64,000 bases of DNA. Source: Candidatus Gastranaerophilales bacterium (GTDB lineage: Bacteria; Cyanobacteriota; Vampirovibrionia; Gastranaerophilales; Gastranaerophilaceae). A program made the position numbers and the translations under genes. Positions 1 to 64,000 of this stretch are shown here, one piece after another; the first letter of the stretch is position 1, and each line of letters starts with the position of its first letter. The notes beneath the pieces are model-generated. The model had not been told where the DNA came from, did no database searches, and saw only the letters and a list, made by a program, of their open reading frames with translations. The DNA is taken from NCBI GenBank assembly GCA_944326675.1, contig CALVET010000079.1:1-64000 (forward strand), written 5' to 3'.

Positions 1-358
1 TACGTTCATCTACTTCATCTTGCATTGCTTGAATTTCTTCAGCTGAATAGGTTCCGTTTTTAGCTTGCAAGGTCAAATCACGAATTCTTGATAAGTTGTC
101 TTGAATTACATCAAGGTTGCCTTCTGCGGTTGATAACATGGCATCGCCGTTTTGTACGTTATTTTGTGCTGTCTTATTGCCCTCTAATTGCACTTGCATA
201 CGAGCTGCAATAACCGTACCTGCGGCATCATCTTTTGCTGAATTAACTTTTAAGCCTGAAGATAATCTCTCCATTGCTTTAGATAAATTGTTTGTTGACT
301 TTGTTAAAAGTCCTTGGATTTTAATTGAATCCACATTTGTGTTGATAACTACAGCCAT
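1..358 (-). CDS. fliC: Flagellin, N-terminal part (runs off the left edge)
   Basis: Flagellin is the exported filament subunit of the bacterial flagellum. The first 119 codons are present. The protein starts MAVVINTNVDSIK and continues with a helical segment containing ERLSSGLKVNSAKDDAAG, which is the conserved flagellin D0/D1 signature, then a second amphipathic helix (around residues 60-100) with heptad spacing and a typical LSRIRDLTLQA segment. The start ATG at 358 has a strong ribosome binding site (AAAGGAGT, 365-372) seven bases upstream. The rest of the gene, including the C-terminal helix, lies outside the window. It is divergent from dnaB. I looked for a sigma-28 promoter upstream and found only a weak -10-like GGATAA with no matching -35. 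The family call is secure from the N-terminal signature; which filament subunit it is (main or minor) cannot be told. Confidence 0.92.
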   Translation of the reverse strand, partial: MAVVINTNVDSIKIQGLLTKSTNNLSKAMERLSSGLKVNSAKDDAAGTVIAARMQVQLEGNKTAQNNVQNGDAMLSTAEGNLDVIQDNLSRIRDLTLQAKNGTYSAEEIQAMQDEVDER

Positions 359-579
359 GACAATACTCCTTTACTTCTTGCGCTTATCCTTAAGCATTTT
401 TGTTACTGGTAATTTAAAATAATAAAAAATATTTTAAATTTGGTTTTGGCTTAATTTCTCTAACACAGATATATTAACTTTTTTGGATAATTAAAAGAAT
501 TATAAAAAAGTTAGAAAACCGCTAAACAAAAGTATGATTTTTATGCTAAAATTGTTCAAAAAAAGGAATGGAATTATAA

Positions 580-1947
580 ATGGCACAAAAAACATCAACT
601 AAAATTGCTTCTCCTATGATAAAACGATTGCCTCCTCATAATCTTGAGGCTGAGGCTGCTGTTTTGGGTTCGATTTTAATTAATCCTGAGAGCATGAATA
701 AAATTGTTGAGATTTTAGAGCCTGATTATTTTTATTCCCCTCAAAATAAATTAATATATGAGGCAGTTTTTACTCTTTATAATCAAAATAAGCCGACTGA
801 TGTTTTATCTTTGGCTGAGTATTTTCGCTCAAGAAATAAGCTTGACGATATTGGCGGAATAGAATATCTTAGCGAGCTTGGTTTAGATAATGTATTATCA
901 TCAAATGTCGAATATTATGCTCAAATTATAAAAGAAAATGCGCTTAAAAGAAAATTGGTTAACGCAGGTTCTATCATAATTGAAGAGGTTTTTAAAAACC
1001 CTGAAGCTGAAGTTGCGCTCGAGGTTGCCGAAAAAACAATTTTTGATATTGCGCAGCAAAAATCTTCTCAAGATGTTAAATTGATTACGAACTTATTGAT
1101 GGAAACAGTCGAGCAGCTTGAATTCAGATTTAATAATAAAGGTTCTTATACGGGGGTTCCAAGCGGTTATTATGATTTGGACGCCATGCTTGCAGGGTTC
1201 CAAAAATCAGATTTAATTATTCTTGCTGCACGTCCATCTATGGGAAAAACCGCTTTTGCACTTAATATTGCTCAAAATATAGGTATAGAGCAGCACGTTC
1301 CTGTTTTGATATTTTCTCTTGAAATGTCAGCAGGGCAATTAACTCAACGTATTCTATGCTCTGAAGCTGAAATTGATGCTCAAAGAGCCAGAACAGGTGA
1401 ATTAAATGAACAGGAATGGGAAAAAATAGCGGATGTAATGAATAAACTCCATGAAGCTCCCATATTGATTGACGATTCATCAGGGGTTACATTGTCTGAT
1501 ATAAGGGCAAAAGCAAGAAGAATTAAAACAAAGTATCCCGATTTGGGTTTAATTATAATAGACTATCTTCAATTGATTGAAGATAAGACAATCATGGATA
1601 GAAACCAAGCGATTTCAGGTATTTCAAGAGGATTAAAATCTTTAGCTCGTGAATTAAATGTCCCTATAATTTCCTTATCTCAATTATCTCGTAAAGTTGA
1701 AGATAGAACAGATAAACGCCCTATGCTTTCAGATTTGAGAGAATCAGGTGCAATCGAACAAGACGCGGATGTTGTAATGTTTGTGCATAGGGAAGAATAT
1801 TATGATAAAGAAAATCCTGAATTAAAAAATAAAGCTTCAATTATAATTGCAAAACAACGTAACGGCCCTGTTGGAAGTGTAGATTTGTTGTTCTTTGGTT
1901 CAACTACTAAATTCAAAAACAAGATGAAACCTGTTATAGAAAGTTAA
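580..1947 (+). CDS. dnaB: Replicative DNA helicase DnaB
   Basis: Hexameric 5'-3' helicase that unwinds the replication fork and recruits primase. At 455 residues it has the usual family length. The N-terminal helical domain (about 15-120) begins with the typical LPPHNLEAEAAVLGS segment. The RecA-like domain has Walker A RPSMGKTAF near residues 218-226, a Walker B region ending in IIIDYLQLI, and the DnaB-type segment SQLSRKVEDR followed by DLRESGAIEQDAD. No intein is seen. The start at 580 follows AAAAGGAATGGA (561-572), with a TATGCTAAAAT -10-like element near 542-552. It is transcribed alone, divergent from flagellin and convergent with the SLH gene, with a shared terminator just after the stop. 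Certain call. Confidence 0.98.
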   Translation: MAQKTSTKIASPMIKRLPPHNLEAEAAVLGSILINPESMNKIVEILEPDYFYSPQNKLIYEAVFTLYNQNKPTDVLSLAEYFRSRNKLDDIGGIEYLSELGLDNVLSSNVEYYAQIIKENALKRKLVNAGSIIIEEVFKNPEAEVALEVAEKTIFDIAQQKSSQDVKLITNLLMETVEQLEFRFNNKGSYTGVPSGYYDLDAMLAGFQKSDLIILAARPSMGKTAFALNIAQNIGIEQHVPVLIFSLEMSAGQLTQRILCSEAEIDAQRARTGELNEQEWEKIADVMNKLHEAPILIDDSSGVTLSDIRAKARRIKTKYPDLGLIIIDYLQLIEDKTIMDRNQAISGISRGLKSLARELNVPIISLSQLSRKVEDRTDKRPMLSDLRESGAIEQDADVVMFVHREEYYDKENPELKNKASIIIAKQRNGPVGSVDLLFFGSTTKFKNKMKPVIES

Positions 1948-1957
1948 AAATCAAAAA

Positions 1958-2001
1958 AGACTGCAAAAACACTTTGCAGTCTAAAAATCAGAGCTGATTT
2001 T
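1958..2001. terminator. Bidirectional terminator between dnaB and the SLH gene
   Basis: A perfect 10-bp stem (AGACTGCAAA at 1958-1967, TTTGCAGTCT at 1973-1982, 5-base loop) is followed by a second small hairpin (AAATCAG/CTGATTT) and a T run. Six A residues precede the first stem, giving a T tract on the minus strand, so it can serve both convergent genes. Confidence 0.85.
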
Positions 2002-2004
2002 TTA

Positions 2005-3873
2005 TTATTGTCCAAAGGCAATAGTTACTTTTTCTTTAGGATTAACTTTTGAAATAGGTGTTCCTGATGAATCAACAAGATATGCTAATTCTTCGCCTGA
2101 AGTTTGGAATAAGCCCATTGTACCTGATAGGGCAGTTCTTGTTAGGTCAACAGGAGCTTTAAGGGTAGTTTTAATACCGTCTTGATAGCTTCTGCCTGCA
2201 GCTTTGAATTTACCTGACAATAATTCAGATGTACCAACACCTGTTTGATCTAATAAACCTTCAGCGGCGTTAGCAATACCAATTGCGGCACCACCGATTG
2301 TTCTGCCTGCAGTACCAATTAATGAACCTGTCCAAGTGAACGGGAATTGAACCAATCTTAACAACGGATTAATATCTTTTTGTCTTTCAACTTGTGCAGT
2401 TAAGATTTGTTTTGGCAACTGTGCTTTACATCCGTCACAATTGATAATTTCATTGAATGATAGTCTTAGAGCACCTTGATTATTTTTGCTTGGTCTTGTA
2501 ACTTCTGTTACTTTACCTCTAACTGTAGAACCGCAAGGGAATACTTGACCGTTGATTGTTATTTCATTTAGAGTTTTAGCGGCAAATTGTTCACCAACGT
2601 TTGCGTGTTTTGCGTTAATAATATCATTCATTGATAGTTGCAATGTAGGAATTGTAACTTTTGTTTCGCGTTCTATATAAGTTTTTCCGCCAAGGTCTTG
2701 AGAGGCTGTTTTTGTTGATTTGTCATAACCGCCTGCAATTCTCATTCCTTGCAACATAGAGCTTGCTTCAGCACGTGTTGTTTTGTCGTTTGGTCTTATA
2801 TAGTCTTGATTTCTTTCGTTTTTAAGAGCACCGTTATCGATAGCTTTGGCTACGTGTTCTTTGGCCCAGCATGGAACTTGAGCGCCGTCTTTATATTTTG
2901 ATAAAATTTCATCGGCTTTAGCTTCATCCATAGGACAATTTAAACCTTTTGCCATAATAGTTAAAGCTTCTGTTCTTGTTATGTTTTCATTAGGTGCAAA
3001 TGTGTTATTTGATTTACCTTTAATCATGTTTTCCGCTACACCTTTTGAAATGTAGTCATGTGCCCAGTGATTTTTAGGTACATCTTTAAATGTTAATGAA
3101 TCACAATCTGATGTTACGTCTAAATTGTAACCTTTAACAACCATGGTTGCCATTTCTGCACGAGATACTTTTCTGTTTGGTTTGAACATTCCGTCAGGAT
3201 AACCTTCTAAAACACATTGTTCGGTTAAACGATTGATGTCGCTGCTTGCCCAGTAGCTATCAAATACATCGGGGTATTGTTGAGCTGTAATGTCAGCGGC
3301 AGCACCTGTAAAGCCAAGGCATGAGCATGGTTCTTTTGATGTTTTAATTACATCCATTGTGGTGGTCGAATATACGTTTGGAGCTGCGTCACAATCATAC
3401 TTTGGCATAGCGTCAGCACTTATAACCGGTGCTGCACCGCCTGTAGGACAACCACATTCAACAGGAACACCTCTGTAGTTTGGTGTTAACAATGAATCGT
3501 TGATAGTTGCATTATTTAACTCCTCCCCCACTTGTGCAGTGTTTGAATTTGAATAAATTGCATTCGGATAAGCATAAGTTTGTTGATTTAGGGGTTTTGT
3601 TTCAATACAAGGAGCGGCGCCGCCTGTGGGACATCCGCAATCAGATTTTTGTTTTTCGCAAGGATCGCATTTTTCTTTTTTCTTTTCACAAGCACAGTCA
3701 GCTTGTTTGCATTTTGAGCATGTTGCGTTGTCCGGTGTTACAATTTCTGTTTTTTTATTGCAGCCGCAATCGTCATTGGCTACAGGACAAGCCGCAAATG
3801 ACATTGGAACGGTTAAGGCAAGTGCACATAAACCAATTGTAGCGCCAGATAGTAAACTTCTTTTGATAGTCAT
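2005..3873 (-). CDS. Secreted SLH-domain protein with a cysteine-rich N-terminus
   Basis: Probable exported surface protein of 622 residues. A signal peptide (1-27) ends MSFA before ACP. Residues 28-190 are cysteine-rich, with several CxC and CxxC pairs and two copies of the decapeptide CGCPTGGAAP. Three S-layer homology repeats follow at about 205-250, 262-311 and 326-376, recognisable by FKPNRKVSRAE, NHWAHDYI, FAPNENITRTEA and RPNDKTTRAEA. SLH domains bind the cell-wall polymer and in cyanobacteria anchor outer-membrane proteins. The C-terminal 240 residues contain no domain I recognise; a stretch near 410-500 with two cysteine pairs precedes a small-residue-rich segment (about 510-545) that may contact a membrane. 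The RBS AAGGAGG is very strong, suggesting high expression. It is monocistronic. The exact function (envelope anchor, porin-like or metal-binding) is unknown. Confidence 0.88.
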   Translation of the reverse strand: MTIKRSLLSGATIGLCALALTVPMSFAACPVANDDCGCNKKTEIVTPDNATCSKCKQADCACEKKKEKCDPCEKQKSDCGCPTGGAAPCIETKPLNQQTYAYPNAIYSNSNTAQVGEELNNATINDSLLTPNYRGVPVECGCPTGGAAPVISADAMPKYDCDAAPNVYSTTTMDVIKTSKEPCSCLGFTGAAADITAQQYPDVFDSYWASSDINRLTEQCVLEGYPDGMFKPNRKVSRAEMATMVVKGYNLDVTSDCDSLTFKDVPKNHWAHDYISKGVAENMIKGKSNNTFAPNENITRTEALTIMAKGLNCPMDEAKADEILSKYKDGAQVPCWAKEHVAKAIDNGALKNERNQDYIRPNDKTTRAEASSMLQGMRIAGGYDKSTKTASQDLGGKTYIERETKVTIPTLQLSMNDIINAKHANVGEQFAAKTLNEITINGQVFPCGSTVRGKVTEVTRPSKNNQGALRLSFNEIINCDGCKAQLPKQILTAQVERQKDINPLLRLVQFPFTWTGSLIGTAGRTIGGAAIGIANAAEGLLDQTGVGTSELLSGKFKAAGRSYQDGIKTTLKAPVDLTRTALSGTMGLFQTSGEELAYLVDSSGTPISKVNPKEKVTIAFGQ

Positions 3874-3912
3874 TTTTCCTCCTTTTATGTTGCATTTGAT
3901 TTTTTACACAAA

Positions 3913-3946
3913 AAACGCACAATTTTTATTCTAAGATTATGCGTTT
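3913..3946. promoter_or_regulatory. Inverted repeat upstream of the SLH gene
   Basis: Arms AAACGCACAAT (3913-3923) and ATTATGCGTTT (3936-3946) pair at 10 of 11 positions around a 12-base loop. The repeat lies about 40 bases upstream of the SLH gene start. There is no T run in the minus direction, so an operator or a stabilising 5' UTR stem is more likely than a terminator. Confidence 0.4.
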
Positions 3947-4004
3947 ATTTTGGTTTGTATTCATTACCATAAAAGGTTATCCAAAATGCTAATTATTTAC
4001 ATAT

Positions 4005-4037
4005 AAAAAAAGACGTACTTTGTGGTACGCCTTTTTT
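4005..4037 (-). terminator. Terminator of the HEAT-repeat gene
   Basis: Stem of seven positions with one mismatch (GACGTAC 4012-4018 against GTACGCC 4025-4031, 6-base loop). In the minus direction it is followed by seven T residues. It sits 16 bases after the stop of the 4054-4356 gene. Confidence 0.8.
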
Positions 4038-4053
4038 ATTGGTTAAAAACATA

Positions 4054-4356
4054 TTATATTTCAGATAAAAGATAATCAGCCATCCATTGGCAATTTTCAT
4101 CTTCAAATGCAAGTGCTTTTAGGGGAGCAATTGAGCTTTCGCCTATTCTGATTAAGCTCATTGCAACAATTCCTCTTTGCAAACCTTTAAGAGTTTTTAA
4201 TTTTTGTACAAGAGCATTAACTGCTTTTGCACCCATCGCTACGATTGAATTTTCAACATCGTTTTTAGTGTTTGAATTAACATCAGATAATAAATAATCA
4301 AGTTTTTCTGATATGTTGTCTTGTTTTACGATGTTTGAATTTACTACTGCTTGCAT
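4054..4356 (-). CDS. Small HEAT-repeat-like protein
   Basis: A 100-residue protein, probably all helical. Residues 40-95 look like two HEAT/Armadillo-type helical pairs: IVAMGAKAVNALVQKLKTL and IVAMSLIRIGESSIAPLKALA share the small-residue and Ala-Val-Pro-like spacing seen in PBS-lyase HEAT repeats. Residues 1-38 are polar and rich in Asn and Asp. There is no signal peptide or membrane segment, so it is probably cytosolic. It has its own terminator, is divergent from ffh, and no partner is evident. The repeat assignment rests on pattern only; the function is unknown. Confidence 0.6.
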   Translation of the reverse strand: MQAVVNSNIVKQDNISEKLDYLLSDVNSNTKNDVENSIVAMGAKAVNALVQKLKTLKGLQRGIVAMSLIRIGESSIAPLKALAFEDENCQWMADYLLSEI

Positions 4357-4491
4357 TATCTTACCTCATAATTTCTTCTTTGTTATTTTTTAGTATACAC
4401 ATAAAAAAAACGATTTTTAGTTTTCCTTATACAATCTTTATATTGATATAAAGATTTTAATATTTTATTGTTTTTATAGTAGAATGTATTT

Positions 4492-5850
4492 ATGTTTGAT
4501 AGTTTATCGGAAAAATTACAGCAAATAATCTCTGTAACAGGAAAAAATTCCACTTTAACGGATGAGAATATCCAAGATGCTTTAAGAGAAATAAGGCGTG
4601 CATTATTGGGTGCTGATGTTTCGTTGAACGTTGTAAAATCTTTTATTTCATCCCTTAAAGATAAAGTAATAGGTGAAAAAGTTGTTGAATCAACTAATCC
4701 TTCGCAAACTTTAATAAAAATCGTCAATGATGAATTAACAAATTTATTGGGCGAAAAGCAAGCGCCCTTAAAACTGGATACAAATCCTTCTATAGTAATG
4801 ATGTTGGGGCTTCAAGGCTCAGGTAAAACAACAAGTGCCGCTAAATTAGCGCTAAAATTAAAAAAGGAAGGTAAATCGCCTCTTTTGGTTGCATTGGATG
4901 TTTATAGACCCGCCGCAATTTTGCAATTAAAAACATTAGCTAAAGATAATAATATTGATTTTTTTGCTATAGACAATGAAAAAGATGTGGTAAAAATTGC
5001 AAAAGCTTCACTGGATTATGCAAAAGAACACAATAATACGGTTTTAATTTTTGATACGGCAGGCAGATTGCAGATTGACTCTGACATGATGGCAGAATTA
5101 ATGCTTCTAAACCACAGTTTTAAAATTAACGAAAAGCTTCTTGTCGTTGATTCAATGATAGGTCAAGCTGCGCTTGAAGTTGCTCTTGATTTTGATGAGC
5201 AATTGGGAATAGATGGTGTAATTTTAACTAAGCTTGATGGTGATACAAAAGGCGGATGTGCACTAAGCATTGTTCATGCAACAAAAAAACCCGTTAAATT
5301 AATTGCAACAGGGGAAAACATTGTTCCTCTTGAAGATTTTCACCCCGACAGAATGGCAAGCCGAATATTGGGCATGGGTGATATTGTAACGCTTGTTGAA
5401 CGTGCTCAAAAAAATATTGATGTTAAAGAAGCAAAAGCCCTTGAAGATAAAATGCTAAAAGACGAGTTTAGCTTTGAGGATTTTCTTAAAATCCAAAAAC
5501 AAATTAAGGCTTTGGGGTCTTTTGGAGGAATTTTATCAATGCTGCCTTTGGGTATTTCAAAAGATGACACTGAAAAAATATCTCACGAGGGCGAAAAGCA
5601 ATTTAAAAAGATAGAAGTATTTATTCAATCTATGACACCTCAAGAAAGAAAAAATCCTAATATTTTAAACGCTTCAAGAAAAAAAAGAATAGCCCAAGGT
5701 GCAGGCATGGATATAAACGAATTAAATGCTTTTATAACTCAATTTGAAACTATGAGAAAAATGATGAAAGGGTTTGGCGGGCTTAAAAAATCCTTAAAAG
5801 GTAAAAAAGGAAAAATGCCTTTTAATGGAATGCCTAAGTTTCCGTTTTAA
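4492..5850 (+). CDS. ffh: Signal recognition particle protein Ffh (SRP54)
   Basis: GTPase of the signal recognition particle; it binds SRP RNA and signal peptides and delivers ribosomes to FtsY at the membrane. The N domain (1-90) contains the ALLGADVSLNVV helix. The G domain has P-loop GLQGSGKTTSAAKLA, the family segment DVYRPAAI, DTAGRLQID (G3) and TKLDGDTKGG (G4). The methionine-rich M domain (about 300-452) includes QGAGMDINELNAF and ends in a basic tail. Length 452 is normal. The start ATG has no visible Shine-Dalgarno sequence; TAGAAT at 4480-4485 lies six bases before it, so the transcript may be leaderless. The next gene, trkA, begins 7 bases after the stop and is probably co-transcribed. 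Confidence 0.97.
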   Translation: MFDSLSEKLQQIISVTGKNSTLTDENIQDALREIRRALLGADVSLNVVKSFISSLKDKVIGEKVVESTNPSQTLIKIVNDELTNLLGEKQAPLKLDTNPSIVMMLGLQGSGKTTSAAKLALKLKKEGKSPLLVALDVYRPAAILQLKTLAKDNNIDFFAIDNEKDVVKIAKASLDYAKEHNNTVLIFDTAGRLQIDSDMMAELMLLNHSFKINEKLLVVDSMIGQAALEVALDFDEQLGIDGVILTKLDGDTKGGCALSIVHATKKPVKLIATGENIVPLEDFHPDRMASRILGMGDIVTLVERAQKNIDVKEAKALEDKMLKDEFSFEDFLKIQKQIKALGSFGGILSMLPLGISKDDTEKISHEGEKQFKKIEVFIQSMTPQERKNPNILNASRKKRIAQGAGMDINELNAFITQFETMRKMMKGFGGLKKSLKGKKGKMPFNGMPKFPF

Positions 5851-5857
5851 TTAAGAT

Positions 5858-7195
5858 ATGAGAATTGTAATATACGGCGCAAATGAGATGGCGAGCGCAA
5901 TTGCAGTAGAATTTTTTGAAGATCATGATGTTATTGTAATTGATCCGAATCAAAAAAATCTGGATTCTTTTTCAAGGCTTGATGTTGGGGTAATTTGTGC
6001 GGATGCTTTGAATATAAAAATTTTAAAAGATGCTGATGTGTCATCTGCTGACGTATTTATAGCCTGTTCATCGGATGATGAGCAAAATATTATAGCTTGT
6101 TTAATGGCAAAAGAAGTATCAAGAGCACAAACGGTGTGTTTTGTATCCAAAAAAGAATCGCTTGTTTCGCTAAATGCTCTTAAAGATGAATATCATTCAA
6201 GTTATGCTCAGAGCGTTGAAAATATTATTTGGCCGCAAAATTTATTGGTGCAGGAAATTTTTAAAATCATAACCGTACCTGATGCTGTGGATGTTGAAAA
6301 TTTTGCACAAGGTAGAGCAAGATTATTGGAATACAGAATAAAAGAAGATTCTGAATTACTAAATGTGAAATTAAAGGATTATTATTTTAATTCTGAAGTT
6401 TTGGTTGTTGGTATCGTGAGAAATGATGAACTGTTTATTCCAAACGGTAACAGCGAATTTTTATTGAATGACAAAGTTATTTTAATGGGTACACCGATAG
6501 GGCTTGATATTGCGGTTAGCGAGCTTTTTGTTTCAAAAGGTGCAGTTAAAAAAATAACTATTATAGGCGGCGGCTCTGTCGGATATGAATTGGCGCAAGC
6601 TTTAGAAAAAACGTCAATGAAGATTAAATTAATTGAAAACGACTATAACAGATGTGAATTTTTATCTCAAAATCTTAAAAAATCATTGATTTTAAACGGC
6701 TCGGGGACAAGCCTTGAATTGTTAGAGCAGGAAGAAACAGGAAAGAATGATGTTGTTGTTGCTATAACAAATAATGATGAAAAAAATCTTTTGTGCTCGT
6801 TATTATCTAAACAACTTGGCGCAAAAAAGGTTATAACAAGGGTTTCTCAGGGAATTACAGGTAATCTTTTTGAAAGAGTTGGAGTAGACGTTGCAATTTC
6901 TCAAAGAGAAGCCTGTGTGCATGAAATTAAAAATAGAATAATGGATTTTAGAGCATGCGTTTTGGCAACAGTTGAGCGCGGTCAAGGTGAAATCATTGAA
7001 ATAATGGTACCCGAGGGATTTGAAACAAAGCCGTTATATGAAATTAAAATGCCCGTTCCTTGTGTTATTGCAATTATCAATCGCGGTTCTAAAGTTATAA
7101 TTCCGAAAGGTAAAACAGAAATTATGCCAAAAGATGTTCTTTTGGTGTTTACAAAGTCTGATGATGTTATGGCTGTTAAGGAATATTTTAAATAA
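5858..7195 (+). CDS. trkA: Potassium uptake regulatory subunit TrkA
   Basis: Cytosolic NAD-binding regulator that gates the TrkH potassium channel. The 445 residues form the usual tandem: RCK-N (1-120, Rossmann fold starting YGANEMASAIA), RCK-C (about 140-220), a second RCK-N (about 225-345, IGGGSVGYELA glycine motif) and a second RCK-C ending with FTKSDDVMAV. The order and length match classical TrkA. Its stop codon overlaps the trkH start by one base (TAATG), implying translational coupling. No strong RBS is seen, so expression may depend on read-through from ffh. It is separate from KtrA-type single-RCK proteins because both halves are present. Confidence 0.95.
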   Translation: MRIVIYGANEMASAIAVEFFEDHDVIVIDPNQKNLDSFSRLDVGVICADALNIKILKDADVSSADVFIACSSDDEQNIIACLMAKEVSRAQTVCFVSKKESLVSLNALKDEYHSSYAQSVENIIWPQNLLVQEIFKIITVPDAVDVENFAQGRARLLEYRIKEDSELLNVKLKDYYFNSEVLVVGIVRNDELFIPNGNSEFLLNDKVILMGTPIGLDIAVSELFVSKGAVKKITIIGGGSVGYELAQALEKTSMKIKLIENDYNRCEFLSQNLKKSLILNGSGTSLELLEQEETGKNDVVVAITNNDEKNLLCSLLSKQLGAKKVITRVSQGITGNLFERVGVDVAISQREACVHEIKNRIMDFRACVLATVERGQGEIIEIMVPEGFETKPLYEIKMPVPCVIAIINRGSKVIIPKGKTEIMPKDVLLVFTKSDDVMAVKEYFK

Positions 7196-8646
7196 TGAGA
7201 TATGGCATAGTTTTTAACATTCTTGGTACTTTTTTGAAGCATATCGGTGCTCTATTTATTGTTCCTATTATTGCAGCTTTTTTGTTAAATGAAAAAGGTG
7301 AAGTTCTTCCTTTTTTAATAACCGGCATATTTACAATAGGACTTGGTTTTTTGTTTACCGTAAAAAAAGTAAGTCAAAAGGATATAGATAATATTAAAAA
7401 AACAGAATCTTTAACTACCGTATTTTTTTCTTGGGTTTTGTTTGCACTAATATATTCAATTCCATATTTATTTTACGGAATGACATTTACAAATGCTTGT
7501 TTTGAATCTATGTCAGGGGTTACAACAACAGGCGCGACAATAATGAAAGATTTTAGCTTGTATCCTAAGACTTTGTTCTTTTTTCGTTCTTTAAGCCAGT
7601 GGCTTGGAGGCATGGGAATAGTTGTTTTGTTTATCGCGGTATTACCCAGAATTGCAGTTGCAGGCAGACAAATGTTTTATGCTGAAGCTCCAATGCCCAC
7701 GGAAGACAAAGCAACCCCCAGAATAAGATATACTGCAAGCTGGCTTTGGACGATATATTTAACTTATACAATACTTGAGATAATCGCACTGAAATTTTGC
7801 GGGCTCGATTTATATAATTCCGTTATAACAAGTTTTTCAACTATCGCCACAGGCGGATTTAGCTCTATGCCATATAGTATATTGGATTATCATAATACCA
7901 AAGTTACTTTATGCGTTCTTTTATTTATGTTTATAGCCGGAATAAATTATATTATTGTATATAGAAGCATTAAAAATAAAAAACCGACCCCGTTATTTAA
8001 AAGCGAAGAATTGAAAATATATTTAATTGTAACCGTTGTTCTATCCTTGTTATTGGCGCTAAGCCTAATAATAAATTCAAATTATGATATTAAACACGCT
8101 TTATTAAATTCTTCTTTTGAAATAGTTACCACGATGACTACTACCGGATTTGCAATTGATAACTATATAAAATGGGACGCTATAAGTAAAGTTATCTTAT
8201 TTTTGGCATTTTTTACGGGCGGTTGTGCTGCTTCAACATCAGGCGGTATTAAAATAATCAGATGGGTATTTATTGTAAAATATTTAAAAAGAGAATTAAA
8301 TAAAATTATTCATCCTCAAGGAGTTTACCCTATTAAACTCGAAGGCAGCGCAATAGCTTCTGACGTTGCTTCTCAGATGGTTGCTTTTTTGATATTTTAT
8401 TTCTTAATATATGCAATTGGTGTTTTGTTGGTGCTTTTTATTGAACATAGCTCTACTGTTGCATTTTCGACTGTTGCTGCAACATTGGGTAATGTCGGAC
8501 CTGCGTATGGAATTGTCGGACCTATGGATAATTTTTCAATATTACACGGTTCAACTCGATGGGTATTGATTTTGTTAATGTTAATCGGTCGATTGGAAAT
8601 TATTCCTTTTCTTGCAATTTTAAATAAAGATTTGTGGAAAAATTAA
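7195..8646 (+). CDS. trkH: Trk system potassium uptake membrane protein TrkH
   Basis: Integral membrane potassium transporter of the inner membrane, 483 residues. The four selectivity-filter loops of the SKT superfamily are visible: SGVTTTGATI near residues 105-113, STIATGGFSS near 215-223, TTMTTTGFA near 312-320 and ATLGNVGPAYG near 431-440. About ten hydrophobic spans surround them, and the GGCAASTSGGIKI segment typical of TrkH/KtrB intramembrane loops is present near residues 342-353. Coupled to trkA by a one-base overlap and followed by the formyltransferase gene one base after its stop. Length favours TrkH over KtrB. Confidence 0.95.
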   Translation: MRYGIVFNILGTFLKHIGALFIVPIIAAFLLNEKGEVLPFLITGIFTIGLGFLFTVKKVSQKDIDNIKKTESLTTVFFSWVLFALIYSIPYLFYGMTFTNACFESMSGVTTTGATIMKDFSLYPKTLFFFRSLSQWLGGMGIVVLFIAVLPRIAVAGRQMFYAEAPMPTEDKATPRIRYTASWLWTIYLTYTILEIIALKFCGLDLYNSVITSFSTIATGGFSSMPYSILDYHNTKVTLCVLLFMFIAGINYIIVYRSIKNKKPTPLFKSEELKIYLIVTVVLSLLLALSLIINSNYDIKHALLNSSFEIVTTMTTTGFAIDNYIKWDAISKVILFLAFFTGGCAASTSGGIKIIRWVFIVKYLKRELNKIIHPQGVYPIKLEGSAIASDVASQMVAFLIFYFLIYAIGVLLVLFIEHSSTVAFSTVAATLGNVGPAYGIVGPMDNFSILHGSTRWVLILLMLIGRLEIIPFLAILNKDLWKN

Positions 8647-8647
8647 T

Positions 8648-9577
8648 ATGGATAATAAGCTTAAAATAATTTTTGTAGGCATTCCTGATATGGCAAGCGT
8701 TTGTTTGGCCAATCTTTTAGAAAAAAAATTTAATATAGTAGGAGTTGTTCCTCCTAAAAAAACCCATGAAACTTATCCGTATTTTAAAAATTTTGTTCAG
8801 TCAAGAGGATTGAATTTAATTGAATTTGAAAAAAGTGCAAATGACAAAAAATGTGTTGAAAAAATTAAAAAATTAAATGCCGATATTGGAGTAGTTTGTT
8901 CTTATAACAATCTTTTATCTAAAGAATTTTTATCAAGTACAAAAATGGGCTATATTAATTCTCATCCTTCGCTTTTACCTTATTACAGAGGTGCTATGCC
9001 GTATTTTCATATAATAAATAATGATGAAAAAATTTCAGGTATTACTCTTCATTTCATGGATGAAAATTTTGATACAGGAGATATTGTTTATCAAGAAAAA
9101 TTTAATATAACTCCTTTTGAAACTATGGGGACAATTTTTAATCGAACTACATATATGATTTCTGACGCTTTAATTAAAGTCTTAGAAAAACTTGAAAAAA
9201 CAGGTTCAATAAATAGAATTCCTCAAAAAAAAGATGAAAAATATATCATGGCTCCAAAAGTTGAGGGAAATTTTAGAGTAAATTGGAAAAAAAGCATTTT
9301 TAAAATTGACTGTTTAATTAGAGCTTGCAACCCCTTTTTTAATGTATATGCGTACTTTAGAGGGGTAAACGTTAAAATAATAAAAGCAAAACCGATTTGT
9401 ATGAAACACGATTTTGAATTGGGTTCAATTGTTGAGGCTGATGAAAATAAGCTTTTAATAGCAGCAAAAGACGGCTGTATTTCAATTGAAGTTTTGCAAA
9501 TCGGCACTTGGGGCGTATTTAATCCTTGTGATTTTTATTATACATTCAGCCCTAAAACAGGTGAATTTATTCTTTAG
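8648..9577 (+). CDS. fmt: Methionyl-tRNA formyltransferase (or close formyltransferase)
   Basis: Transfers a formyl group from 10-formyl-tetrahydrofolate, most likely to initiator Met-tRNA. Residues 1-190 form the formyltransferase core. The catalytic triad of the family is visible as N and H in NSHPSLLPYYRG (about 105-116) and D in NFDTGDIVY (about 144-152). The C-terminal part has the Fmt landmarks APKVEGNFRVNW and RACNPFFNVYAYF. At 309 residues the length is right. It follows trkH by one base, and def is not next to it as in many genomes, so an amino-sugar formyltransferase cannot be fully excluded; the C-terminal domain argues for Fmt. Confidence 0.75.
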   Translation: MDNKLKIIFVGIPDMASVCLANLLEKKFNIVGVVPPKKTHETYPYFKNFVQSRGLNLIEFEKSANDKKCVEKIKKLNADIGVVCSYNNLLSKEFLSSTKMGYINSHPSLLPYYRGAMPYFHIINNDEKISGITLHFMDENFDTGDIVYQEKFNITPFETMGTIFNRTTYMISDALIKVLEKLEKTGSINRIPQKKDEKYIMAPKVEGNFRVNWKKSIFKIDCLIRACNPFFNVYAYFRGVNVKIIKAKPICMKHDFELGSIVEADENKLLIAAKDGCISIEVLQIGTWGVFNPCDFYYTFSPKTGEFIL

Positions 9578-9588
9578 GAGAATTATTT

Positions 9589-10413
9589 ATGATTAAAATT
9601 GATAAACTAAATTTTTTAACACCGGGGATACCATCTTGTGCAAAAGATTATTCTAATGCTTTTGGAAAACTTGAAGAATTAAATCTGGACGGATTAGAAG
9701 TTGAATTTGTCCATGGGGTTCGTTATAGTGAAAAAACAAGAGAAATGATTTTAAATAGAGGTGATAAATTAATCACTCACCATGGACCCTATTATATTAA
9801 TTTAAACGCTAAAGAAGATGAAAAAATTGAAGCAAGTATTAAAAGAGTTCTGGATACTGCTCGTGCTGCAAAAGATTTAGGAGCTTATTCAATAACTTAT
9901 CATGCTGCATTTTATTTGGGGGATGAGTCTAAAACGGTTTTAGACAGAATGATTAAAAGACACGAAATTATTATTGATACGCTTCAAAAGGAAGATAATG
10001 ATGTTTGGGTTAGACCTGAAACCACAGGAAAAAAGACTCAATGGGGTACATTGGATGAAATAATTGAATTATCTAAAAATTTTTCTCAAATTCTTCCTTG
10101 TATTGATTTTGCTCATATCCATGCAAGAGAAAACGGAACATTTAACACGTATGATGAATTTTGCTATATATTGGAACATTTAGGTAATGAACTGGGTGAT
10201 ATTGCACTGAATAATTTCCATGGGCACGTTGCAGGAATAAAATATACCGATAAAGGTGAAAAAAATCATTTGATTTTTGAAGAAAGTGATTTTAATTATA
10301 AAGATTTAATTAAAGCTTTGAAAAAATTTAACGTAAAAGGTGCGCTTGTGTGTGAAAGTCCAAACATTGAAACAGATACAAAAATTTTAAAAGATTATTA
10401 TTATTCTTTATAG
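9589..10413 (+). CDS. nfo: Endonuclease IV family AP endonuclease
   Basis: A TIM-barrel, metal-dependent enzyme of the endonuclease IV / sugar-phosphate isomerase fold that in the best-studied members cuts DNA 5' of abasic sites in base-excision repair. The 274 residues show the expected metal-ligand pattern along the barrel: HHGPYY, TYHAAFY, RPETTGK, IDFAHIHAR, FHGHVAG and the final VCESPN glutamate. This spacing is the deoxyribonuclease IV type common in Archaea and Clostridia rather than a sugar isomerase. It has an RBS (TTAGGAGAA) and sits 11 bases after the formyltransferase. Last gene of the ffh-trk run; there is no clear terminator after it. Confidence 0.82.
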   Translation: MIKIDKLNFLTPGIPSCAKDYSNAFGKLEELNLDGLEVEFVHGVRYSEKTREMILNRGDKLITHHGPYYINLNAKEDEKIEASIKRVLDTARAAKDLGAYSITYHAAFYLGDESKTVLDRMIKRHEIIIDTLQKEDNDVWVRPETTGKKTQWGTLDEIIELSKNFSQILPCIDFAHIHARENGTFNTYDEFCYILEHLGNELGDIALNNFHGHVAGIKYTDKGEKNHLIFEESDFNYKDLIKALKKFNVKGALVCESPNIETDTKILKDYYYSL

Positions 10414-10428
10414 CTTCTATATTATCAA

Positions 10429-10456
10429 TTTACTAATTTTAAAAAAATAGTATAAT
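10429..10456 (+). promoter_or_regulatory. Sigma-70-type promoter of the small membrane protein gene
   Basis: TTTACT (10429-10434) and a perfect TATAAT (10451-10456) are separated by 16 bases. Transcription would start about 15 bases upstream of the start codon. Confidence 0.65.
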
Positions 10457-10479
10457 AGAAAAAAACGAGGAAAAATAAT

Positions 10480-10884
10480 ATGAAAGAAAGATTTTTAACA
10501 GTTTTAAAATGGTTTTTTATAGTTTTGGGTGTAATATTTTTTATACAAATTTTGCTTGTTTTGGGTGCATTTATAGGGGTTGTAACTTTTGCAAATACAA
10601 CATTTAAAATGCCTGAAAATATAAATAAAATGAAAGATATTAAACCAATAATTAACTATGTTCAAGATTATCAAAAAGAAACGGGAAAATATCCAAAAAC
10701 AGTTGAAGATATTAAGCTTAAAAAAGGTTTAACATATAAATATGAGCCTTCAAAAGATTTTAATTGTTATACAATAACGCTAAAATCACAAAAAGAAAAC
10801 ATTACTAAACAATATCAACAATGTATGGTAAAAACAGATAATTCAAAATCATCATCAGAAAGTTATGTTGAATTTAATAATTAA
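10480..10884 (+). CDS. Single-pass membrane protein of unknown function, pseudopilin-like layout
   Basis: A 134-residue protein with a basic N-terminus, one hydrophobic segment (about 10-38) and an exposed domain. The segment YVQDYQKETGKYPKTVEDI (about 65-83) resembles the alpha-helix-to-TG.YP junction of type II secretion major pseudopilins, and two cysteines follow in the C-terminal part. There is no prepilin peptidase site (no short leader ending in Gly followed by a hydrophobic start), so it is not a canonical pilin. It has its own promoter, RBS (CGAGGAAA) and terminator, so it is an independent unit. The function is not recognised. Confidence 0.65.
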   Translation: MKERFLTVLKWFFIVLGVIFFIQILLVLGAFIGVVTFANTTFKMPENINKMKDIKPIINYVQDYQKETGKYPKTVEDIKLKKGLTYKYEPSKDFNCYTITLKSQKENITKQYQQCMVKTDNSKSSSESYVEFNN

Positions 10885-10921
10885 AAGATAATTTTAATAA
10901 ATAAGCTGAATATAAAATATG

Positions 10922-10962
10922 AAGAGTCATTTAAATCTAAAAGGTTTTGAATGACTCTTTTA
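10922..10962 (+). terminator. Terminator after the 10480-10884 gene
   Basis: Perfect 10-bp stem AAGAGTCATT (10922-10931) / AATGACTCTT (10950-10959) with an 18-base loop and a short T run. Confidence 0.75.
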
Positions 10963-11119
10963 ATATAAGGGTTTTAAAAGTAAATTAAGCAGATTTTAGT
11001 ATATTAATTTATTGAATTATTGAATAATTAATTTTTAATTAAAAACAAGGGCTTTTTTTAAAAAAGAGCGATAATAAGAATGTAAGAAGTAAGAAGAAAA
11101 AGATGAAAGGACAGATACT

Positions 11120-11578
11120 ATGAAATTCTTAGTTAGAAAAGCTCCGCAAAATTTTATAAGAACCGTAAATGATGAAATTAGTTCTCTATTGAACAGACAC
11201 TTTGATAGTTACTTCCCTGAAGCTCAATATTGGGAAGAAGAAATGGAAAAATATTCAATGCCTGTTGAAGTAGCAGATAAAGGTAAAAAGTTTGAATTAA
11301 AAGCTGAACTTCCCGGAGTTAAAAAAGAAGACTTAGATATAGATATTGATTCTAATTACGTTATAATTAACGCTAAGAAAGAAGAAGATAAGGAAGAAAG
11401 CGAAAATAACTATAAAAAATCAGAATTCAGATACGGTGAATTTTCAAGAACCGTTTACTTCCCTGAAGAAATTGATGTTGACAAAACTGAAGCTAAATTG
11501 GAACACGGTGTATTGAAAATTGAAGCGCCTAAAAAGGTTGTTGAAAGTGAGAATAAGAAAAAATTAACAATTAAATAA
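11120..11578 (+). CDS. hsp20: Hsp20 family small heat-shock protein
   Basis: ATP-independent holdase chaperone that keeps unfolding proteins soluble. The 152 residues contain an N-terminal variable arm (1-45), an alpha-crystallin domain (about 48-140) with the PVEVADKGKKFELKAELPGVK start and the A-x-x-x-x-G-V-L-like segment LEHGVLKIEAPKK, and a short C-terminal tail. The RBS AAAGGA precedes the ATG. The AT-rich 235-base region upstream contains the terminator of the preceding gene and no CIRCE-like repeat, so heat control by HrcA is not indicated. It has its own terminator. Which Hsp20 paralogue it is cannot be told. Confidence 0.93.
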   Translation: MKFLVRKAPQNFIRTVNDEISSLLNRHFDSYFPEAQYWEEEMEKYSMPVEVADKGKKFELKAELPGVKKEDLDIDIDSNYVIINAKKEEDKEESENNYKKSEFRYGEFSRTVYFPEEIDVDKTEAKLEHGVLKIEAPKKVVESENKKKLTIK

Positions 11579-11596
11579 TTTTAAATGTTAATAATA

Positions 11597-11634
11597 AAAA
11601 AGAGGAATAGCCAATATGGTTATTCCTCTTTTAT
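11597..11634 (+). terminator. Terminator of hsp20
   Basis: A stem of more than 12 bp (AAAAGAGGAATAGCC against GGTTATTCCTCTTTT, one G-T pair) with a 5-base loop and a T run. Confidence 0.9.
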
Positions 11635-11697
11635 TTGTATTGTTTTATTTTATGTACCCTTTAAAATATTAAATATAAAATTATTTTAGGAGAAAAA

Positions 11698-12744
11698 ATG
11701 CTTCAATATTTTAAAGGTTCATATATTTTTACTGCTATCGGGCTTATTATAGCCTATTTTTGGGCACATCATGCCCACGTTGGTGCTGAACTTCAAGCGA
11801 TTTTTATTGTTTTAGTTTTAAGTATTTTAGAAATCAGTTTATCTTTTGATAATGCTGTTGTAAATGCCGCTAAATTGGAAAAAATGTCGCCATTGTGGCA
11901 GCATAGATTTTTAACCTGGGGGATATTGATTGCAGTTTTTGGAATGAGATTTTTATTTCCCGTTTTAGTTGTCGCAATATTTTCTCATTTAAATATTGTT
12001 GAAGTGGTTAACATGGCGCTTAATGATGCCGATAAATATGCTCATTATCTTCATATTTCGCACCCTCCCATTATTACTTTCGGTGCTTCTTTTTTAATTA
12101 TGTTATTTTTTACGTATTTTACAAATCCAAAAAAAGATGTTCACTGGATTCCTTTTATAGAGGAAAAATTGACACATTTAGGTAATGTCAGGGGTCTTGG
12201 GGTTGTTTTGACTTTGCTTTTGATATATTTAGCTCAAAGCAGGGTATTGGAGCAAGATAGAACAGAAGTTTTAATAGCAGGGATTTGGGGTATAATTATT
12301 TATCTTTTAATTGACGGAATATCCCATGCACTGGAGCATCATAGCGAAAATAATGCTATAAAAACTTGCTCGCCTCATTTTAGCTTAACAAACAGTTGTT
12401 TTGTAAACTTCTTATATCTTGAATTAATTGACGCTTCCTTTTCTCTTGATGGTGTTCTAGGTGCTTTTGCACTAAGTAAAGATATTTTAATTATTACAAT
12501 CGGGCTTTCAATCGGTGCTATGTTTGTTCGCTCTCTAACTATAATGTTGGTTGAAAAAAAGACTCTAAAACAATATGTTTACCTTGAACAGGGCGCACAC
12601 TGGGCAATTGGGGCATTAGCTATAATTATGTATATTTCATCATTTAGAGAAGTAAGTGAAATTATAACAGGGTTTGTTGGTTTAGTGTTTATTTTGGCTG
12701 CATTTTTTGCTTCAATTAGAGAAAATAGGAAAAAAGAAGTTTAA
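11698..12744 (+). CDS. DUF475 / TerC-superfamily integral membrane protein
   Basis: A polytopic inner-membrane protein of 348 residues with about nine hydrophobic spans. The DUF475 branch of the TerC superfamily is indicated by EISLSFDNAVVNAA (about 45-58), the following FLTWGILIAVFGMR span, and the second, mirrored motif LIDASFSLDGVLGAFAL (about 245-261). TerC-type proteins carry acidic residues in the membrane and are implicated in metal-ion efflux or in loading metals onto exported enzymes; for DUF475 itself no substrate is established. The RBS TTAGGAG is good and a terminator follows that is shared with pyk. It is monocistronic. Confidence 0.85.
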   Translation: MLQYFKGSYIFTAIGLIIAYFWAHHAHVGAELQAIFIVLVLSILEISLSFDNAVVNAAKLEKMSPLWQHRFLTWGILIAVFGMRFLFPVLVVAIFSHLNIVEVVNMALNDADKYAHYLHISHPPIITFGASFLIMLFFTYFTNPKKDVHWIPFIEEKLTHLGNVRGLGVVLTLLLIYLAQSRVLEQDRTEVLIAGIWGIIIYLLIDGISHALEHHSENNAIKTCSPHFSLTNSCFVNFLYLELIDASFSLDGVLGAFALSKDILIITIGLSIGAMFVRSLTIMLVEKKTLKQYVYLEQGAHWAIGALAIIMYISSFREVSEIITGFVGLVFILAAFFASIRENRKKEV

Positions 12745-12755
12745 ATTTTAATAAT

Positions 12756-12782
12756 AAAAAGAGGGTTTTTACCCTCTTTTTT
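12756..12782. terminator. Bidirectional terminator between the DUF475 gene and pyk
   Basis: Perfect 11-bp stem AAAAAGAGGGT / ACCCTCTTTTT with a 4-base loop. The A tract on one side and the T tract on the other allow use from both directions. Confidence 0.9.
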
Positions 12783-14211
12783 ATGTTCCTATTTTGTGAA
12801 CTCTTATAAAATTAGTTTTACTTGTAATTAATCTTGGGGCTGAGCCTGTAATAATAACGTAATCGCCATAGCTTAGACCGATTTCATTAATTAAAAAGTT
12901 ATCAATATTAACTAAAATATCTTGATTTAATACATCATCCCAATTTTTTAAGAAGGGATATACGCCCCAGCATAATGCCATTTTTTTACAAGTTGTTTCT
13001 GAATCTGAAACCATAATAATAGGAACAGACGGTCTTAATCTGGACATAAGTTTTGTCGAATTTCCTGAATGAGAAAAGCTCAAAAGTGCTTTAGCTTTTA
13101 CATGTTTAATCATTCTATCGGCACCAAAAGCAATGGCTTGTCTTGTTATGGTTGTTTCGTCGAACATTTCAAAATCATTATCAAATTTATAAAAAGAGCT
13201 GTTTTCAGCTGATTTTGCAATATGCGCCATTGTTTCAACCGCTTCTATTGCGTATTTGCCAACAGATGTTTCTCCGCTTAACATAACCGCATCTGCCCCA
13301 TCCAAAATGGCATTAGCGACGTCAGAGCTTTCTGCTCTTGTTGGAATGGGTTCTTCTATCATACTTTCAAGCATTTGTGTTGCAACAATAACGGGTTTTT
13401 TCTGTTTGTTGCATTCTTTAATAATTCTTTTTTGACAAATTGGAACTTCAACGGCAGAAAGCTCGATACCCAAATCACCACGGGCAACCATGATGCAATC
13501 TGAAACGTTGATTATACTTTCAAGGTTTTCAATTGCTTGCGGTTTTTCCATTTTGGATATAACGGGAATGTCGGCTCCGTAGTCATTTATATATTTTTTA
13601 GCTAATAACACATCTTCTTTTTGTCTTACAAAAGAAAGGGCAATGTAGTCCGCCTTTTTTTCAACCGCAAATTTGATATATTCAACGTCTTTCTTGGTAA
13701 CTGCTTCAAGGCTGTTTGTTGAGCCGGGGATATTTAAGCCTTTTCTTGATTTTAAAAGTCCGCCATGGGTGATTTTAGCATAAACTTTATTGTCTTCTAC
13801 TTTTTCAACTGTTGCTTGAATTTTGCCGTCATCAAGAAGAATTCTGCTTCCTTTAGTAACGTCTTGAGCTATACCTTTATAGTCAACAGGGATAATACCT
13901 TCTTTGGGGTTTTCTTGATGAGAGAAAATAACTTCTTGGTTTTTTTCAAGATTAATTGGCTCTATTAAATTGCCGACCCTAATTTTAGGGCCTTGAAGGT
14001 CAATCATAATTGAGCAATAAACTCTTAATTTTTTGCAAACTTGTCTGATTAAATCAAATCTTCTGTTATGAGCTTCCATTGTTTCATGGGAAGTGTTAAG
14101 ACGAAATATGTTTACTCCTGCTTTAATTAATTTTTCGATTTTTTCTTCAGAATCAACGGCAGGTCCTATTGTGGCTACAATTTTAGTTCTTTTAAAAAAT
14201 TTATTTTTCAT
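12781..14211 (-). CDS. pyk: Pyruvate kinase
   Basis: Last step of glycolysis: phosphoenolpyruvate plus ADP to pyruvate plus ATP. The 476 residues match the family. Motifs in order: KIVATIGPA near the N-terminus, FRLNTSHE, DLQGPKIRVG, the B domain (about 70-170), SKMEKPQAIENL with the catalytic Lys and Glu, VARGDLGIE, TQMLESM, PTRAESSDVANAILDGADA and MLSGETSVGKY. The C-terminal domain (about 345-476) is the normal allosteric domain, without the extra PEP-utiliser domain found in some Firmicutes. Monocistronic, divergent from ferritin. It is consistent with a glycolytic, fermentative life. Confidence 0.97.
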   Translation of the reverse strand: MKNKFFKRTKIVATIGPAVDSEEKIEKLIKAGVNIFRLNTSHETMEAHNRRFDLIRQVCKKLRVYCSIMIDLQGPKIRVGNLIEPINLEKNQEVIFSHQENPKEGIIPVDYKGIAQDVTKGSRILLDDGKIQATVEKVEDNKVYAKITHGGLLKSRKGLNIPGSTNSLEAVTKKDVEYIKFAVEKKADYIALSFVRQKEDVLLAKKYINDYGADIPVISKMEKPQAIENLESIINVSDCIMVARGDLGIELSAVEVPICQKRIIKECNKQKKPVIVATQMLESMIEEPIPTRAESSDVANAILDGADAVMLSGETSVGKYAIEAVETMAHIAKSAENSSFYKFDNDFEMFDETTITRQAIAFGADRMIKHVKAKALLSFSHSGNSTKLMSRLRPSVPIIMVSDSETTCKKMALCWGVYPFLKNWDDVLNQDILVNIDNFLINEIGLSYGDYVIITGSAPRLITSKTNFIRVHKIGT

Positions 14212-14252
14212 TTATACCTCTTATAGTGATTTATGTCAGTATCGATTTTATC

Positions 14253-14300
14253 ATAAACAAAACCACAGAAAAAAATTATTCTTTTCTGTGATTTGTTTAT
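14253..14300. promoter_or_regulatory. Long imperfect inverted repeat between pyk and ferritin
   Basis: Arms of 19-20 bases (14253-14272 and 14282-14300) match at all but a one-base indel and one substitution, around a 9-base loop. The repeat lies in the divergent region, immediately upstream of a TATAAC element (14313-14318) that could be the ferritin -10. The position suggests an operator or regulatory stem. Confidence 0.45.
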
Positions 14301-14349
14301 TGTTTTTTGTGTTATAACTTGGATATAGATTTTAAAAGGAGATACGGGT

Positions 14350-14859
14350 ATGATTTGCGAAAGAATGGAAAAAGCTTTTTTAGAACAAATTAATAAAGAA
14401 TTATTTTCTGAATATCTTTATTTATCTATGAAAGCATATTTTGCAAGTTTGAATTTGAACGGTTTTGTTAATTGGATGGATGTTCAAGTTCAAGAAGAAA
14501 GAGCTCACGCAATGGGAATGTTTGACTATGTATTGGAAAGAGGCGGAAAAGTTGTGCTTGAAGCTATAAATAAACCGCAAACTTCTTGGAATGGCCCATT
14601 GGATGTGTTTAAGGCAGTATTGGAACATGAACAATTTATTACATCAAGCATAAATGCTCTTATGGATGTTGCTGATGAAACAAAAGACAGAGCTGCATTA
14701 ATATTTTTAAATTGGTATTTAAAAGAACAAGTTGAAGAAGAATCTAATGTAGGCAATGTTTTGGCTCAATTGGAGCTTATAGGTAACGATAAACACGCAC
14801 TTTATGCTCTTGATAAAGAACTTGCAACAAGAACATTTGTTGCACCTGTTATAGGATAA
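14350..14859 (+). CDS. ftnA: Ferritin (bacterial, FtnA type)
   Basis: Iron-storage protein that oxidises Fe(II) and stores ferric mineral inside a 24-subunit shell. The 169 residues keep every ferroxidase-centre residue at the E. coli FtnA numbering: Glu17, Tyr24, Glu50, His53, Glu94, Gln127 and Glu130. No haem-binding methionine of the bacterioferritin type is apparent. The RBS AAAGGAGAT is strong. An imperfect inverted repeat lies just upstream. With FeoAB elsewhere in the window it gives the cell an anaerobic ferrous-iron import and storage pair. A terminator follows. Confidence 0.96.
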   Translation: MICERMEKAFLEQINKELFSEYLYLSMKAYFASLNLNGFVNWMDVQVQEERAHAMGMFDYVLERGGKVVLEAINKPQTSWNGPLDVFKAVLEHEQFITSSINALMDVADETKDRAALIFLNWYLKEQVEEESNVGNVLAQLELIGNDKHALYALDKELATRTFVAPVIG

Positions 14860-14870
14860 GTTGATATATA

Positions 14871-14899
14871 AAACCCCTCTTTTGATAGAGGGGTATTTT
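14871..14899 (+). terminator. Terminator of ferritin
   Basis: Perfect 7-bp GC-rich stem ACCCCTC (14873-14879) / GAGGGGT (14888-14894) followed by ATTTTG. Confidence 0.75.
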
Positions 14900-14994
14900 G
14901 TATGAATTTTTGTAAAGATTGCACATTTATTAAGTCAATTTTAATATTTATGCTATTTTGACCATATGCGATTATAAAAACAGAAAGGGAATTT

Positions 14995-15294
14995 ATGGTA
15001 CGTATTAATCCAAGTTTTTCGTATGCAGATAAAAGTGTTAAGAGCTTAGCAAATACGAAAAGTGTTGAAAAAGCGGCGGCAGCTGAACTTAAAGAAAATG
15101 CTTTAAATTTAGTAGGTCAAAGTGTTGAAGGCTTAAAAGATCTTGAAAAACACGCAAACTTTACAGGTCAAAGCGTTAAAGGTTTGAAAAATCTTGAAAA
15201 AATTGGCAAAAAATCTTTATTTTCTAAAGCAGCAACTGCCATAAAACAAGCTGCATCAAACGTATCACAAACTTTTAAAAACATAATTAAATAA
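14995..15294 (+). CDS. Small basic helical protein with a 17-residue tandem repeat
   Basis: A 99-residue protein with no cysteines and no signal peptide, predicted mostly helical and positively charged. The segment GQSVEGLKDLEK (from about residue 41) recurs 17 residues later as GQSVKGLKNLEK; the DNA repeats with a 51-base period at 15115 and 15166. The C-terminus (about 75-99) is amphipathic: alanines and serines alternate with lysines. RBS AAAGGGAA. It is transcribed alone and ends in a terminator shared with the convergent punA. I do not recognise a family; amphipathic repeats of this kind often bind membranes or nucleic acid, but this is inference only. Confidence 0.7.
   Translation: MVRINPSFSYADKSVKSLANTKSVEKAAAAELKENALNLVGQSVEGLKDLEKHANFTGQSVKGLKNLEKIGKKSLFSKAATAIKQAASNVSQTFKNIIK
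15115..15204 (+). repeat. Two-copy in-gene tandem repeat, 51-base period
   Basis: Two diverged copies starting at 15115 and 15166 encode the GQSV.GLK.LEK repeat of the 99-residue protein. Third-position differences between copies suggest an old duplication kept by selection on the protein. Confidence 0.6.
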
Positions 15295-15310
15295 AATTGC
15301 TTAATAAATT

Positions 15311-15354
15311 AAAATTAAAGCCTTGAAGTTTTTAAACCTTAAGGCTTTAATTTT
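15311..15354. terminator. Shared terminator between the 99-residue gene and punA
   Basis: Perfect 14-bp stem AAAATTAAAGCCTT (15311-15324) / AAGGCTTTAATTTT (15341-15354) with a 16-base loop. The end overlaps the punA stop codon on the minus strand. Confidence 0.75.
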
Positions 15355-16162
15355 ATATATTTTTTATTATTTCTTTAATTAAACAAGAAAGCTTTTGTCC
15401 TTGGGTTTTACCTGTTTCAATAACTTCTTGGTGGGACAATTTTGTATCTGAAACTCCTGTTGCAAAATTTGTAACAAGGCTTAGAGTTGTTGTTTTGATT
15501 TTAAGCCAATTAGCTACAATTGCTTCAGGCACAGAGCTCATGCCTACTACATCCGCCCCTAAAGTCCTATAAGCTCTAATTTCTGCAGCTGTTTCATAGC
15601 TTGGACCTGTTGTTGCAAGATAAATACCGTTTTTTAAATCCACATTAAGGTTTTTAGCTGATTTTTCAGCAAGGTTTATTAATTCTTTGTTGTAGCAATT
15701 GCTCATATCCGGAAATCTTTCACCCAGTGAATCGTTATTTTTTCCTATTAAGGGGTTTGTACCCATAAAATTAATATGATCGGAAATCAAAACGATATCT
15801 CCGACATTAAGGTTTTTATTAATTGCACCTGCTGCATTTGTTATAATAAGTTCTTTAACTCCCAATTGTTTAAAAATTTTTATCGGATAGGTTATTTCTT
15901 GCATTGAATAACCTTCGTAAAAATGAAATCTTCCTTGCATGATGACACAGTTTTTATTGTTTATATTGCAAAACAATAACTCTCCTTTGTGTCCTTCGAC
16001 ATTAGAAGAGGCAAAATTGGGAATTTCTTTATAGGATATATTGCATCCTTTTAAATTATCACAAAATGAACCCAAACCTGAGCCAAGAATGACTGCAATT
16101 TCAGGCTTAAAACCGTTTGTTTTTGAATTTATATAATCAAGTGTTTCTTTGATTTTTTCCAT
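15353..16162 (-). CDS. punA: Purine nucleoside phosphorylase (trimeric, PNP-I type)
   Basis: Phosphorolysis of inosine and guanosine in purine salvage, giving the base and ribose-1-phosphate. The 269 residues match the trimeric family. Phosphate-binding LGSGLGSF (about 26-33) is present, then QGRFHFYEGYSMQEITYPI, the ITNAAGAIN segment, SDHINFMGTNPL and GPSYETAAEIRAYRTLGADVVGMSS, which contains the purine-site Glu and the conserved Met. A nearby Asn in VTNFATG completes the base-binding pocket. It lies 20 bases downstream of the omega-like gene, same strand, and probably shares its transcript. No obvious RBS precedes the ATG. Confidence 0.95.
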   Translation of the reverse strand: MEKIKETLDYINSKTNGFKPEIAVILGSGLGSFCDNLKGCNISYKEIPNFASSNVEGHKGELLFCNINNKNCVIMQGRFHFYEGYSMQEITYPIKIFKQLGVKELIITNAAGAINKNLNVGDIVLISDHINFMGTNPLIGKNNDSLGERFPDMSNCYNKELINLAEKSAKNLNVDLKNGIYLATTGPSYETAAEIRAYRTLGADVVGMSSVPEAIVANWLKIKTTTLSLVTNFATGVSDTKLSHQEVIETGKTQGQKLSCLIKEIIKNI

Positions 16163-16182
16163 AAAATAAATTTGGATATTAA

Positions 16183-16428
16183 CTAGCCAACAAGGCCATC
16201 ATCATCTGATTCTGATGCTTTAACCATGATTGCGTGCTGAACGGGTTTTTCTTTTTTAACATTAGAATCAAACGTAATATCTGAATCAAAACCGTAATCA
16301 TCTTTTGGTTTTTTCATTTGAGATTCATCAACTAATTTTTTAGCTAATTCTATTAGTTCATAAACTAATTGATATCTGTTTGGGGCTTTTTCATTTAAAT
16401 CCCAAGCGGTTTTAGTAATTTGGTTCAT
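16183..16428 (-). CDS. rpoZ: Probable RNA polymerase omega subunit
   Basis: An 81-residue protein that I read as the omega subunit, a small chaperone-like component that wraps the beta-prime C-terminus of RNA polymerase. The conserved omega pattern is an N-terminal helix, then NR-(F/Y)-x-LV, a helix with A-(K/R), a loop, and KP-x-x-x-A near the end. Here these appear as NRYQLVYELIELAKKL (about 17-32) and KPVQHAIMVKAS (about 61-72). The acidic C-terminus fits. The RBS AGGAGAT is strong. The sequence is divergent and the usual double-Arg helix is KK here, so a weaker alternative is a small unknown protein. Confidence 0.62.
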   Translation of the reverse strand: MNQITKTAWDLNEKAPNRYQLVYELIELAKKLVDESQMKKPKDDYGFDSDITFDSNVKKEKPVQHAIMVKASESDDDGLVG

Positions 16429-16481
16429 ATTAATCTCCTATATATTCATCTTACAATGAGAAAAATTTACATGCAAGAGAT

Positions 16482-17024
16482 TTAATATTCATATTTATAA
16501 TACATATCTTCGCTGTAGCGTCTGTATTGTTCATATTTTTCGGGGCTCATTAGTCTTAAAAAGCCGTCAATTAAACCGGGATTATCTTTTTTTCTCATTT
16601 CAATTGAATTATTGGACATTCTTTTTGCGTTTCTTCTTGAACTAATTGAAGCAGGAAGTGCTGTCCCTGAAATCATAGCGTTACTTGAAGCTATACCCAG
16701 TTTTCTTATCCTCGTATCTTGAGGACTGAAACGCCAGCATCTTCCGAGAAGTTCAAATTCAAGGTTTCTTAATCTTATGCTGTCATCAAGTTCGGGGTAG
16801 GTTTTTAAAAAGTGTCTTTTTTCCATCATTTCAATTTTTTTTAAATCTTTTTCGGAAAATTCAACGGGGCTCGGTGTTCCTTTTGCGTTTTGAATATCTT
16901 CTTTTGTAATGGTAACTGTTTGCACATGTTCATAACAATAACACGCCAAAGGTACAATCATGGAATGAAGTATGATTGCATAGATAAAGCAATACAGTAT
17001 TTCAAATTTTATGTATTTAAGCAT
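16482..17024 (-). CDS. Exported protein with one lineage-type FGR/RL repeat
   Basis: A 180-residue protein with a hydrophobic N-terminus (about 8-28) acting as signal peptide or anchor; cysteines follow at the likely cleavage region. The central part (about 68-110) reads EKRHFLKTYPELDDSIRLRNLE then LLGRCWRFSPQDTRIRKL, matching a short repeat pattern (E..x(F/L)G+.Y....+.R+.RLE) that I associate with exported proteins of cyanobacteria and Melainabacteria; here it is present as two half-copies. The C-terminal third is rich in Arg, Ser and Tyr. It precedes rpoZ and punA on the same strand. Function unknown; the repeat link is from memory and unverified. Confidence 0.6.
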   Translation of the reverse strand: MLKYIKFEILYCFIYAIILHSMIVPLACYCYEHVQTVTITKEDIQNAKGTPSPVEFSEKDLKKIEMMEKRHFLKTYPELDDSIRLRNLEFELLGRCWRFSPQDTRIRKLGIASSNAMISGTALPASISSRRNAKRMSNNSIEMRKKDNPGLIDGFLRLMSPEKYEQYRRYSEDMYYKYEY

Positions 17025-17198
17025 AAAAAGTTAATCCGTTTCAGTCTAAGATTAAGCTATATATGCTTTTTAAACATCGCTCGTCATTTTTTTAACTGCG
17101 GCTATTATTAAATTTTGTAAAAAACTAATAAGAATTGTAATTTTTATCTAAAGTTTTTTTCTATGATTGTCGTCTTTAATTTTTGTATGCAGTAAGGA

Positions 17199-17792
17199 AT
17201 GAAAATAAGATTTTTGTGGTGCAAGATGCGTAGATTATTTATAGTTTTATATTTAGTGATTAGTGTATTGCTTGGCTTCCAGTCCTCTTTTGCGCTGGAT
17301 TATTCAAGAATTTCAACTAATCCCAAGATAGTGGCTGCGCTAAATTCTCTTGAAGGAATAAACAGGCGTGATGTAATCGCAATTTTATACGGAAGAAATG
17401 CTACAAAAAAGCCAATTAGAGTTATGTTTCGTGATTTAGCTGTTTATGGCTGCCAAGATTGCGAAGCATTGACAATCAGAACGAAAAATAACGGGCTTGT
17501 GATTTATATATCTAACGAACATAGAGGCTCAAGCAAAGAAGGATTAGCTTGTTTAATTGCCCATGAATCACAACATCACACTTATACAAACACAAAAGCT
17601 GAAGAATTGAGAGCTTGGATATCAGAATCACAAGCTTGGAACGAGTTTACAAAAAGAAATAAAAGTTTGTTAACTTCAAATGACCCATTGGCAAAAAGAG
17701 AAAATTATATAGCTAAGCTGAGGGCAAGAAGCGGTGTGCAAGGGGTTCAAAAGTTAATTGCAAATAATCCTGTATATGCGGGTTTAAATTAG
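17199..17792 (+). CDS. Exported HExxH-motif protein, putative metallopeptidase
   Basis: A 197-residue protein with a signal peptide (a basic start then VLYLVISVLLGFQSSFA). The mature part contains AHESQHHTYTNTKAEELRAW: an HExxH zinc-binding motif with His122, Glu123 and His126, and acidic residues 10-20 positions later that could give the third ligand. The cysteine pair CQDC (about 87-90) could form a disulfide. No known peptidase family is recognised; small bacterial zincins of this size include wall and inhibitor-type enzymes. Start choice is unsure: AAGGA abuts the first ATG directly, and the ATG at 17226 gives a cleaner signal peptide. It stands alone, divergent from the 16482-17024 gene. 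Confidence 0.65.
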   Translation: MKIRFLWCKMRRLFIVLYLVISVLLGFQSSFALDYSRISTNPKIVAALNSLEGINRRDVIAILYGRNATKKPIRVMFRDLAVYGCQDCEALTIRTKNNGLVIYISNEHRGSSKEGLACLIAHESQHHTYTNTKAEELRAWISESQAWNEFTKRNKSLLTSNDPLAKRENYIAKLRARSGVQGVQKLIANNPVYAGLN

Positions 17793-17796
17793 AAAT

Positions 17797-17825
17797 TAAA
17801 AAGCCCTATCGAAAACGATAAGGCC
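17797..17825 (-). terminator. Terminator of the 85-residue gene
   Basis: Stem of nine positions with one mismatch around an AAAA loop (17803-17824). In the minus direction it is followed by TTTTTAA. It has no T run in the plus direction, so it does not serve the HExxH gene. Confidence 0.65.
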
Positions 17826-17881
17826 AGTTGTTTTGTTGTTTATGCTTCGAGATTGTGTTGTTAGGTGTTGATAATGCTTTT

Positions 17882-18139
17882 CTACGCAATAGCGTTAAGT
17901 TTTTTTCCTTCTACGTTTAAACCTTTTTCAATGCTTGCTTGTCTTTGCATGAAAGTTTCGTAGAATATCGGAGATTGTTTAATTGTTCCTAAGAAATCAG
18001 TTAAAAAACTTCCTTCGTGTTTAGCGTCCGTAGTGTTGTTTATAACATTAGCACCATAGTTTGAACGAACGCCTGATTTAAAACGAATATTATTATTAAT
18101 TGTATTTTGTACATTTTTTATTTTGCTTACTGTTAACAT
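17882..18139 (-). CDS. Small hypothetical protein (85 residues)
   Basis: A polar, Asn-rich N-terminus with the segment NNNIRFKSGVRSN, a hydrophobic-aromatic middle (SFLTDFLGTI and PIFYETFMQRQ) and a basic C-terminus. No signal peptide, cysteine or metal motif. It has a near-consensus promoter, an RBS-like GAGGTGA and its own terminator, so it is a real and probably well-expressed gene. No family recognised. Confidence 0.65.
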   Translation of the reverse strand: MLTVSKIKNVQNTINNNIRFKSGVRSNYGANVINNTTDAKHEGSFLTDFLGTIKQSPIFYETFMQRQASIEKGLNVEGKKLNAIA

Positions 18140-18207
18140 TTTGGTTTTCTCACCTCTTGTTTTTTCTGTTTTTTAGTGTTTGTTTAACACTTGTTCTTTA
18201 TATTTTT

Positions 18208-18236
18208 ATTATGCACCTAAAAAATATATTTGTCAA
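18208..18236 (-). promoter_or_regulatory. Near-consensus sigma-70 promoter of the 85-residue gene
   Basis: On the minus strand TTGACA (18231-18236) and CATAAT (18208-18213) are spaced by exactly 17 bases. This is the best-matching vegetative promoter in this part of the window. It implies a 5' leader of about 60 bases containing a short GTGTT/AACAC stem. Confidence 0.8.
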
Positions 18237-18296
18237 CCCCTCTTTATAAATATTTTATTTTAAGCTATTACTGGATTTCAGGCATATATTTATAAA

Positions 18297-18481
18297 AAAA
18301 ATTAATAACTGTCAAAAGTACACTTATTAATTTCTTATTAAAATTTTGGAGGATTTTATAAAAAATTACCCATGTGTGTAATTGTAATAACCACAAAAAT
18401 ATTATTATATATAATTAATCTTTTTCATACTTCCAGCTATTCTTAATTCCAGACAGTTTGGGGCGCAAGCCCCTTTTTTTT
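18297..18481 (+). ncRNA. Candidate structured small RNA in the 365-base gene-free stretch
   Basis: Between 18140 and 18504 no convincing gene is seen. The plus strand ends in a textbook terminator (18460-18481) although no gene lies upstream in that direction. Before it are two inverted repeats: AAATTAATAA (18299-18308) / TTATTAATTT (18324-18333), perfect over 10 bp, and AATTAC / GTAATT (about 18364-18383). A GGAGG (18348-18352) lies between, followed 19 bases later by a 24-codon hydrophobic ORF (ATG at 18372), a distance too long for normal initiation. Weak promoter candidates are TTACTG (18268) with TATAAA (18291). I infer an independent small RNA; the 5' end is not fixed and the first repeat could instead be an operator. 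Confidence 0.4.
18460..18481 (+). terminator. Strong plus-strand terminator with GCAA tetraloop
   Basis: GGGGC-GCAA-GCCCC followed by eight T residues. It is plus-strand only: in the other direction the hairpin is followed by AAACTG. Confidence 0.9.
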
Positions 18482-18490
18482 ATTTTATTT

Positions 18491-18518
18491 TTAAAAAATC
18501 ATTCTTAATGGGAATGAT
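18491..18518 (-). terminator. Terminator overlapping the stop of the 18505-19290 gene
   Basis: Stem ATCATTC (18498-18504) / GAATGAT (18512-18518) with the stop codon in the loop; six T residues follow in the minus direction. Confidence 0.75.
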
Positions 18519-19290
18519 CTTTGTTATAGTAGGTTTTTTCTCCTGATTCAGCACCAATAAAACAATATATAAACGGCAGAAGTCTTCCGAGGGGTAGTTT
18601 TGAAAAAATTCCGTCTTTAAAAGAGGCTAAAACCGGTATTATATCGTCAATATGAACAAGTAAGTCCTTGGGTTTTATTGTTTTTTTGGTTTGGTGTTCT
18701 TTATCAACAAAATTTGAATTAATTGTATTAGATACACTTAAGCTGATACCTAGACCTGCGACTAATCCAACCAGTATGGTCATGTTTTTTAGAAATTTAT
18801 TATTGTTAATTGTTTTAAATACACTTAATGATTTTTGGTTTGACAGCTTCTCAATTCCGTATTCCGTTAATTTTGCCAGTGCTGCAGGTATTACAACGTT
18901 ATTTACGGTGAATATTCCTTGTTTTATTTTTTCTTTTTCGTTTCTTTTATCTTTGTCTGTTGATTTGGCGGCTATAATACTTCCAATTACGGCACCTGCA
19001 GATTGAGATACCATTGCAAAGTAGCCTTTTAAGCCTTCATAATCGATGTCTGTAAAATTATATATATTTTTAAAAGTCTTTTTGAGGTCATTTTTTACAA
19101 ATATATCTTTAGGAACTGTTCCTTTTTTGTTTATCGCTAAAGCAATTCCAAATCCTGCCATTGTTCCTAAAATTGAACCTATAAGAGCTCTCTTTTGCGT
19201 TTTTTTATCGCGCACAATTACTCTATTTCTTTCGTTTATGGCATAGTTAAAATTTTTATAAAGTTCGTTTTGTGAATTATTTATGTTCAT
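18505..19290 (-). CDS. Multi-pass membrane protein, paralogue B of a tandem pair
   Basis: A 261-residue protein with about four hydrophobic segments (near 36-52, 92-108, 165-188 and a weaker one near 235-250), the first two glycine- and alanine-rich. It shares its whole length with the upstream neighbour (19340-20116). The common landmarks are DIFVKND.KKT, the DYEGL.GY block, NNV.IPAALAK, and the C-terminal block DLLVHIDDIIPVLAS followed by a Pro-containing segment and GAESGEKTYY. Charged residues are kept inside the C-terminal block, which suggests a functional site. The DNA ends in a histidine-rich tail (DHSH). No family is recognised. No strong RBS; it may be translated from the paralogue's transcript. 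Confidence 0.75.
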   Translation of the reverse strand: MNINNSQNELYKNFNYAINERNRVIVRDKKTQKRALIGSILGTMAGFGIALAINKKGTVPKDIFVKNDLKKTFKNIYNFTDIDYEGLKGYFAMVSQSAGAVIGSIIAAKSTDKDKRNEKEKIKQGIFTVNNVVIPAALAKLTEYGIEKLSNQKSLSVFKTINNNKFLKNMTILVGLVAGLGISLSVSNTINSNFVDKEHQTKKTIKPKDLLVHIDDIIPVLASFKDGIFSKLPLGRLLPFIYCFIGAESGEKTYYNKDHSH

Positions 19291-19339
19291 TTTGTAAACC
19301 CAAATTGAATAAAACGCTTAATTGAAAAAAATTGCCTCT

Positions 19340-20116
19340 TTATTCGTATGTATAATAATTTTTTTCTCCTATTTCAGAGCCCAAAAGAAAATATATTAAA
19401 GGCATACATCTATCAAGGGGGAGCCCTTTAAATATACTGTCTTTAGAAGATGCCAATATCGGCACAATATCGTCAACATGGACTAAAAAGTCTGTCGGAT
19501 TTATTGTTTTTTTGCGTTTGTCATCAGGTTCGATTATTTTAGTATTTATATAATTAGAAATATTAAGACTCCCCAAAAGTCCTACCATTAAGCCTGATAC
19601 GACTGCAATATTTTTTAAGAGTTTGTTTTTGCTTATATTTTTCAATAGCTCTGATTTGTTGGTTATTGAGTTTTTTGATAACATGTATTCAACTGCTTTT
19701 GCGCATGCTGTTGGAATTGCAACATTATTCATTACAAAAACGGCTTCTTTTACTTTTTCAATTCTGCTTTCCTTGTGTTTATCTTGCCATGAACCTGCAA
19801 TTAGGCTTCCAAAGCTTGCGCCTGCCGCTTGTAAAATCATATATATGTAGCCCATGAATCCTTCATAGTCAAGTTTTGTAAATTTAAGAAGGTTCTTGGC
19901 GGTTTTTTTAATGTCATTTTTAATAAAAATGTCTTTAACGGGTTCTTTTTTTCGTGCAAGTGCAATGCTTAAGCCTAGGCCTATTGTTGTGCCTACTGCG
20001 CTTCCAATCAAACTTGCTTTTTTAGTTTTTTGTTCTTTTACGATTGTAAGATATGCTTGTTTTTCAGGAAATGCGAATGACTTATATAATTTTTTTTGAG
20101 ATTCCGATATTTTCAT
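19340..20116 (-). CDS. Multi-pass membrane protein, paralogue A of a tandem pair
   Basis: Homologue of the gene downstream. From Met at 20116 it is 258 residues; the reading frame is open to a TTG at 20134, but alignment with the paralogue (MNINNSQNELYKNF against MKISESQKKLYKSF) favours the ATG at 20116. Neither candidate has a good RBS. Glycine-rich spans near 36-54 and 88-105, another near 165-185, then the shared block DFLVHVDDIVPILASSKDS and GSEIGEKNYY. The middle Lys/Glu-rich loop differs most between the two copies. Nothing in the sequence names a function; transport, pore or channel roles are possible. The gap of 49 bases suggests one operon. Confidence 0.75.
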   Translation of the reverse strand: MKISESQKKLYKSFAFPEKQAYLTIVKEQKTKKASLIGSAVGTTIGLGLSIALARKKEPVKDIFIKNDIKKTAKNLLKFTKLDYEGFMGYIYMILQAAGASFGSLIAGSWQDKHKESRIEKVKEAVFVMNNVAIPTACAKAVEYMLSKNSITNKSELLKNISKNKLLKNIAVVSGLMVGLLGSLNISNYINTKIIEPDDKRKKTINPTDFLVHVDDIVPILASSKDSIFKGLPLDRCMPLIYFLLGSEIGEKNYYTYE

Positions 20117-20262
20117 CATAGGCATATAATACAAAACTGCTCAAAATTAAACATTGCTTTTAAAAATTTTATTTTACATTCTGTTATAAATAATTGTAGT
20201 TATTACATATTTAATGTAGTCTTTTAATGAGTATTAGATTATTTTTTTAAGGTAATTTTTTT

Positions 20263-21330
20263 ATGTACGATAACGAGTTTTTTGTAGTAGACATGGCGTC
20301 TTGTTCTTCCACAGGCGAGATTATAAACAGCTTGTCATTAGCTCTTGAAACATTGAACCATTCAGGTAAAAAGATTGTTTTAAAGTTAAATGACAGTCAG
20401 CTTAATCAATCTCAATTGTTAAGTATTCAATCTTTAGTTACAAGCTACGGTTGTATATTAGACACAATTGAAACGCTTAACGAACAGACTGCACAAGTTG
20501 CACAAAACATGAATATTTTAGTTCAAAAGCCGATTGAAAAAAGGGTAGAAGATAAATATCCTTCTGATGAAAATCAGGAATTTCAATCTTTTTCCATGAA
20601 TACTCCGTCCGATAATTCAATAGCGCTGAAGGATGTAAACGGATTGCATTTTGAAGCGGATTTGGATGAAATTCAAAGACAGCAAGATTCTATTAATATT
20701 AATTCTGATTTGGTAAAAGCGGGAATTAATCCTCAAGGAAGTTTTAGTCAAGTTGAACAGCAGGCTGAGGCAAAATATCCTTCTGTTGAAGAAATACAAA
20801 GTGTTTCTGATGAATTTACGAAACCTATAACATCAGATATTGATGATGTTGGAAATTTGGAAAAAAATTCAATCGGTGTATATAAAAAAGCCTATGATGA
20901 AAACTCATTTGCGGATGATACTTGGGAAGAAGTAGATTTTTACGAAACTCCGACAAATGACCCTGTTGTGTCTGATTCAAAAAATACTACATATATCAAT
21001 CAAACCCTTCGTTCAGGACAAATTCTTGAATCAGACGGAAATGTTGTTATCATTGGTGATTGCCATCCGGGAAGTGAGATAAGAGCTGTCGGTGATATCA
21101 CTGTTTGGGGTGTGTTATCGGGAATTGCTCATGCAGGTTGCAAGGGTAATTTGAATGCAAGAGTCAGAGCTTTGAAATTAAATGCTGTCCAATTGAGAAT
21201 AGGCAACTGTTACTCAAGACGTCCCGATGGAACAAATATTCCATATATTATAAGATCGTCAATTTTTACTCCCGAAGAAGCAAGGGTTGTAGATGGCGAA
21301 ATAATGTTGTTTAAGATTAATCAAAATTAA
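20263..21330 (+). CDS. minC: Septum site-determining protein MinC
   Basis: Inhibitor of FtsZ ring assembly, brought to the membrane by MinD so that division happens at midcell. At 355 residues it is longer than E. coli MinC (231). The N-terminal FtsZ-binding domain is about 1-95. A long acidic, low-complexity linker (about 95-245) accounts for the extra length. The C-terminal beta-helix domain (about 248-350) has the hallmark RSGQILESDGNVVIIGDC, SEIRAVGDITVWGVLSG and AHAGCKGN, and an RIGNCYSRRP end. First gene of minC-minD-minE; an AAGG-type RBS precedes it. The linker is the unusual feature. Confidence 0.95.
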   Translation: MYDNEFFVVDMASCSSTGEIINSLSLALETLNHSGKKIVLKLNDSQLNQSQLLSIQSLVTSYGCILDTIETLNEQTAQVAQNMNILVQKPIEKRVEDKYPSDENQEFQSFSMNTPSDNSIALKDVNGLHFEADLDEIQRQQDSININSDLVKAGINPQGSFSQVEQQAEAKYPSVEEIQSVSDEFTKPITSDIDDVGNLEKNSIGVYKKAYDENSFADDTWEEVDFYETPTNDPVVSDSKNTTYINQTLRSGQILESDGNVVIIGDCHPGSEIRAVGDITVWGVLSGIAHAGCKGNLNARVRALKLNAVQLRIGNCYSRRPDGTNIPYIIRSSIFTPEEARVVDGEIMLFKINQN

Positions 21331-21342
21331 AGGAGCATATAA

Positions 21343-22155
21343 ATGGCAGGTTCTGTTATTGTTATTACATCTGGAAAAGGCGGTGTGGGAAAGACTACTA
21401 CATCTGCTAATATTGGCACCGCTCTCGCGCATATGGGCAATAAGGTTGTTTTAATTGATACTGATATAGGATTAAGAAACCTTGATTTATTGCTTGGTTT
21501 GGAAAATAGAATTGTTTATACAATAGTTGACGTTGTTGAAGAACGTTGCAAATTAAAACAAGCGCTTGTAAAAGATAAGAAAAATCCTAACCTTTGTTTA
21601 TTGGCTGCAGCTCAAACGCGTGACAAGTCTGCTGTAGATGCCGAACAATTAAAAGATATTTGTGAACAATTAAAACAAGATTTTGATTATGTACTTGTTG
21701 ATTGTCCTGCAGGTATTGAGCAAGGTTTCCAAAATGCTGTGGCAGGAGCTAATGAGGCAATTGTTGTAACAACTCCTGAGATGAGCGCAATTCGTGATGC
21801 CGACAGAATTATCGGTTTATTGGAATCAAAAGAAGGGGTTGAAAAATACAGATTGCTTGTAAACCGCGTAAGACCTAAATTGATTAAATCTAACGACATG
21901 ATGGGAGTAGATGATGTTGTTGAAATTTTATCTTGTGATTTAATCGGTGTTATCCCTGAAGATACAAATATTATCACATCAACAAATAAAGGTGAGCCTG
22001 TTGTAAATGATGAAAAATCATTGGCAGGAAGAGCTTACATGAATGTTGCAAGGAGAATTATGGGCGAAGATGTACCTTTATTGGATATTGATGAACCTAC
22101 TACATTAATTGACAAAATCAAGAAATTCTTTGCAACCAAGAAAGCGCAGGGCTAA
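21343..22155 (+). CDS. minD: Septum site-determining ATPase MinD
   Basis: Membrane-cycling ParA/MinD-type ATPase that recruits MinC and is released by MinE. The 270 residues have the deviant Walker A GKGGVGKT (11-18), switch I IDTDIGLRNLD, DCPAGIEQG (Walker B region), TTPEMSAIRDADR and a C-terminal amphipathic membrane-targeting helix LIDKIKKFFA (about 255-264). RBS AAGGAGC. It lies 12 bases after minC and 1 base before minE, so the three are one operon. No feature suggests an orphan ParA. Confidence 0.98.
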   Translation: MAGSVIVITSGKGGVGKTTTSANIGTALAHMGNKVVLIDTDIGLRNLDLLLGLENRIVYTIVDVVEERCKLKQALVKDKKNPNLCLLAAAQTRDKSAVDAEQLKDICEQLKQDFDYVLVDCPAGIEQGFQNAVAGANEAIVVTTPEMSAIRDADRIIGLLESKEGVEKYRLLVNRVRPKLIKSNDMMGVDDVVEILSCDLIGVIPEDTNIITSTNKGEPVVNDEKSLAGRAYMNVARRIMGEDVPLLDIDEPTTLIDKIKKFFATKKAQG

Positions 22156-22156
22156 A

Positions 22157-22669
22157 ATGAAGGATATTTTTTCAGATTTATATGATAAAGTTTTGAGCTT
22201 TTTTACATCTCAAACCGCAGATGAGACTAAAGTTGTTGCAAAAAGCAGGCTAAAAACTGTATTAATGCAAGATAGAGTCGGCTTTTCGGAACGCGCTATG
22301 CAGATGTTAAAGGATGATATGCTTGATTCAATTTCAAGATATTTGGAAATTGATGTTGATTCATTTGACTTAAGTATTGATGCAGGTGAAAATACTACAA
22401 TTTTAAATTTAAGTATTCCTGTTCTGAGAACAAAAACAGACGAAGAAATTGACGAAGCAATCGCAATTGCCCAAAATAAAAATATTGAAAAAACAAATGA
22501 AATTGTAGGCGAATTAAAAGAGCTCGTTAAAGAAAAAGCTCAAGAGCTTGCTGAGCAAATTTCAGAACAAGAAGAAAATGAAGACATAACTCAAGAAAAT
22601 AAAGAAGAAGAAAAAGAAGATTCTGTTAAAGTTGAAAACAAAGAAAAAGTTAAGAAAAAAGCTGATTAA
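22157..22669 (+). CDS. minE: Cell division topological specificity factor MinE, with long acidic tail
   Basis: Stimulates MinD ATPase and keeps the MinCD inhibitor away from midcell. The start at 22157 (MKDIFSDLYDKVLSFF) gives the expected amphipathic N-terminal membrane helix; an in-frame upstream ATG at 22109 would add 16 basic residues inside minD and is rejected. The anti-MinCD region AKSRLKTVLMQDR (about 30-42) is followed by the dimerisation domain (about 45-85, with RYLEIDVDSFDLSID). MinE is usually about 85-110 residues; here it is 170 because of a Glu/Lys-rich tail (about 105-170) that may form coiled coil. Stop-start spacing with minD is one base. Confidence 0.93.
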   Translation: MKDIFSDLYDKVLSFFTSQTADETKVVAKSRLKTVLMQDRVGFSERAMQMLKDDMLDSISRYLEIDVDSFDLSIDAGENTTILNLSIPVLRTKTDEEIDEAIAIAQNKNIEKTNEIVGELKELVKEKAQELAEQISEQEENEDITQENKEEEKEDSVKVENKEKVKKKAD

Positions 22670-22756
22670 TTACAATATTTAAACCATGGCTTGAAATTTC
22701 ATTGTGTTTTAAATATTATTAAACTTAGCTCATCACAATAATAAAAGGAGAAACCA

Positions 22757-23251
22757 ATGCAGGTTATATTAAAAAAAGATGTTCAAAATATAGGTGAAGT
22801 AGGCGATTTAGTAAATGTTAAAGACGGCTACGCAAGAAATTATTTAATTCCTAACTCATTAGCTGAAGTTGCAACAAAAGGTGCATTAGCACAAAGAGAA
22901 AGAAATATTGCAAGAATTAAAGCTAAAGCTGAAAAATTACATCAAGAAGCACTTAGCGCTAAAGAAGAAATTGAAAAAATCGGTGTAATTTCTTTGAGTG
23001 CTAAAGCAGGTGAATCAGGCAAATTGTTTGGTACAATTACTACTAAAAAATTGGCTGAAGAACTTTTGGCAAAATGCGGAATGGAAATTGACAAAAAATC
23101 TATCATTCTTGATAATCCGATAAATCATATCGGTAATTTTGTTATGACAATTAAACTTTCTTCTAAAGTTAAAGCGCAGTTAAATGTTGAAGTAACTGCT
23201 TCAGAAACAATTAAAGAAGTTTTTGAAGAACCTGAACAAGAAGAAGCTTAA
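22757..23251 (+). CDS. rplI: Ribosomal protein bL9
   Basis: Large-subunit protein that binds 23S rRNA and reaches from the L1 side. The 164 residues begin with the conserved MQVILKKDVQNIGEVGDLVNVKDGYARN N-terminal domain, given here only as a description of the match, then the long connecting helix (about 42-76) and the C-terminal domain (about 77-150). It is about 15 residues longer than E. coli L9 because of an acidic tail. The RBS AAAAGGAGA is strong. It lies 87 bases after minE, probably on the same transcript, and ends in a clear terminator. Confidence 0.97.
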   Translation: MQVILKKDVQNIGEVGDLVNVKDGYARNYLIPNSLAEVATKGALAQRERNIARIKAKAEKLHQEALSAKEEIEKIGVISLSAKAGESGKLFGTITTKKLAEELLAKCGMEIDKKSIILDNPINHIGNFVMTIKLSSKVKAQLNVEVTASETIKEVFEEPEQEEA

Positions 23252-23280
23252 TAGTGATTATATAAATAGTTTTAAAAAAT

Positions 23281-23308
23281 GACCCTCCTGTAACGAGGGT
23301 CTTTTTTA
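23281..23308 (+). terminator. Terminator of minCDE-rplI
   Basis: Perfect 7-bp GC-rich stem GACCCTC (23281-23287) / GAGGGTC (23295-23301) followed by TTTTTT. Confidence 0.92.
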
Positions 23309-23362
23309 TTAAGAAATGTAAAATGAAATAAACAAATTGTTAGCCGCTTTTAAATCGTGGAA

Positions 23363-23378
23363 TTATCTATGTAGATAA
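23363..23378. promoter_or_regulatory. Perfect palindrome upstream of the flagellin-architecture gene
   Basis: TTATCTA-TG-TAGATAA, arms perfect over 7 bp, about 55 bases before the start at 23433. The right arm overlaps GTAGATAA, which resembles a sigma-28 -10 element (GCCGATAA) at 6 of 8 positions, with TAAATCGT 12 bases upstream as a weak -35. Either an operator or promoter element; not proven. Confidence 0.35.
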
Positions 23379-23432
23379 GGTAATAAACAAATATATAAAA
23401 TCTGCAAGTAGTTTAAAGCAAAGGTGGTAAAA

Positions 23433-24311
23433 ATGGGTTTATCAGCAAGTCAGGGCAGGATGCTCTTATTAACTGCCAGAAAGAGCGATTTAGAATTCAG
23501 AGCACAACAAATTTCACAAAAGAGATTGGTTTTATCTCAACAATTGGAAGATATTGCATCTGATTATGAAGATGCAACATCAGACAGACAAATGAAAATT
23601 ACGTTGTATTCAACAAGCGCAGACACCGATGGTGGTGCACAAAAGATTACAAAAGAGGTAAATTTAACATACTCAAACTTAATCAGTGGTTCACTAGGGG
23701 CAACAGACGGCAGCTTGCAAGCTAATATGCTTACAGGCGAGCAAGCATACACAAGTAACGTTGCATATAGACTTGTAAATTTTGATGGTGCTATTGTAGT
23801 TTCAAATGCAAATGAAATTCCGGGTGTAAGCTTTGCCGATAACGGGGAATTGAATATGTCCGGTGATGGCTATGAAGTTAAAAAAGGTGCCGATGGAAAA
23901 TTAAGGGTTTCTATGGAATCAACAGGTGCTGTTTATATTGTTGATGGCAACCTTGCTACAGGTTCTACTGATTCAACAGGTTCTGTTACCGGTCCAAACT
24001 ATTTACAAGACTGCTTAAGAAATGGTAAATATTTAATTCAAAGATTTGATTCATCTTCTGATGAAGGCAACTGGAGAAATATCTCTTGGGATGCTACAGC
24101 AAATATTTCTGATGGTTATTACCAAGATAATGATGATTCAGCTAAAGCAAAATACGATAGATTACAACAACAAATTCAAGCTCAAGATAAAAAATTAGAA
24201 ATGGAACTTGATAATGTTGAAACACAAAGAAGTGCAGTTAAAACAGAAGAAGAATCTGTAAAAAAAGTTATAGATGAAAACATTGAAAAGTCATTCAATG
24301 CTTTTGGCTAA
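23433..24311 (+). CDS. Helical-ended exported-type protein with flagellin-like layout
   Basis: A 292-residue protein; the ATG at 23433 is preferred over an upstream GTG because AAAGGTGG lies just before it. Residues 1-50 form a long amphipathic helix (GRMLLLTARKSDLEFRAQ then SQKRLVLSQQLEDIA), residues 60-235 are a Gly/Ser/Thr/Asp-rich beta-type middle, and residues 240-292 are a second long coiled-coil helix (DRLQQQIQAQDKKLEMELD). Helical ends around a variable middle, with no signal peptide and one cysteine, is the layout of flagellins, hook-associated proteins and other type III export substrates. No specific family is recognised. It has its own promoter region and terminator. Confidence 0.7.
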   Translation: MGLSASQGRMLLLTARKSDLEFRAQQISQKRLVLSQQLEDIASDYEDATSDRQMKITLYSTSADTDGGAQKITKEVNLTYSNLISGSLGATDGSLQANMLTGEQAYTSNVAYRLVNFDGAIVVSNANEIPGVSFADNGELNMSGDGYEVKKGADGKLRVSMESTGAVYIVDGNLATGSTDSTGSVTGPNYLQDCLRNGKYLIQRFDSSSDEGNWRNISWDATANISDGYYQDNDDSAKAKYDRLQQQIQAQDKKLEMELDNVETQRSAVKTEEESVKKVIDENIEKSFNAFG

Positions 24312-24348
24312 ACCTACATACCCACATTCCGCTTAACTTAAATTACTT

Positions 24349-24382
24349 AAATGCAAATCGTATCGGTTTGCATTTTTTTTAT
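24349..24382. terminator. Terminator between the 23433 gene and the histidine-kinase-like gene
   Basis: Perfect 9-bp stem AAATGCAAA (24349-24357) / TTTGCATTT (24367-24375) with a T run in the plus direction; it may also act weakly in reverse. Confidence 0.8.
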
Positions 24383-25062
24383 CTTATTGGAATTTCAAAA
24401 CCAAATATATTTGTGTTATTTTCTTGTGATTGAGCGATGATTGTTCCAAAGTGAGCATTTATTATTTCTTTTGATAAGTATAAGCCGAGTCCTAAAGTTG
24501 TTTTATTGAAAGTTGATTTTCTTTTATATTTTTCGAAAATTTCTTTCGAAATACTTGACATAATAGGTGTACCTTGGCTTTTTATTTCAAAGAACAGGTG
24601 ATTTTTTTTCGTAAAAAAGTTGATATCAATTGAGCTGTTATCAAAAGAATAGTCTATACTGTTGGATAAGAGATTAAATATTGTTATTTTTATATATAAT
24701 TTATCTGCGTAAACCAATAATTCTTTGCTTGTGTCGATATTTACGGTTAAGTTTTTGTATTTTAGAATGATTTTCAATTCATTTAAGATTTTTTTTAAAA
24801 CTTGATTTATGTCAAAAATTTCACAAAAAGGTTTAATTTTTTCACTTTCCATTGAATTTATCATACCAAACACTTCAATTAAGTGCTGCATATATCTGCA
24901 AGAGTGAATTGTGAGTTCTATTAAATCTTTGTCTTGCGAGCCAAAGTTTTTACCACTTATTTTCAAAAGTGTTTCAAGTGCTGTTATTTGTGCTAATGCA
25001 GGTGTCTTGAGATCGTATAGAATTTTGGGTAAAAAATCAATTTTTTTGTTTTTGGTTTTCAT
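24379..25062 (-). CDS. Histidine-kinase-like protein lacking the phospho-accepting histidine
   Basis: A 227-residue cytosolic protein consisting of HisKA-type dimerisation helices and a HATPase_c domain, with no sensor or membrane part. At the H box, where H-(E/D)-L-K-T-P is expected, the sequence is YDLKTPALAQ: Tyr16 replaces the histidine. The N box is kept (NLLSNSIDYS), as is an F-box-like IFEKYKR and the G2 box TLGLGLYLSKEI. The G1 box is degenerate: SQGTP instead of D-x-G-x-G. The fold is clear, but autophosphorylation is unlikely and ATP binding doubtful. No response regulator is adjacent. A perfect inverted repeat covers its promoter region, so it may be tightly regulated. Confidence 0.8.
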   Translation of the reverse strand: MKTKNKKIDFLPKILYDLKTPALAQITALETLLKISGKNFGSQDKDLIELTIHSCRYMQHLIEVFGMINSMESEKIKPFCEIFDINQVLKKILNELKIILKYKNLTVNIDTSKELLVYADKLYIKITIFNLLSNSIDYSFDNSSIDINFFTKKNHLFFEIKSQGTPIMSSISKEIFEKYKRKSTFNKTTLGLGLYLSKEIINAHFGTIIAQSQENNTNIFGFEIPIR

Positions 25063-25075
25063 ATTTTCATCTAGC

Positions 25076-25108
25076 TTTGTAGTATTTACGTTAAAATAAT
25101 ACTACAAA
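25076..25108. promoter_or_regulatory. Perfect 11-bp inverted repeat at the promoter of the kinase-like gene
   Basis: TTTGTAGTATT (25076-25086) and AATACTACAAA (25098-25108) match perfectly around an 11-base spacer, 14 bases upstream of the start at 25062. On the minus strand it contains TATTAT, a likely -10. The TGTAGTA/TACTACA half-sites are reminiscent of winged-helix repressor operators. Operator is more likely than terminator because no T run follows in the minus direction. Confidence 0.5.
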
Positions 25109-25155
25109 TTACAAAAAAATGAAAATTTAATTTATATAATTAATATAAATTAAAT

Positions 25156-25770
25156 TTAGACTTTTTTTGTAATTATAAATATACCTTGTTCGCAGAAGAA
25201 ATTTGCTATGTTTCTCATCAAAAATCCGCTTCTGGCTTGGTTTCTTGTTAAATACACCGATTTTAAGATTTTGATATTTCTTTTTTTGCAAAATTCAAAA
25301 AAATCTTCTATTGTTAAAAGGTGGACATTGGGCGTGTTATACCATTCAAACGGTAATGCTTTTGATTTTGGCATTTTTCCTTTGAAAAAAAGATAAAACC
25401 TTACTCTCCAGTATGCAAAATTAGGAAAAGAAACAATACATTTTTTTGCTACTCTCAGCATTTCATATATCACAAATTCGGGGTTTTTTGTGGATTGCAG
25501 GGTTTGGTTTAATATTGCCCAATCGTAGCTATCATCTTGAAATTCATCAAGACCTTTATCTAAATCCCCTTGAATTACGCTTAAGCCGTTTTCAAGAGCT
25601 TCTACAACGCAGTCTTCGTTAATTTCAACTCCTAGCGAACTTATTTCTTTTTCTTTTTTGAGAATTTTTAAAAGTTCACCGTTTCCGCAGCCTAAATCAA
25701 GTACTTTAGAATTTTTTTCAATTAAATCACAAACTATTTTATAGTTTAAATTTAAGCTTTTTGTGTTCAT
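25156..25770 (-). CDS. metW: Methionine biosynthesis protein MetW
   Basis: SAM-binding methyltransferase-fold protein that partners MetX in homoserine acetylation. The 204 residues show motif I VLDLGCGNGELL (about 23-34), an acidic residue at the end of the second strand (GVEIN), the MetW-typical IQGDLDKGLDEF and LNQTLQSTKNPEFVIYEMLRVAK region, and VSFPNFAYWRVRFYL. It lies one base after metX on the same strand, the usual metX-metW pairing in Gram-negative bacteria. MetW alone has no accepted enzymatic reaction. Confidence 0.93.
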   Translation of the reverse strand: MNTKSLNLNYKIVCDLIEKNSKVLDLGCGNGELLKILKKEKEISSLGVEINEDCVVEALENGLSVIQGDLDKGLDEFQDDSYDWAILNQTLQSTKNPEFVIYEMLRVAKKCIVSFPNFAYWRVRFYLFFKGKMPKSKALPFEWYNTPNVHLLTIEDFFEFCKKRNIKILKSVYLTRNQARSGFLMRNIANFFCEQGIFIITKKV

Positions 25771-25771
25771 T

Positions 25772-26866
25772 TTATCCTCTTAAAAAACTTTTTATTATTT
25801 TTGTCTGTTTATCAAATTCCAACAAAAAAGCATCATGACCGCATTTGCTTTCAAGCTCTACAAAAGACACGTTTTTGTTTATTTTGACAAGCGCATTAAC
25901 TATTTGTTTTGATTGTTTTGTTGTAAAAAGCCAATCAGAAGAAAATGATATAATTAAAAATTTGGATTTTGTATCTTTAAGAGCATTTTCGAGCGAACCG
26001 TATTCTTTAATCGGATCATAGTAATCAAGAGCTTTTGTTATGTATAGGTAGCTGTTTGCATCAAATCTGTCTACAAAAATCTGCCCTTGATGTTCTAAAT
26101 AGCTCTCAACCTGAAAATCCACACCAAAATCAAAATTCGGCTTATCTTTAAATTCTCTGTCGAATTTTTTAAACATTGCTTCTTCACACAAATATGTGAT
26201 ATGCCCTATCATTCTTGCAATTGCGAGTCCTGATTCAGGGTGTTTTTTGTCGTAGTAATCGCCATTGTTAAAATTTACATCTGTTAGAATTGCATTTCTT
26301 GCAACTGCATTAAAAGCGATAGATTGGGCGTTTAATCGGGCGCTAGAGGCTATAATTATTGTTTTTTCAACAATTTCAGGATACTTTATTGACCATTCCA
26401 GAGCTTGCATGCCCCCCATAGAGCCTCCTGCTACGATTAGTTTTTTAATACCGAAATAATCAATTAATTCTTTTTGGACGTTGACCATGTCTTCTATGGT
26501 GATTACGGGAAAATCGAGTGCATAGGGTTTATTTGTTTTTGGGTTTATCGAAGATGGACCTGTAGTCCCTTTGCAGCCGCCAAGAATGTTTGATGAAATG
26601 ACAAAATATTTTGAAGTGTCAAATGCTTTGTTTTCTCCAATCATATCATTCCACCAGCCGGGCTTTTCGCTGTCTTTATGGTAAAAAGCGGCATGCGCAT
26701 CTCCGGTTAGAGCGTGGAGCACCAATATTGCGTTATCTTTATTTTCGTTAAGCTTTCCATAAGTTTCATACGCAATTTCAATATTGTTTAAAACTTTTTT
26801 GCATTTTAATTTGATTGGGTCTTTAAGCTTTAAAATTAAGGTTTTTGAATAAGTTTTATTTCCCAT
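25772..26866 (-). CDS. metX: Homoserine O-acetyltransferase MetX
   Basis: Alpha/beta-hydrolase-fold enzyme making O-acyl-homoserine, the first committed step of methionine synthesis. The 364 residues contain the entry segment HALTGDAHA, the oxyanion/nucleophile elbow GGSMGGMQALEW with the catalytic Ser (about residue 142), the acid region in FSSDWLFTT, and the catalytic His in CGHDAFLLE near the C-terminus. Substrate could be acetyl- or succinyl-CoA; this cannot be told by eye, though the fold is the MetX and not the MetA family. No SAM riboswitch is visible in the 133 bases upstream, which are shared with the divergent HD-GYP-like gene. Confidence 0.95.
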   Translation of the reverse strand: MGNKTYSKTLILKLKDPIKLKCKKVLNNIEIAYETYGKLNENKDNAILVLHALTGDAHAAFYHKDSEKPGWWNDMIGENKAFDTSKYFVISSNILGGCKGTTGPSSINPKTNKPYALDFPVITIEDMVNVQKELIDYFGIKKLIVAGGSMGGMQALEWSIKYPEIVEKTIIIASSARLNAQSIAFNAVARNAILTDVNFNNGDYYDKKHPESGLAIARMIGHITYLCEEAMFKKFDREFKDKPNFDFGVDFQVESYLEHQGQIFVDRFDANSYLYITKALDYYDPIKEYGSLENALKDTKSKFLIISFSSDWLFTTKQSKQIVNALVKINKNVSFVELESKCGHDAFLLEFDKQTKIIKSFLRG

Positions 26867-26938
26867 AAAACTATTTTATCATCTACATCTAAAGTATAAA
26901 AATTTATTAACTAATGTATAGAATATTAAAAAAAATAC

Positions 26939-26965
26939 TTTAGTTTTCAAAATTTCTGCCGATAT
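26939..26965 (+). promoter_or_regulatory. Sigma-28 (FliA)-like promoter
   Basis: TTTAGTTT (26939-26946) and GCCGATAT (26958-26965) are spaced by exactly 11 bases. Against the enterobacterial flagellar consensus TAAAGTTT-N11-GCCGATAA this matches 13 of 16 positions with ideal spacing. It predicts a start about 26972 and a leader of about 28 bases to the ATG at 27000. A TATTAT overlaps just downstream, so a vegetative promoter is also possible. Confidence 0.6.
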
Positions 26966-26999
26966 GGTATTATATAAACGGCACAAGGATTGGGTATTT

Positions 27000-28283
27000 A
27001 TGAGCAGAACTAAAAAAACAAATAATGATGCTTCACTATATACAAGAAGTATAAATTTATTGGAAGATGATCCTTTGGAAGAAATTTTTGCCTTGAATTT
27101 GGGAGATTTCTTTACGGAGCATCTTATAAACCCCGAGTTTGTGGATAAAATTTCTAAAAAAGCAAAAGAAAAAGACAAAAAACAAAGTTTGAAGGATCAA
27201 TTAAAAGAGCTTATTTCTATATATTCAATTGATAACACTTTGAGCCTTTTAGGTTTTAATAATAACGAGGATTTTGTTATTTATAATTCAATAGCTAAAA
27301 CAATCAAATTGATGTTAAATTTGGTTGAATGTAATATATTTTTAGCAAAAAAAGACCAGCCGCTGCGCCATGCAGGTTCATCAGAAGAAAAAATTTCAGA
27401 TACAAATATAACTGATTATATAAAAGAAGTGATGGATGAGGAAACAGAACATGTATTTGAAAAAGACGGTTTTCAATTTTCTTTATTCCCTATGAAAAAT
27501 AACTTTGAATGTATTGGGGTTATTGAAATCATAAGAAAAGTTGAAAGACCTTTGGAATTTGAATATGCCGATTTAATTCAAAACATGGCAGGTTTGTTTG
27601 TAACATCTTTGGGTCTTCAAAAGTTGATAGACGAAGTTAAAAGATTGATAGCAGATGAAACGGTTTCAACGCTTGAGCTTCAAAATTTAAGGGCACAATT
27701 GACCGCAATTATCGGAGATTTAGGTGATCAACAGCAATCATTTGTTGAAAAATTAGCTTATGCGGTTGACTTAAAAGGTCAATATAAGCGTTCTCATTCA
27801 ACAGAGTGCGCCGAGTTGTCTCGTGAAATATGCAATCATATGGGCTTAAATGAAAAAACAACAGATTTAATTTATTACGCCGGATTGTTGCAAAATATCG
27901 GTAAAATTACATTATCAGAAGAGTTATTTACCAAAAAAGATAAATTAACTGACGCGGAATGGAATGAATTGAAAAATTCTCCAAATGTCGGGGTCGGCTT
28001 GTTAATGAATATTAATTTTATGTCTGAAGTTGTTCCTTATATTAACTATCAACAGGAAAGATATAATGGAAAAGGCTATCCTGAAGGTTTGAGCGGAAAT
28101 TCAATTCCTTTAGGTTCAAGAATTATAGCTTTAGCAGGAGCATATTGTGCTTTAACTCAGGATAGGGCACACAGAAAAGCTCTAAGTAATAAAGAGGCTC
28201 TTGAAGTAATAAAACAAGAATCAGGAATAAAATGGGATCCTAATATTGTTGATGTTTTATTGGAAATTAAAGCTGAAAAATAG
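27000..28283 (+). CDS. GAF plus degenerate HD-GYP domain protein
   Basis: A 427-residue cytosolic protein. Start at 27000, with AAGGATTGGG before it, is preferred over an upstream ATG at 26964 that lies inside the promoter. Residues 1-85 are charged and helical, about 85-215 look like a GAF domain, about 215-250 a coiled linker, and about 255-427 an HD-GYP domain. The HD-GYP class cleaves cyclic-di-GMP, but its metal ligands are missing here: HD-IGK is QNIGK (Gln298, Asn299), the HH-ER motif is YQQER, and the later Asp of the AD..DA segment is absent (AGAYCALT). GKGYPEGL, the GYP motif, is kept. I infer a c-di-GMP or protein-binding regulator without phosphodiesterase activity. A terminator follows. 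Confidence 0.82.
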   Translation: MSRTKKTNNDASLYTRSINLLEDDPLEEIFALNLGDFFTEHLINPEFVDKISKKAKEKDKKQSLKDQLKELISIYSIDNTLSLLGFNNNEDFVIYNSIAKTIKLMLNLVECNIFLAKKDQPLRHAGSSEEKISDTNITDYIKEVMDEETEHVFEKDGFQFSLFPMKNNFECIGVIEIIRKVERPLEFEYADLIQNMAGLFVTSLGLQKLIDEVKRLIADETVSTLELQNLRAQLTAIIGDLGDQQQSFVEKLAYAVDLKGQYKRSHSTECAELSREICNHMGLNEKTTDLIYYAGLLQNIGKITLSEELFTKKDKLTDAEWNELKNSPNVGVGLLMNINFMSEVVPYINYQQERYNGKGYPEGLSGNSIPLGSRIIALAGAYCALTQDRAHRKALSNKEALEVIKQESGIKWDPNIVDVLLEIKAEK

Positions 28284-28307
28284 AATAAAATAATTTATAT
28301 TTATGAT

Positions 28308-28340
28308 AAAATCTTGGTATTATTTGTACCAAGATTTTTT
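28308..28340 (+). terminator. Terminator of the HD-GYP-like gene
   Basis: Perfect 12-bp stem AAAATCTTGGTA (28308-28319) / TACCAAGATTTT (28327-28338) with a 7-base loop and a T run. Confidence 0.88.
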
Positions 28341-28354
28341 AGTTGAGGAATAAA

Positions 28355-29497
28355 ATGATTATTTTAAATAAACCTTATGTATCTGATTTTTTAGTTGAAA
28401 CAATAAAAAAGAACGGTTTTAGTGTATTAGATAACGAAATAGCAAGAAATTATTTTGATATTAAAGATTTAACATCTTCAGATGAGGCTGTTGAGCTTTC
28501 TTCGGGTGAATTAATATATTCAAATTCGGAAAATTCAATTGATTGGGTTTTAGAAAATCTTCAAAATTCTGATATTTCAAGAATGATTAAAATAAGTAAA
28601 GATAAAGTCTTGTTTAGAGAAGCATTGAAGAAAATTTACCCTGATTATTATTTTAAAAAGGTTAAGCTTTCAAAATTAAAAGAAATAAAGCAGCAAGAGC
28701 TGAGATTTCCTTTTGTTTTAAAGCCGAGCGTGGGTTTTTTGAGCTTTGGGGTTTATCCTGTCAAAAATGAAACAGAATGGAAAAATGTTATTGAAAAATT
28801 AAACGATGATATCAAAAAACTTGAGGGTTTTTTCCCGAAAAGCGTTGTAAATATGTCTGATTTTATCATTGAAGAAATGATAGAAGGCGAAGAATATGCG
28901 CTTGATGCATATTACGATAAAAACGGCGAAGCTGTTATATTAAACATTTTTCATCATCCGTTTTTTGATGATCAAGATGTATCAGATAGAGCATATTATA
29001 CTTCTAAGGGAATTATTCAAAAATATCATGATAAATTAAAACTTTTATTGGATAAAATAGGAAAAGAAATAGGATATAAAAACTTCCCTTTTCATATTGA
29101 ATTGAGAATCGATAAAGATAAAATTATTCCGATTGAAATTAATCCAATGCGTTTTTGCGGATGGTGTATAACAGATATTGCCCAAAACGCTTGGAATATA
29201 AATGTTTATGAGTATTTCTTAAAACAATTAAAACCAAACTGGCATGAAATATTGAAAAATTCTACTGACGATTATTTTTACTTTACAATGGGCGATATAC
29301 CCTCTTCAATTGATAAGAGCAAAATTAAATCAATTAATTACGACAAATATTTAAAAAACATTTCAAACCCTTTGGTTATAAGAAAAATTGATTATAAAAA
29401 TAACCCCGTTTTTGCGATTGTTTTTGCAAGAACAAAATCAATTGATGAAATTAAAAATATTCTAAAATTAGACATGAAGGAATTTATTGATTTTTAA
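28355..29497 (+). CDS. Stand-alone ATP-grasp family protein
   Basis: A 380-residue protein; the ATG at 28355 follows GAGGAATAAA, so the upstream in-frame TTG is not used. The middle and C-terminal parts show the ATP-grasp landmarks: FPFVLKPSVGFLSFGV (lysine and glycine loop), IIEEMIEGEEYALDAYYD, FHIELRID and IPIEINPMRFCGW (Mg-binding Glu and Asn). ATP-grasp enzymes join a carboxylate to an amine or thiol through an acyl-phosphate. The substrate is unknown. Carbamoyl-phosphate-synthase-like or amino-acid ligase roles are possible. The 3' end overlaps the convergent gene by 14 bases. There are no peptide or biosynthetic neighbours to suggest a product. Confidence 0.8.
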   Translation: MIILNKPYVSDFLVETIKKNGFSVLDNEIARNYFDIKDLTSSDEAVELSSGELIYSNSENSIDWVLENLQNSDISRMIKISKDKVLFREALKKIYPDYYFKKVKLSKLKEIKQQELRFPFVLKPSVGFLSFGVYPVKNETEWKNVIEKLNDDIKKLEGFFPKSVVNMSDFIIEEMIEGEEYALDAYYDKNGEAVILNIFHHPFFDDQDVSDRAYYTSKGIIQKYHDKLKLLLDKIGKEIGYKNFPFHIELRIDKDKIIPIEINPMRFCGWCITDIAQNAWNINVYEYFLKQLKPNWHEILKNSTDDYFYFTMGDIPSSIDKSKIKSINYDKYLKNISNPLVIRKIDYKNNPVFAIVFARTKSIDEIKNILKLDMKEFIDF

Positions 29498-30773
29498 AAA
29501 CGCTGATACCTTTAATTCCTTGTTGTTTTGAATATCTTATAATTTGGTCTATATCTTGAATATCGCTTTCAGGTCTTAGATTGACGGTTTTTGAGATTTG
29601 TGCATCTATGTATTTTTGTGCTGTTGCTAAGGTGTCAATCTCAAGATAATAATTCATTGGTTGATTTTTATTTGGTTCAATAGAAGGCGTTGTTTTTAAT
29701 AGTCTTGAAATTGTTCCTGTAGGAGAAATTGCTGTTTTTAAGCCGTTTGAATTTACTTCTTTTTTGATTATTTTAAGGCAATTTTCCAGAATTTCATTTG
29801 CTTTTTTTTCGCCATAATTATATCCCATATAACTAAGAAGCTTTTGATAACCCAAAATGCCTATAAATCCGTCGGGAGCAATATTTTTAAATCCTTTAGA
29901 TAATAAATTTGCCGCATATTTTAAAAGCTTATAGTCTATTGATTTTGTTTTCTGATTATAAAATTTTGAAAGGTTGATTTGAGCAAGGTTTAAGCTTTGA
30001 TTTTCTTTTAATTGCGCCGCAGCACAACAATCGCAAAGATAATTTTCGTCGTCTGAAAAAATTATTGCAGGCTCGCCTGATTCAAGCATAGAAGATAAAA
30101 GATTATGATAAATTATATTTGCGCTTATTTTTGAACCGTCTGACATTGTTATATCTTCATTTTTGTCGACTTTTGATAAAAAATCGTCATCTATTATAAC
30201 CGATAAATCAAAGCACCAATTTTCATAGTCTTTATTGTCTTTTAAATGTATAAAGTCAAGAATTTTAGGGTGATTAACGGGTAATAATCCAATGGCTGCA
30301 GGCGGTCTTGAAAGAGCGGGTTCTCTATATTTTAAATATTTGTTTATTTCTTTAATTTCGTATATGGGGTTTTTAAATTCGGAAAAATTTATTCCTATTC
30401 CAACTCCGTTTTTAATATATTCTTCCAATAAGGCGCAGTGTGATATTGTTGATTTTTTGGGGTCTAATTTTATTGCTATTGCGCTTTTTGGGTCATCAAG
30501 GTTAGAATATGCGTTGCTCGAGAGGCTGACATAGCCATGTTTTAAAAGGGTTGAGAAATTTTTAACATCATCAGAATTTATAAAAAGCTTATTCGATACA
30601 TCATCAAAAAAAGAATTAATATCTTGGTTTTGGTTGATGATTTTTCTTTTAATTAGAGGTTTTTTATCTATAAACGGATTTTCAAAACAAAATTCATCTG
30701 TTCTTTTTGGAAAATAAACAGAATTATAATTTTTATAGGGTTGTATTGGTTGAAATGGCAATATTTGGAGCAT
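29484..30773 (-). CDS. Degenerate class II ribonucleotide reductase-like protein
   Basis: A 429-residue protein homologous to the catalytic barrel of adenosylcobalamin-dependent (class II, NrdJ) ribonucleotide reductase but lacking the N-terminal ATP-cone region and C-terminal redox tail. Recognisable blocks: NHPKILDFIHLKD (about 168-180), LNLAQINLSKF, ISPTGTISRLL (phosphate-binding loop), EIDTLATAQKYIDAQISKTVNL and GIKGISVFKN. In the active-site block the expected N-P-C-G-E is D-C-C-A-A: the thiyl-radical Cys is kept (Cys250), but the Asn and Glu are gone, and the second catalytic Cys is Leu (position 261). The partner Cys in the first block is also missing. Reduction of nucleotides is therefore unlikely. 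It follows scpB by 2 bases, coupled to the SMC operon. Confidence 0.78.
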   Translation of the reverse strand: MLQILPFQPIQPYKNYNSVYFPKRTDEFCFENPFIDKKPLIKRKIINQNQDINSFFDDVSNKLFINSDDVKNFSTLLKHGYVSLSSNAYSNLDDPKSAIAIKLDPKKSTISHCALLEEYIKNGVGIGINFSEFKNPIYEIKEINKYLKYREPALSRPPAAIGLLPVNHPKILDFIHLKDNKDYENWCFDLSVIIDDDFLSKVDKNEDITMSDGSKISANIIYHNLLSSMLESGEPAIIFSDDENYLCDCCAAAQLKENQSLNLAQINLSKFYNQKTKSIDYKLLKYAANLLSKGFKNIAPDGFIGILGYQKLLSYMGYNYGEKKANEILENCLKIIKKEVNSNGLKTAISPTGTISRLLKTTPSIEPNKNQPMNYYLEIDTLATAQKYIDAQISKTVNLRPESDIQDIDQIIRYSKQQGIKGISVFKNQ

Positions 30774-30775
30774 TT

Positions 30776-31288
30776 TTACAGATTTTTTAGGTCCTGAGTT
30801 GCATCAAGTTTTTTAACAAGGGCTTTAATATCCCCTTTTAATTTAAAATACTCCTGAAATTTTTTTGTTGTTCTTATGTTGAAACTTCTTCCGTTTTTAT
30901 CTTTTGTTCTTGAAATTAAACCTTGTTCCAATAATTCCGCAATATGTTCATAAGCGCTAGGGCGAATTTCTTTAAGATAAGATTGCCTTATCGGTTCTTT
31001 TAGGGCAATTACCGTTAAAGTTTTTAATACTGCCGGTTTTAACTCAACAGGGCATAATTTTTCAACAATATCCATATGTTCTGCTTTAACTTGAATTATA
31101 TATCCGTCTTCATCGTCGATTTCTAATGCACCGTTTCTTGAAGAATAATCAAACATTAAATCTAAGAGCGCGCTTTCAACCTCTTCGACATTTGTTTCAA
31201 GAATTTGTGCAATTTCATCAGGGTGCATCGCTCTTGAGGTTATGAATAAAACAGCTTCTATTTTTGATTTTAAAACTTCAGGTTCCAT
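30776..31288 (-). CDS. scpB: Segregation and condensation protein ScpB
   Basis: Winged-helix kleisin-interacting subunit of the bacterial condensin complex SMC-ScpA-ScpB. The 170 residues contain two winged-helix halves: KIEAVLFITSRAMHPDEIA (about 5-23) and the second with VLKTLTVIALKEPIRQSYLKEIR (quoted here in part) and LLEQGLISRTKDKNG. Normal length. It starts 4 bases after the scpA stop and is followed after 2 bases by the ribonucleotide-reductase-like gene. Confidence 0.95.
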   Translation of the reverse strand: MEPEVLKSKIEAVLFITSRAMHPDEIAQILETNVEEVESALLDLMFDYSSRNGALEIDDEDGYIIQVKAEHMDIVEKLCPVELKPAVLKTLTVIALKEPIRQSYLKEIRPSAYEHIAELLEQGLISRTKDKNGRSFNIRTTKKFQEYFKLKGDIKALVKKLDATQDLKNL

Positions 31289-31292
31289 TTAT

Positions 31293-32165
31293 TTATTCTT
31301 CTTCCTTAAGGTTTTTTTCTTCTTTTTTGACAAATAATTTTCCGTAAAATTCGTCTTGATAGAGTTCACATTCTTCTTCACGAGCTAAAAATAATAATGC
31401 AATAAAAGCGGAGCTTCTGTCAAAACCTAACAAACAAAGCTCTCTTAGTTCAATATTTTCTTCTCTTTGAAAAATTTGAACAAGATTTTGACGCATTTTT
31501 TCAACAACTTGTTCAACATATTCTTCATGGGCAAGCTCTTTAATATCAGAGGCTTTTAAGTTTGCATAATTTCGAACGCGTCTTTCTTTTCTATCTAGTG
31601 CTGATTTAATTGCATATTTTTTTTCTAATTCTTCATAAAATTGAATATGGCGAATTAAATCTTTTAAGGTTACGGTTCTTTTTCTGTTTAATCTTACCGA
31701 TGTTCTTCTTTGTAATACTTCATCAAAAGAAACAATGTTGTTTGTTGGGATTTGCATTTGTTCGAAATCTTGGTCATCAGAATAATCATCTTCAAAATAA
31801 TCTTCAGGCTCCATTTCAAAATCGTTGATGGTGATACCTTGTAAAATATCTGATTTGATTTTTAAAAGCGTTGATGAAAATAAAATCGCCTTTCCGACAG
31901 AACGAAGATTATCTTGTTTGAGTTCTGAAATTCTTTTCATATATTTATCATACAAATCAACAATATCAATGTTCCAAGGGTCAATTTTGCCCATTTTAAC
32001 TAAATCAAGGATGATTTCAATTGCGTCTGTTTGGACATTTTTTTTAATGCCTGTATTTGAGATGAATTCAATATTGTTTCCGAAATCAACAGTGCCATCA
32101 AGCACTTTAATTTCGTCATACATGTGTTTGTTGTTATTATAAAAATCACTAACTGCTTCAGACAT
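31293..32165 (-). CDS. scpA: Segregation and condensation protein ScpA (kleisin)
   Basis: Kleisin that bridges the two SMC heads and binds ScpB, enabling chromosome compaction and segregation. The 290 residues have the N-terminal SMC-neck-binding region (about 25-95, ILDLVKMGKIDPWNIDIVDL), an acidic middle linker (about 110-150), and the C-terminal winged helix (about 200-280) with FQREENIELRELCLLGF-type sequence. The start overlaps the smc stop by one base (TAATG), so the two are translationally coupled. Confidence 0.95.
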   Translation of the reverse strand: MSEAVSDFYNNNKHMYDEIKVLDGTVDFGNNIEFISNTGIKKNVQTDAIEIILDLVKMGKIDPWNIDIVDLYDKYMKRISELKQDNLRSVGKAILFSSTLLKIKSDILQGITINDFEMEPEDYFEDDYSDDQDFEQMQIPTNNIVSFDEVLQRRTSVRLNRKRTVTLKDLIRHIQFYEELEKKYAIKSALDRKERRVRNYANLKASDIKELAHEEYVEQVVEKMRQNLVQIFQREENIELRELCLLGFDRSSAFIALLFLAREEECELYQDEFYGKLFVKKEEKNLKEEE

Positions 32166-35100
32166 TATTCATCCTTTATTTTAATTCCTGAAATTTTAGT
32201 AACCCCTTTGTCTTTTTGGGTTACACCAATCATTCTGTCGGCATTATCTAACATTGGTTTTCTTAGTGAAACAACAATAAATTGTGCTGTTTTTGATTGA
32301 TTGGTGATGATTTGGGCTAATTTTTCTACATTTGGTCCGTCAAGGTGCATGTCAACTTCATCGAATGCATAAAACGGAGCAGGCAGGTATTTTTGGATAG
32401 CAAAAACAAAAGCTAAAGCTGTTAGAGATTTTTCACCGCCTGACATGCCTGCAAGCTTTTGATTTCTTTTATCTCTAATGTTTGCAACAAAAGTTAAACC
32501 GCCTGAAAAAGGATCTTCTTCGTTTTCTAATGATAAAGAGCCGGAGCCTTGAGATATTTGTTCAAAGACTTCTTTGAAGTTATTATTAATTGCATGGTAC
32601 GCTTCAAGGAAGGTTTCTTTTTTCAATCCTTGATAGCCGTTCATTCTTGTTTTAATTTCATTTTTTTCGTTGTTTAGAGTTTCAACCTTTTCTTTATAAG
32701 AATTTTGGCGCTCTAAAACAGAATCATATTCTGTTAGCGCTCTCATATTAACCGGTTCTAATTCTTCCATTTTCTTTTGTAGCTTGGAAATTTTAGAATT
32801 GATTTCATCAAGAGAAATTTCTGTTTGCTCAAGTTCTTTTGGGTTAATTCCCATTTCGTTGAATTCTTTTATTATATTTTCTAAAATTGGTTCTAATTCT
32901 CGCCTTCTTGCTTTATAGCTTTCTTCTTGTTCTAATAATCTTTCAATGTCGTCTTGAATTTTGTTTTTAGAGGTTTTAGAGTTTAATAATTCTTCTTGTA
33001 ATTCATCTCTTTTTTGCTGCAATTCAACAAGGTTTTTACCCAGTTCAAGAATTTCTTTTTCTAATTTTTCAAGAACTTCTTTTAAAGATAGAATTTCTTT
33101 TTCAAATTGTTCTTTTTCCGTTTTTAGGTTTTCATTGTCGCTTGTCAGTTTTTTGATATCATTTTCACGGGTTGAAATTTGGCTTTGTTGGAATTTGATT
33201 TGATTTTTGTCTTTTTCGATATCATTTTCTTTTGTCATTATTGCTTTTTCAAGATTTTTAATATCCTCTTCAACACCTGTTGTTTTTTCTTTTAATTTTT
33301 TTAATTCGCCTTCATCAATTAGTTTTTCAACAGCTTCAAGTTCTTTTTGAAGAGTTTGAGATTGTTCGTTTAATTTGATGTGTTTATTTTCAATTAAATC
33401 AAGCTCTCGAGATAATTTTGCATTTTTTTCTTTTAATTCTTTTAAAAGCTTTTCGCCGTCTGAAATAATATTTGCGCTTGATTCGTTGTTTGAAACAAGG
33501 TTTTTAAGCTCAATTTTAGCTCCGTTTAAGGTGTTTAGAGCACTTGAATGTTTTTGTCTTATATCATCTAATCTTCGCTCTAAATCTTTTTCTTTTTGAG
33601 CCAAATCTCTTGCTTGCAGTTCAAGGTCTTTAAGAGCTTTTTTATATTTTTCAAGTTCTCTTTCTTGGCTTTTATCAAAGAAAGAAGCATTTTTCTTTTT
33701 GGCACCGCCTGTTATAAGACCGCTTTTTTCTGTTATGTCGCCTTCAAGGGTTACTACTCTATATTTTCCGGCTAATTTTTTAGCGCAGTTTTCGTCTTCT
33801 ACAACAATTGTTTCGCCAAGTGCAAAATAAAATGCATCAAGATATTTATCATCAAAATCGATTAAATTGATTGCAAAATCGATTACACCTTTTTCTTTGG
33901 GTAAAGAAAGACGAGCGGGCGTTTTTTTGATTATGCTTAAAGGAATAAAAGAGGCTCTATCTCTGCCCAATGAGCGCAATACTTGAATTGCTTTATAGGC
34001 AACATCTTGGTTATCTACAACGATTGAATAAGCACGAGCTCCCATAGCAACGTTAATTGCATCAATATATTCACCTTCAACATCGGCCAATTGTGCCAGT
34101 GGTTGATGAACACCTTCAATATGAGCATTTAGAACAGATTGAATACCTGAACCTTGTCCTGCTGTTTTATAGGCATTTTTGTTTGCGTCTAAAATTGCTA
34201 TTCTTTTTTGTGCTTGTTGAATTTTATAGAATGTATCTTCTTTTTGGGTTTTTGTTTTATCCAGTTCTTCAAATGTTTTTGTTTGAATGATTTTATAATC
34301 TTGAGTTTCTGTTGTCAGTGTTTCAATTTGAAGAGTTAATTTGTCTTTTTCGTCTTCAAAAATCTTAGATGAATTTAAAAGTTTTTCAATTTGAGCTTTT
34401 GTTTGGTTGATTTTTTCCGTGTTATTTTTATATTCGCTTTCAAGAGGCAGCTGTTCTTTGATTAAATCTGTTTCTTTGTCTTTTAGTTCATCAAGTTCTT
34501 TCTTAAGTCTGTTTCTGTTTTGAATGTGTTCATCAGCAGATTTATTTAAACCTGTCATTTCCGTGATAATTTTATTAAGTTCTTCTTTTTTTGCTTTTAG
34601 AGAAGAATTCAATTCATTTAATTCAAGATTTTTTTGTTCAATAGCTTTTGTATATTCTTGTATTTTTTCTTTTTGAACTTCTATACCGTTTTTATAGCCT
34701 TCAATTGCTTTTAAATTATCAAGAGTGGTTTTTTCACATTGAGCTATGGCAGATTTTTTTCTTTCAACTTCACTTTTTTTTTCTTCTAAAAGTTTTTTTT
34801 CTTTTATCTGTTTTTCTTCTCCTTGAGCCTTAACTTTAGAATTAATTTCATCATACTTTATTTTTAAATCTTCAATTTTTGTAGCTGCTTCTTTTAGTTT
34901 TTCATTTAGTTCTTTTTTTGTTTTTTTTGCCATTAAAATATTTTGGTGTACAAGCTCTAATGAGCGAACTGTGTCAAAATATTTTGCGCTATGGATTTTT
35001 GTTTCAAGCTCCGTTTTTTCATCTTTAAACTTTTTATATTTAAGTGCAACTTCTCTTTCTTGTTTTAGTTGTTCAATTCTGTTATCGATTTCGTTAATTA

Positions 35101-35662
35101 AAATTGTATCGTTTGCAATTTTATCTTCAACATTTTGTATTTGTTCACTTGCAAGGGCAATTTTTCTGTCAAAATCGGCAGTGCCTGCAATTTCATCTAT
35201 GATTTTTCTTCGCTCAATTGCAGAACACCTTGTAATTTCTGTTACATCCCCTTGCATCATAACATTATAACTGTTTGGAGAAATGTTATATTTTTCTAAT
35301 TCCATGTGTATTTGGGTTAAACTGCAGGGCTTATCATTGTAATAGTAATTGGATTGAACGCCGTTTTTGCCCTTTTTAACATATCTTCTGATTGAAAATT
35401 CTTCTCCGTTATCGTTTGCAAAAACAACTTTAACGCTGGCTTCGTTGCGTTTGTTATGGTTAGAGATTAAATCGGCAACACCTTGCTCAGAGCGCAGTGA
35501 ACGGGCTGTTCTTAAGCTTAGAGCAAAAAGAATACTATCGATGATATTGCTTTTTCCGGAGCCATTGGGACCTGAAACGGCAGTAAAACCTTGCATTAAA
35601 GGAATATTAACCTTAGATGCAAAAGATTTAAAGTTATCAATTTCAAGTTCTTTTATATACAT
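32165..35662 (-). CDS. smc: Chromosome segregation ATPase SMC
   Basis: Bacterial condensin ATPase that extrudes DNA loops and separates chromosomes. The 1165 residues give the complete layout: Walker A GPNGSGKS (31-38), first coiled coil (about 165-495), hinge (about 505-625, GQGSGIQSVLNAHIEG then MGARAYSIVV), second coiled coil (about 660-1000) and C-terminal head with the signature LAGMSGGEKSLTALAF and Walker B APFYAFDEVDMHLD. First gene of smc-scpA-scpB plus the ribonucleotide-reductase-like gene. A weak AT-rich promoter region of 70 bases separates it from lepB. Confidence 0.98.
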   Translation of the reverse strand: MYIKELEIDNFKSFASKVNIPLMQGFTAVSGPNGSGKSNIIDSILFALSLRTARSLRSEQGVADLISNHNKRNEASVKVVFANDNGEEFSIRRYVKKGKNGVQSNYYYNDKPCSLTQIHMELEKYNISPNSYNVMMQGDVTEITRCSAIERRKIIDEIAGTADFDRKIALASEQIQNVEDKIANDTILINEIDNRIEQLKQEREVALKYKKFKDEKTELETKIHSAKYFDTVRSLELVHQNILMAKKTKKELNEKLKEAATKIEDLKIKYDEINSKVKAQGEEKQIKEKKLLEEKKSEVERKKSAIAQCEKTTLDNLKAIEGYKNGIEVQKEKIQEYTKAIEQKNLELNELNSSLKAKKEELNKIITEMTGLNKSADEHIQNRNRLKKELDELKDKETDLIKEQLPLESEYKNNTEKINQTKAQIEKLLNSSKIFEDEKDKLTLQIETLTTETQDYKIIQTKTFEELDKTKTQKEDTFYKIQQAQKRIAILDANKNAYKTAGQGSGIQSVLNAHIEGVHQPLAQLADVEGEYIDAINVAMGARAYSIVVDNQDVAYKAIQVLRSLGRDRASFIPLSIIKKTPARLSLPKEKGVIDFAINLIDFDDKYLDAFYFALGETIVVEDENCAKKLAGKYRVVTLEGDITEKSGLITGGAKKKNASFFDKSQERELEKYKKALKDLELQARDLAQKEKDLERRLDDIRQKHSSALNTLNGAKIELKNLVSNNESSANIISDGEKLLKELKEKNAKLSRELDLIENKHIKLNEQSQTLQKELEAVEKLIDEGELKKLKEKTTGVEEDIKNLEKAIMTKENDIEKDKNQIKFQQSQISTRENDIKKLTSDNENLKTEKEQFEKEILSLKEVLEKLEKEILELGKNLVELQQKRDELQEELLNSKTSKNKIQDDIERLLEQEESYKARRRELEPILENIIKEFNEMGINPKELEQTEISLDEINSKISKLQKKMEELEPVNMRALTEYDSVLERQNSYKEKVETLNNEKNEIKTRMNGYQGLKKETFLEAYHAINNNFKEVFEQISQGSGSLSLENEEDPFSGGLTFVANIRDKRNQKLAGMSGGEKSLTALAFVFAIQKYLPAPFYAFDEVDMHLDGPNVEKLAQIITNQSKTAQFIVVSLRKPMLDNADRMIGVTQKDKGVTKISGIKIKDE

Positions 35663-35732
35663 TGTCTTTTAAATACTTAGCTAAACCCCATAGTCTGCGT
35701 ATAATAATTACACTATAAAAGTCGTCATGCTG

Positions 35733-37103
35733 TCAAATTTTATATAAAAATTCATATCTGTTGAGTATATAGTTTTGTTTTTTAAATCCTTCTTTTGTTT
35801 TTTGTTTACTCAAAGTAATGTATTTATCTTTTAAAATATTTATTCGATGTATAGGGAAGAACATAAAATTTGCCCTGCCTATAATTCTGTCTTTCGATAA
35901 AAAGCCCCAAAAACGGCTGTCTTGAGAGTTTGAACGGTTGTCTCCCATCATAAAATAATTATCTTTTGGAATTGTAAACGGTCCGCAAAACATTCTATCC
36001 GAACACGGGGTCCAAACTTCTTTTGAACTGATATAAGGTTCATTTAGTGCAACATCATTAATATAAACCCTGTATTCGTTTTTGTCTTCATTATATTTAA
36101 TTTCAAATTTGTCGTTTGGCATGCCTACAACTCTTTTAATAAATGCGATATCTTTACACATTATGCCTGATAACCTTGTGAAAACTGCCCAAGGGGAGTT
36201 TGATAGCTTTTCTTCGGGAGGATAGAAAACTAAAATATCCCCTCTTTTGATATCTCTGTGCGGATATTCAAGTTTTTCAACGAATACTCTGTCATGTTCC
36301 ATTATGGTTGGGCGCATTGAGCCGGATGGAATCCATCTTAATTCGCCGATGAAATATCTTATTGCAATTACGCAAATTAAAACAAAAATTATTGTGTTAA
36401 TAATTTCTTTTGTTGCGCTTGTTTGTTTATCTTCTTGAATGCTTTCATCAAAGAAAACTTTCCTCAAAAAATAACCTATTCCTTTTTCCTTTGTTTTTTT
36501 ATATAGGGTTATTGCGTTCTCTTTTTGATTTTTGAAGAAATTAGAAAAGTTTTCTTTTGCTTCTTTGTTTAGTTTTTTATTGTCGCAAATTAAATATAAA
36601 ACAATTACCCACACAAAAAGTGATATAAAAAGAACACCCATAAATTTTAAAAATGCACTGTAAGGGCTTGAATAAACTTCGTTTAGAGCTTTTATGTCAA
36701 TTAGTTTTATTGTTTTATATTTATTTAAAATATAATCATTAATTTTACTGATAAGTTCATCTTTGTTTTTGTTGATAAGATAAGGCAGAGCAACATAAAG
36801 AGAATTTTCAATTTTTTCTTCGTCAGAATCATAAATCAAATATTCTTCTTTATTTTCAGTGTTGATTGTTGCATATTTAATTTTGTAATTAAGGAGTATA
36901 TTTTCTAAATCTTGTTTATTGATATTTTCATTTTTATATGAATATTCTAAAATTGTGCCTCTTTTTAAAATATAGTTTAAGGTTTGAAAGTTTTGATTAT
37001 ATATCGCGCAAACAACTGCAAATATAATGATAAAAATTAAAAGTTTTGCATTTTTTTTGAAATATGATTTTATCTTTTCTTTTATTTTATTAATTAATTC
37101 CAA
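35733..37103 (-). CDS. lepB: Signal peptidase I with an unusual 230-residue N-terminal membrane domain
   Basis: Membrane serine protease that cleaves signal peptides after export. The C-terminal half (about 235-440) is the S26 catalytic unit: RWIPSGSMRPTIME with nucleophile Ser262, DRVFVEKL, FIKRVVGMPND with Lys323, and MGDNRSNSQDSRFWG. Ordinary enzymes of this class have 180-330 residues; this one has 456. The extra N-terminal part contains a span at about 19-38, an exposed region (about 45-150), a second span (about 152-172) and a linker before the peptidase's own anchor (about 234-252). Start is TTG, backed by AAGGAG 7 bases upstream inside the end of the preceding gene. Second-last gene of the envelope block. 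Confidence 0.92.
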   Translation of the reverse strand: MELINKIKEKIKSYFKKNAKLLIFIIIFAVVCAIYNQNFQTLNYILKRGTILEYSYKNENINKQDLENILLNYKIKYATINTENKEEYLIYDSDEEKIENSLYVALPYLINKNKDELISKINDYILNKYKTIKLIDIKALNEVYSSPYSAFLKFMGVLFISLFVWVIVLYLICDNKKLNKEAKENFSNFFKNQKENAITLYKKTKEKGIGYFLRKVFFDESIQEDKQTSATKEIINTIIFVLICVIAIRYFIGELRWIPSGSMRPTIMEHDRVFVEKLEYPHRDIKRGDILVFYPPEEKLSNSPWAVFTRLSGIMCKDIAFIKRVVGMPNDKFEIKYNEDKNEYRVYINDVALNEPYISSKEVWTPCSDRMFCGPFTIPKDNYFMMGDNRSNSQDSRFWGFLSKDRIIGRANFMFFPIHRINILKDKYITLSKQKTKEGFKKQNYILNRYEFLYKI

Positions 37104-37105
37104 AA

Positions 37106-38002
37106 TTAGCTCCTTAGTGTGTAGTTGATTATATCAACGAGTGTTTTTTTGTAAATATTATCTTCAAGACAATCTAAGCCTGTTAAAGCTTTTTGTTTGT
37201 ATTTTTCAATGTATTCTTCTGATTTTAGTATGTATTTATTAAAGTCGGAAGAAAGATATTTTTCAAAATCCATAGGGTTGATTTTATTTTCAATGACAAA
37301 TAAAATCAACGGAAGCGTGTAGTTTTTTTGTTTCGCATCATAGAAATTTTTGGATTTTACATCTGCAACATCGTTTTTAATTTGAAAGGCAATTGAATAG
37401 TTTTTAATTGAATTAAGCAAATTTTCTTTTATTGTTTCATTTTGTTCTTTTATGCTAAAAAGCGCCTCCAGACCAACAACAAAAAGATTTCCGGTTTTAT
37501 TAAAAGATTTTTCTATATATAAATCAATATTATCTAAATTGATTGTAGTGTTTTGATTTATTTCACCCAAGATTGTTTTTTTAATTCTTCCAGAGTATAT
37601 TTTTGTGATTTTTGAATTTGTTTTGCTTAAAATTTCAAGCGCAATAGCTAAAAGCAAATCGCCTTCTAAAACCGCAACTTTGGAGTTGAATTTTTCGCTA
37701 AAAGTTTCAAGTTCTCTTCTTTTTTTTGATTCATCAATAATATCATCATGGATTAATGAAGCATTATGTATTAACTCCGATAAAAGTGCAATATTTATAA
37801 CATTTTCATCCTGTATGTTTAATATTTCGGCAAATAAAAAGACAAAAACAGCTCGAAGTCTTTTGGCGTTTAAAAATATAAAATTGTATAAATGATTTGA
37901 AAAAGGTGTTGGATTTTCTTTTATAATATCATTTAGCTTTTTTTCAAATATGTTGAGTTTTTCTTCAATTGGCAGAGCAATTGTTTTTATTTTTTCATCC
38001 AT
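37106..38002 (-). CDS. ispB: Polyprenyl diphosphate synthase (trans-isoprenyl type)
   Basis: Extends isopentenyl units into a prenyl diphosphate for carriers or quinones. The 298 residues contain the first Asp-rich motif LIHDDIIDESKKRR (DDxxD), the upstream Lys-Arg of AKRLRAVFV, and the second motif FQIKNDVADV, where the usual DDxxD reads NDxxD. The loss of one aspartate may lower activity or fit a heterodimer or a short-chain variant. GDLLLA and GEINQ segments support the family. Start is backed by tight spacing in the envelope operon; lepB follows after 2 bases and an aminopeptidase gene precedes it by one base. Confidence 0.87.
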   Translation of the reverse strand: MDEKIKTIALPIEEKLNIFEKKLNDIIKENPTPFSNHLYNFIFLNAKRLRAVFVFLFAEILNIQDENVINIALLSELIHNASLIHDDIIDESKKRRELETFSEKFNSKVAVLEGDLLLAIALEILSKTNSKITKIYSGRIKKTILGEINQNTTINLDNIDLYIEKSFNKTGNLFVVGLEALFSIKEQNETIKENLLNSIKNYSIAFQIKNDVADVKSKNFYDAKQKNYTLPLILFVIENKINPMDFEKYLSSDFNKYILKSEEYIEKYKQKALTGLDCLEDNIYKKTLVDIINYTLRS

Positions 38003-38003
38003 T

Positions 38004-39110
38004 TTATATTATGAATTTACCGTCTTTGTATATTAGTTTGTCGTCTGCATATATTTCGCCATTGTTTTTCATATTTTTAATCATATCCCAATGCAAGCCT
38101 GACTGATTTTTGCCGCCTGCTTCAGGATAGCTTGAACCGAGCGCCATGTGGATTGAGCCGCCTATTTTTTCGTCAAACAGGATGTTGCCTGTAACATTTT
38201 GAATTCTTTCGTTTGTTCCGATTGCAATTTCACCTACAAAGCGAGAACCTTCGTCCATATTTAGCATGCTTTGAAGAAAATCATCTCCGATTTGTGCATG
38301 GGCTTCAACTACTTTTCCGTCTTTAAGTGTTAAATATACTTCTTTAGCTGTTGAGCCATGGTAGTTTTGAGGAAAATCAAAATAGATTGTTCCGTTTGCA
38401 CTGTTTTCAACAGGGGATGTAAAAATTTCCCCGTCAGGAAAATTCATATTCCCTGAGCAAGGAACCCAAGTTCTATTTTCTGTTGAAAATGTTATATCTG
38501 TTTTGTCGCCTTTAATTCTTAGTTTTGAAGTTTTGTTTAAAATATCTGCTATTCTTTTTTGTTCTTTTTCTATTTCAATCCATTTTTGAGTAGGATTATC
38601 CAAATCAAGATAGCATGAGCTTATTAAAAATTCAGAATACTCTTCAAGGCTCATAGAGGCTTCTTGTGCTAAAGCGTTTGTAGGATAATCAGCTATGACC
38701 CAGCGCATATCACCACGAGCTGAGCGTTCCAGTCTTTTAGCCAATATTGGTCTTGAAGCTTTAGAGCGTTTAGCAAGCTTGTCTGAGTCTGCGTTTGACA
38801 TGTTTTTAACGTTTGAAGGCGCTCCTATGAATATCATAACATCGGCTTTTTCAACCTCTATTTTAGACATTTCATCAATATATTCCAATTGTTCATAAGA
38901 TGCATATTTAATAAATGTTTCAGCCAATTCATCCATTGAAGTTCTTACAATTGGGTTTGCTCCGTTTATTAAGCATAACTTATAAATTTCTTTAACTAAA
39001 GGCTGCGCTTCATATCCTCTGGCATAAATTATGACCAAGTCGCCTTTAGCAACCTTAGTTGAATAATTTACAAGTACATCTGCATATTTATTGATGATTG
39101 GATTATACAT
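38004..39110 (-). CDS. M29-family aminopeptidase
   Basis: Metal-dependent leucyl-type aminopeptidase of the thermophilic family (AmpS/PepS-like). The 368 residues carry the metal-ligand pattern: FPDGEIFTSPVENSANG (Glu), RFVGEIAIGTN (Glu) and GGSIHMALGSSYPEAGGKN plus SGLHWDMI (His, Asp). This matches the dinuclear metal site of M29 enzymes in order and spacing. It is probably cytosolic. Its presence within a lipid A operon is not explained by known biology; position between lpxA (1-base overlap) and ispB means co-expression. Confidence 0.9.
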   Translation of the reverse strand: MYNPIINKYADVLVNYSTKVAKGDLVIIYARGYEAQPLVKEIYKLCLINGANPIVRTSMDELAETFIKYASYEQLEYIDEMSKIEVEKADVMIFIGAPSNVKNMSNADSDKLAKRSKASRPILAKRLERSARGDMRWVIADYPTNALAQEASMSLEEYSEFLISSCYLDLDNPTQKWIEIEKEQKRIADILNKTSKLRIKGDKTDITFSTENRTWVPCSGNMNFPDGEIFTSPVENSANGTIYFDFPQNYHGSTAKEVYLTLKDGKVVEAHAQIGDDFLQSMLNMDEGSRFVGEIAIGTNERIQNVTGNILFDEKIGGSIHMALGSSYPEAGGKNQSGLHWDMIKNMKNNGEIYADDKLIYKDGKFII

Positions 39111-39937
39111 TAATTTTCTCCGTTGTCTTCTTCCATAACGCCATGGTAAGCAGCTTTATATCTTAATGTGCAGCCTCTTTTTGACGTTCTTACAAAATCA
39201 ACTAAATTATCAACATATTTATTGCCTTTAAATTCTTTTTCAATTAATTCAAGGGCTTGAGTTGTGTTATATTGTTCATTTCTTAAAATTCTTATTGCTT
39301 TGTGGATTGCATCTCTTGATTCTTTATCTACGCCTTTTCTTCTTAAACCGATAGCATTTAAACCTATGGGCAGACAAGGAATGCCTTCTGCTTTGCAATA
39401 TGGTATAATATCCAATCTTGCAGCTGAAGCACCTGATATGATTGCCATATCGCCAATTCTAAGGTTTTGATGAAATACGCTCATTCCGCCTAAAAAAGCA
39501 CCAAAGCCAACATGGCAATGACCGCCTATTGTTGCAGCATTTGCCATAATAACGTTATCTTTTAAAACGCAGTTATGAGCAACATGGGAATAAGCCATTA
39601 ACATGCAATTATTGCCGACAATTGTGTTAGTGTTTTCGCCTGAGGCTCTATTTATTGTAGCAAATTCTCTAATCCAGCAATTTTCACCAATGACAACTCC
39701 TGTTTTTTCACCTTTATAGCCTAAATCTTGAGGTTCTCCGCCAATTGAAGCAAAAGGAGAAATTCTTGTATTTTTGCCTATGTGTGCAAATTGTATGTTT
39801 GCACTTTCTCCGATTTTACAACCTTCTTTAATAACTGTATCTTCTCCTATAATCGCATAAGCTCCTATTTCAACATCCGGTGCTATTTTAGCACTTTCGT
39901 GGATTATGGCTGTCGGATGAATTTTGTTTGTTGTCAT
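39110..39937 (-). CDS. lpxA: UDP-N-acetylglucosamine acyltransferase LpxA
   Basis: First enzyme of lipid A synthesis: adds 3-hydroxyacyl to UDP-GlcNAc. The 275 residues form a left-handed beta helix of hexapeptide repeats (about 1-185, e.g. IGAYAIIGE, IGENCWIRE) and a C-terminal helical bundle. LpxA landmarks: IGGEPQDLGYKGE, the catalytic His in YSHVAHNCV, GHCHVGFGAFLGG and GLNAIGLRRKG. The end overlaps the aminopeptidase start by one base. Presence of lpxA shows a lipid A outer membrane. Confidence 0.96.
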   Translation of the reverse strand: MTTNKIHPTAIIHESAKIAPDVEIGAYAIIGEDTVIKEGCKIGESANIQFAHIGKNTRISPFASIGGEPQDLGYKGEKTGVVIGENCWIREFATINRASGENTNTIVGNNCMLMAYSHVAHNCVLKDNVIMANAATIGGHCHVGFGAFLGGMSVFHQNLRIGDMAIISGASAARLDIIPYCKAEGIPCLPIGLNAIGLRRKGVDKESRDAIHKAIRILRNEQYNTTQALELIEKEFKGNKYVDNLVDFVRTSKRGCTLRYKAAYHGVMEEDNGEN

Positions 39938-39956
39938 TTTTCTTTTCCCTTATTCC

Positions 39957-40403
39957 TTATTTTAATGCTACTGTAAGTACGGCTTCCGTGCAAAGTTTTC
40001 CGTCAACGTATGAACGGCCTAAGCATTTTGCAATCGGTCCTTTAACCTTTAAGCATTCTGTCTCCATTTCAAGTTTGTCTCCGGGACGAACTATGTTTTT
40101 GAATTTTGCATTTTCAACACCTGCAAAAAGTGTTAATTTGCCTTTGTATTTATCCATAGTCATTAAAATCGGAGCTGAAGTTTGAGCCAGTGCTTCAATT
40201 TGTAATACCCCCGGCATAATTGGGTTGTTTGGAAAGTGTCCTTGGAAAAAAGGCTCATTAAAAGTTACATTTTTATACCCTTTTGAGTATTCTCCGGGGA
40301 CACATTCTGTTATTCTGTCCACCAATAAAAAAGGATATCTGTGCGGTAGCATTTCAAGTATTTCACTGTAATCTAGCGAAATTGGCGTTACTGTTGAATC
40401 CAT
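39957..40403 (-). CDS. fabZ: 3-hydroxyacyl-ACP dehydratase FabZ
   Basis: Hot-dog-fold dehydratase of fatty acid elongation; shares its substrate pool with LpxA. 148 residues from the ATG at 40403, where AGGAGATAAA is the RBS; a longer frame to 40463 overlaps lpxC and is not used. Motifs: MLPHRYPFLLVDRI with the catalytic His, the central helix region FQGHFPNNPIMPGVLQIEALAQ with the catalytic Glu, quoted in part, and AKCLGRSYVDGKL. Between lpxC and lpxA, the classical arrangement. Confidence 0.96.
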   Translation of the reverse strand: MDSTVTPISLDYSEILEMLPHRYPFLLVDRITECVPGEYSKGYKNVTFNEPFFQGHFPNNPIMPGVLQIEALAQTSAPILMTMDKYKGKLTLFAGVENAKFKNIVRPGDKLEMETECLKVKGPIAKCLGRSYVDGKLCTEAVLTVALK

Positions 40404-40414
40404 TTTATCTCCTC

Positions 40415-41251
40415 TTATTTCTGTTTTGTTAATTTTTCTTTTAAGATTTTGGCAGTTTGGCAATGATAACCATGACCTGCTTCTTTAGCTATTATATTTG
40501 CTTTTAATTTTAGAGGGTTGAAACCTGTTAAGTAAAAATCGCCGATTATATCAAGGATTTTGTGTTTAGCAGGTTCATAAGGGCTTCTTAAGGGTACTGT
40601 ATAAGTGCCGTCATCAATTAAGCCGACTGTGTTTTCTATTGTTACCCCTTTTGAATATCCTGCGGCTTGAAATTTTTCAAGGTCTTTTAAATAGCCAAAA
40701 GTTCTTGCTTCAATAATTTCGTTTAGATTTTTGTCTGTGTCAAGACCAACCCATCTGTTGTTAAGGTCGGGGTGGTTAAAGTTTACCAAGTATGTAATGC
40801 TTGTTTTAGCTTCGTTTGACGGAGTTACTAAAATTGTTGAGTTTTTATTTTGAAAAACAATTGTATCTTTCAAGGGTTCAACCGGTTCGTTTTCACCCGT
40901 ATAACCGATTTTATTAAATTCTTCAACCCATTTTTTGGAGCTGCCGTCAAAAATCGGCATTTCAAAACCTTGGGAATTGAAATAAACATCCAATGCGTCA
41001 ATTTCGCAAATTGCACATGCTGCCATAAAATGTTCTATAAGGGCAATTTTATTTTGCGCTTTGTTTTCAACATCTGCCAAAATTGTGCAATGCTCAGTGG
41101 AAACAACATTTTCAACTTTAGCTTCAATTGTTGAATTATTTATATGGAAGCGAATTCCTTTTTCTTCTGAAGGCTTAATTGTAAGCTCAACAGGGGCTGC
41201 AAACATTAACCCCGCACCGTTTAATGTTAAATTAGATTTTAGCGTCTTCAT
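40415..41251 (-). CDS. lpxC: UDP-3-O-acyl-N-acetylglucosamine deacetylase LpxC
   Basis: Zinc-dependent, committed step of lipid A synthesis. The 278 residues contain [10 protein letters not shown] (catalytic Glu and zinc His), the IFDGSSKKW segment, [11 protein letters not shown] (zinc His and Asp) and [12 protein letters not shown] (general His). The three zinc ligands of the E. coli enzyme all have equivalents. The length is near the short form of the family (E. coli 305). Starts 20 bases before the lpxD stop. Confidence 0.95.
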
Positions 41252-42341
41252 TTAAAAATTTCTCATAATCCTCTAGTAAATGTTGATATTTTTTATATTT
41301 TTGTACCATTACTTCTGCTTCATCAAGATATTTTAATCTCTTGATGAAATCTTTTCTTAATACCGCAGGAGCACCCATGATAACTGATTTTCTCGGGAAA
41401 GATTTTGTTACGCCGGCTTTTGCAAGTATGATTGAATCTTCTCCGATTTCAACGTGATCTTTCAATCCGACTTGACCTGCTATTACAACTCTATCTCCAA
41501 TTGTACAGCTTCCTGCAATTCCGACTTGAGAAACAATTGTACAAGCTTTACCTATTTTGCAGTTATGACCAATCATAACAAGGTTATCAATTTTTGTCTG
41601 TGAACCTATTGTTGTATTTTCAATAGTTCCTCTGTCTATTGTTGTATTTGCACCGATTTCAACGTCATCTCCGATTTCAACAGAACCTAAAGATGGGATT
41701 TTGAATACTTTTACATCTGTGTTGGTTTCTTTTATTGCGCCTTGTTCTCTTGCTTGTTCAATGTTGCTTGGTGCCTCTGTTACAAAAGAAAATCCGTCTG
41801 CACCCAAGCTGACCCCATGGTGTAAAATGCAGCGAGAGCCTACTTTTACTCTGTCGCCTACATTAACTGACGGGTAGAATAAGCAGTCAGAGCCAATAAC
41901 AGCGCCTTTTCCAATGTATACGTTTGGCATAAGAGCTGTATTATCTCCGATAACCGCATCTTTTGAAATAACAACATTTGCGCCAATTGAGACATTTTTA
42001 CCTATTTTGGCTGTCTCATCAATAACTGCGCTCGGATGAATTTCTCTTGGTGTTTCCGGTCCAACATAAAAAGCATTTAATAATTTCATAAATGCAAGTC
42101 TGGGGCGTTCTACTTCAATGGTTGAAATGCCTTCAAGATTAACCCCCAGCGGAACCAATACAGCTTTTGCTTTTGATTGAGCTATGTTTTCAATTTCATC
42201 TTCATTCATTGCAAGAGCTAATGTTGTTTCGTCTGCTAACTTTGGCGGTGCAACTTTGTCTATGGTAATGTCTTCCGTTTTTGTTAAAATACCGCCTGTC
42301 AGTTGAGCTAATTCTTCTAAGCTAAACTTTCTTTCACCCAT
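41232..42341 (-). CDS. lpxD: UDP-3-O-acylglucosamine N-acyltransferase LpxD
   Basis: Adds the second acyl chain in lipid A synthesis. The 369 residues comprise a uridine-binding N-terminal domain (about 1-95), hexapeptide-repeat beta helix (about 97-320) with LGADGFSFV and the catalytic His in [23 protein letters not shown] (quoted in two parts: MIGHNCKIG, then ACTIVSQVG), and a C-terminal helix rich in Lys. First gene of the tightly packed lpxD-lpxC-fabZ-lpxA block. It overlaps lpxC by 20 bases. Confidence 0.95.
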
Positions 42342-42423
42342 TTTGGCACTCCCTCATAAAACTAGTCTTTTAAAACTATTCTATAACAACAAAAGAAAAA
42401 TTGCTATTTTTTTAATAAAACTT

Positions 42424-42894
42424 TTACTTGTTTTCAATTTTTTTAATAACGTTTGTTGTAGATTTGCCTTCTACAAGGTTTATAAATTCAACTTTTCCGT
42501 TGTTTTTTAGAACGGTTTTTGCTTCAGGAAGGGTTTCAAGAGTGTAATCTGCTCCTTTTGTGTAAATATCCGGTTTAATTTCGTCTAAAAGTTTTTCCGG
42601 TGTATCTTCGCTAAAAATTACAACATAATCAACAAAACCAAGTTCGGATAAAAGCTCGGCTCTATCTTGTTCGTTGTTTATAGGGCGGGATTCTCCTTTT
42701 AATTTTTTAACGGAGCTATCTGAATTTAGTCCTATTATTAAAATATCTCCATAGCTTGCGCTTTTTTTAAGATATCTTACATGTCCTATGTGTAAAATAT
42801 CAAAACATCCGTTTGTAAAAACTATTTTTTTATTTTCTTTTTTTAGCTTTTCAACCGTTGAAATTAAATCTTTTCTGTTTATTATTTGTCCCAT
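42424..42894 (-). CDS. rfaE2: D-beta-D-heptose 1-phosphate adenylyltransferase (RfaE2 type)
   Basis: Activates heptose 1-phosphate with ATP to make ADP-heptose for the LPS inner core. The 156 residues are a nucleotidyltransferase with TNGCFDILHIGHVRYL (the HxGH motif), GLNSDSSVKKLKG, RPINNEQDRAELL and KGADYTLETLPEA. Length matches stand-alone RfaE domain II; the kinase domain is not fused and not nearby. It lies 82 bases before lpxD, downstream of a terminator, so it may start the lipid A transcript. Implies a heptose core or heptose-based signalling precursors. Confidence 0.93.
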   Translation of the reverse strand: MGQIINRKDLISTVEKLKKENKKIVFTNGCFDILHIGHVRYLKKSASYGDILIIGLNSDSSVKKLKGESRPINNEQDRAELLSELGFVDYVVIFSEDTPEKLLDEIKPDIYTKGADYTLETLPEAKTVLKNNGKVEFINLVEGKSTTNVIKKIENK

Positions 42895-42904
42895 TATTTT
42901 TCCT

Positions 42905-42932
42905 TTAAAAAAGCCGCCATAAAAGGCGGCTT
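42905..42932 (-). terminator. Terminator between the PpiC lipoprotein gene and rfaE2
   Basis: Perfect 8-bp stem AAGCCGCC (42911-42918) / GGCGGCTT (42925-42932) with a 6-base loop; T run in the minus direction. Confidence 0.88.
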
Positions 42933-42938
42933 ATATTT

Positions 42939-44108
42939 TTATTTTGCCTTTTCTTCTTTTTTAATTTTGTTTAAACCTTCCGGTTTTTTCTTTGGTGCAT
43001 TTTCTTTTTGTTGTTGTTCAATTTGTTTTGCCAATGCTTCATCAATTTCTTTTTTAAGGTTTTCAGGATTCATTGAACTGTCTACATATTCAATTGTTGC
43101 ATTTTGTTTTAGTCCGTCAATAAATTTTTGGAATGTTTGGAATTTATTTTGTCTTGTTAAAAATGCTTTAACATCGGCGCTAACGCTTGATAATGGTTGT
43201 ACGCCTTTTGCAGCTTTATCTTTAACCATTACAATGTGATAGCCGTCATTTGTTTTAATAAGAGGACTTACAACACCGACTTTTTGTGCAAATACTGCAT
43301 TTTCAAGTTCTTTGTCAAGAGTTCCTTTTGTTATATAACCCATATCACCGCCGTTTTTGGCGCTGTTTTTATCTTGTGAATATTCGCTTGCAAGTTTTGC
43401 AAAACCTGTAGGATTTTTTACTGCTTTCGCGTGAACTTCTTTTGCTAATTTATCTTGTTTTGCCATTTCTTCTTTTACTTTTTCATCAATATTTGCACTT
43501 GATAATTGCGCTTCTTTATCTGCTTCTGTTATTTTTCTTTTAATGTCATTTTCATTATATGAAATGAAGATTTGTGAAAATTTAACTCTTTCAGGCAGTG
43601 TAAATTGTTCTTTATTTTGGTTGTAGAATTTTTTAACGTCAGCATCTGTTATTTTGTTTGTAGTGATAGAATCAACTAATTTATCTATTTTTACTTCGTT
43701 AGCCATATCGCTTTTTAGGCGTTCATCAGAGATATTATTTTCTTTTAGAATATTTTTAAATTGTTCTTCAGAACCGATTTGGGCAATAATTTGTTTTTTC
43801 TTTGCTTCAATTTCTGCATCTGTTACTTGGATTTTTCTTTTGTCAAATTCTTGAGACAATAATTCTCTTATAATTAAGTCATTTGTGTATCTGTCTTTTA
43901 ATGATAAAACAGCGTAGCTGTCATCTTTTTTAACTTCTTTAGGAGCGTTTTTTAACTGTATTTCTTTGATTTTATTGAAATCTTCATAGTATTGTGCTCT
44001 TGTTATTTCTTTGCCGTTGATTTTTAAAACCACGTCAGTGCTTTTTGTACAAGCGCAAAATAACATAGCCGAACACAAAAGAGTAATAGCTAATTTTGTA
44101 AACTTCAT
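42939..44108 (-). CDS. Lipoprotein peptidyl-prolyl isomerase (PrsA/SurA-like)
   Basis: Exported foldase that helps envelope proteins fold, 389 residues. The signal peptide ends in FCAC with the lipid-accepting Cys20. Residues 28-165 are a SurA_N-like helical chaperone region; a PpiC rotamase domain (about 190-320) shows GFAKLASEYSQDKNSAKNGG then DMGYI, and VSPLIKTNDGYHIVMVKDK. The C-terminal tail (about 350-389) is Lys/Glu/Gln-rich. A long charged insertion lies at about 205-235 in the rotamase. Lies 21 bases after mfd and has a terminator. Confidence 0.9.
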   Translation of the reverse strand: MKFTKLAITLLCSAMLFCACTKSTDVVLKINGKEITRAQYYEDFNKIKEIQLKNAPKEVKKDDSYAVLSLKDRYTNDLIIRELLSQEFDKRKIQVTDAEIEAKKKQIIAQIGSEEQFKNILKENNISDERLKSDMANEVKIDKLVDSITTNKITDADVKKFYNQNKEQFTLPERVKFSQIFISYNENDIKRKITEADKEAQLSSANIDEKVKEEMAKQDKLAKEVHAKAVKNPTGFAKLASEYSQDKNSAKNGGDMGYITKGTLDKELENAVFAQKVGVVSPLIKTNDGYHIVMVKDKAAKGVQPLSSVSADVKAFLTRQNKFQTFQKFIDGLKQNATIEYVDSSMNPENLKKEIDEALAKQIEQQQKENAPKKKPEGLNKIKKEEKAK

Positions 44109-44129
44109 TTTTTCCTCCTATATAAAAAG

Positions 44130-47100
44130 TTAATTGTTTGCTTTAAAATTTAAAATTACCTCAGATATATAATAAAACAAATCCGATAATTTGTTAAATA
44201 TTTCATCAAAATTATCTTCACGTTTATTCATAAGAAGTATTCCCTTTGTTTTGTTAAGGTTTTTGGGCGGTTGAGAAAAGTTGAAATATCTTGTATATTT
44301 TGAATCTATTTTAGATTTTAATATGTTCCATTCCTGTAGCGTATATGGCATATTAATTCTTATATAATTTCCCGCTTGGCGAACCGCGCTTATATTGGCT
44401 TGTGTTGCAAGTATTCTTAGTTTAACAAGTTTTATAATATTTTCAACACATTCCGGTATATTAGAAAATCTGTCTTTAAAATTAAGCTTCATGTCTTCAA
44501 GCTCTGAAACAGATGTAACATCGGATAATCTTTTGTATTCAAGGATTTTTTGTTCATAAGTTTGTGCCCAATCATCAGGAATATATGCATCGGCATTAAT
44601 ATCAATGATTGCAGGCTCTTTTTTGGGCTCTTGTTTTTCATAGGGGTTTTTATTTTGTTTTTGCTTGATATCTTCTATACATTCTGATAGCAAGTTGCAA
44701 TATGTATCAAATCCGACATTTACCATTTGACCGTGTTGATGGGTGCCTAAAATATTTCCTATTCCTCTTATTTCAATATCTCTTAGAGCAATTTGATATC
44801 CGCTTCCAAGACTTGTGAAATCCTTTATTGATTCAAGACGTTTTTTAGCTTGTTCGTTTAATTCTTTTGATTTTTTATAAAAACAAAAACAATATGCCTG
44901 TCTGTCTGAACGTCCTACCCTGCCTCTTAATTGATACAATTGAGCTAAGCCGAATTTATCGGCGTCGTGGATTATCATTGTGTTTGCGTTTGGAATATCA
45001 AGACCTGATTCAATAATTGTTGTTGACAATAAAATATCAAATTCTTTTTGTTCAAATCTGCATATAATATCTTCCAATTCTTTTTCGTTCATTTGCCCGT
45101 GAGCCACGGCAATTCTGGCATTAGGGACAATAGATTGGAGTTTTTCGCTAAATTTATTTATTGTTTCCACTCTGTTATAAAGATAAAAAACTTGACCATC
45201 TCTTTGTATTTCTTGGTTTATTGCGTTTTTAACATAGTTTTCGCTATATTCTCCTACATAGGTTTTAATGGGGAGTCTGTTTTTTGGAGGTGTATTTATA
45301 ACAGATAAATCTTTTAACCCTGATAGCGCCATGTTTAGCGTTCTTGGGATAGGAGTAGCGCTTAGCGTTAATACATCAATATTTTCTTTGAATTTTTTGA
45401 GTTTTTCTTTATGTCTTACACCAAACTTATGTTCTTCATCTATAACCAAAAGCCCGAGTTTTTTAAAGTTAATATCATTTGATAAGAGTCTGTGGGTCCC
45501 TATTACGGCGTCGATTTTTCCTTCATTTATTTCTTTAACTATTTCATTTTGTTCTTTTTTTGAACAAAATCTGTTTAATACTTTGATTTTTACATCAAAC
45601 GGCTCAAATCTTTCTCTGATTGTTTCAAAGTGCTGCATGGTAAGAATTGTTGTAGGAGCAATAAGCGCTGTTTGATAACCTGACATAATTGCTTTAAACA
45701 TGGCTCTTATGGCAATTTCTGTTTTACCGAAACCAACGTCAGCGCAAATCAATCTATCCATGGGTTTTGTGTCTTCCATGTCTTTTTTGGTTTCAATTAT
45801 AGCTTTCATTTGATCAGGGGTTTCAGTGTATTCAAAATTTTCTTCCATTTCATATTGCCAATTTGTATCAGGCTCAAATTCTATACCTTTTGCCATTTTT
45901 CTTTTTGCATATAAATCCAATAAATCATAAGCAATTAGCTCAACTTCTTTTTTGGCTTTTGTTTTGGTGTTTTCCCAAGAAGCACCGCCCATTTTGGATA
46001 ATTTTGGTTTTTGAGATGAAACCCCTCTATATCTTGATAATAAATTTATTTGTTCTGCGGGCATGAAAAGTTTGTCTGAGCCTTGAAATTGTATTTCAAG
46101 ATAATCTTTTTGATTGTCATCTATTGTTTGTTTAACTATTCCATTATAAATGCCAATGCCATGGACATAATGAACAACATATTCGCCGATTTTTATATCG
46201 TTTATTGAATCGATAAAATCTTGGGTTTGTTTGTTTGAGTAGTATTTTTTTGTGGTTATATCTCTATTATGTTTGTTAAAAAGCTCTTTGTCGGATAAAA
46301 ATAAAATCTTATCATGCGATATTTTTTCATCTTGTGAAATTGCACCGCCTGAAGTTATATCAGGATAATAGAAAATATCATTTGAAAAAATTTCAAGTTC
46401 ATCAAAAATATTTTTTAATCTGCTTGGAAAATTTGTGCAGATATAAATTTTAAAACCGTCATTAAGATGTTTTTTAATGAATTTTGAAATGTCTGAAATA
46501 TTGGTTGATAAAATTGGCGGCAGGCTTAAGTCAAATTCTATTATTTTATCCCAATCATCAGATAAGAAATTATCAAGACCTATATTTTTAAATTTTTTGA
46601 TTTGTTTTAAAAATTCATCTTCATTTGTGTGGTTTAATTTGGATAGAGGAAGATTTAGTTTTGAATTAATTGAATCAATGTAGCTTTGATTGTAGTTTTC
46701 ATCTATATTTTTATATTTAGATAAAATTTGACTTGTTTCATTGAAAACTAAAACATAATCATCAAAAAAATCTAAAACGGCGGAAGTTTTATCTGAAATA
46801 TAGTTAATATAATATTCTATACCTTCAAAATAACCTATTTCTTCAATTTTTTCCATTAATTCGCTTTTGATTTTATTAATAAATTCGTCATCGGATTTAA
46901 TATTTTTTATTTCGTTTTTAAATTTTTCTTTTTTTTCTTCGTCTAAAATAAATTTATATAATGGATAAATTGTTGCATTTTCTATGCTTTTAAAGCTTTT
47001 TTGAGTATTGGGGTTAAAATATCTTATATCTTCAATTGTATCTGCAAAAAATTCAATTCTTATCGGATTATTATCCAAAGAATAAATATCTAAAATATCT

Positions 47101-47612
47101 CCTCTTAGGGCAAATTCACCGATATCGGAAACATTTGTTGTTCTTTTATAGCCATAAGAAATAAGTTTTTCAGCAATTTTTGAATAATCAATTGTGTCAT
47201 CTTTTTTAAAATTAACGGCATTATCTATATAAAATTCTTTTGGCGCAAATCTTTCAAATAGTGCTTTGGTGCTCATTAAAATAACATCAGGTTGAGCAAG
47301 GATTGTGTTTAATTGCTCTTGATATATATAGTAGTTTTTTTCAAGCTCTGTATAAAAGCTGATATCTTGAGAAGGGAAAACTTTACTTTCGATATTTAAA
47401 AGAGTGGATAAATCTTTTTGAATTTTGAGTGCTGTTTGTTCATCTTGAGTTATATAAATTACTTTTTTCTTGTTTTTTAATATTGAATTAATGGTGAATA
47501 TGTTAAAAGGTGCAATTATTCCGTTTAAAACGAGTCTTTCTTTTCTGTTCGATTTTAGAAAAGAATTTAAGCAATCAAGGTTTATGTTTTTAAAATTGTT
47601 TACTTCAGACAT
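44130..47612 (-). CDS. mfd: Transcription-repair coupling factor Mfd
   Basis: Removes RNA polymerase stalled at DNA lesions and recruits UvrA. The 1160 residues have the standard order: UvrB-homology module (about 1-350), RNA polymerase interaction domain (about 470-540, GEYVVHYVHGIGIYNG), RecG-like helicase with Walker A CADVGFGKTEIA, DEEHKFGVRH (DEEH box), LSATPIPRTL and RVGRSDRQAYCF, then the C-terminal TRCF domain (about 1000-1120). Overlaps the ROK kinase gene end by 13 bases. Confidence 0.98.
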   Translation of the reverse strand: MSEVNNFKNINLDCLNSFLKSNRKERLVLNGIIAPFNIFTINSILKNKKKVIYITQDEQTALKIQKDLSTLLNIESKVFPSQDISFYTELEKNYYIYQEQLNTILAQPDVILMSTKALFERFAPKEFYIDNAVNFKKDDTIDYSKIAEKLISYGYKRTTNVSDIGEFALRGDILDIYSLDNNPIRIEFFADTIEDIRYFNPNTQKSFKSIENATIYPLYKFILDEEKKEKFKNEIKNIKSDDEFINKIKSELMEKIEEIGYFEGIEYYINYISDKTSAVLDFFDDYVLVFNETSQILSKYKNIDENYNQSYIDSINSKLNLPLSKLNHTNEDEFLKQIKKFKNIGLDNFLSDDWDKIIEFDLSLPPILSTNISDISKFIKKHLNDGFKIYICTNFPSRLKNIFDELEIFSNDIFYYPDITSGGAISQDEKISHDKILFLSDKELFNKHNRDITTKKYYSNKQTQDFIDSINDIKIGEYVVHYVHGIGIYNGIVKQTIDDNQKDYLEIQFQGSDKLFMPAEQINLLSRYRGVSSQKPKLSKMGGASWENTKTKAKKEVELIAYDLLDLYAKRKMAKGIEFEPDTNWQYEMEENFEYTETPDQMKAIIETKKDMEDTKPMDRLICADVGFGKTEIAIRAMFKAIMSGYQTALIAPTTILTMQHFETIRERFEPFDVKIKVLNRFCSKKEQNEIVKEINEGKIDAVIGTHRLLSNDINFKKLGLLVIDEEHKFGVRHKEKLKKFKENIDVLTLSATPIPRTLNMALSGLKDLSVINTPPKNRLPIKTYVGEYSENYVKNAINQEIQRDGQVFYLYNRVETINKFSEKLQSIVPNARIAVAHGQMNEKELEDIICRFEQKEFDILLSTTIIESGLDIPNANTMIIHDADKFGLAQLYQLRGRVGRSDRQAYCFCFYKKSKELNEQAKKRLESIKDFTSLGSGYQIALRDIEIRGIGNILGTHQHGQMVNVGFDTYCNLLSECIEDIKQKQNKNPYEKQEPKKEPAIIDINADAYIPDDWAQTYEQKILEYKRLSDVTSVSELEDMKLNFKDRFSNIPECVENIIKLVKLRILATQANISAVRQAGNYIRINMPYTLQEWNILKSKIDSKYTRYFNFSQPPKNLNKTKGILLMNKREDNFDEIFNKLSDLFYYISEVILNFKANN

Positions 47613-48565
47613 AATCTGTATTCTTCAATTAAACTTGCTCCAATTATTCCCGAGAAGTCTTCAAGCTCTGCTTTTTTAAATTCTGTTTTATTTGATGCTA
47701 CGCTTAGGGCTTTGTTTTTTGTTAGACGAATGGTTTTTAAATATATATCGTTAATTCCTTGGATAAGTCCGCCCCCTAATACAATGAGCTCGGGATTGAA
47801 AAAATTAATTGCACTGGCTAAACCGCCTGAAAGATATTCTATTGCTTCGTTTACATATTGGCTTACAACTTCATCATGGGCATCAAGAGATTTTTTAATG
47901 TGCTTTGTTGAAATGTTTTGAGTATCTGTCAACTCGGTTATAATTGAATTTCTTCCTTTTTTTACGGCACCTTGTATTCTTGATTCAATCGCGCTTCTTG
48001 ATGCATAAGCTTCAAGGCAGCCTACCGCTCCGCAATTGCAGCTTCTGCCGTTTAAATCGACTATTACGTGACCTAATTCGCCTGCTGAACCTGTTGCGCC
48101 GTGATATATTTTGCCGTCTACAACCAAGCAAGAGCCTATTCCTGTTCCTACAAATACGCAAAGTACATTTTTGTAATCTTTAGCTGCCCCCATAAGAAGC
48201 TCTGCAATTGTTGCAGCTTCAACATCGTTTGCAATATATGTTTTAATGTTATATTTATCTTCAATTTGTTTTTTAAGGTCTAAATTTTTGCACTGCAAAT
48301 TGCAAGCGTTAATAAGTATTCCTTCTTTTCTGTTTACTTGTCCTGCTACGGCTATTCCTATTGAAGATATTTCATCTTTGTTGACTTTTGAAATTTCAAG
48401 AAGTTCATCTATGGCTTCAATTAGCTTAGAAAATACTTTTTCATTTCCTTTTTCTTTTTTGGTTTTTTTCTTAACCATAAAAAGTACTTTTTTTGTTGTT
48501 ATCTCGACTAAGGCACAAAGCACCTTTGTGCCTCCTAAATCAATTCCTATATTATATTTTTTCAT
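47600..48565 (-). CDS. glcK: ROK-family sugar kinase (glucokinase-like)
   Basis: Phosphorylates a sugar, most probably glucose, with ATP. The 321 residues contain GIDLGGTKV (phosphate 1), FVGTGIGSCLVVDG with GELGHVIVD, the ROK zinc motif CNCGAVGCLEAYAS, and the adenosine region LGGGLIQG. The DNA position is between an acyltransferase and mfd, with one-base overlap (TAATG) with the former. Substrate specificity cannot be read with confidence; N-acetylmannosamine or fructose kinases share the fold. Confidence 0.88.
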   Translation of the reverse strand: MKKYNIGIDLGGTKVLCALVEITTKKVLFMVKKKTKKEKGNEKVFSKLIEAIDELLEISKVNKDEISSIGIAVAGQVNRKEGILINACNLQCKNLDLKKQIEDKYNIKTYIANDVEAATIAELLMGAAKDYKNVLCVFVGTGIGSCLVVDGKIYHGATGSAGELGHVIVDLNGRSCNCGAVGCLEAYASRSAIESRIQGAVKKGRNSIITELTDTQNISTKHIKKSLDAHDEVVSQYVNEAIEYLSGGLASAINFFNPELIVLGGGLIQGINDIYLKTIRLTKNKALSVASNKTEFKKAELEDFSGIIGASLIEEYRLCLK

Positions 48566-49395
48566 TATTGTTTGTTACTGTCTTTCATTCCGATATTTTT
48601 AAGTCTGCGCTCAATATCGCGCCACCAGCTCAGTTTTTGTTTAAATAAATAATAGTATCCTTCAAAGTTACCTTTGGAGATATTTGCCTGTTGATTATCG
48701 CATAATTGTTCAAATTCTCGCTCTAATTTGTGGCAAAATTCTTTTCTGTCTTCTTTGAATTCGTAAATTGTTCTCACAGGTCCGTATTCAACTACAACTT
48801 CAGGTTTATCTTGTCTTAAAAAGGTATAGTTTACGCTAACAGGGCAAAGATTAATCCCCCCAAATTGTTTGGTCGCATTTTGAACTAAATATGCTAAGCC
48901 CGATTGGAAAACTTCGGGTCTATAATGAGGCGGTCTGATAATTCCTTGAGGGAAAAGCCAAAAGTTTATATCCGGTTCGCTAAGTGTAGTTGCAGCATAT
49001 TTAAGAGATTTTATGGCATCTTGCGCTGATTTTTTATTAATTGGAAAACAGCCTATATATTGGAAAAGAGGAAATCTGTTCATTTCTTCAATCATAAGGC
49101 GCAATCTGCCGTGCATAATTCTTCTTGCAACAGTGAAACCGATAATGCCATCCCACCAATTATTATGGTTTGTATAAAACAAGGTTGCTTTTGTTTTATC
49201 TCTTTTTTCAAGATTTTCATATCCTTTATACATAAGAGAATGAAATCTTTTTTCAACCATTTTTTTAAACACGTAATCTGCAATAATCATCCAAAAAGGG
49301 TTATCTTTTGCGGTTCTGAATTTTTCTTCTCTATTTCTTAATATCGTTGGAGGTGTATCACAATATAGATGTTGTGGAGATTTTAGGTTAGTCAT
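48565..49395 (-). CDS. PlsC-like acyltransferase
   Basis: A 276-residue lysophospholipid-acyltransferase-family protein. The H-x4-D catalytic motif is NHNNWWDG (about 66-73), followed by the acceptor-side RMIHGRLRLMIEEMNR and the later FPQGIIRPPH block, where FPEGTR is usual. The NHxxWWD variant occurs in membrane-bound acyltransferases of cyanobacteria and Bacteroidetes linked to lipid or carotenoid glycoside acylation. There is no clear transmembrane span, suggesting peripheral attachment. Precise acceptor unknown. Confidence 0.85.
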   Translation of the reverse strand: MTNLKSPQHLYCDTPPTILRNREEKFRTAKDNPFWMIIADYVFKKMVEKRFHSLMYKGYENLEKRDKTKATLFYTNHNNWWDGIIGFTVARRIMHGRLRLMIEEMNRFPLFQYIGCFPINKKSAQDAIKSLKYAATTLSEPDINFWLFPQGIIRPPHYRPEVFQSGLAYLVQNATKQFGGINLCPVSVNYTFLRQDKPEVVVEYGPVRTIYEFKEDRKEFCHKLEREFEQLCDNQQANISKGNFEGYYYLFKQKLSWWRDIERRLKNIGMKDSNKQ

Positions 49396-49405
49396 GGTTA
49401 ATGCC

Positions 49406-52400
49406 TTATTTATCCTCTATTATTCGATTTAGTTGACAGTGCGCTCTAAACGATGTCATTTCTTTTTCTATTCTTTTAACATGTTTTTTGAGATTTAGAT
49501 TTAGAGCTATGTCTATAGTTCTATTATACATTTTTAAAACATTTTGTGCATATTCGTATTTTTTGTTGTCTGGTTGTTGGTTAAGACATTCTCTTGCAAT
49601 ATTTGCTTTCAGCTCATTTAGTCTTACTTGTAAATAAATTAATTCATTTGTATAGGCGCTTTGAAGTGCTAAATCGCAATACATTTTAGCATTTTCTTTG
49701 TCATTTAATTTTAGATATGCTTTTGCTAAAAGCTCTTGGAATAATATTTTAAAGAAAGAGTTGTTGTTTTGTGCGTTTTCGCATATTTTAACGGCTTTTT
49801 CGCAAATTTCAATACAATACATATCTGCTTTATTGTTGGCAGTTGCGGCAGCACTTATATACCAAGCTAAAAGCGCACCAAAGGCTATTTTTTTGCTTGA
49901 AAAATACTGCATTTGAGTTGTGGCTATTTCAATTGCTTTCAAATATGATTTTTCTTCCAATAATACATAAGCTAAAAGTGTTTTTAAGATGTTTTTTGCA
50001 ACTTCATCGCTACAGTTGTTGGCGTATGTTGTTGCTTCAAAAAGTTCATCTTTTATAGTTTCAAAATCCATTTTGAATATTTTGTTTATTAAAGATAAAA
50101 TATTCCATTTGCATACAAAATGGGGGCTATCAATTATATATGAATAATCTTTAAGAATTTCCTGCAAGATTAAATCGGATTCATCAAAATAGCCTCTTGA
50201 TGTGTTTGCCATGGCTTCCGAAAACTCAAGTCTGACCTTTAATGCTTCAACTTTTGCACCTTTTTCTTTTTGAAGAACTTTGTTAATTTCGGTTATTAAT
50301 TCAAAAGCCAGAGGTGAACCTTGCTGACAATAGCTTTGAGCCAATATAATATTTGCTTCAATCCAAGTGAAGAATATTTCTTGCTGGGTAATCCATTTGT
50401 TTTTTGAGAAGAAATTTAAATGTTTTTGTAAAACAGGGTTGATTTCAGAATTTACAAGACTTGCTATTTCTTCCCAAGAGCCGAGCTGCAAGAGAGCTTC
50501 AAGCTTTCTTGTTTTAATTAGCGCATTTTGAAGTTCAACAGTTGCTCTTTTTTCGGATTTATCTTTTTTATCAAAATATTTTGAAACATTATCCACAACT
50601 TCAACAACAGCAGTGTAATCTTGGGTTAAATATGCGCTTTTTACCAAGTAGCCCGATAAATCAATTATTTTATTTACATCATTTAATTTTTGCGCTGCAA
50701 CTATAACATTTGAAAGATAATCTTTTGCTTCTTGAGGATTTTTTGTATAGATTAGTTTTCCGAGTCTTTCGCAAATGTTATTTTTGGTGTATTCAAAGTT
50801 ATCAAGTTTGACGTTTTCAAGTAAAATCAGACTTTGTTTTTGCGCCATGGCATAAATGTTTACATCGCCAATATAGTTAGCGTATTGCAGATTTTTTGTC
50901 CAAAGCACAAAAGCAAGTTGTTTATCGCCTATAATTTGAGCTAAAATCGGACAAATTAAAGGTGTGGAGATAGTTTTGTCGTTTAATTCCGTTAAAAGTT
51001 TTCTGGCATGGTCTTTGATTGAATCTTCTTCTTTTGCTCTAATATAGCAATATGACCATGTTAGAGAATTTTTAAAGCCGTAAATATCGTCAATTTTGCG
51101 CTTCAGATAACCTCTTTTTTCAAGCCTTGTTACGATATCAAAAAAGTCATCTTCATTCAGCTGGAATACTGAAGAAAGAAGTTTATAGTCAAGTTTATCA
51201 CCCAACAAAGAGGCAATGTTTAAAAATTTATATTCTGCACAAAAATGTTGTTTTAAGAAGTCTAATCTTTCAAACAAGCATTGTTCAAGAGTAGATGGGA
51301 TTTCACAATTTTCAAATTCTCTGTTAAATTTAACAACTTTATCTTTAATCGTTAAAATTTTTCTTTCAAACATGTATTGCAAAATTTGTTCTATATAGGC
51401 AATATTGCCTTGGGTATTGTATGCAATTTGAGATAAAATCTCGTTTGGCATTTCGCAATTTTGCCCCAGAACTTTTTTGATGAAGATTTTGCTTTCTGAC
51501 GTGTTTAATTTTCTTAATGAAATATTTAAGCAATTGTTGTTATTTAATTTATTTGTTTGGAAATAAATTGCTATTGAGTGTTCGTTTTTGTATCCTAAAA
51601 TCATTTTTGCGTCATGCGCAAAATAGTCGTTTTCTACAAGATATTTCAAAAATCCGTAGGATGATTCATCTATTAAATCAAAGTCATCTATTATAAAAAT
51701 TACATTTCTTTTTTGTTTTATGTGTTCAAAAATGTCTTTTAAATATTTAAATGTAATTTCTTTATTTATTAAGATGTTTTCAAAATAATCTTTTTTTAGA
51801 GGATATATTAAATTTGCAAGCGTTTCTAAATTTTCAGGATCTATTTTATCCAGCTGCAGTTTTTCTAATACAGTTTTTTCAAAAGATTTAATATTGAATT
51901 CATTTTTTAATACATTCGGACATTCAAATAGGCTGATAAAAAAGCTTTGAATTAAGCCATAGGAGCTTATTTGAGTAAGAGCACAACACTGTGCATAAAA
52001 AACTATTGTGTCTTTCATGCCTGCTTTTGAAACTCTGTAGTATAGGTCATTTAAAAGATGAGTTTTTCCGGCGCCCCTTGGAGCGTTTATTGAAATTGCT
52101 CTTATCGGAGAATTGTTTTCTGATAAATTATTTAAAATAATTTCGAGGGCTTTATCGTATTTTTCATCTTTTGTTTCTTCAAAAACAGGTTTTTGTTCTA
52201 AGAAAACAAGTTTATAAGAATCTGTTGAAATTTTAATTAAGGATAATTCATTATTTAATTTTGGGTATACTCCGCTTGAAACAATAACATCTTTATCTGA
52301 GCCTAATTTTAGTTGTTTAATTTCTTTGTTATTTTGTGCTTCGTCTATTGTTGAAATTGCAAATTTATATGAAAGACCGGCATCGAGCGTTTTTTCAAGA

Positions 52401-53014
52401 ATGTTGTTAAATTTTACAAATTCAGCCTCAAATTGATTAATTTTATCCAGAATTTTCATCTGTTTTGTATAAGGAAAATAGAACATAACAGTGCTTTGAT
52501 TAACAAATTCGCACTCTTTATCAAATACAATTTTTACTGTTGTTTTGATGTTTTGAATAACTTTTTGTTTAAATTCTTCTTCGTTGTATTTTTCAAAAGT
52601 ACGCTCTAAATTGATAAAATTAATGTAGAATAACAAAGGCTTTTCCTTGTTGGATATTTTATCATCAACTTCTACACTTGTAATTTGAGCATTTTCTTGT
52701 GAGTTAATTTCAATCTTTTTGTGTGGAATTTTTTCAATTTGCTGTGGCTTTGCTTGTTCTATTTGTTTTTTTTGCGGAATTTTATCTTTGTCAAATTCGG
52801 TTCCGCATTTTCTGCATACGGAGCTTGTGGCATAATTTGCGCTATGGCATTTTGGGCAGAATTTAACGAAAGTATAGCCGCATTTTTTGCAGCTGACAGA
52901 GCCAAGGCGTGTCGGGGAACCACATCTTGGGCATTTAAAAATTAATCTTAATTTGCATGAAGGACAAATTGCATCGTCTTTTGAGACTTTTGTCTTACAT
53001 TTTGGACAAATCAA
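49406..53014 (-). CDS. Large AAA ATPase with zinc ribbons, pseudo-cyclase domain and TPR-like C-terminus
   Basis: A 1202-residue multidomain protein. Residues 1-75 contain three to four zinc-ribbon pairs (CPKC..CPSC, CPRC..CKKC, CPKC..CRKC). About 125-285 looks like a class III nucleotide cyclase domain (FYINFINLERTF, ISTVMFYF-like core, SYKFAISTIDE) but lacks the two metal-binding Asp, so it is probably catalytically dead. About 300-560 is an AAA/STAND-type ATPase with Walker A INAPRGAGKTHLL and Walker B NVIFIIDDFDLID. The rest (about 600-1200) is a long helical, TPR-like array. The start is TTG with AGGA upstream; an ATG start would remove the first Cys pair. Such layouts act as signal integrators; no partner is known. 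Confidence 0.85.
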   Translation of the reverse strand: MICPKCKTKVSKDDAICPSCKLRLIFKCPRCGSPTRLGSVSCKKCGYTFVKFCPKCHSANYATSSVCRKCGTEFDKDKIPQKKQIEQAKPQQIEKIPHKKIEINSQENAQITSVEVDDKISNKEKPLLFYINFINLERTFEKYNEEEFKQKVIQNIKTTVKIVFDKECEFVNQSTVMFYFPYTKQMKILDKINQFEAEFVKFNNILEKTLDAGLSYKFAISTIDEAQNNKEIKQLKLGSDKDVIVSSGVYPKLNNELSLIKISTDSYKLVFLEQKPVFEETKDEKYDKALEIILNNLSENNSPIRAISINAPRGAGKTHLLNDLYYRVSKAGMKDTIVFYAQCCALTQISSYGLIQSFFISLFECPNVLKNEFNIKSFEKTVLEKLQLDKIDPENLETLANLIYPLKKDYFENILINKEITFKYLKDIFEHIKQKRNVIFIIDDFDLIDESSYGFLKYLVENDYFAHDAKMILGYKNEHSIAIYFQTNKLNNNNCLNISLRKLNTSESKIFIKKVLGQNCEMPNEILSQIAYNTQGNIAYIEQILQYMFERKILTIKDKVVKFNREFENCEIPSTLEQCLFERLDFLKQHFCAEYKFLNIASLLGDKLDYKLLSSVFQLNEDDFFDIVTRLEKRGYLKRKIDDIYGFKNSLTWSYCYIRAKEEDSIKDHARKLLTELNDKTISTPLICPILAQIIGDKQLAFVLWTKNLQYANYIGDVNIYAMAQKQSLILLENVKLDNFEYTKNNICERLGKLIYTKNPQEAKDYLSNVIVAAQKLNDVNKIIDLSGYLVKSAYLTQDYTAVVEVVDNVSKYFDKKDKSEKRATVELQNALIKTRKLEALLQLGSWEEIASLVNSEINPVLQKHLNFFSKNKWITQQEIFFTWIEANIILAQSYCQQGSPLAFELITEINKVLQKEKGAKVEALKVRLEFSEAMANTSRGYFDESDLILQEILKDYSYIIDSPHFVCKWNILSLINKIFKMDFETIKDELFEATTYANNCSDEVAKNILKTLLAYVLLEEKSYLKAIEIATTQMQYFSSKKIAFGALLAWYISAAATANNKADMYCIEICEKAVKICENAQNNNSFFKILFQELLAKAYLKLNDKENAKMYCDLALQSAYTNELIYLQVRLNELKANIARECLNQQPDNKKYEYAQNVLKMYNRTIDIALNLNLKKHVKRIEKEMTSFRAHCQLNRIIEDK

Positions 53015-53140
53015 AGTTTGATAATCCTAATATATCTGCCACACATGTAGATTATAATACAAATAAAAAAAATTGATATTTTATTGTAAATTTTGTAAAT
53101 TTTTAGTGCTACAAAAAATATCTTGTAGTAAGATTTGATT

Positions 53141-53848
53141 ATGAAATTAGGAGTTAACATAGATCATATTGCAACGCTAAGAAATGCCAGAGGGGGTCTG
53201 GAACCTGACCTTGTTGAAGCAGCAAAAATTGCCTTAAGAGAAGATATTTTAGCTTTAACAATGCATTTAAGAGAAGACAGGCGTCATATTAAAGATAAGG
53301 ATTTATATGATGTTAAAGCCTTGGGGGCTAAAATAAATCTTGAAATGGCTGCAGTAGCTGAAATTCAAAAAATCGCTCTTGATGTACTACCTTATAGTGT
53401 TTGTCTTGTTCCCGAAAGAAGGCAAGAGGTCACAACCGAAGGCGGTTTAGATGCATGTGGGCAAAAAGAATATTTAAAAGAATTTATCAAGCCTTTAAAA
53501 GATAAAGGGATTCTGGTTAGTCTTTTTGTTGATGCTGATTTAGCTCAGGCAGACGCGGCTAAATATTGCGGTGCTGATTATATAGAAATGCACACCGGTG
53601 CGTTTTCTCAAGCTTTTGAAAATAATGATTATCAAAATGAATTTAATAAACTTATTCAAACTGCAAAATATGCACAAGATTTGGGTTTAAAAGTTAACGC
53701 AGGTCATGGTTTAAATTATCAAAACGTTTATTTGATGAAAAAAATAGACGGGCTTTGCGAGCTAAATATAGGACACAGTATTATATCAAGAAGCATTTTT
53801 GTGGGCTTAAAAACAGCAATCAGAGAGATGCTTGAACTAATTAAATAA
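53141..53848 (+). CDS. pdxJ: Pyridoxine 5'-phosphate synthase PdxJ
   Basis: Last step of the deoxyxylulose-5-phosphate-dependent vitamin B6 route, condensing 3-amino-1-hydroxyacetone phosphate with 1-deoxyxylulose 5-phosphate. 235 residues from ATG 53141; motifs LGVNIDHIATLRNARGG, THLREDRRHI-like MHLREDRRHIKD, PERRQEVTTEGG, IEMHTGAF, NAGHGLNYQNV and ELNIGHSIISRSIFVGL, all quoted partly. The in-frame TTG at 53135 is not preferred. No RBS is seen, but TAAGAT (53129-53134) ends 6 bases before the ATG, so the transcript may be leaderless. Its substrate links to the DXS-family gene at the right edge. Confidence 0.96.
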   Translation: MKLGVNIDHIATLRNARGGLEPDLVEAAKIALREDILALTMHLREDRRHIKDKDLYDVKALGAKINLEMAAVAEIQKIALDVLPYSVCLVPERRQEVTTEGGLDACGQKEYLKEFIKPLKDKGILVSLFVDADLAQADAAKYCGADYIEMHTGAFSQAFENNDYQNEFNKLIQTAKYAQDLGLKVNAGHGLNYQNVYLMKKIDGLCELNIGHSIISRSIFVGLKTAIREMLELIK

Positions 53849-53865
53849 GTTTTGTAAATACTTAC

Positions 53866-53894
53866 TTGACATAAAATTTTGTCTCAGATATATT
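53866..53894 (+). promoter_or_regulatory. Consensus sigma-70 promoter of rplU
   Basis: TTGACA (53866-53871) and TATATT (53889-53894) with exactly 17 bases between. Predicts a start near 53901 and a 76-base leader. Confidence 0.85.
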
Positions 53895-53900
53895 ATTTAA

Positions 53901-53976
53901 TGCAGATAGGTTGGTCGTGTCTAAATGCTAGAAGTAACTAATCTAAGCTACGATCCCTTAAAAGAAAGGATACGCA
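53901..53976 (+). promoter_or_regulatory. 5' leader of rplU-rpmA, possible autoregulatory element
   Basis: The leader is less AT-rich than its surroundings and contains GGTCGTG (from about 53914) that can pair with CTACGATCC (from about 53948), enclosing a smaller stem-loop region. Ribosomal protein L21 leaders with regulatory structure are known in Firmicutes; this one is only similar in position and size. No T run is present, so it is not an attenuator. Confidence 0.35.
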
Positions 53977-54333
53977 ATGTACGCAATAGTTGAAACAGGC
54001 GGAAAGCAATATAAGCTTGAAGAAGGCAAATATGTTGACATTGAGTTATTAGATGCTCAAGCCGATGATAAAGTTACTTTTGATAAAATCGTTATGTTAG
54101 TAAACGGGAAAAAATCAAAAGTTGGAAGACCCTATGTAGCTTCTGCTACTGTTGACGGTACCGTTGTTAAAAATGACAAGGCTAAAAAAGTAATTGTTTA
54201 CAAACAACGTCCTAAAAAGGGCACTAGAGTTAAACAAGGTCACAGACAACAATTCACTAGAGTAATGATTAACAAAATCAATACAAAAGCTTCAAAAGCT
54301 TCAAAAAGTGAAGAAACAACAGGAGAAGAATAA
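53977..54333 (+). CDS. rplU: Ribosomal protein bL21
   Basis: Large-subunit protein binding 23S rRNA. The 118 residues begin [19 protein letters not shown] and carry VGRPYV, TVDGTVV and the C-terminal [21 protein letters not shown] (split here as [13 protein letters not shown] and HRQQFTRV). The tail is extended by about 15 Lys/Ser/Glu residues. RBS AAAGGATA. It is followed immediately by rpmA in the -1 frame, the usual rplU-rpmA operon. Confidence 0.97.
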
Positions 54334-54335
54334 AA

Positions 54336-54590
54336 AAGGCACATAAGAAGGGTGAAGGTTCATCAAAGAACAGACGCGACAGCGAAAGTAAGAGATTAGG
54401 CGTTAAAAAATACGCTAATGAACAAGTTGTTGCAGGAAATATAATTGTAAGACAACGTGGTACAAAAATCCACCCGGGAAACAATGTTGGTATGGGTAAA
54501 GATAACACATTGTTTGCACTTGTGGATGGTGTAGTTAAATTTGAACCTTACAGAAGAACAAGAAAACAAGTAAGCGTTTACGCACAGTAA
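54336..54590 (+). CDS. rpmA: Ribosomal protein bL27, without a normal start codon
   Basis: An essential-type large-subunit protein near the peptidyl-transferase centre. Reading from GCA at 54339 gives [20 protein letters not shown], then [40 protein letters not shown] and [11 protein letters not shown], complete to the stop at 54588-54590 (83 residues): an unmistakable L27. The codon where ATG is expected (54336-54338) is AAG. In the 27 bases back to the in-frame stop at 54309 there is no ATG, GTG, TTG or CTG; only ATA at 54330, overlapping the rplU stop. AGGAG (54321-54325) lies upstream at workable spacing. A single A-to-T change at 54337 would restore ATG. Coordinates take AAG as the start position. 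A gene caller would miss or truncate it. NRRDS replaces the common NGRDS. Confidence 0.9.
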
Positions 54591-54641
54591 TATAATTCTA
54601 AAACTGTTTAGGATTAATAAAAATGAAAATTTAATATGGAT

Positions 54642-54719
54642 GGGAGCGTAGCTCAGTTTGGTTAGAGCGCTTGCCTGTCACGCAAGAGGTCGCGGGTTCG
54701 AGCCCCGTCGTTCCCGCCA
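54642..54719 (+). tRNA. tRNA-Asp (GTC)
   Basis: Cloverleaf of 78 bases with encoded CCA (54717-54719). Acceptor stem GGGAGCG / CGTTCCC with one G-T pair; anticodon loop CTGTCAC with GTC at 54677-54679; GGTTCGA T-loop. It follows rpmA by 51 bases and has a terminator. Confidence 0.97.
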
Positions 54720-54726
54720 TATTATT

Positions 54727-54752
54727 AAAAAACACCGTTAAGGTGTTTTTTA
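54727..54752 (+). terminator. Terminator after tRNA-Asp
   Basis: Perfect 10-bp stem AAAAAACACC (54727-54736) / GGTGTTTTTT (54742-54751) with a 5-base loop. Confidence 0.92.
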
Positions 54753-54767
54753 GTATCTGGGGGATAG

Positions 54768-55874
54768 ATGATTTATAAAAATTTATTTAAAAAAATTCCA
54801 AAAAATGCTAAAAAAATAGCAATTTATGGAGCGGGTACATGCGGAATTGCGATTGAAAATGCAATTAAAGAAAATTTAAAAGATGTATCGGTTGAATTTT
54901 TCTTAGATTTGAAAAAAAATCAAGATGAAAAAATCAATGTACCTATTTATCATCCTGAAAAATTACCTAACTTAAAAGATGATATTGATTTAATAATTAT
55001 TTCTGTTTGGAGTGATGTATTTTTTGTTGTCGCGCTGTTGAATTATTATAATATTCCTTATTTAATAATTCCTCGTGAGCTTGAATTTAAAATAAGAAAT
55101 CTTCCTTATAAAGAAAAGTACGAAAAGGCAAAAAATATTTTTTCTGATAAAAAATCAAAGAAATTATATGAATTATTGTGGCAAGCAAAAATCAATAATG
55201 ATTTCAAAAATGTTCAAAAGTATGTTTTAAAAAATCATAATATTAAAGCAGGGCTTCAAGGAAGAAATTATAATAAACAATATCATGAATATATCAATAA
55301 AGATTCCATTAGAATAATGTTTGATTGTGGATTTTTTAACGGAGTAAATGCTCTTAACTTTATTAAAAATTTTCCTAATCTTGAAAAAGAATATGCTTTT
55401 GAGCCTTTTTACAGTGAATTTAGAAGTGATTTACTAGATTTTGCCATTCAAAATTCAAACAAAGTTCAGATTGTCCCTTATGCAGTTTGGGATAAAAAGG
55501 AAAATTTAAGTTTTTGTCTTTCAGGTCCTGCCTCAAGGGCTGAAAGTCTAGCTGTTGTTAAAAGCTCTCAAATAATGAATGTTGAAACAATTGCTCTTGA
55601 TGAAGCAAAAAATATGCTCAATGTTCAAAAAGTTGATTTTATTAAGATGGATATTGAAGGCTCAGAATTAAACGCTCTTAAAGGCGCTAAAAATTTAATT
55701 TTAAATGACAGGCCTCAGATGGCTATTTCAATTTATCATTCAAGCGCTGACTTTGTTAATATTCCTTTATATTTATATGATTTATTGGATAATTACAGTT
55801 TTTATTTGGGGCATTATTCTATAAATCACAACGAAACAATCATTTATTGTATTCCTAATGAATTAAATAAATAG
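54768..55874 (+). CDS. FkbM-family methyltransferase with an N-terminal Rossmann-like domain
   Basis: A 368-residue protein. The C-terminal part (about 185-360) is an FkbM SAM-dependent methyltransferase: IMFDCGFFNGVNAL (motif I), YAFEPFYSEF and VDFIKMDIEGSELNALKGA. The N-terminal part (about 1-105) begins IAIYGAGTCGIAIENAI, a glycine-rich nucleotide or sugar-nucleotide binding fold like that of sugar acetyltransferase or epimerase N-domains. FkbM enzymes often O-methylate sugars of surface polysaccharides. It stands alone, between tRNA-Asp and the small secreted protein gene, so its substrate cannot be inferred from neighbours. Confidence 0.85.
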   Translation: MIYKNLFKKIPKNAKKIAIYGAGTCGIAIENAIKENLKDVSVEFFLDLKKNQDEKINVPIYHPEKLPNLKDDIDLIIISVWSDVFFVVALLNYYNIPYLIIPRELEFKIRNLPYKEKYEKAKNIFSDKKSKKLYELLWQAKINNDFKNVQKYVLKNHNIKAGLQGRNYNKQYHEYINKDSIRIMFDCGFFNGVNALNFIKNFPNLEKEYAFEPFYSEFRSDLLDFAIQNSNKVQIVPYAVWDKKENLSFCLSGPASRAESLAVVKSSQIMNVETIALDEAKNMLNVQKVDFIKMDIEGSELNALKGAKNLILNDRPQMAISIYHSSADFVNIPLYLYDLLDNYSFYLGHYSINHNETIIYCIPNELNK

Positions 55875-55888
55875 TTGGATTGTAAAAA

Positions 55889-56242
55889 TTATTTCCAATA
55901 GCCGAATTCTTGTCTTGCAATTTCCTTTAGTTTTTTCATTGCTTCGGGTTTATTATCCCTGCAAGATAAATTGGCTATTTGACCGTTATATTTATAAAAT
56001 TGTATGTTGCAGCTTGTTGCGTCTATTATATATTTTTTAATAATTAACTCCTTGCAATCCCCGCTTTTTAGCGCCATTGCAAGTTTATTGTAGTCGCTTC
56101 TGGTGAATTGATAAGGGTTAAAAGATGATACTACTTGAACTCCGTTATCATTTTTATATGTGCATTCGTAAAAAACAGCATTTGCTGTTTGAATATTCAC
56201 CATCAACACTATAAAAAATATGTTTATTGCATATTTTTTCAT
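55889..56242 (-). CDS. Small secreted protein with four cysteines
   Basis: A 117-residue protein with a signal peptide (MKKYAINIFFIVLMVNIQTANA). The mature part has four cysteines (in YECTYKN, SGDCKEL, ATSCNIQF and LSCRDNK), which can form two disulfides. Aromatic-rich, no metal motif. Gram-negative periplasmic or secreted location is likely. The gene is alone on this strand; the RBS is weak. No family recognised. Confidence 0.65.
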   Translation of the reverse strand: MKKYAINIFFIVLMVNIQTANAVFYECTYKNDNGVQVVSSFNPYQFTRSDYNKLAMALKSGDCKELIIKKYIIDATSCNIQFYKYNGQIANLSCRDNKPEAMKKLKEIARQEFGYWK

Positions 56243-56284
56243 ATATTTTTAATGCCACAAAATATGGCTAAAATAACCCTAAGA

Positions 56285-56635
56285 TTATTCATTAGTGTGA
56301 TCAAGGGCTTTTTCAAGAATGGTTTTAACATGGTCATCATCTAATGAGTAATATACATTTTTTCCTTGTTTTGATGCTTTAACAAGTTTTGCTGTTCTTA
56401 AAATTTTTAATTGGTGTGAAACTGCTGATTTTGTCATATTAAGAAGTACAGCTAAATCACTAACGCACATTTGATTTACATCTAATGCCCATAATAATTG
56501 AATTCTGGTGCTATCTCCCATCACTTTGAAAAAATCCGAAAGTTCATATAAAATTTTAGTATCAGGCATTTTAGGGATTATTTTATTTACTAAATCAAGA
56601 TTTGTGGGTGTGCAGTCAGTTTTTTTAATTTGCAT
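56285..56635 (-). CDS. ArsR/SmtB-family zinc-responsive repressor
   Basis: Winged-helix metal sensor of 116 residues. The recognition helix is SDLAVLLNMTKSAVSHQL-type (about 59-76) and the beta-wing follows. At the C-terminal helix the ligands Asp100, His102, His113 and Glu116 fit D-x-H-x10-H-x-x-E, the alpha-5 zinc site of SmtB and CzrA. Cys57 (in QMCVSDLA) could also bind thiophilic metals as in CadC-type alpha-3 sites, and Cys8 may assist. Divergent from the Zn/Cd ATPase; its own promoter overlaps operator copy 1, so it should repress itself and the pump until zinc or cadmium rises. RBS AGGAGAACTC. Confidence 0.93.
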   Translation of the reverse strand: MQIKKTDCTPTNLDLVNKIIPKMPDTKILYELSDFFKVMGDSTRIQLLWALDVNQMCVSDLAVLLNMTKSAVSHQLKILRTAKLVKASKQGKNVYYSLDDDHVKTILEKALDHTNE

Positions 56636-56653
56636 GAGTTCTCCTTTGTCTAT

Positions 56654-56682
56654 ATTATATAAACAATTGAACAGTTATTCAA
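56654..56682 (-). promoter_or_regulatory. Promoter of the ArsR-family gene, overlapping operator 1
   Basis: On the minus strand TTGAAT (56677-56682) and TATAAT (56654-56659) are 17 bases apart. The -35 lies inside operator copy 1 (56667-56682). Confidence 0.75.
56667..56682. promoter_or_regulatory. ArsR/SmtB-type operator, copy 1
   Basis: TTGAACA-GT-TATTCAA, an inverted repeat matching at 6 of 7 pairs, similar to the TGAACA/TGTTCA half-sites of SmtB and CzrA operators. In the promoter of the repressor gene. Confidence 0.75.
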
Positions 56683-56720
56683 CTATTATTAAATTTTGTA
56701 AAATATTTCTTGGTAATATC

Positions 56721-56750
56721 TTGACAATTGAACAGTTGCTCAACTATAAT
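56721..56750 (+). promoter_or_regulatory. Promoter of the Zn/Cd ATPase gene, with operator 2 in the spacer
   Basis: TTGACA (56721-56726) and TATAAT (56745-56750), both perfect consensus, spacing 18 bases; operator copy 2 (56728-56743) fills the spacer almost exactly. Confidence 0.85.
56728..56743. promoter_or_regulatory. ArsR/SmtB-type operator, copy 2
   Basis: TTGAACA-GT-TGCTCAA. It lies between the -35 and -10 of the ATPase promoter, so bound repressor would block RNA polymerase directly. Confidence 0.75.
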
Positions 56751-56763
56751 ATTAATATAACAG

Positions 56764-56779
56764 TTGAACAATTATTCAA
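56764..56779. promoter_or_regulatory. ArsR/SmtB-type operator, copy 3
   Basis: TTGAACA-AT-TATTCAA. It lies in the 5' leader, just before the RBS AAGGAG, downstream of the predicted transcription start. Confidence 0.65.
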
Positions 56780-56794
56780 TCAAAGGAGTTATAT

Positions 56795-58672
56795 ATGTGT
56801 TCTCATTCTCACAGTTGTTCTTGTAAAGTGCATAACGAAGAAAAATCTTTCCCTTGGGTTAACATTATTTTCCCTGCTTTGATGTTATCTGTAGCAATGT
56901 TGTTTGATTTACCTTTTTATGTTTCATTGTTGTTGTATATCTTTGCATATCTTTGGGCGGGCTATGATGTTTTATTTACTGCTTTAAAAAATATTTTAAA
57001 GGGTGATTTTTTTGATGAGAACTTTTTAATGTCTGTTGCTACTATTGGCGCAATTTTAATTAAAGAATATCCTGAAGCTGTTGCTGTAATGCTTTTATAT
57101 AAGATTGGCGAAGCTCTTCAAGATAAAGCCGTTGATAAGTCTAAAAATTCAATTTCAAAATTAATGGATATAAACCCTCAATATGCAAATGTTTTTGATG
57201 GAGTTAAAACAGTTAAAAAAAATCCTGACGAGGTAAATATAGATGACATTATTGTTGTAAAAACCGGAGAAAAAATTCCTCTTGACGGGGTTGTTGTTGA
57301 AGGAAAAGCAAATATTGATACATCTGCTTTAACCGGTGAATCTATGCCTTTAGCTTTAGAAGAAGGAAAAGAAGCGCTGAGCGGTTGTATTGTAAAAGAC
57401 GGTTATTTAAAAATTAAAGTTTTAAAGTTATATCATGACTCAACAATTTCAAAAATACTTGAGCTTGTTGAACATGCGAGTGATAAAAAGACAAACAGTG
57501 AAAAATTCATCACAAAATTTGCAAGAATTTATACTCCTATTGTAGTTTTCTTAGCTTTATTTTTAGCAGTTTTTCCTCCTGTTGTTTTGGGTGATGATTT
57601 TGCGGTTTGGATTAACAGAGCACTAGTATTCCTTGTTATTTCTTGTCCTTGCGCTCTTGTTATTTCTGTTCCTTTGAGCTTCTTTGCAGGTATCGGATCT
57701 GCCGCAAGGAAAGGTATTTTAATTAAAGGAAGTAAATATATTGAAGTATTATCAAAAACAAAAAATGTAGTGTTTGATAAAACAGGAACTCTGACCAAGG
57801 GACATTTCAGTGTTGAAAAGGTTGTCAGCTTTGATGGTTCAATTTCCGAAGAAGAAATTTTAGAAAATATTTGTAAAGTAGAAAGTTGTTCAAACCATCC
57901 TTTGGCATTGTCAATTTTAAGCGCTTGCGATTTTAAAGATTTAAAATCAGAATTAAAAAATGTAAATGAAATTTCAGGCAAAGGTATTAAGGCAACAGTT
58001 GATAATAAAGAAGTTTTAGTAGGAAATTTAAACCTGTTAAAAGAAAATAACATTGATGTACCCTTTGTTGATGAAATAGGAAGCGTTATATATCTTGCTA
58101 AAAATTCTAAATGTTTGGGCTATGTTGTTTTATTTGACACTTTAAAAGATACAACCAAAACAGGAGTTGAAAATTTAAAAAAATTAAATATAAACACATA
58201 TATTTTGAGCGGCGATTCTAATAATGCAGTTAAAAAAATTGCTGATGAATTAGGAGTTGTTAATTATTATTCAAAATTATTACCTCAAGATAAAGTTGAA
58301 AAATTGGAAAATATAATAAAAAATGAAGCAAAAAATCAATCAACTGTTTTTGTTGGCGATGGAATTAATGATGCTCCGGTATTAAAAAGAGCCGATATAG
58401 GCATTTCAATGGGTGCGTTTGGTTCGGATATTGCAATCGAAGCAAGCGATGTTGTTATCATGGATGATAATTTAACAAAAATATCAAAAGCAATAAATAT
58501 ATCAAAAAGAATAATGGCTATTGCAAAACAAAATATAGCTTTTGCAATATTTATTAAGGTTTTATTTCTTTTGTTGAGTACTTTTGGACTCATGACAATG
58601 TGGGGTGCAATATTTGCCGATGTCGGCGTAACTTTTTTGGCAGTATTGAATTCCTTAAGGGCTATGAGGTAG
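56795..58672 (+). CDS. zntA: Zinc/cadmium/lead-exporting P1B-type ATPase
   Basis: ATP-driven efflux pump of the inner membrane. The 625 residues include a short Cys/His-rich N-terminus (MCSHSHSCSCKVH) in place of the usual ferredoxin-like HMA domain, about eight transmembrane spans, the actuator TSALTGESMPLA, the metal-site SCPCALVIS (Cys284, Cys286), phosphorylation DKTGTLTKG (Asp328), the SNHPLAL histidine-proline motif and GDGINDAPVL. CPC with the ArsR-type zinc sensor next door indicates Zn, Cd or Pb rather than copper. RBS AAAGGAG. Repressed by the divergent ArsR-family regulator through three operator copies. Confidence 0.95.
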   Translation: MCSHSHSCSCKVHNEEKSFPWVNIIFPALMLSVAMLFDLPFYVSLLLYIFAYLWAGYDVLFTALKNILKGDFFDENFLMSVATIGAILIKEYPEAVAVMLLYKIGEALQDKAVDKSKNSISKLMDINPQYANVFDGVKTVKKNPDEVNIDDIIVVKTGEKIPLDGVVVEGKANIDTSALTGESMPLALEEGKEALSGCIVKDGYLKIKVLKLYHDSTISKILELVEHASDKKTNSEKFITKFARIYTPIVVFLALFLAVFPPVVLGDDFAVWINRALVFLVISCPCALVISVPLSFFAGIGSAARKGILIKGSKYIEVLSKTKNVVFDKTGTLTKGHFSVEKVVSFDGSISEEEILENICKVESCSNHPLALSILSACDFKDLKSELKNVNEISGKGIKATVDNKEVLVGNLNLLKENNIDVPFVDEIGSVIYLAKNSKCLGYVVLFDTLKDTTKTGVENLKKLNINTYILSGDSNNAVKKIADELGVVNYYSKLLPQDKVEKLENIIKNEAKNQSTVFVGDGINDAPVLKRADIGISMGAFGSDIAIEASDVVIMDDNLTKISKAINISKRIMAIAKQNIAFAIFIKVLFLLLSTFGLMTMWGAIFADVGVTFLAVLNSLRAMR

Positions 58673-58695
58673 AATAAAAATAAAAAAGGAAAAAA

Positions 58696-61053
58696 ATGTC
58701 TGAAGAAAAATTAACTCTGGATAAACTGCCAAAAGGAAAAGACGCAATTATTGTATCAATTGAATGTGAAGATAAAACTTTAAGAGCACACATATTGAAC
58801 ATGGGTTTAACGCCTAAAACCGAAATTACACATATAAAAACAGCTCCAATGGGTGATCCTATGGAGCTTATGGTAAGAGGATTTGAGCTGACCTTAAGAA
58901 AAGAAGATGCTTCAAAAATAGTTATAACAGATATCCATGACGCTCATAAAAGACCATTAAAGCAAAAGAAATATATTGAAATAAGCCATCCTAAAACCGG
59001 CGAGAATGTTGAGAATAATTTTAAAAATAAAATAATTAAAAAAACAAAAATACATCTTGCTTTGATAGGAAATCAAAATTGCGGTAAAACAACTTTGTTT
59101 AACAGGCTTACAGGCTCAAACCAGCATGTCGGAAATTTTCCCGGAGTTACGGTTGAAAGAGTGGATGGAATTGTTAAGGGCAGCGAAAATATTACAATTA
59201 CCGATTTACCCGGAATTTATTCTCTTTCTCCATATAGCAAAGAAGAAGTTGTAACAAGGAATTTTATATTAAAAGATAAGCCTGACGGCATAATAAATAT
59301 TGTTGATGCGACAAATATTGAAAGAAACTTGCTTTTAACCCTGCAATTGATTGAATTAAATTTACCTATGGTTATTGCGCTTAATATGATTGATGAGTTA
59401 AATGAAAGTAACAGTGCAATAGATATAAACGGCCTAGAAGCAGCCTTGGGCGTGCCTGTTGTTCCTATATCCGCTGCAAAAAATCAAGGTGTAGATGAAC
59501 TATTAGAACATGTTATAAATACGGTTCAATATGAACAAAAACCTTCAAGGCTTGATTTCTGTAAAGAAGATGACACGAAAGAAGGCGCGATACACAGAGC
59601 AATTCACTCTATTATCCATTTAATTGAAGACCATGCCAAGGCAATCAATATACCAACGAGATTTGCTGCAACAAAATTAATTGAAGGGGATGAATTAATT
59701 ACAAAAGAGCTGGATTTAAATGAAAATGAAATTCAAACTTGTAATCATATCATAGAAGAAATGGAAGAAAATACAAAGCTGGATAAGTATGCTTCATTGG
59801 TTGATATGAGGTTTAATTTTATTGAAGATTTGTGTGATAAATATGTTTTTAAAGCTCAAGAAACATTGGTGCACAGGGTGTCTGTTAAAATAGATAAAAT
59901 TTTAACCGGCAAATATAGTGCAATGCCGTCATTTTTTGTAATCATGGCTCTTATATTTTATTTGACCTTTGGTCCTTTGGGTTCAAGTTTGTCGCATTTA
60001 TTTGCCGTATTTATCGGTTATGTGACTCAGCTTACTGATAATTTTTTAAATTTGTGGGGGTTAAATCCTGTTGTTCATTCTTTAATTATAGACGGAATTT
60101 TTAGAGGTGTAGGAAGTGTTTTGAGCTTTTTACCCACAATTGTTATTTTATTTTTGTTTCTGTCAATTTTGGAAGATACAGGCTACATGGCAAGAGTTGC
60201 CTTTATTATGGACAGATTGCTGAGAAAAATCGGTTTGTCAGGAAGAAGTTTTGTTCCTATGTTAATCGGTTTTGGCTGTAGTGTGCCTGCAATATTGGCT
60301 GCAAGAACACTTCCGTCTGAACGGGACAGGAAAATGACAATATTTTTAACACCTTTTATGTCTTGTTCTGCAAAATTGCCGATATATGCCCTATTTTGTG
60401 CAGCGTTTTTTGCACAAAAGGCAGTGTTTGTGATTTTGTCTTTATATTTAATTGGTATTATAGTCGGAATTGTTTTTGCATTTTTTATGAAAATGTTTGT
60501 GTTCAGAGGAGAAACAGTTCCATTTGTTTTGGAATTGCCAAATTACAGAATGCCGAGCTTGGCAAATACTCTAAGATTAATTTATTCAAAATCAAAAGAT
60601 TTTGTTACAAAAGCATTTACTATTATTTTCTGGGCGACAATTATAGTTTGGTTTTTGGAAACATTTGATTGGCAGCTAAATTTAGTACAAAATTCAGCAC
60701 AAAGTTTGCTTGCAAATATAGGCAATTTTGTTGCGCCCGTATTTAAGCCTTTAGGTATTTCTGATTGGAGAATATCGACTGCTTTTATAACAGGGTTTAT
60801 GGCTAAAGAAAATGTTATAAGCACACTTAGCGTCTTATATGGTGGCGTGCAAAGCCTGCCTTTGATGTTTAATCAATTAACAGCTTTTGTATTTTTGGTT
60901 TTTTGCTTGTTATATACTCCTTGCGTGGCTACAATTGCAACTGTAAGAAGAGAACTTGGAACAATTTATGCTGTTTTTGTTGTGCTAATTCAATGCGCGA
61001 TAGCTTGGTTTGTTGCTTTTCTTGTTTATAATATCGGAAGTTTGATTTTATGA
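58696..61053 (+). CDS. feoB: Ferrous iron transporter, FeoA-FeoB fusion
   Basis: Inner-membrane Fe(II) importer with a cytosolic GTPase domain. Residues 1-80 are a FeoA-type SH3 domain (LRAHILNMGLTPKTEI, MVRGFELTLRKEDA), fused in frame to FeoB. The G domain has GNQNCGKTTLFN (G1), NFPGVTVE (G2), DLPGIYSLSP (G3) and ALNMIDE (G4). The membrane part has the two inverted gates: GVGSVLSFLPTIVILFL and SVPAILAARTL, with MSCSAKLPIYA carrying the key Cys, and FTPCVATIA-like YTPCVATIA. 785 residues is right for a fusion. It begins 23 bases after zntA, so the two are probably co-transcribed; this combination is unusual. Confidence 0.96.
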   Translation: MSEEKLTLDKLPKGKDAIIVSIECEDKTLRAHILNMGLTPKTEITHIKTAPMGDPMELMVRGFELTLRKEDASKIVITDIHDAHKRPLKQKKYIEISHPKTGENVENNFKNKIIKKTKIHLALIGNQNCGKTTLFNRLTGSNQHVGNFPGVTVERVDGIVKGSENITITDLPGIYSLSPYSKEEVVTRNFILKDKPDGIINIVDATNIERNLLLTLQLIELNLPMVIALNMIDELNESNSAIDINGLEAALGVPVVPISAAKNQGVDELLEHVINTVQYEQKPSRLDFCKEDDTKEGAIHRAIHSIIHLIEDHAKAINIPTRFAATKLIEGDELITKELDLNENEIQTCNHIIEEMEENTKLDKYASLVDMRFNFIEDLCDKYVFKAQETLVHRVSVKIDKILTGKYSAMPSFFVIMALIFYLTFGPLGSSLSHLFAVFIGYVTQLTDNFLNLWGLNPVVHSLIIDGIFRGVGSVLSFLPTIVILFLFLSILEDTGYMARVAFIMDRLLRKIGLSGRSFVPMLIGFGCSVPAILAARTLPSERDRKMTIFLTPFMSCSAKLPIYALFCAAFFAQKAVFVILSLYLIGIIVGIVFAFFMKMFVFRGETVPFVLELPNYRMPSLANTLRLIYSKSKDFVTKAFTIIFWATIIVWFLETFDWQLNLVQNSAQSLLANIGNFVAPVFKPLGISDWRISTAFITGFMAKENVISTLSVLYGGVQSLPLMFNQLTAFVFLVFCLLYTPCVATIATVRRELGTIYAVFVVLIQCAIAWFVAFLVYNIGSLIL

Positions 61054-61370
61054 AAAAAACAAGATATCAATATACAAAAGAACAAAAAGAAAGAATTTTA
61101 TATGAAATCAGTTTAAACAAAACAATTGATGATGCTTTTAATTCTATTGGCATAGATGTTAATGAGTTAGATGTGAATGATGAAAAATATAAAGCAAAAT
61201 TGGTAAGCAAATGGAAAAAAGAATTATATTCAAATAGGGAAAATATCTCTTTTTTAAATCGAAATCATCAATTAATTCAATTAGAAAAAGAAATTAATAA
61301 AAATGAAGACGATTTAATATCTGAATATTACTTAAAAGACGCTAAAAATGTAGATAATACACTTTATTAA
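61050..61370 (+). CDS. Small unknown protein at the FeoC position
   Basis: A 106-residue, lysine-rich, helical, cytosolic protein whose ATG overlaps the feoB stop by four bases (ATGA), so it is translationally coupled. Residues 5-40 (RYQYTKEQKERILYEIS then NKTIDDAFNSIGIDV) could form a helix-turn-helix similar to that of transposase first ORFs; the second half is charged coil. In enterobacteria the third Feo gene is FeoC, a small winged-helix protein, but no FeoC sequence signature or Fe-S cysteines is seen here. Function unknown; the location suggests a role with FeoAB. Confidence 0.7.
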   Translation: MKKTRYQYTKEQKERILYEISLNKTIDDAFNSIGIDVNELDVNDEKYKAKLVSKWKKELYSNRENISFLNRNHQLIQLEKEINKNEDDLISEYYLKDAKNVDNTLY

Positions 61371-61473
61371 TTTTTTTTAAGTTAAATGAAAAATTGAATT
61401 TGACAAACAAATGTTTTTTTGGTTTTATATAAATACAGAGTCATTCTGAAACGAAATTAGAAGGAGTTGCTAA

Positions 61474-62073
61474 ATGCAGGAAAAAGAATTACCGAAAAAT
61501 ATGGGTAAAAAAATAGTAGATGCACTAAAGCAACAAGATTTTAATGACACTTCAGAAGCTGCAACAGAAGATATAATGAGCGGATTTGATGATAATGATG
61601 AATTGTCATTGAATGATGTTGAGGATACTGCAGCAGAATCATCATTTGATTTTGGTTCAAGCGCAAAGGATTATCAACCCGTGTTTTCTGTTAACGAAGA
61701 AAATGTTTCTTCAAATCCTGATTTAAAATTGTCCATTGAAAATGATGACGACGTTGAAGAGTTTGAAATGCCAAACAATATCAACGTATTAAAAAGATTA
61801 ATCGGTCAGTTGCCGACAGGTGTTCCGAGACAAACAGGAGCACAAATCATACGTCAAACAATAGAAGCTCTAGGCATTCCAATGAAGACAGTTCTTCAAG
61901 ATGCCCAAAGAGTTAGAGATTGCTTGAATAGCTCTATTAAGGATTGTAACTATACAATTCAAGAATACAAAAGCAATATTAGAACTCTTGAAAAACAGGC
62001 TGCAAGTTATCAAAAACAATTGAATAAATTGAATGATATTATTGGATTGTTTGTGTATGGAGATAAAAAGTAA
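61474..62073 (+). CDS. Acidic coiled-coil protein of unknown function
   Basis: A 199-residue protein. Residues 1-95 are acidic and low in order, with runs of Asp, Glu and Ser. Residues 100-140 are a conserved-looking segment (NINVLKRLIGQLPTGVPRQT and AQIIRQTIEALGIPM), and 140-190 a long coiled coil (YTIQEYKSNIRTLEKQAASY). It resembles bacterial polar or flagellar placement adaptors in layout only. RBS GAAGGAG, preceded by TTGACA at 61400. Likely co-transcribed with tRNA-Glu, which follows the stop by 15 bases. No family recognised. Confidence 0.7.
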   Translation: MQEKELPKNMGKKIVDALKQQDFNDTSEAATEDIMSGFDDNDELSLNDVEDTAAESSFDFGSSAKDYQPVFSVNEENVSSNPDLKLSIENDDDVEEFEMPNNINVLKRLIGQLPTGVPRQTGAQIIRQTIEALGIPMKTVLQDAQRVRDCLNSSIKDCNYTIQEYKSNIRTLEKQAASYQKQLNKLNDIIGLFVYGDKK

Positions 62074-62088
62074 ATAAGATAAGTTCTT

Positions 62089-62164
62089 GCCCCCATCGTC
62101 TAGAGGCCTAGGACAACACCCTTTCACGGTGTAGACAGCGATTCGAATTCGCTTGGGGGTACCA
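62089..62164 (+). tRNA. tRNA-Glu (TTC)
   Basis: Cloverleaf of 76 bases with encoded CCA (62162-62164). Acceptor stem GCCCCCA / TGGGGGT closed by a G1-U72 pair, discriminator A; anticodon loop CTTTCAC with TTC at 62123-62125. The acceptor stem and the ATCGTCTAGAGG that follows closely match chloroplast and cyanobacterial tRNA-Glu. Confidence 0.97.
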
Positions 62165-62170
62165 TTTATA

Positions 62171-62195
62171 AAAAGAGGCTTTGAGCCTCTTTTTT
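62171..62195 (+). terminator. Terminator after tRNA-Glu
   Basis: Stem AGAGGCT (62174-62180) / AGCCTCT (62184-62190), extended by AAA/TTT, loop TTG, and a T run to 62195. Confidence 0.9.
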
Positions 62196-62250
62196 AATGC
62201 GTATTTTTATTGTTTTATTGATTTGAATAAAGCTTTTAAATTGTTATTCA

Positions 62251-62290
62251 AAAAAATAATGCTCAGGATTTCCTGAGCATTATTTTTATA
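62251..62290. terminator. Terminator of the DXS-family gene
   Basis: Stem of 14 perfect pairs (AATAATGCTCAGGA / TCCTGAGCATTATT) with a very short loop and T runs in both directions; overlaps the gene stop at 62286. Confidence 0.88.
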
Positions 62291-64000
62291 CTAATTTTAA
62301 TTGAATTAATTCTTCAATATCTTTTATAATTTGGTCTTCTGTTAAATGAAACATTTCATATAATTTATTTAGCGGAGCTCTATCTGTAAATATCTTTTTG
62401 GCTCCATAATTTTTAACTTTCATATTGCTTGTTGAATAAAATCTTGAAATTTTTTCGCCAAATCCTCCATCTAATAATCCGTCTTCAAGAGTGATTATCA
62501 GGTCATGGTTTTGTTTTAAATTATTCAACATGTCTTCATCTATTCCTGTAATATAACAAGGGTTGATTAAAGTTGCGTTTATATTAAATTCATTTTTTAA
62601 TTTGTTTTGAATATTTTCTCCTAAATTAAAGAAGCTGCCAAGTGCTATAATTGCAATTTTTTCTCCTTGATTAATCATTTTATATTTATTTAATTTTGAA
62701 TAATCTGTTAAATCTTGTACTCCTGTTGATTTTAACGGCACAGAAGGAACTCTGATAACACTGGGGTGCTTATTTTGGTTATATGCCCAATTTAGCATTG
62801 CAAGATATTCTTCTTTGTTTGTTGGTGCAAGGTAAACAATGTTTGGGATATTAGAAATTAAAGGTATATCAAAAACTCCTAAATGAGTTGCGTCCATTGA
62901 GCTGATTGCGCCGCAATATACCAAGATTGTTGCAGCCGAATTGTTAAGCGCTAAATCTTGAGATAATTGGTCATAAGTTCTTTGAATAAAAGAGCTCATA
63001 AGTGCCAATACAGGTTTTGCACCGCCTTTTGCCAATGCTGATGCGTATGCAATTGCATGTTCTTCAGAAATTGCAACATCCGTATAATTTTTTCCCATTT
63101 TTTCTCTGAATTCAGGATAAAAGCCTACCGCCCCCGGTGTTCCTGCGGTGATAGCTACAACGGGCTCGTTTTTAGCTTTTTTATCTAAAAGAAAATCCGT
63201 TGTAATTGATTCATAAGTTTCAATTTTTTTATTTGTTTTATCTGTTTTGTCTAAAAATCCTGCCAAGTGCCAATGGTAGCATTCTTTGTTTTCTTCTGCG
63301 GGTTTATAGCCCTTGCCTTTAAGAGTATGAATGTGAACAACAATTGGCTTTTTGATATCTTTAACGGATTTAAATGCTTCAATTAGAGTTTTAATATCAT
63401 TTCCTTTTTCAACATACATATAATCAAAGCCGAGCGTTTTAAAGAAATTGTTTTGAGATTTTCCGTTTGTTTTTCTTAATTCTTCAAGATTTTTATAAAG
63501 GCCGCCATAATTTTGTGCAATGGACATTTCATTGTCGTTTACAATAACTATAAAATTGCTTTTTAATTCACCCGCATTATTTAATCCTTCATAGGCTTCA
63601 CCTCCTGATAGCGAGCCGTCTCCGATTAAAGCAATAATGTTGTGGCTTTGATTTTGTATATCTCTTGCTTTTGCAAGCCCTACGGCTAATGAAACAGAGG
63701 TTGAAGTATGTCCTATAATAAAATTATCATGTTCGCTTTCATTTGGATTAAAGTAACCGCTGATAGAGTATTTTTCGTTAATAAAACCGTCTTTTCTTCC
63801 TGTCAACATTTTATGGGGATAACATTGATGTGAAACATCAAAAATAAATTTGTCTTTTGGTGAATTAAAAACATAGTGCAGTGCAATAGTTGCTTCAACA
63901 ATTCCTAAATCAGGACCTAAGTGCCCCCCTATGTCGTTGACCCTTTTTAAAATGCCTTCTCTTATATCTTGAGCTAATAAATTCATTTCATCCAATGATA
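62286..64000 (-). CDS. dxs: 1-deoxy-D-xylulose-5-phosphate synthase family protein, 5' end outside the window
   Basis: Thiamine-diphosphate enzyme condensing pyruvate and glyceraldehyde 3-phosphate; its product feeds isoprenoids, thiamine and vitamin B6. The visible 571 codons run off the right edge: the frame stays open before the internal TTG, reading SLDEMNLLAQDIREG, which is the usual interior of the N-terminal region, so only about 15-20 residues are missing. Motifs: SHQCYPHKMLTGR, NPNESEHDNF, GHTSTSVSLAVGLAKARD, thiamine-site GDGSLSGGEAYEGLNNAGE, and SEEHAIAYASALAKGG. The HQCYPHK and NPNESEHD pattern and overall length near 590 match the short DXS-like type common in gut Firmicutes rather than E. 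coli DXS (620). Catalysis seems intact. Confidence 0.88.
   Translation of the reverse strand, partial: SLDEMNLLAQDIREGILKRVNDIGGHLGPDLGIVEATIALHYVFNSPKDKFIFDVSHQCYPHKMLTGRKDGFINEKYSISGYFNPNESEHDNFIIGHTSTSVSLAVGLAKARDIQNQSHNIIALIGDGSLSGGEAYEGLNNAGELKSNFIVIVNDNEMSIAQNYGGLYKNLEELRKTNGKSQNNFFKTLGFDYMYVEKGNDIKTLIEAFKSVKDIKKPIVVHIHTLKGKGYKPAEENKECYHWHLAGFLDKTDKTNKKIETYESITTDFLLDKKAKNEPVVAITAGTPGAVGFYPEFREKMGKNYTDVAISEEHAIAYASALAKGGAKPVLALMSSFIQRTYDQLSQDLALNNSAATILVYCGAISSMDATHLGVFDIPLISNIPNIVYLAPTNKEEYLAMLNWAYNQNKHPSVIRVPSVPLKSTGVQDLTDYSKLNKYKMINQGEKIAIIALGSFFNLGENIQNKLKNEFNINATLINPCYITGIDEDMLNNLKQNHDLIITLEDGLLDGGFGEKISRFYSTSNMKVKNYGAKKIFTDRAPLNKLYEMFHLTEDQIIKDIEELIQLKLV

Follow-up and report, generated by a model that had tools for sequence, protein, structure and literature searches.

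A short gene directly behind scpB in one genus of the Gastranaerophilales encodes a barrel protein descended from class II ribonucleotide reductase (RNR; the class II enzyme is NrdJ). The protein has the RNR barrel fold, has lost several parts of the reductase and is under purifying selection. Our preferred explanation, held with moderate confidence, is that it is a divergent class II RNR paralogue, retired from reduction and kept for a regulatory or sequestering role with a nucleotide-like pocket. The gene is located in a window of 64,000 nucleotides from a Candidatus Gastranaerophilales bacterium (contig CALVET010000079.1), to which all positions refer (Table 1).

Table 1. Features of the barrel gene and its neighbours in the window
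Feature	Position	Strand	Remarks
NrdJ-derived short barrel protein (pseudo-ribonucleotide reductase)	29484..30773	-	ORF, ATG start, 429 aa
N-terminal extension, residues 1-36	30666..30773	-	Poorly conserved; residues 1-29 have pLDDT < 50
Site of missing loop 1 (specificity-effector loop), residues 130-135	30369..30386	-	14-residue deletion, strand B/helix B
W186-C187-F188	30210..30218	-	Invariant in 27/27; in canonical NrdJ, 187 is Asn and 186 has no counterpart
Finger loop D248-C249-C250-A251-A252	30018..30032	-	Canonical N-P-C-G-E; C250 is the radical cysteine position, invariant
Phosphate loop S350-P-T-G-T-I-S-R357	29703..29726	-	P351 and S356 invariant
I393-S394-K395-T396 motif, late strand	29586..29597	-	S394 and T396 invariant both here and in canonical NrdJ
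scpB	30776..31288	-	PF04079, E 7e-32; upstream neighbour of the barrel gene
scpA	31293..32165	-	PF02616, E 5e-15
smc	32165..35662	-	PF02463, PF06470
ATP-grasp gene, convergent	28343..29497	+	PF13535, E 8e-62; its 3'-terminal 14 bases lie within the barrel gene

Fold and ancestry

The barrel protein matches PF02867, the Pfam profile of the RNR large-subunit barrel, with an E-value of 5.7e-24. Against the NCBIfam profile NrdJ_Z (TIGR02504) it scores 106.3 bits, below the family cut-off of 399.95, while a canonical NrdJ from the same bacterial family reaches 742.6. The mean identity between the protein and the NrdJs of its own order is 24%. T. maritima NrdJ is the closest solved relative by sequence.

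An AlphaFold2 model built from an alignment with 23 orthologues has a pLDDT of 89 and a pTM of 0.85, and contains the ten-stranded RNR barrel. Its matches in Foldseek and VIA-align are NrdJ and class Id RNR alpha chains. VIA-align superimposes the model on T. maritima NrdJ with bound AdoCbl (3o0o) with a Z-score of 34.8 and a deviation of 2.2 Å over 389 residues, and on 6dqx with a Z-score of 36.2 and 2.5 Å over 375 residues; 1xje also aligns, over about 390 residues. Profile search and structure prediction agree with an earlier reading of the sequence alone, which had recognised an NrdJ barrel and a PTGTIS phosphate loop. At the level of single residues, 38 positions that do not vary among 15 canonical NrdJs of the order are each retained by 25 or more of the 27 orthologues; they include N144, R156, E234-P235, N267, P351, S356, S394 and T396.

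Distribution and a partly degraded relative

The gene is present in 26 of the 28 genomes of the genus and lacking in two, G016 and G116; these genomes are MAGs, with a completeness of 87.7% for G000. The pattern retained across the 26 genomes that carry the gene is far beyond chance. In the other genera of the order that were sampled, the short gene was not found, apart from a 562-aa relative in the genome G281.

This G281 paralogue (L103:2375-4063, contig C59) was found in one species of another genus of the same family. Like the short proteins, it carries C187 and a loop 1 deletion. Unlike them, it keeps the catalytic Glu and a beta-A cysteine, shares its genome with a canonical NrdJ, and lies on a different contig from scpB. 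It is thus related to the short protein but only partly degraded. In a quick maximum-likelihood tree, whose branches are long, that of G281 included, the short proteins (support 98) and the G281 paralogue form one clade, with the sampled canonical NrdJs apart (support 100); the shared deletions independently support the placement of G281. Scans for a phage or plasmid source (tblastn, IMG/VR) returned only ordinary distant RNRs, with 18-27% identity in matches covering most of the query and slightly higher values in partial ones.

Catalytic residues

What the radical and redox cysteines do in the RNR family is well established. The NxCxE motif and the beta-A/beta-F redox cysteine pair have been described (PMC9669993). 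In the barrel protein, D248-C249-C250-A251-A252 aligns with N320-P-C322-G-E324 of T. maritima NrdJ. C250, which corresponds to the radical cysteine C322, is present in 27/27 orthologues. The remainder of the motif is lost: the Asn is replaced by D248 in all 27 sequences, and the Glu by Ala (24) or Thr (3). No orthologue has a Cys at residues 95-101, where the beta-A redox cysteine is expected, and position 261, that of the beta-F cysteine, is occupied by Leu (24) or Phe (3) and never by Cys.

Both the replacement of N-P-C-G-E by D-C-C-A-A and the absence of two redox cysteines had been noticed in the sequence-only reading, and both stand. Its description of the protein as catalytically dead is accurate for the Glu, the Asn and the redox cysteines, but the radical cysteine C250 is kept and C187 is a new invariant residue. 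An intact catalytic Glu or redox Cys at a shifted position was sought in the 27 aligned sequences and none was found. In two orthologues (L013 and L016) the finger loop reads D-P-C-G-A and resembles the ancestral N-P-C-G-E more closely than the common D-C-C-A-A does.

Because C250 and the new C187 are invariant, there is room for chemistry of another kind. The main rival to our preferred explanation is an active enzyme with a new, non-RNR reaction, in which C250, C187 and D248, usually together with C247, would serve as a nucleophile, in thiol redox or as a metal site. We consider this unlikely. In its favour, C187, D248 and C250 are found in 27/27 orthologues, C247 is Cys in 22/27 and C249 in 20/27, and conservation is strongest in strands D and E, in a gene with a dN/dS of about 0.2. 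C187 is also common to the G281 paralogue, which keeps the Glu as well. Against a passive pocket, the invariant C187, D248 and C250 and the frequent C247 could mark a catalytic or metal site. However, C247 and C249 vary, and the genus has no radical source, as described below.

Deleted regions

Loop 1 forms the specificity-effector site of RNRs (PMC9531940). Relative to canonical NrdJ, it is removed by a deletion of 14 residues in the short proteins and in the G281 paralogue alike. Further deletions of 17 and 56 residues are located in the second half of the barrel. Another 61 residues are missing after the phosphate loop, and the protein has no C-terminal zinc/Cys tail. Judged by its position, the 61-residue deletion probably removes the cofactor beta-hairpin segment; the RNR beta-hairpin is thought to bind the radical cofactor (PMC9531940).

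The earlier reading had listed the ATP-cone and the C-terminal redox tail as absent. Both are, but only the tail counts as a loss: L109, a canonical NrdJ of 660 aa examined from this family, contains PF00317 and PF02867 only and has no ATP-cone either, so the absence of the cone here is no sign of degeneration. Loop 1 and the ATP-cone are the two known dNTP-sensing sites of RNRs. Since neither is present, dNTP sensing by the known route is ruled out, and the idea that the protein is a dNTP-level sensor, raised in the same reading, is not supported.

Deoxynucleotide supply and radical source in the genus

No full NrdJ was detected in the genomes of the genus that were searched, and the window's genome contains no second complete NrdJ. 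The genus has lost canonical NrdJ. NrdD is present in 27 of its 28 genomes. In the genome of the window, inspection by eye shows a complete NrdD that has an MGCR finger loop, a glycyl-radical region and a C-terminal zinc motif, and NrdG adjoins it; the search for a second complete nrdJ or nrdD, which the sequence-only reading had proposed, thus yielded nrdD and nrdG elsewhere in the genome and no nrdJ. NrdD is the only recognisable working reductase, and we take this class III enzyme to carry out reduction in the genus.

Corrinoid adenosyltransferase (PF01923/PF02572) was found in none of the 13 genomes of the genus tested, comprising 11 with the short gene as well as G016 and G116. PF02572 is present in 15/15 canonical-NrdJ genomes of other genera, and PF01923 is absent throughout. 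With canonical NrdJ and both tested adenosyltransferase families lost, the genus has apparently given up adenosylcobalamin synthesis, although it may import ready-made AdoCbl. The class I beta subunit (PF00268) gave no match above the cut-off in any of the 28 genomes; two weak matches (about 17 bits each; one contains stops) were taken as chance. Without an adenosyltransferase and a class I beta subunit, no known radical source is encoded for the barrel protein.

Ribonucleotide reduction by the barrel protein is, as far as its sequence can tell, very unlikely. The earlier view of a barrel without reductase chemistry is thereby borne out, and the losses prove wider, extending to loop 1 and the hairpin segment, in a genus that shows no adenosyltransferase and no class I beta subunit. 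An unusual reductase could in principle work with salvaged adenosylcobalamin, with formate or another external reductant standing in for the Cys pair and the Glu. The retained finger-loop Cys and phosphate loop are compatible with such an enzyme, and in most class III RNRs the Glu is missing and formate is the reductant (PMC4390871). However, most class III enzymes keep the single beta-A cysteine (PMC9669993), which is gone here, the cofactor-hairpin segment is deleted, no adenosyltransferase is encoded, and a complete formate-type (MGCR) NrdD with NrdG is already present. We regard this possibility as highly improbable. The protein passes the PF02867 cut-off and should not be counted as a ribonucleotide reductase in annotation.

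Selection and conservation

Among close relatives, the dN/dS of the barrel gene is 0.15-0.26. The values are 0.005-0.056 in scpA/scpB, and the convergent ATP-grasp gene mostly has 0.10-0.16. The gene is under purifying selection, and by dN/dS the protein evolves 5-8 times faster than ScpA/ScpB. Fast evolution, large deletions and the loss of the gene in two species might be taken as the marks of a decaying pseudogene on its way out. This is scarcely credible: the ORF is intact in the 27 orthologous sequences read, the first alignment contains 43 invariant columns and the model is well folded, and the dN/dS values contradict it directly.

Conservation is highest, at 0.86-0.95, in the phosphate loop and in strands B, D, E and I, and is low in the N-terminal extension (0.38) and dimer helix A (0.52). 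This profile is suggestive of the pocket, rather than the dimer surface, as the conserved part, although any folded protein conserves the cores of its strands. The conserved N-terminal M-x-I...F-x-G leader was considered as a sorting signal and gave no enrichment over internal positions.

Comparison with known systems and proposed role

Several features connect the barrel protein to the dimeric class II NrdJ of the T. maritima type (TIGR02504/NF006417): the ten-stranded barrel, the finger-loop Cys, the phosphate loop and the SKT motif. Unlike NrdJ, it lacks the redox Cys pair, the Glu and Asn of NxCxE, loop 1, the hairpin segment and the zinc/Cys tail, and it has 429 residues versus about 660. 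A minimal barrel with few insertions is also found in the class O RNR alpha of Synechococcus phage S-CBP4 (PMC9531940). Class O, however, still has loop 1, where TTP is bound, as well as the beta-hairpin and NxCxE; of all these, only the Cys remains in the barrel protein.

Few known enzymes are as constrained as ribonucleotide reductases. To our knowledge, RNRs that are retired yet selected are documented mainly in beta-herpesviruses. The R1 homologues of these viruses, HCMV UL45 and MCMV M45, have lost most catalytic residues and have a non-reducing role (PMC5469499). By the same combination of lost catalytic residues and retained purifying selection, the barrel protein would qualify as a pseudoenzyme. 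The viral proteins are class I R1 homologues that act on host cell-death and NF-kB signalling, whereas the barrel protein belongs to bacteria, derives from class II, has shed most insertions and still contains the radical Cys. No precedent for an inactive bacterial NrdJ was found in the open-access literature.

As reductase parts have been lost and selection nevertheless seems to preserve the central pocket, the barrel protein probably has a new job in the genus. We propose that a divergent paralogue of class II RNR left ribonucleotide reduction and was kept for another task, with deoxynucleotides supplied by class III NrdD/NrdG. The former substrate pocket would still bind a phosphorylated, nucleotide-like ligand, given that the phosphate loop and the finger-loop cysteine have been retained, together with R156, E234-P235 and S394/T396. 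Binding of this ligand may serve a regulatory or sequestering function without radical chemistry. More tentatively, a duplicated B12-dependent RNR may have become a small enzyme or receptor, having dropped its cofactor, reductant and allosteric parts. It would have retained the phosphate loop and the finger-loop cysteine and acquired a centre of C187, D248 and C250, used for different chemistry or for sensing a ligand.

Together, a genus-wide bacterial case, a lost adenosyltransferase, a lost NrdJ and a partly degraded cousin in another genus of the family provide a stepwise record of a fold leaving radical chemistry. They make it possible to test what an RNR barrel may be used for without the radical.

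Genomic neighbourhood and the condensin genes

The barrel gene starts 2 bases after scpB, as the sequence-only reading had stated; the scpB stop codon occupies 30776-30778. It follows smc, scpA and scpB in a tight run, in which the gaps further upstream are 4 (scpB/scpA) and -1 (scpA/smc) bases. This arrangement is part of a longer series of 17 closely spaced co-directional genes, of which the barrel gene is the last. The series includes a signal peptidase, identified by Pfam, and, from reading of the ORFs, probably also lipid A and fatty-acid genes. Promoter and terminator scans gave counts near the shuffled expectation.

The same reading took the protein for a new type of SMC partner. In every gene-bearing genome of the genus examined, the barrel gene is co-directional with scpB at a spacing of -1 to +11 bases, so that the linkage it had pointed to holds at all in-genus loci examined. 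It does not extend further: in the 13 other genera examined, different genes follow scpB. Within the genus, smc-scpAB is intact in G016 and G116, which lack the barrel gene. The ScpAB tree suggests that these are two separate losses, with differing breakpoints. In most of the genus the ATP-grasp gene adjoins the barrel gene; G016 lacks the latter, and there the ATP-grasp gene abuts scpB.

A partner or regulator of SMC-ScpAB could, for example, tie chromosome segregation to nucleotide supply. The tight co-directional linkage agrees with such a role, as does a physiological tie between RNR activity and condensin in B. subtilis, where smc mutants grow better with hydroxyurea (PMC3919155). This physiological tie was the only one that turned up in the open-access literature, where no protein link between RNR and condensin was found. 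The proposal is nevertheless very unlikely. The linkage is confined to one genus, and the gene has been lost in two genomes with condensin intact. The G281 paralogue is encoded away from scpB, the dN/dS of the barrel gene is several times that of scpA/scpB, and most members of the 17-gene run have no evident tie to condensin. The condensin link is thus weak, gene neighbourhood being all that connects the barrel protein to the segregation genes.

Given the 17-gene run, the other genes behind scpB elsewhere and the losses with intact condensin, descent within one genus is the simplest explanation of the linkage. We propose that the gene was inserted or moved behind scpB in the ancestor of the genus, which would account for its present position. 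Co-transcription with condensin would then be at most positional, and the barrel protein would be no condensin subunit.

Two further observations concern neighbouring genes. In many other genera of the family (L086, L089, L091-L096 and L098-L100), the gene directly behind scpB encodes a TPR protein with a hydrophobic N-terminus, and the three scpB-following TPR proteins tested also match matrixin (Peptidase_M10). Elsewhere in the window, two neighbouring ORFs of 261 aa on the reverse strand (18505-19290 and 19340-20125) have similar N-termini and are tandem paralogues.
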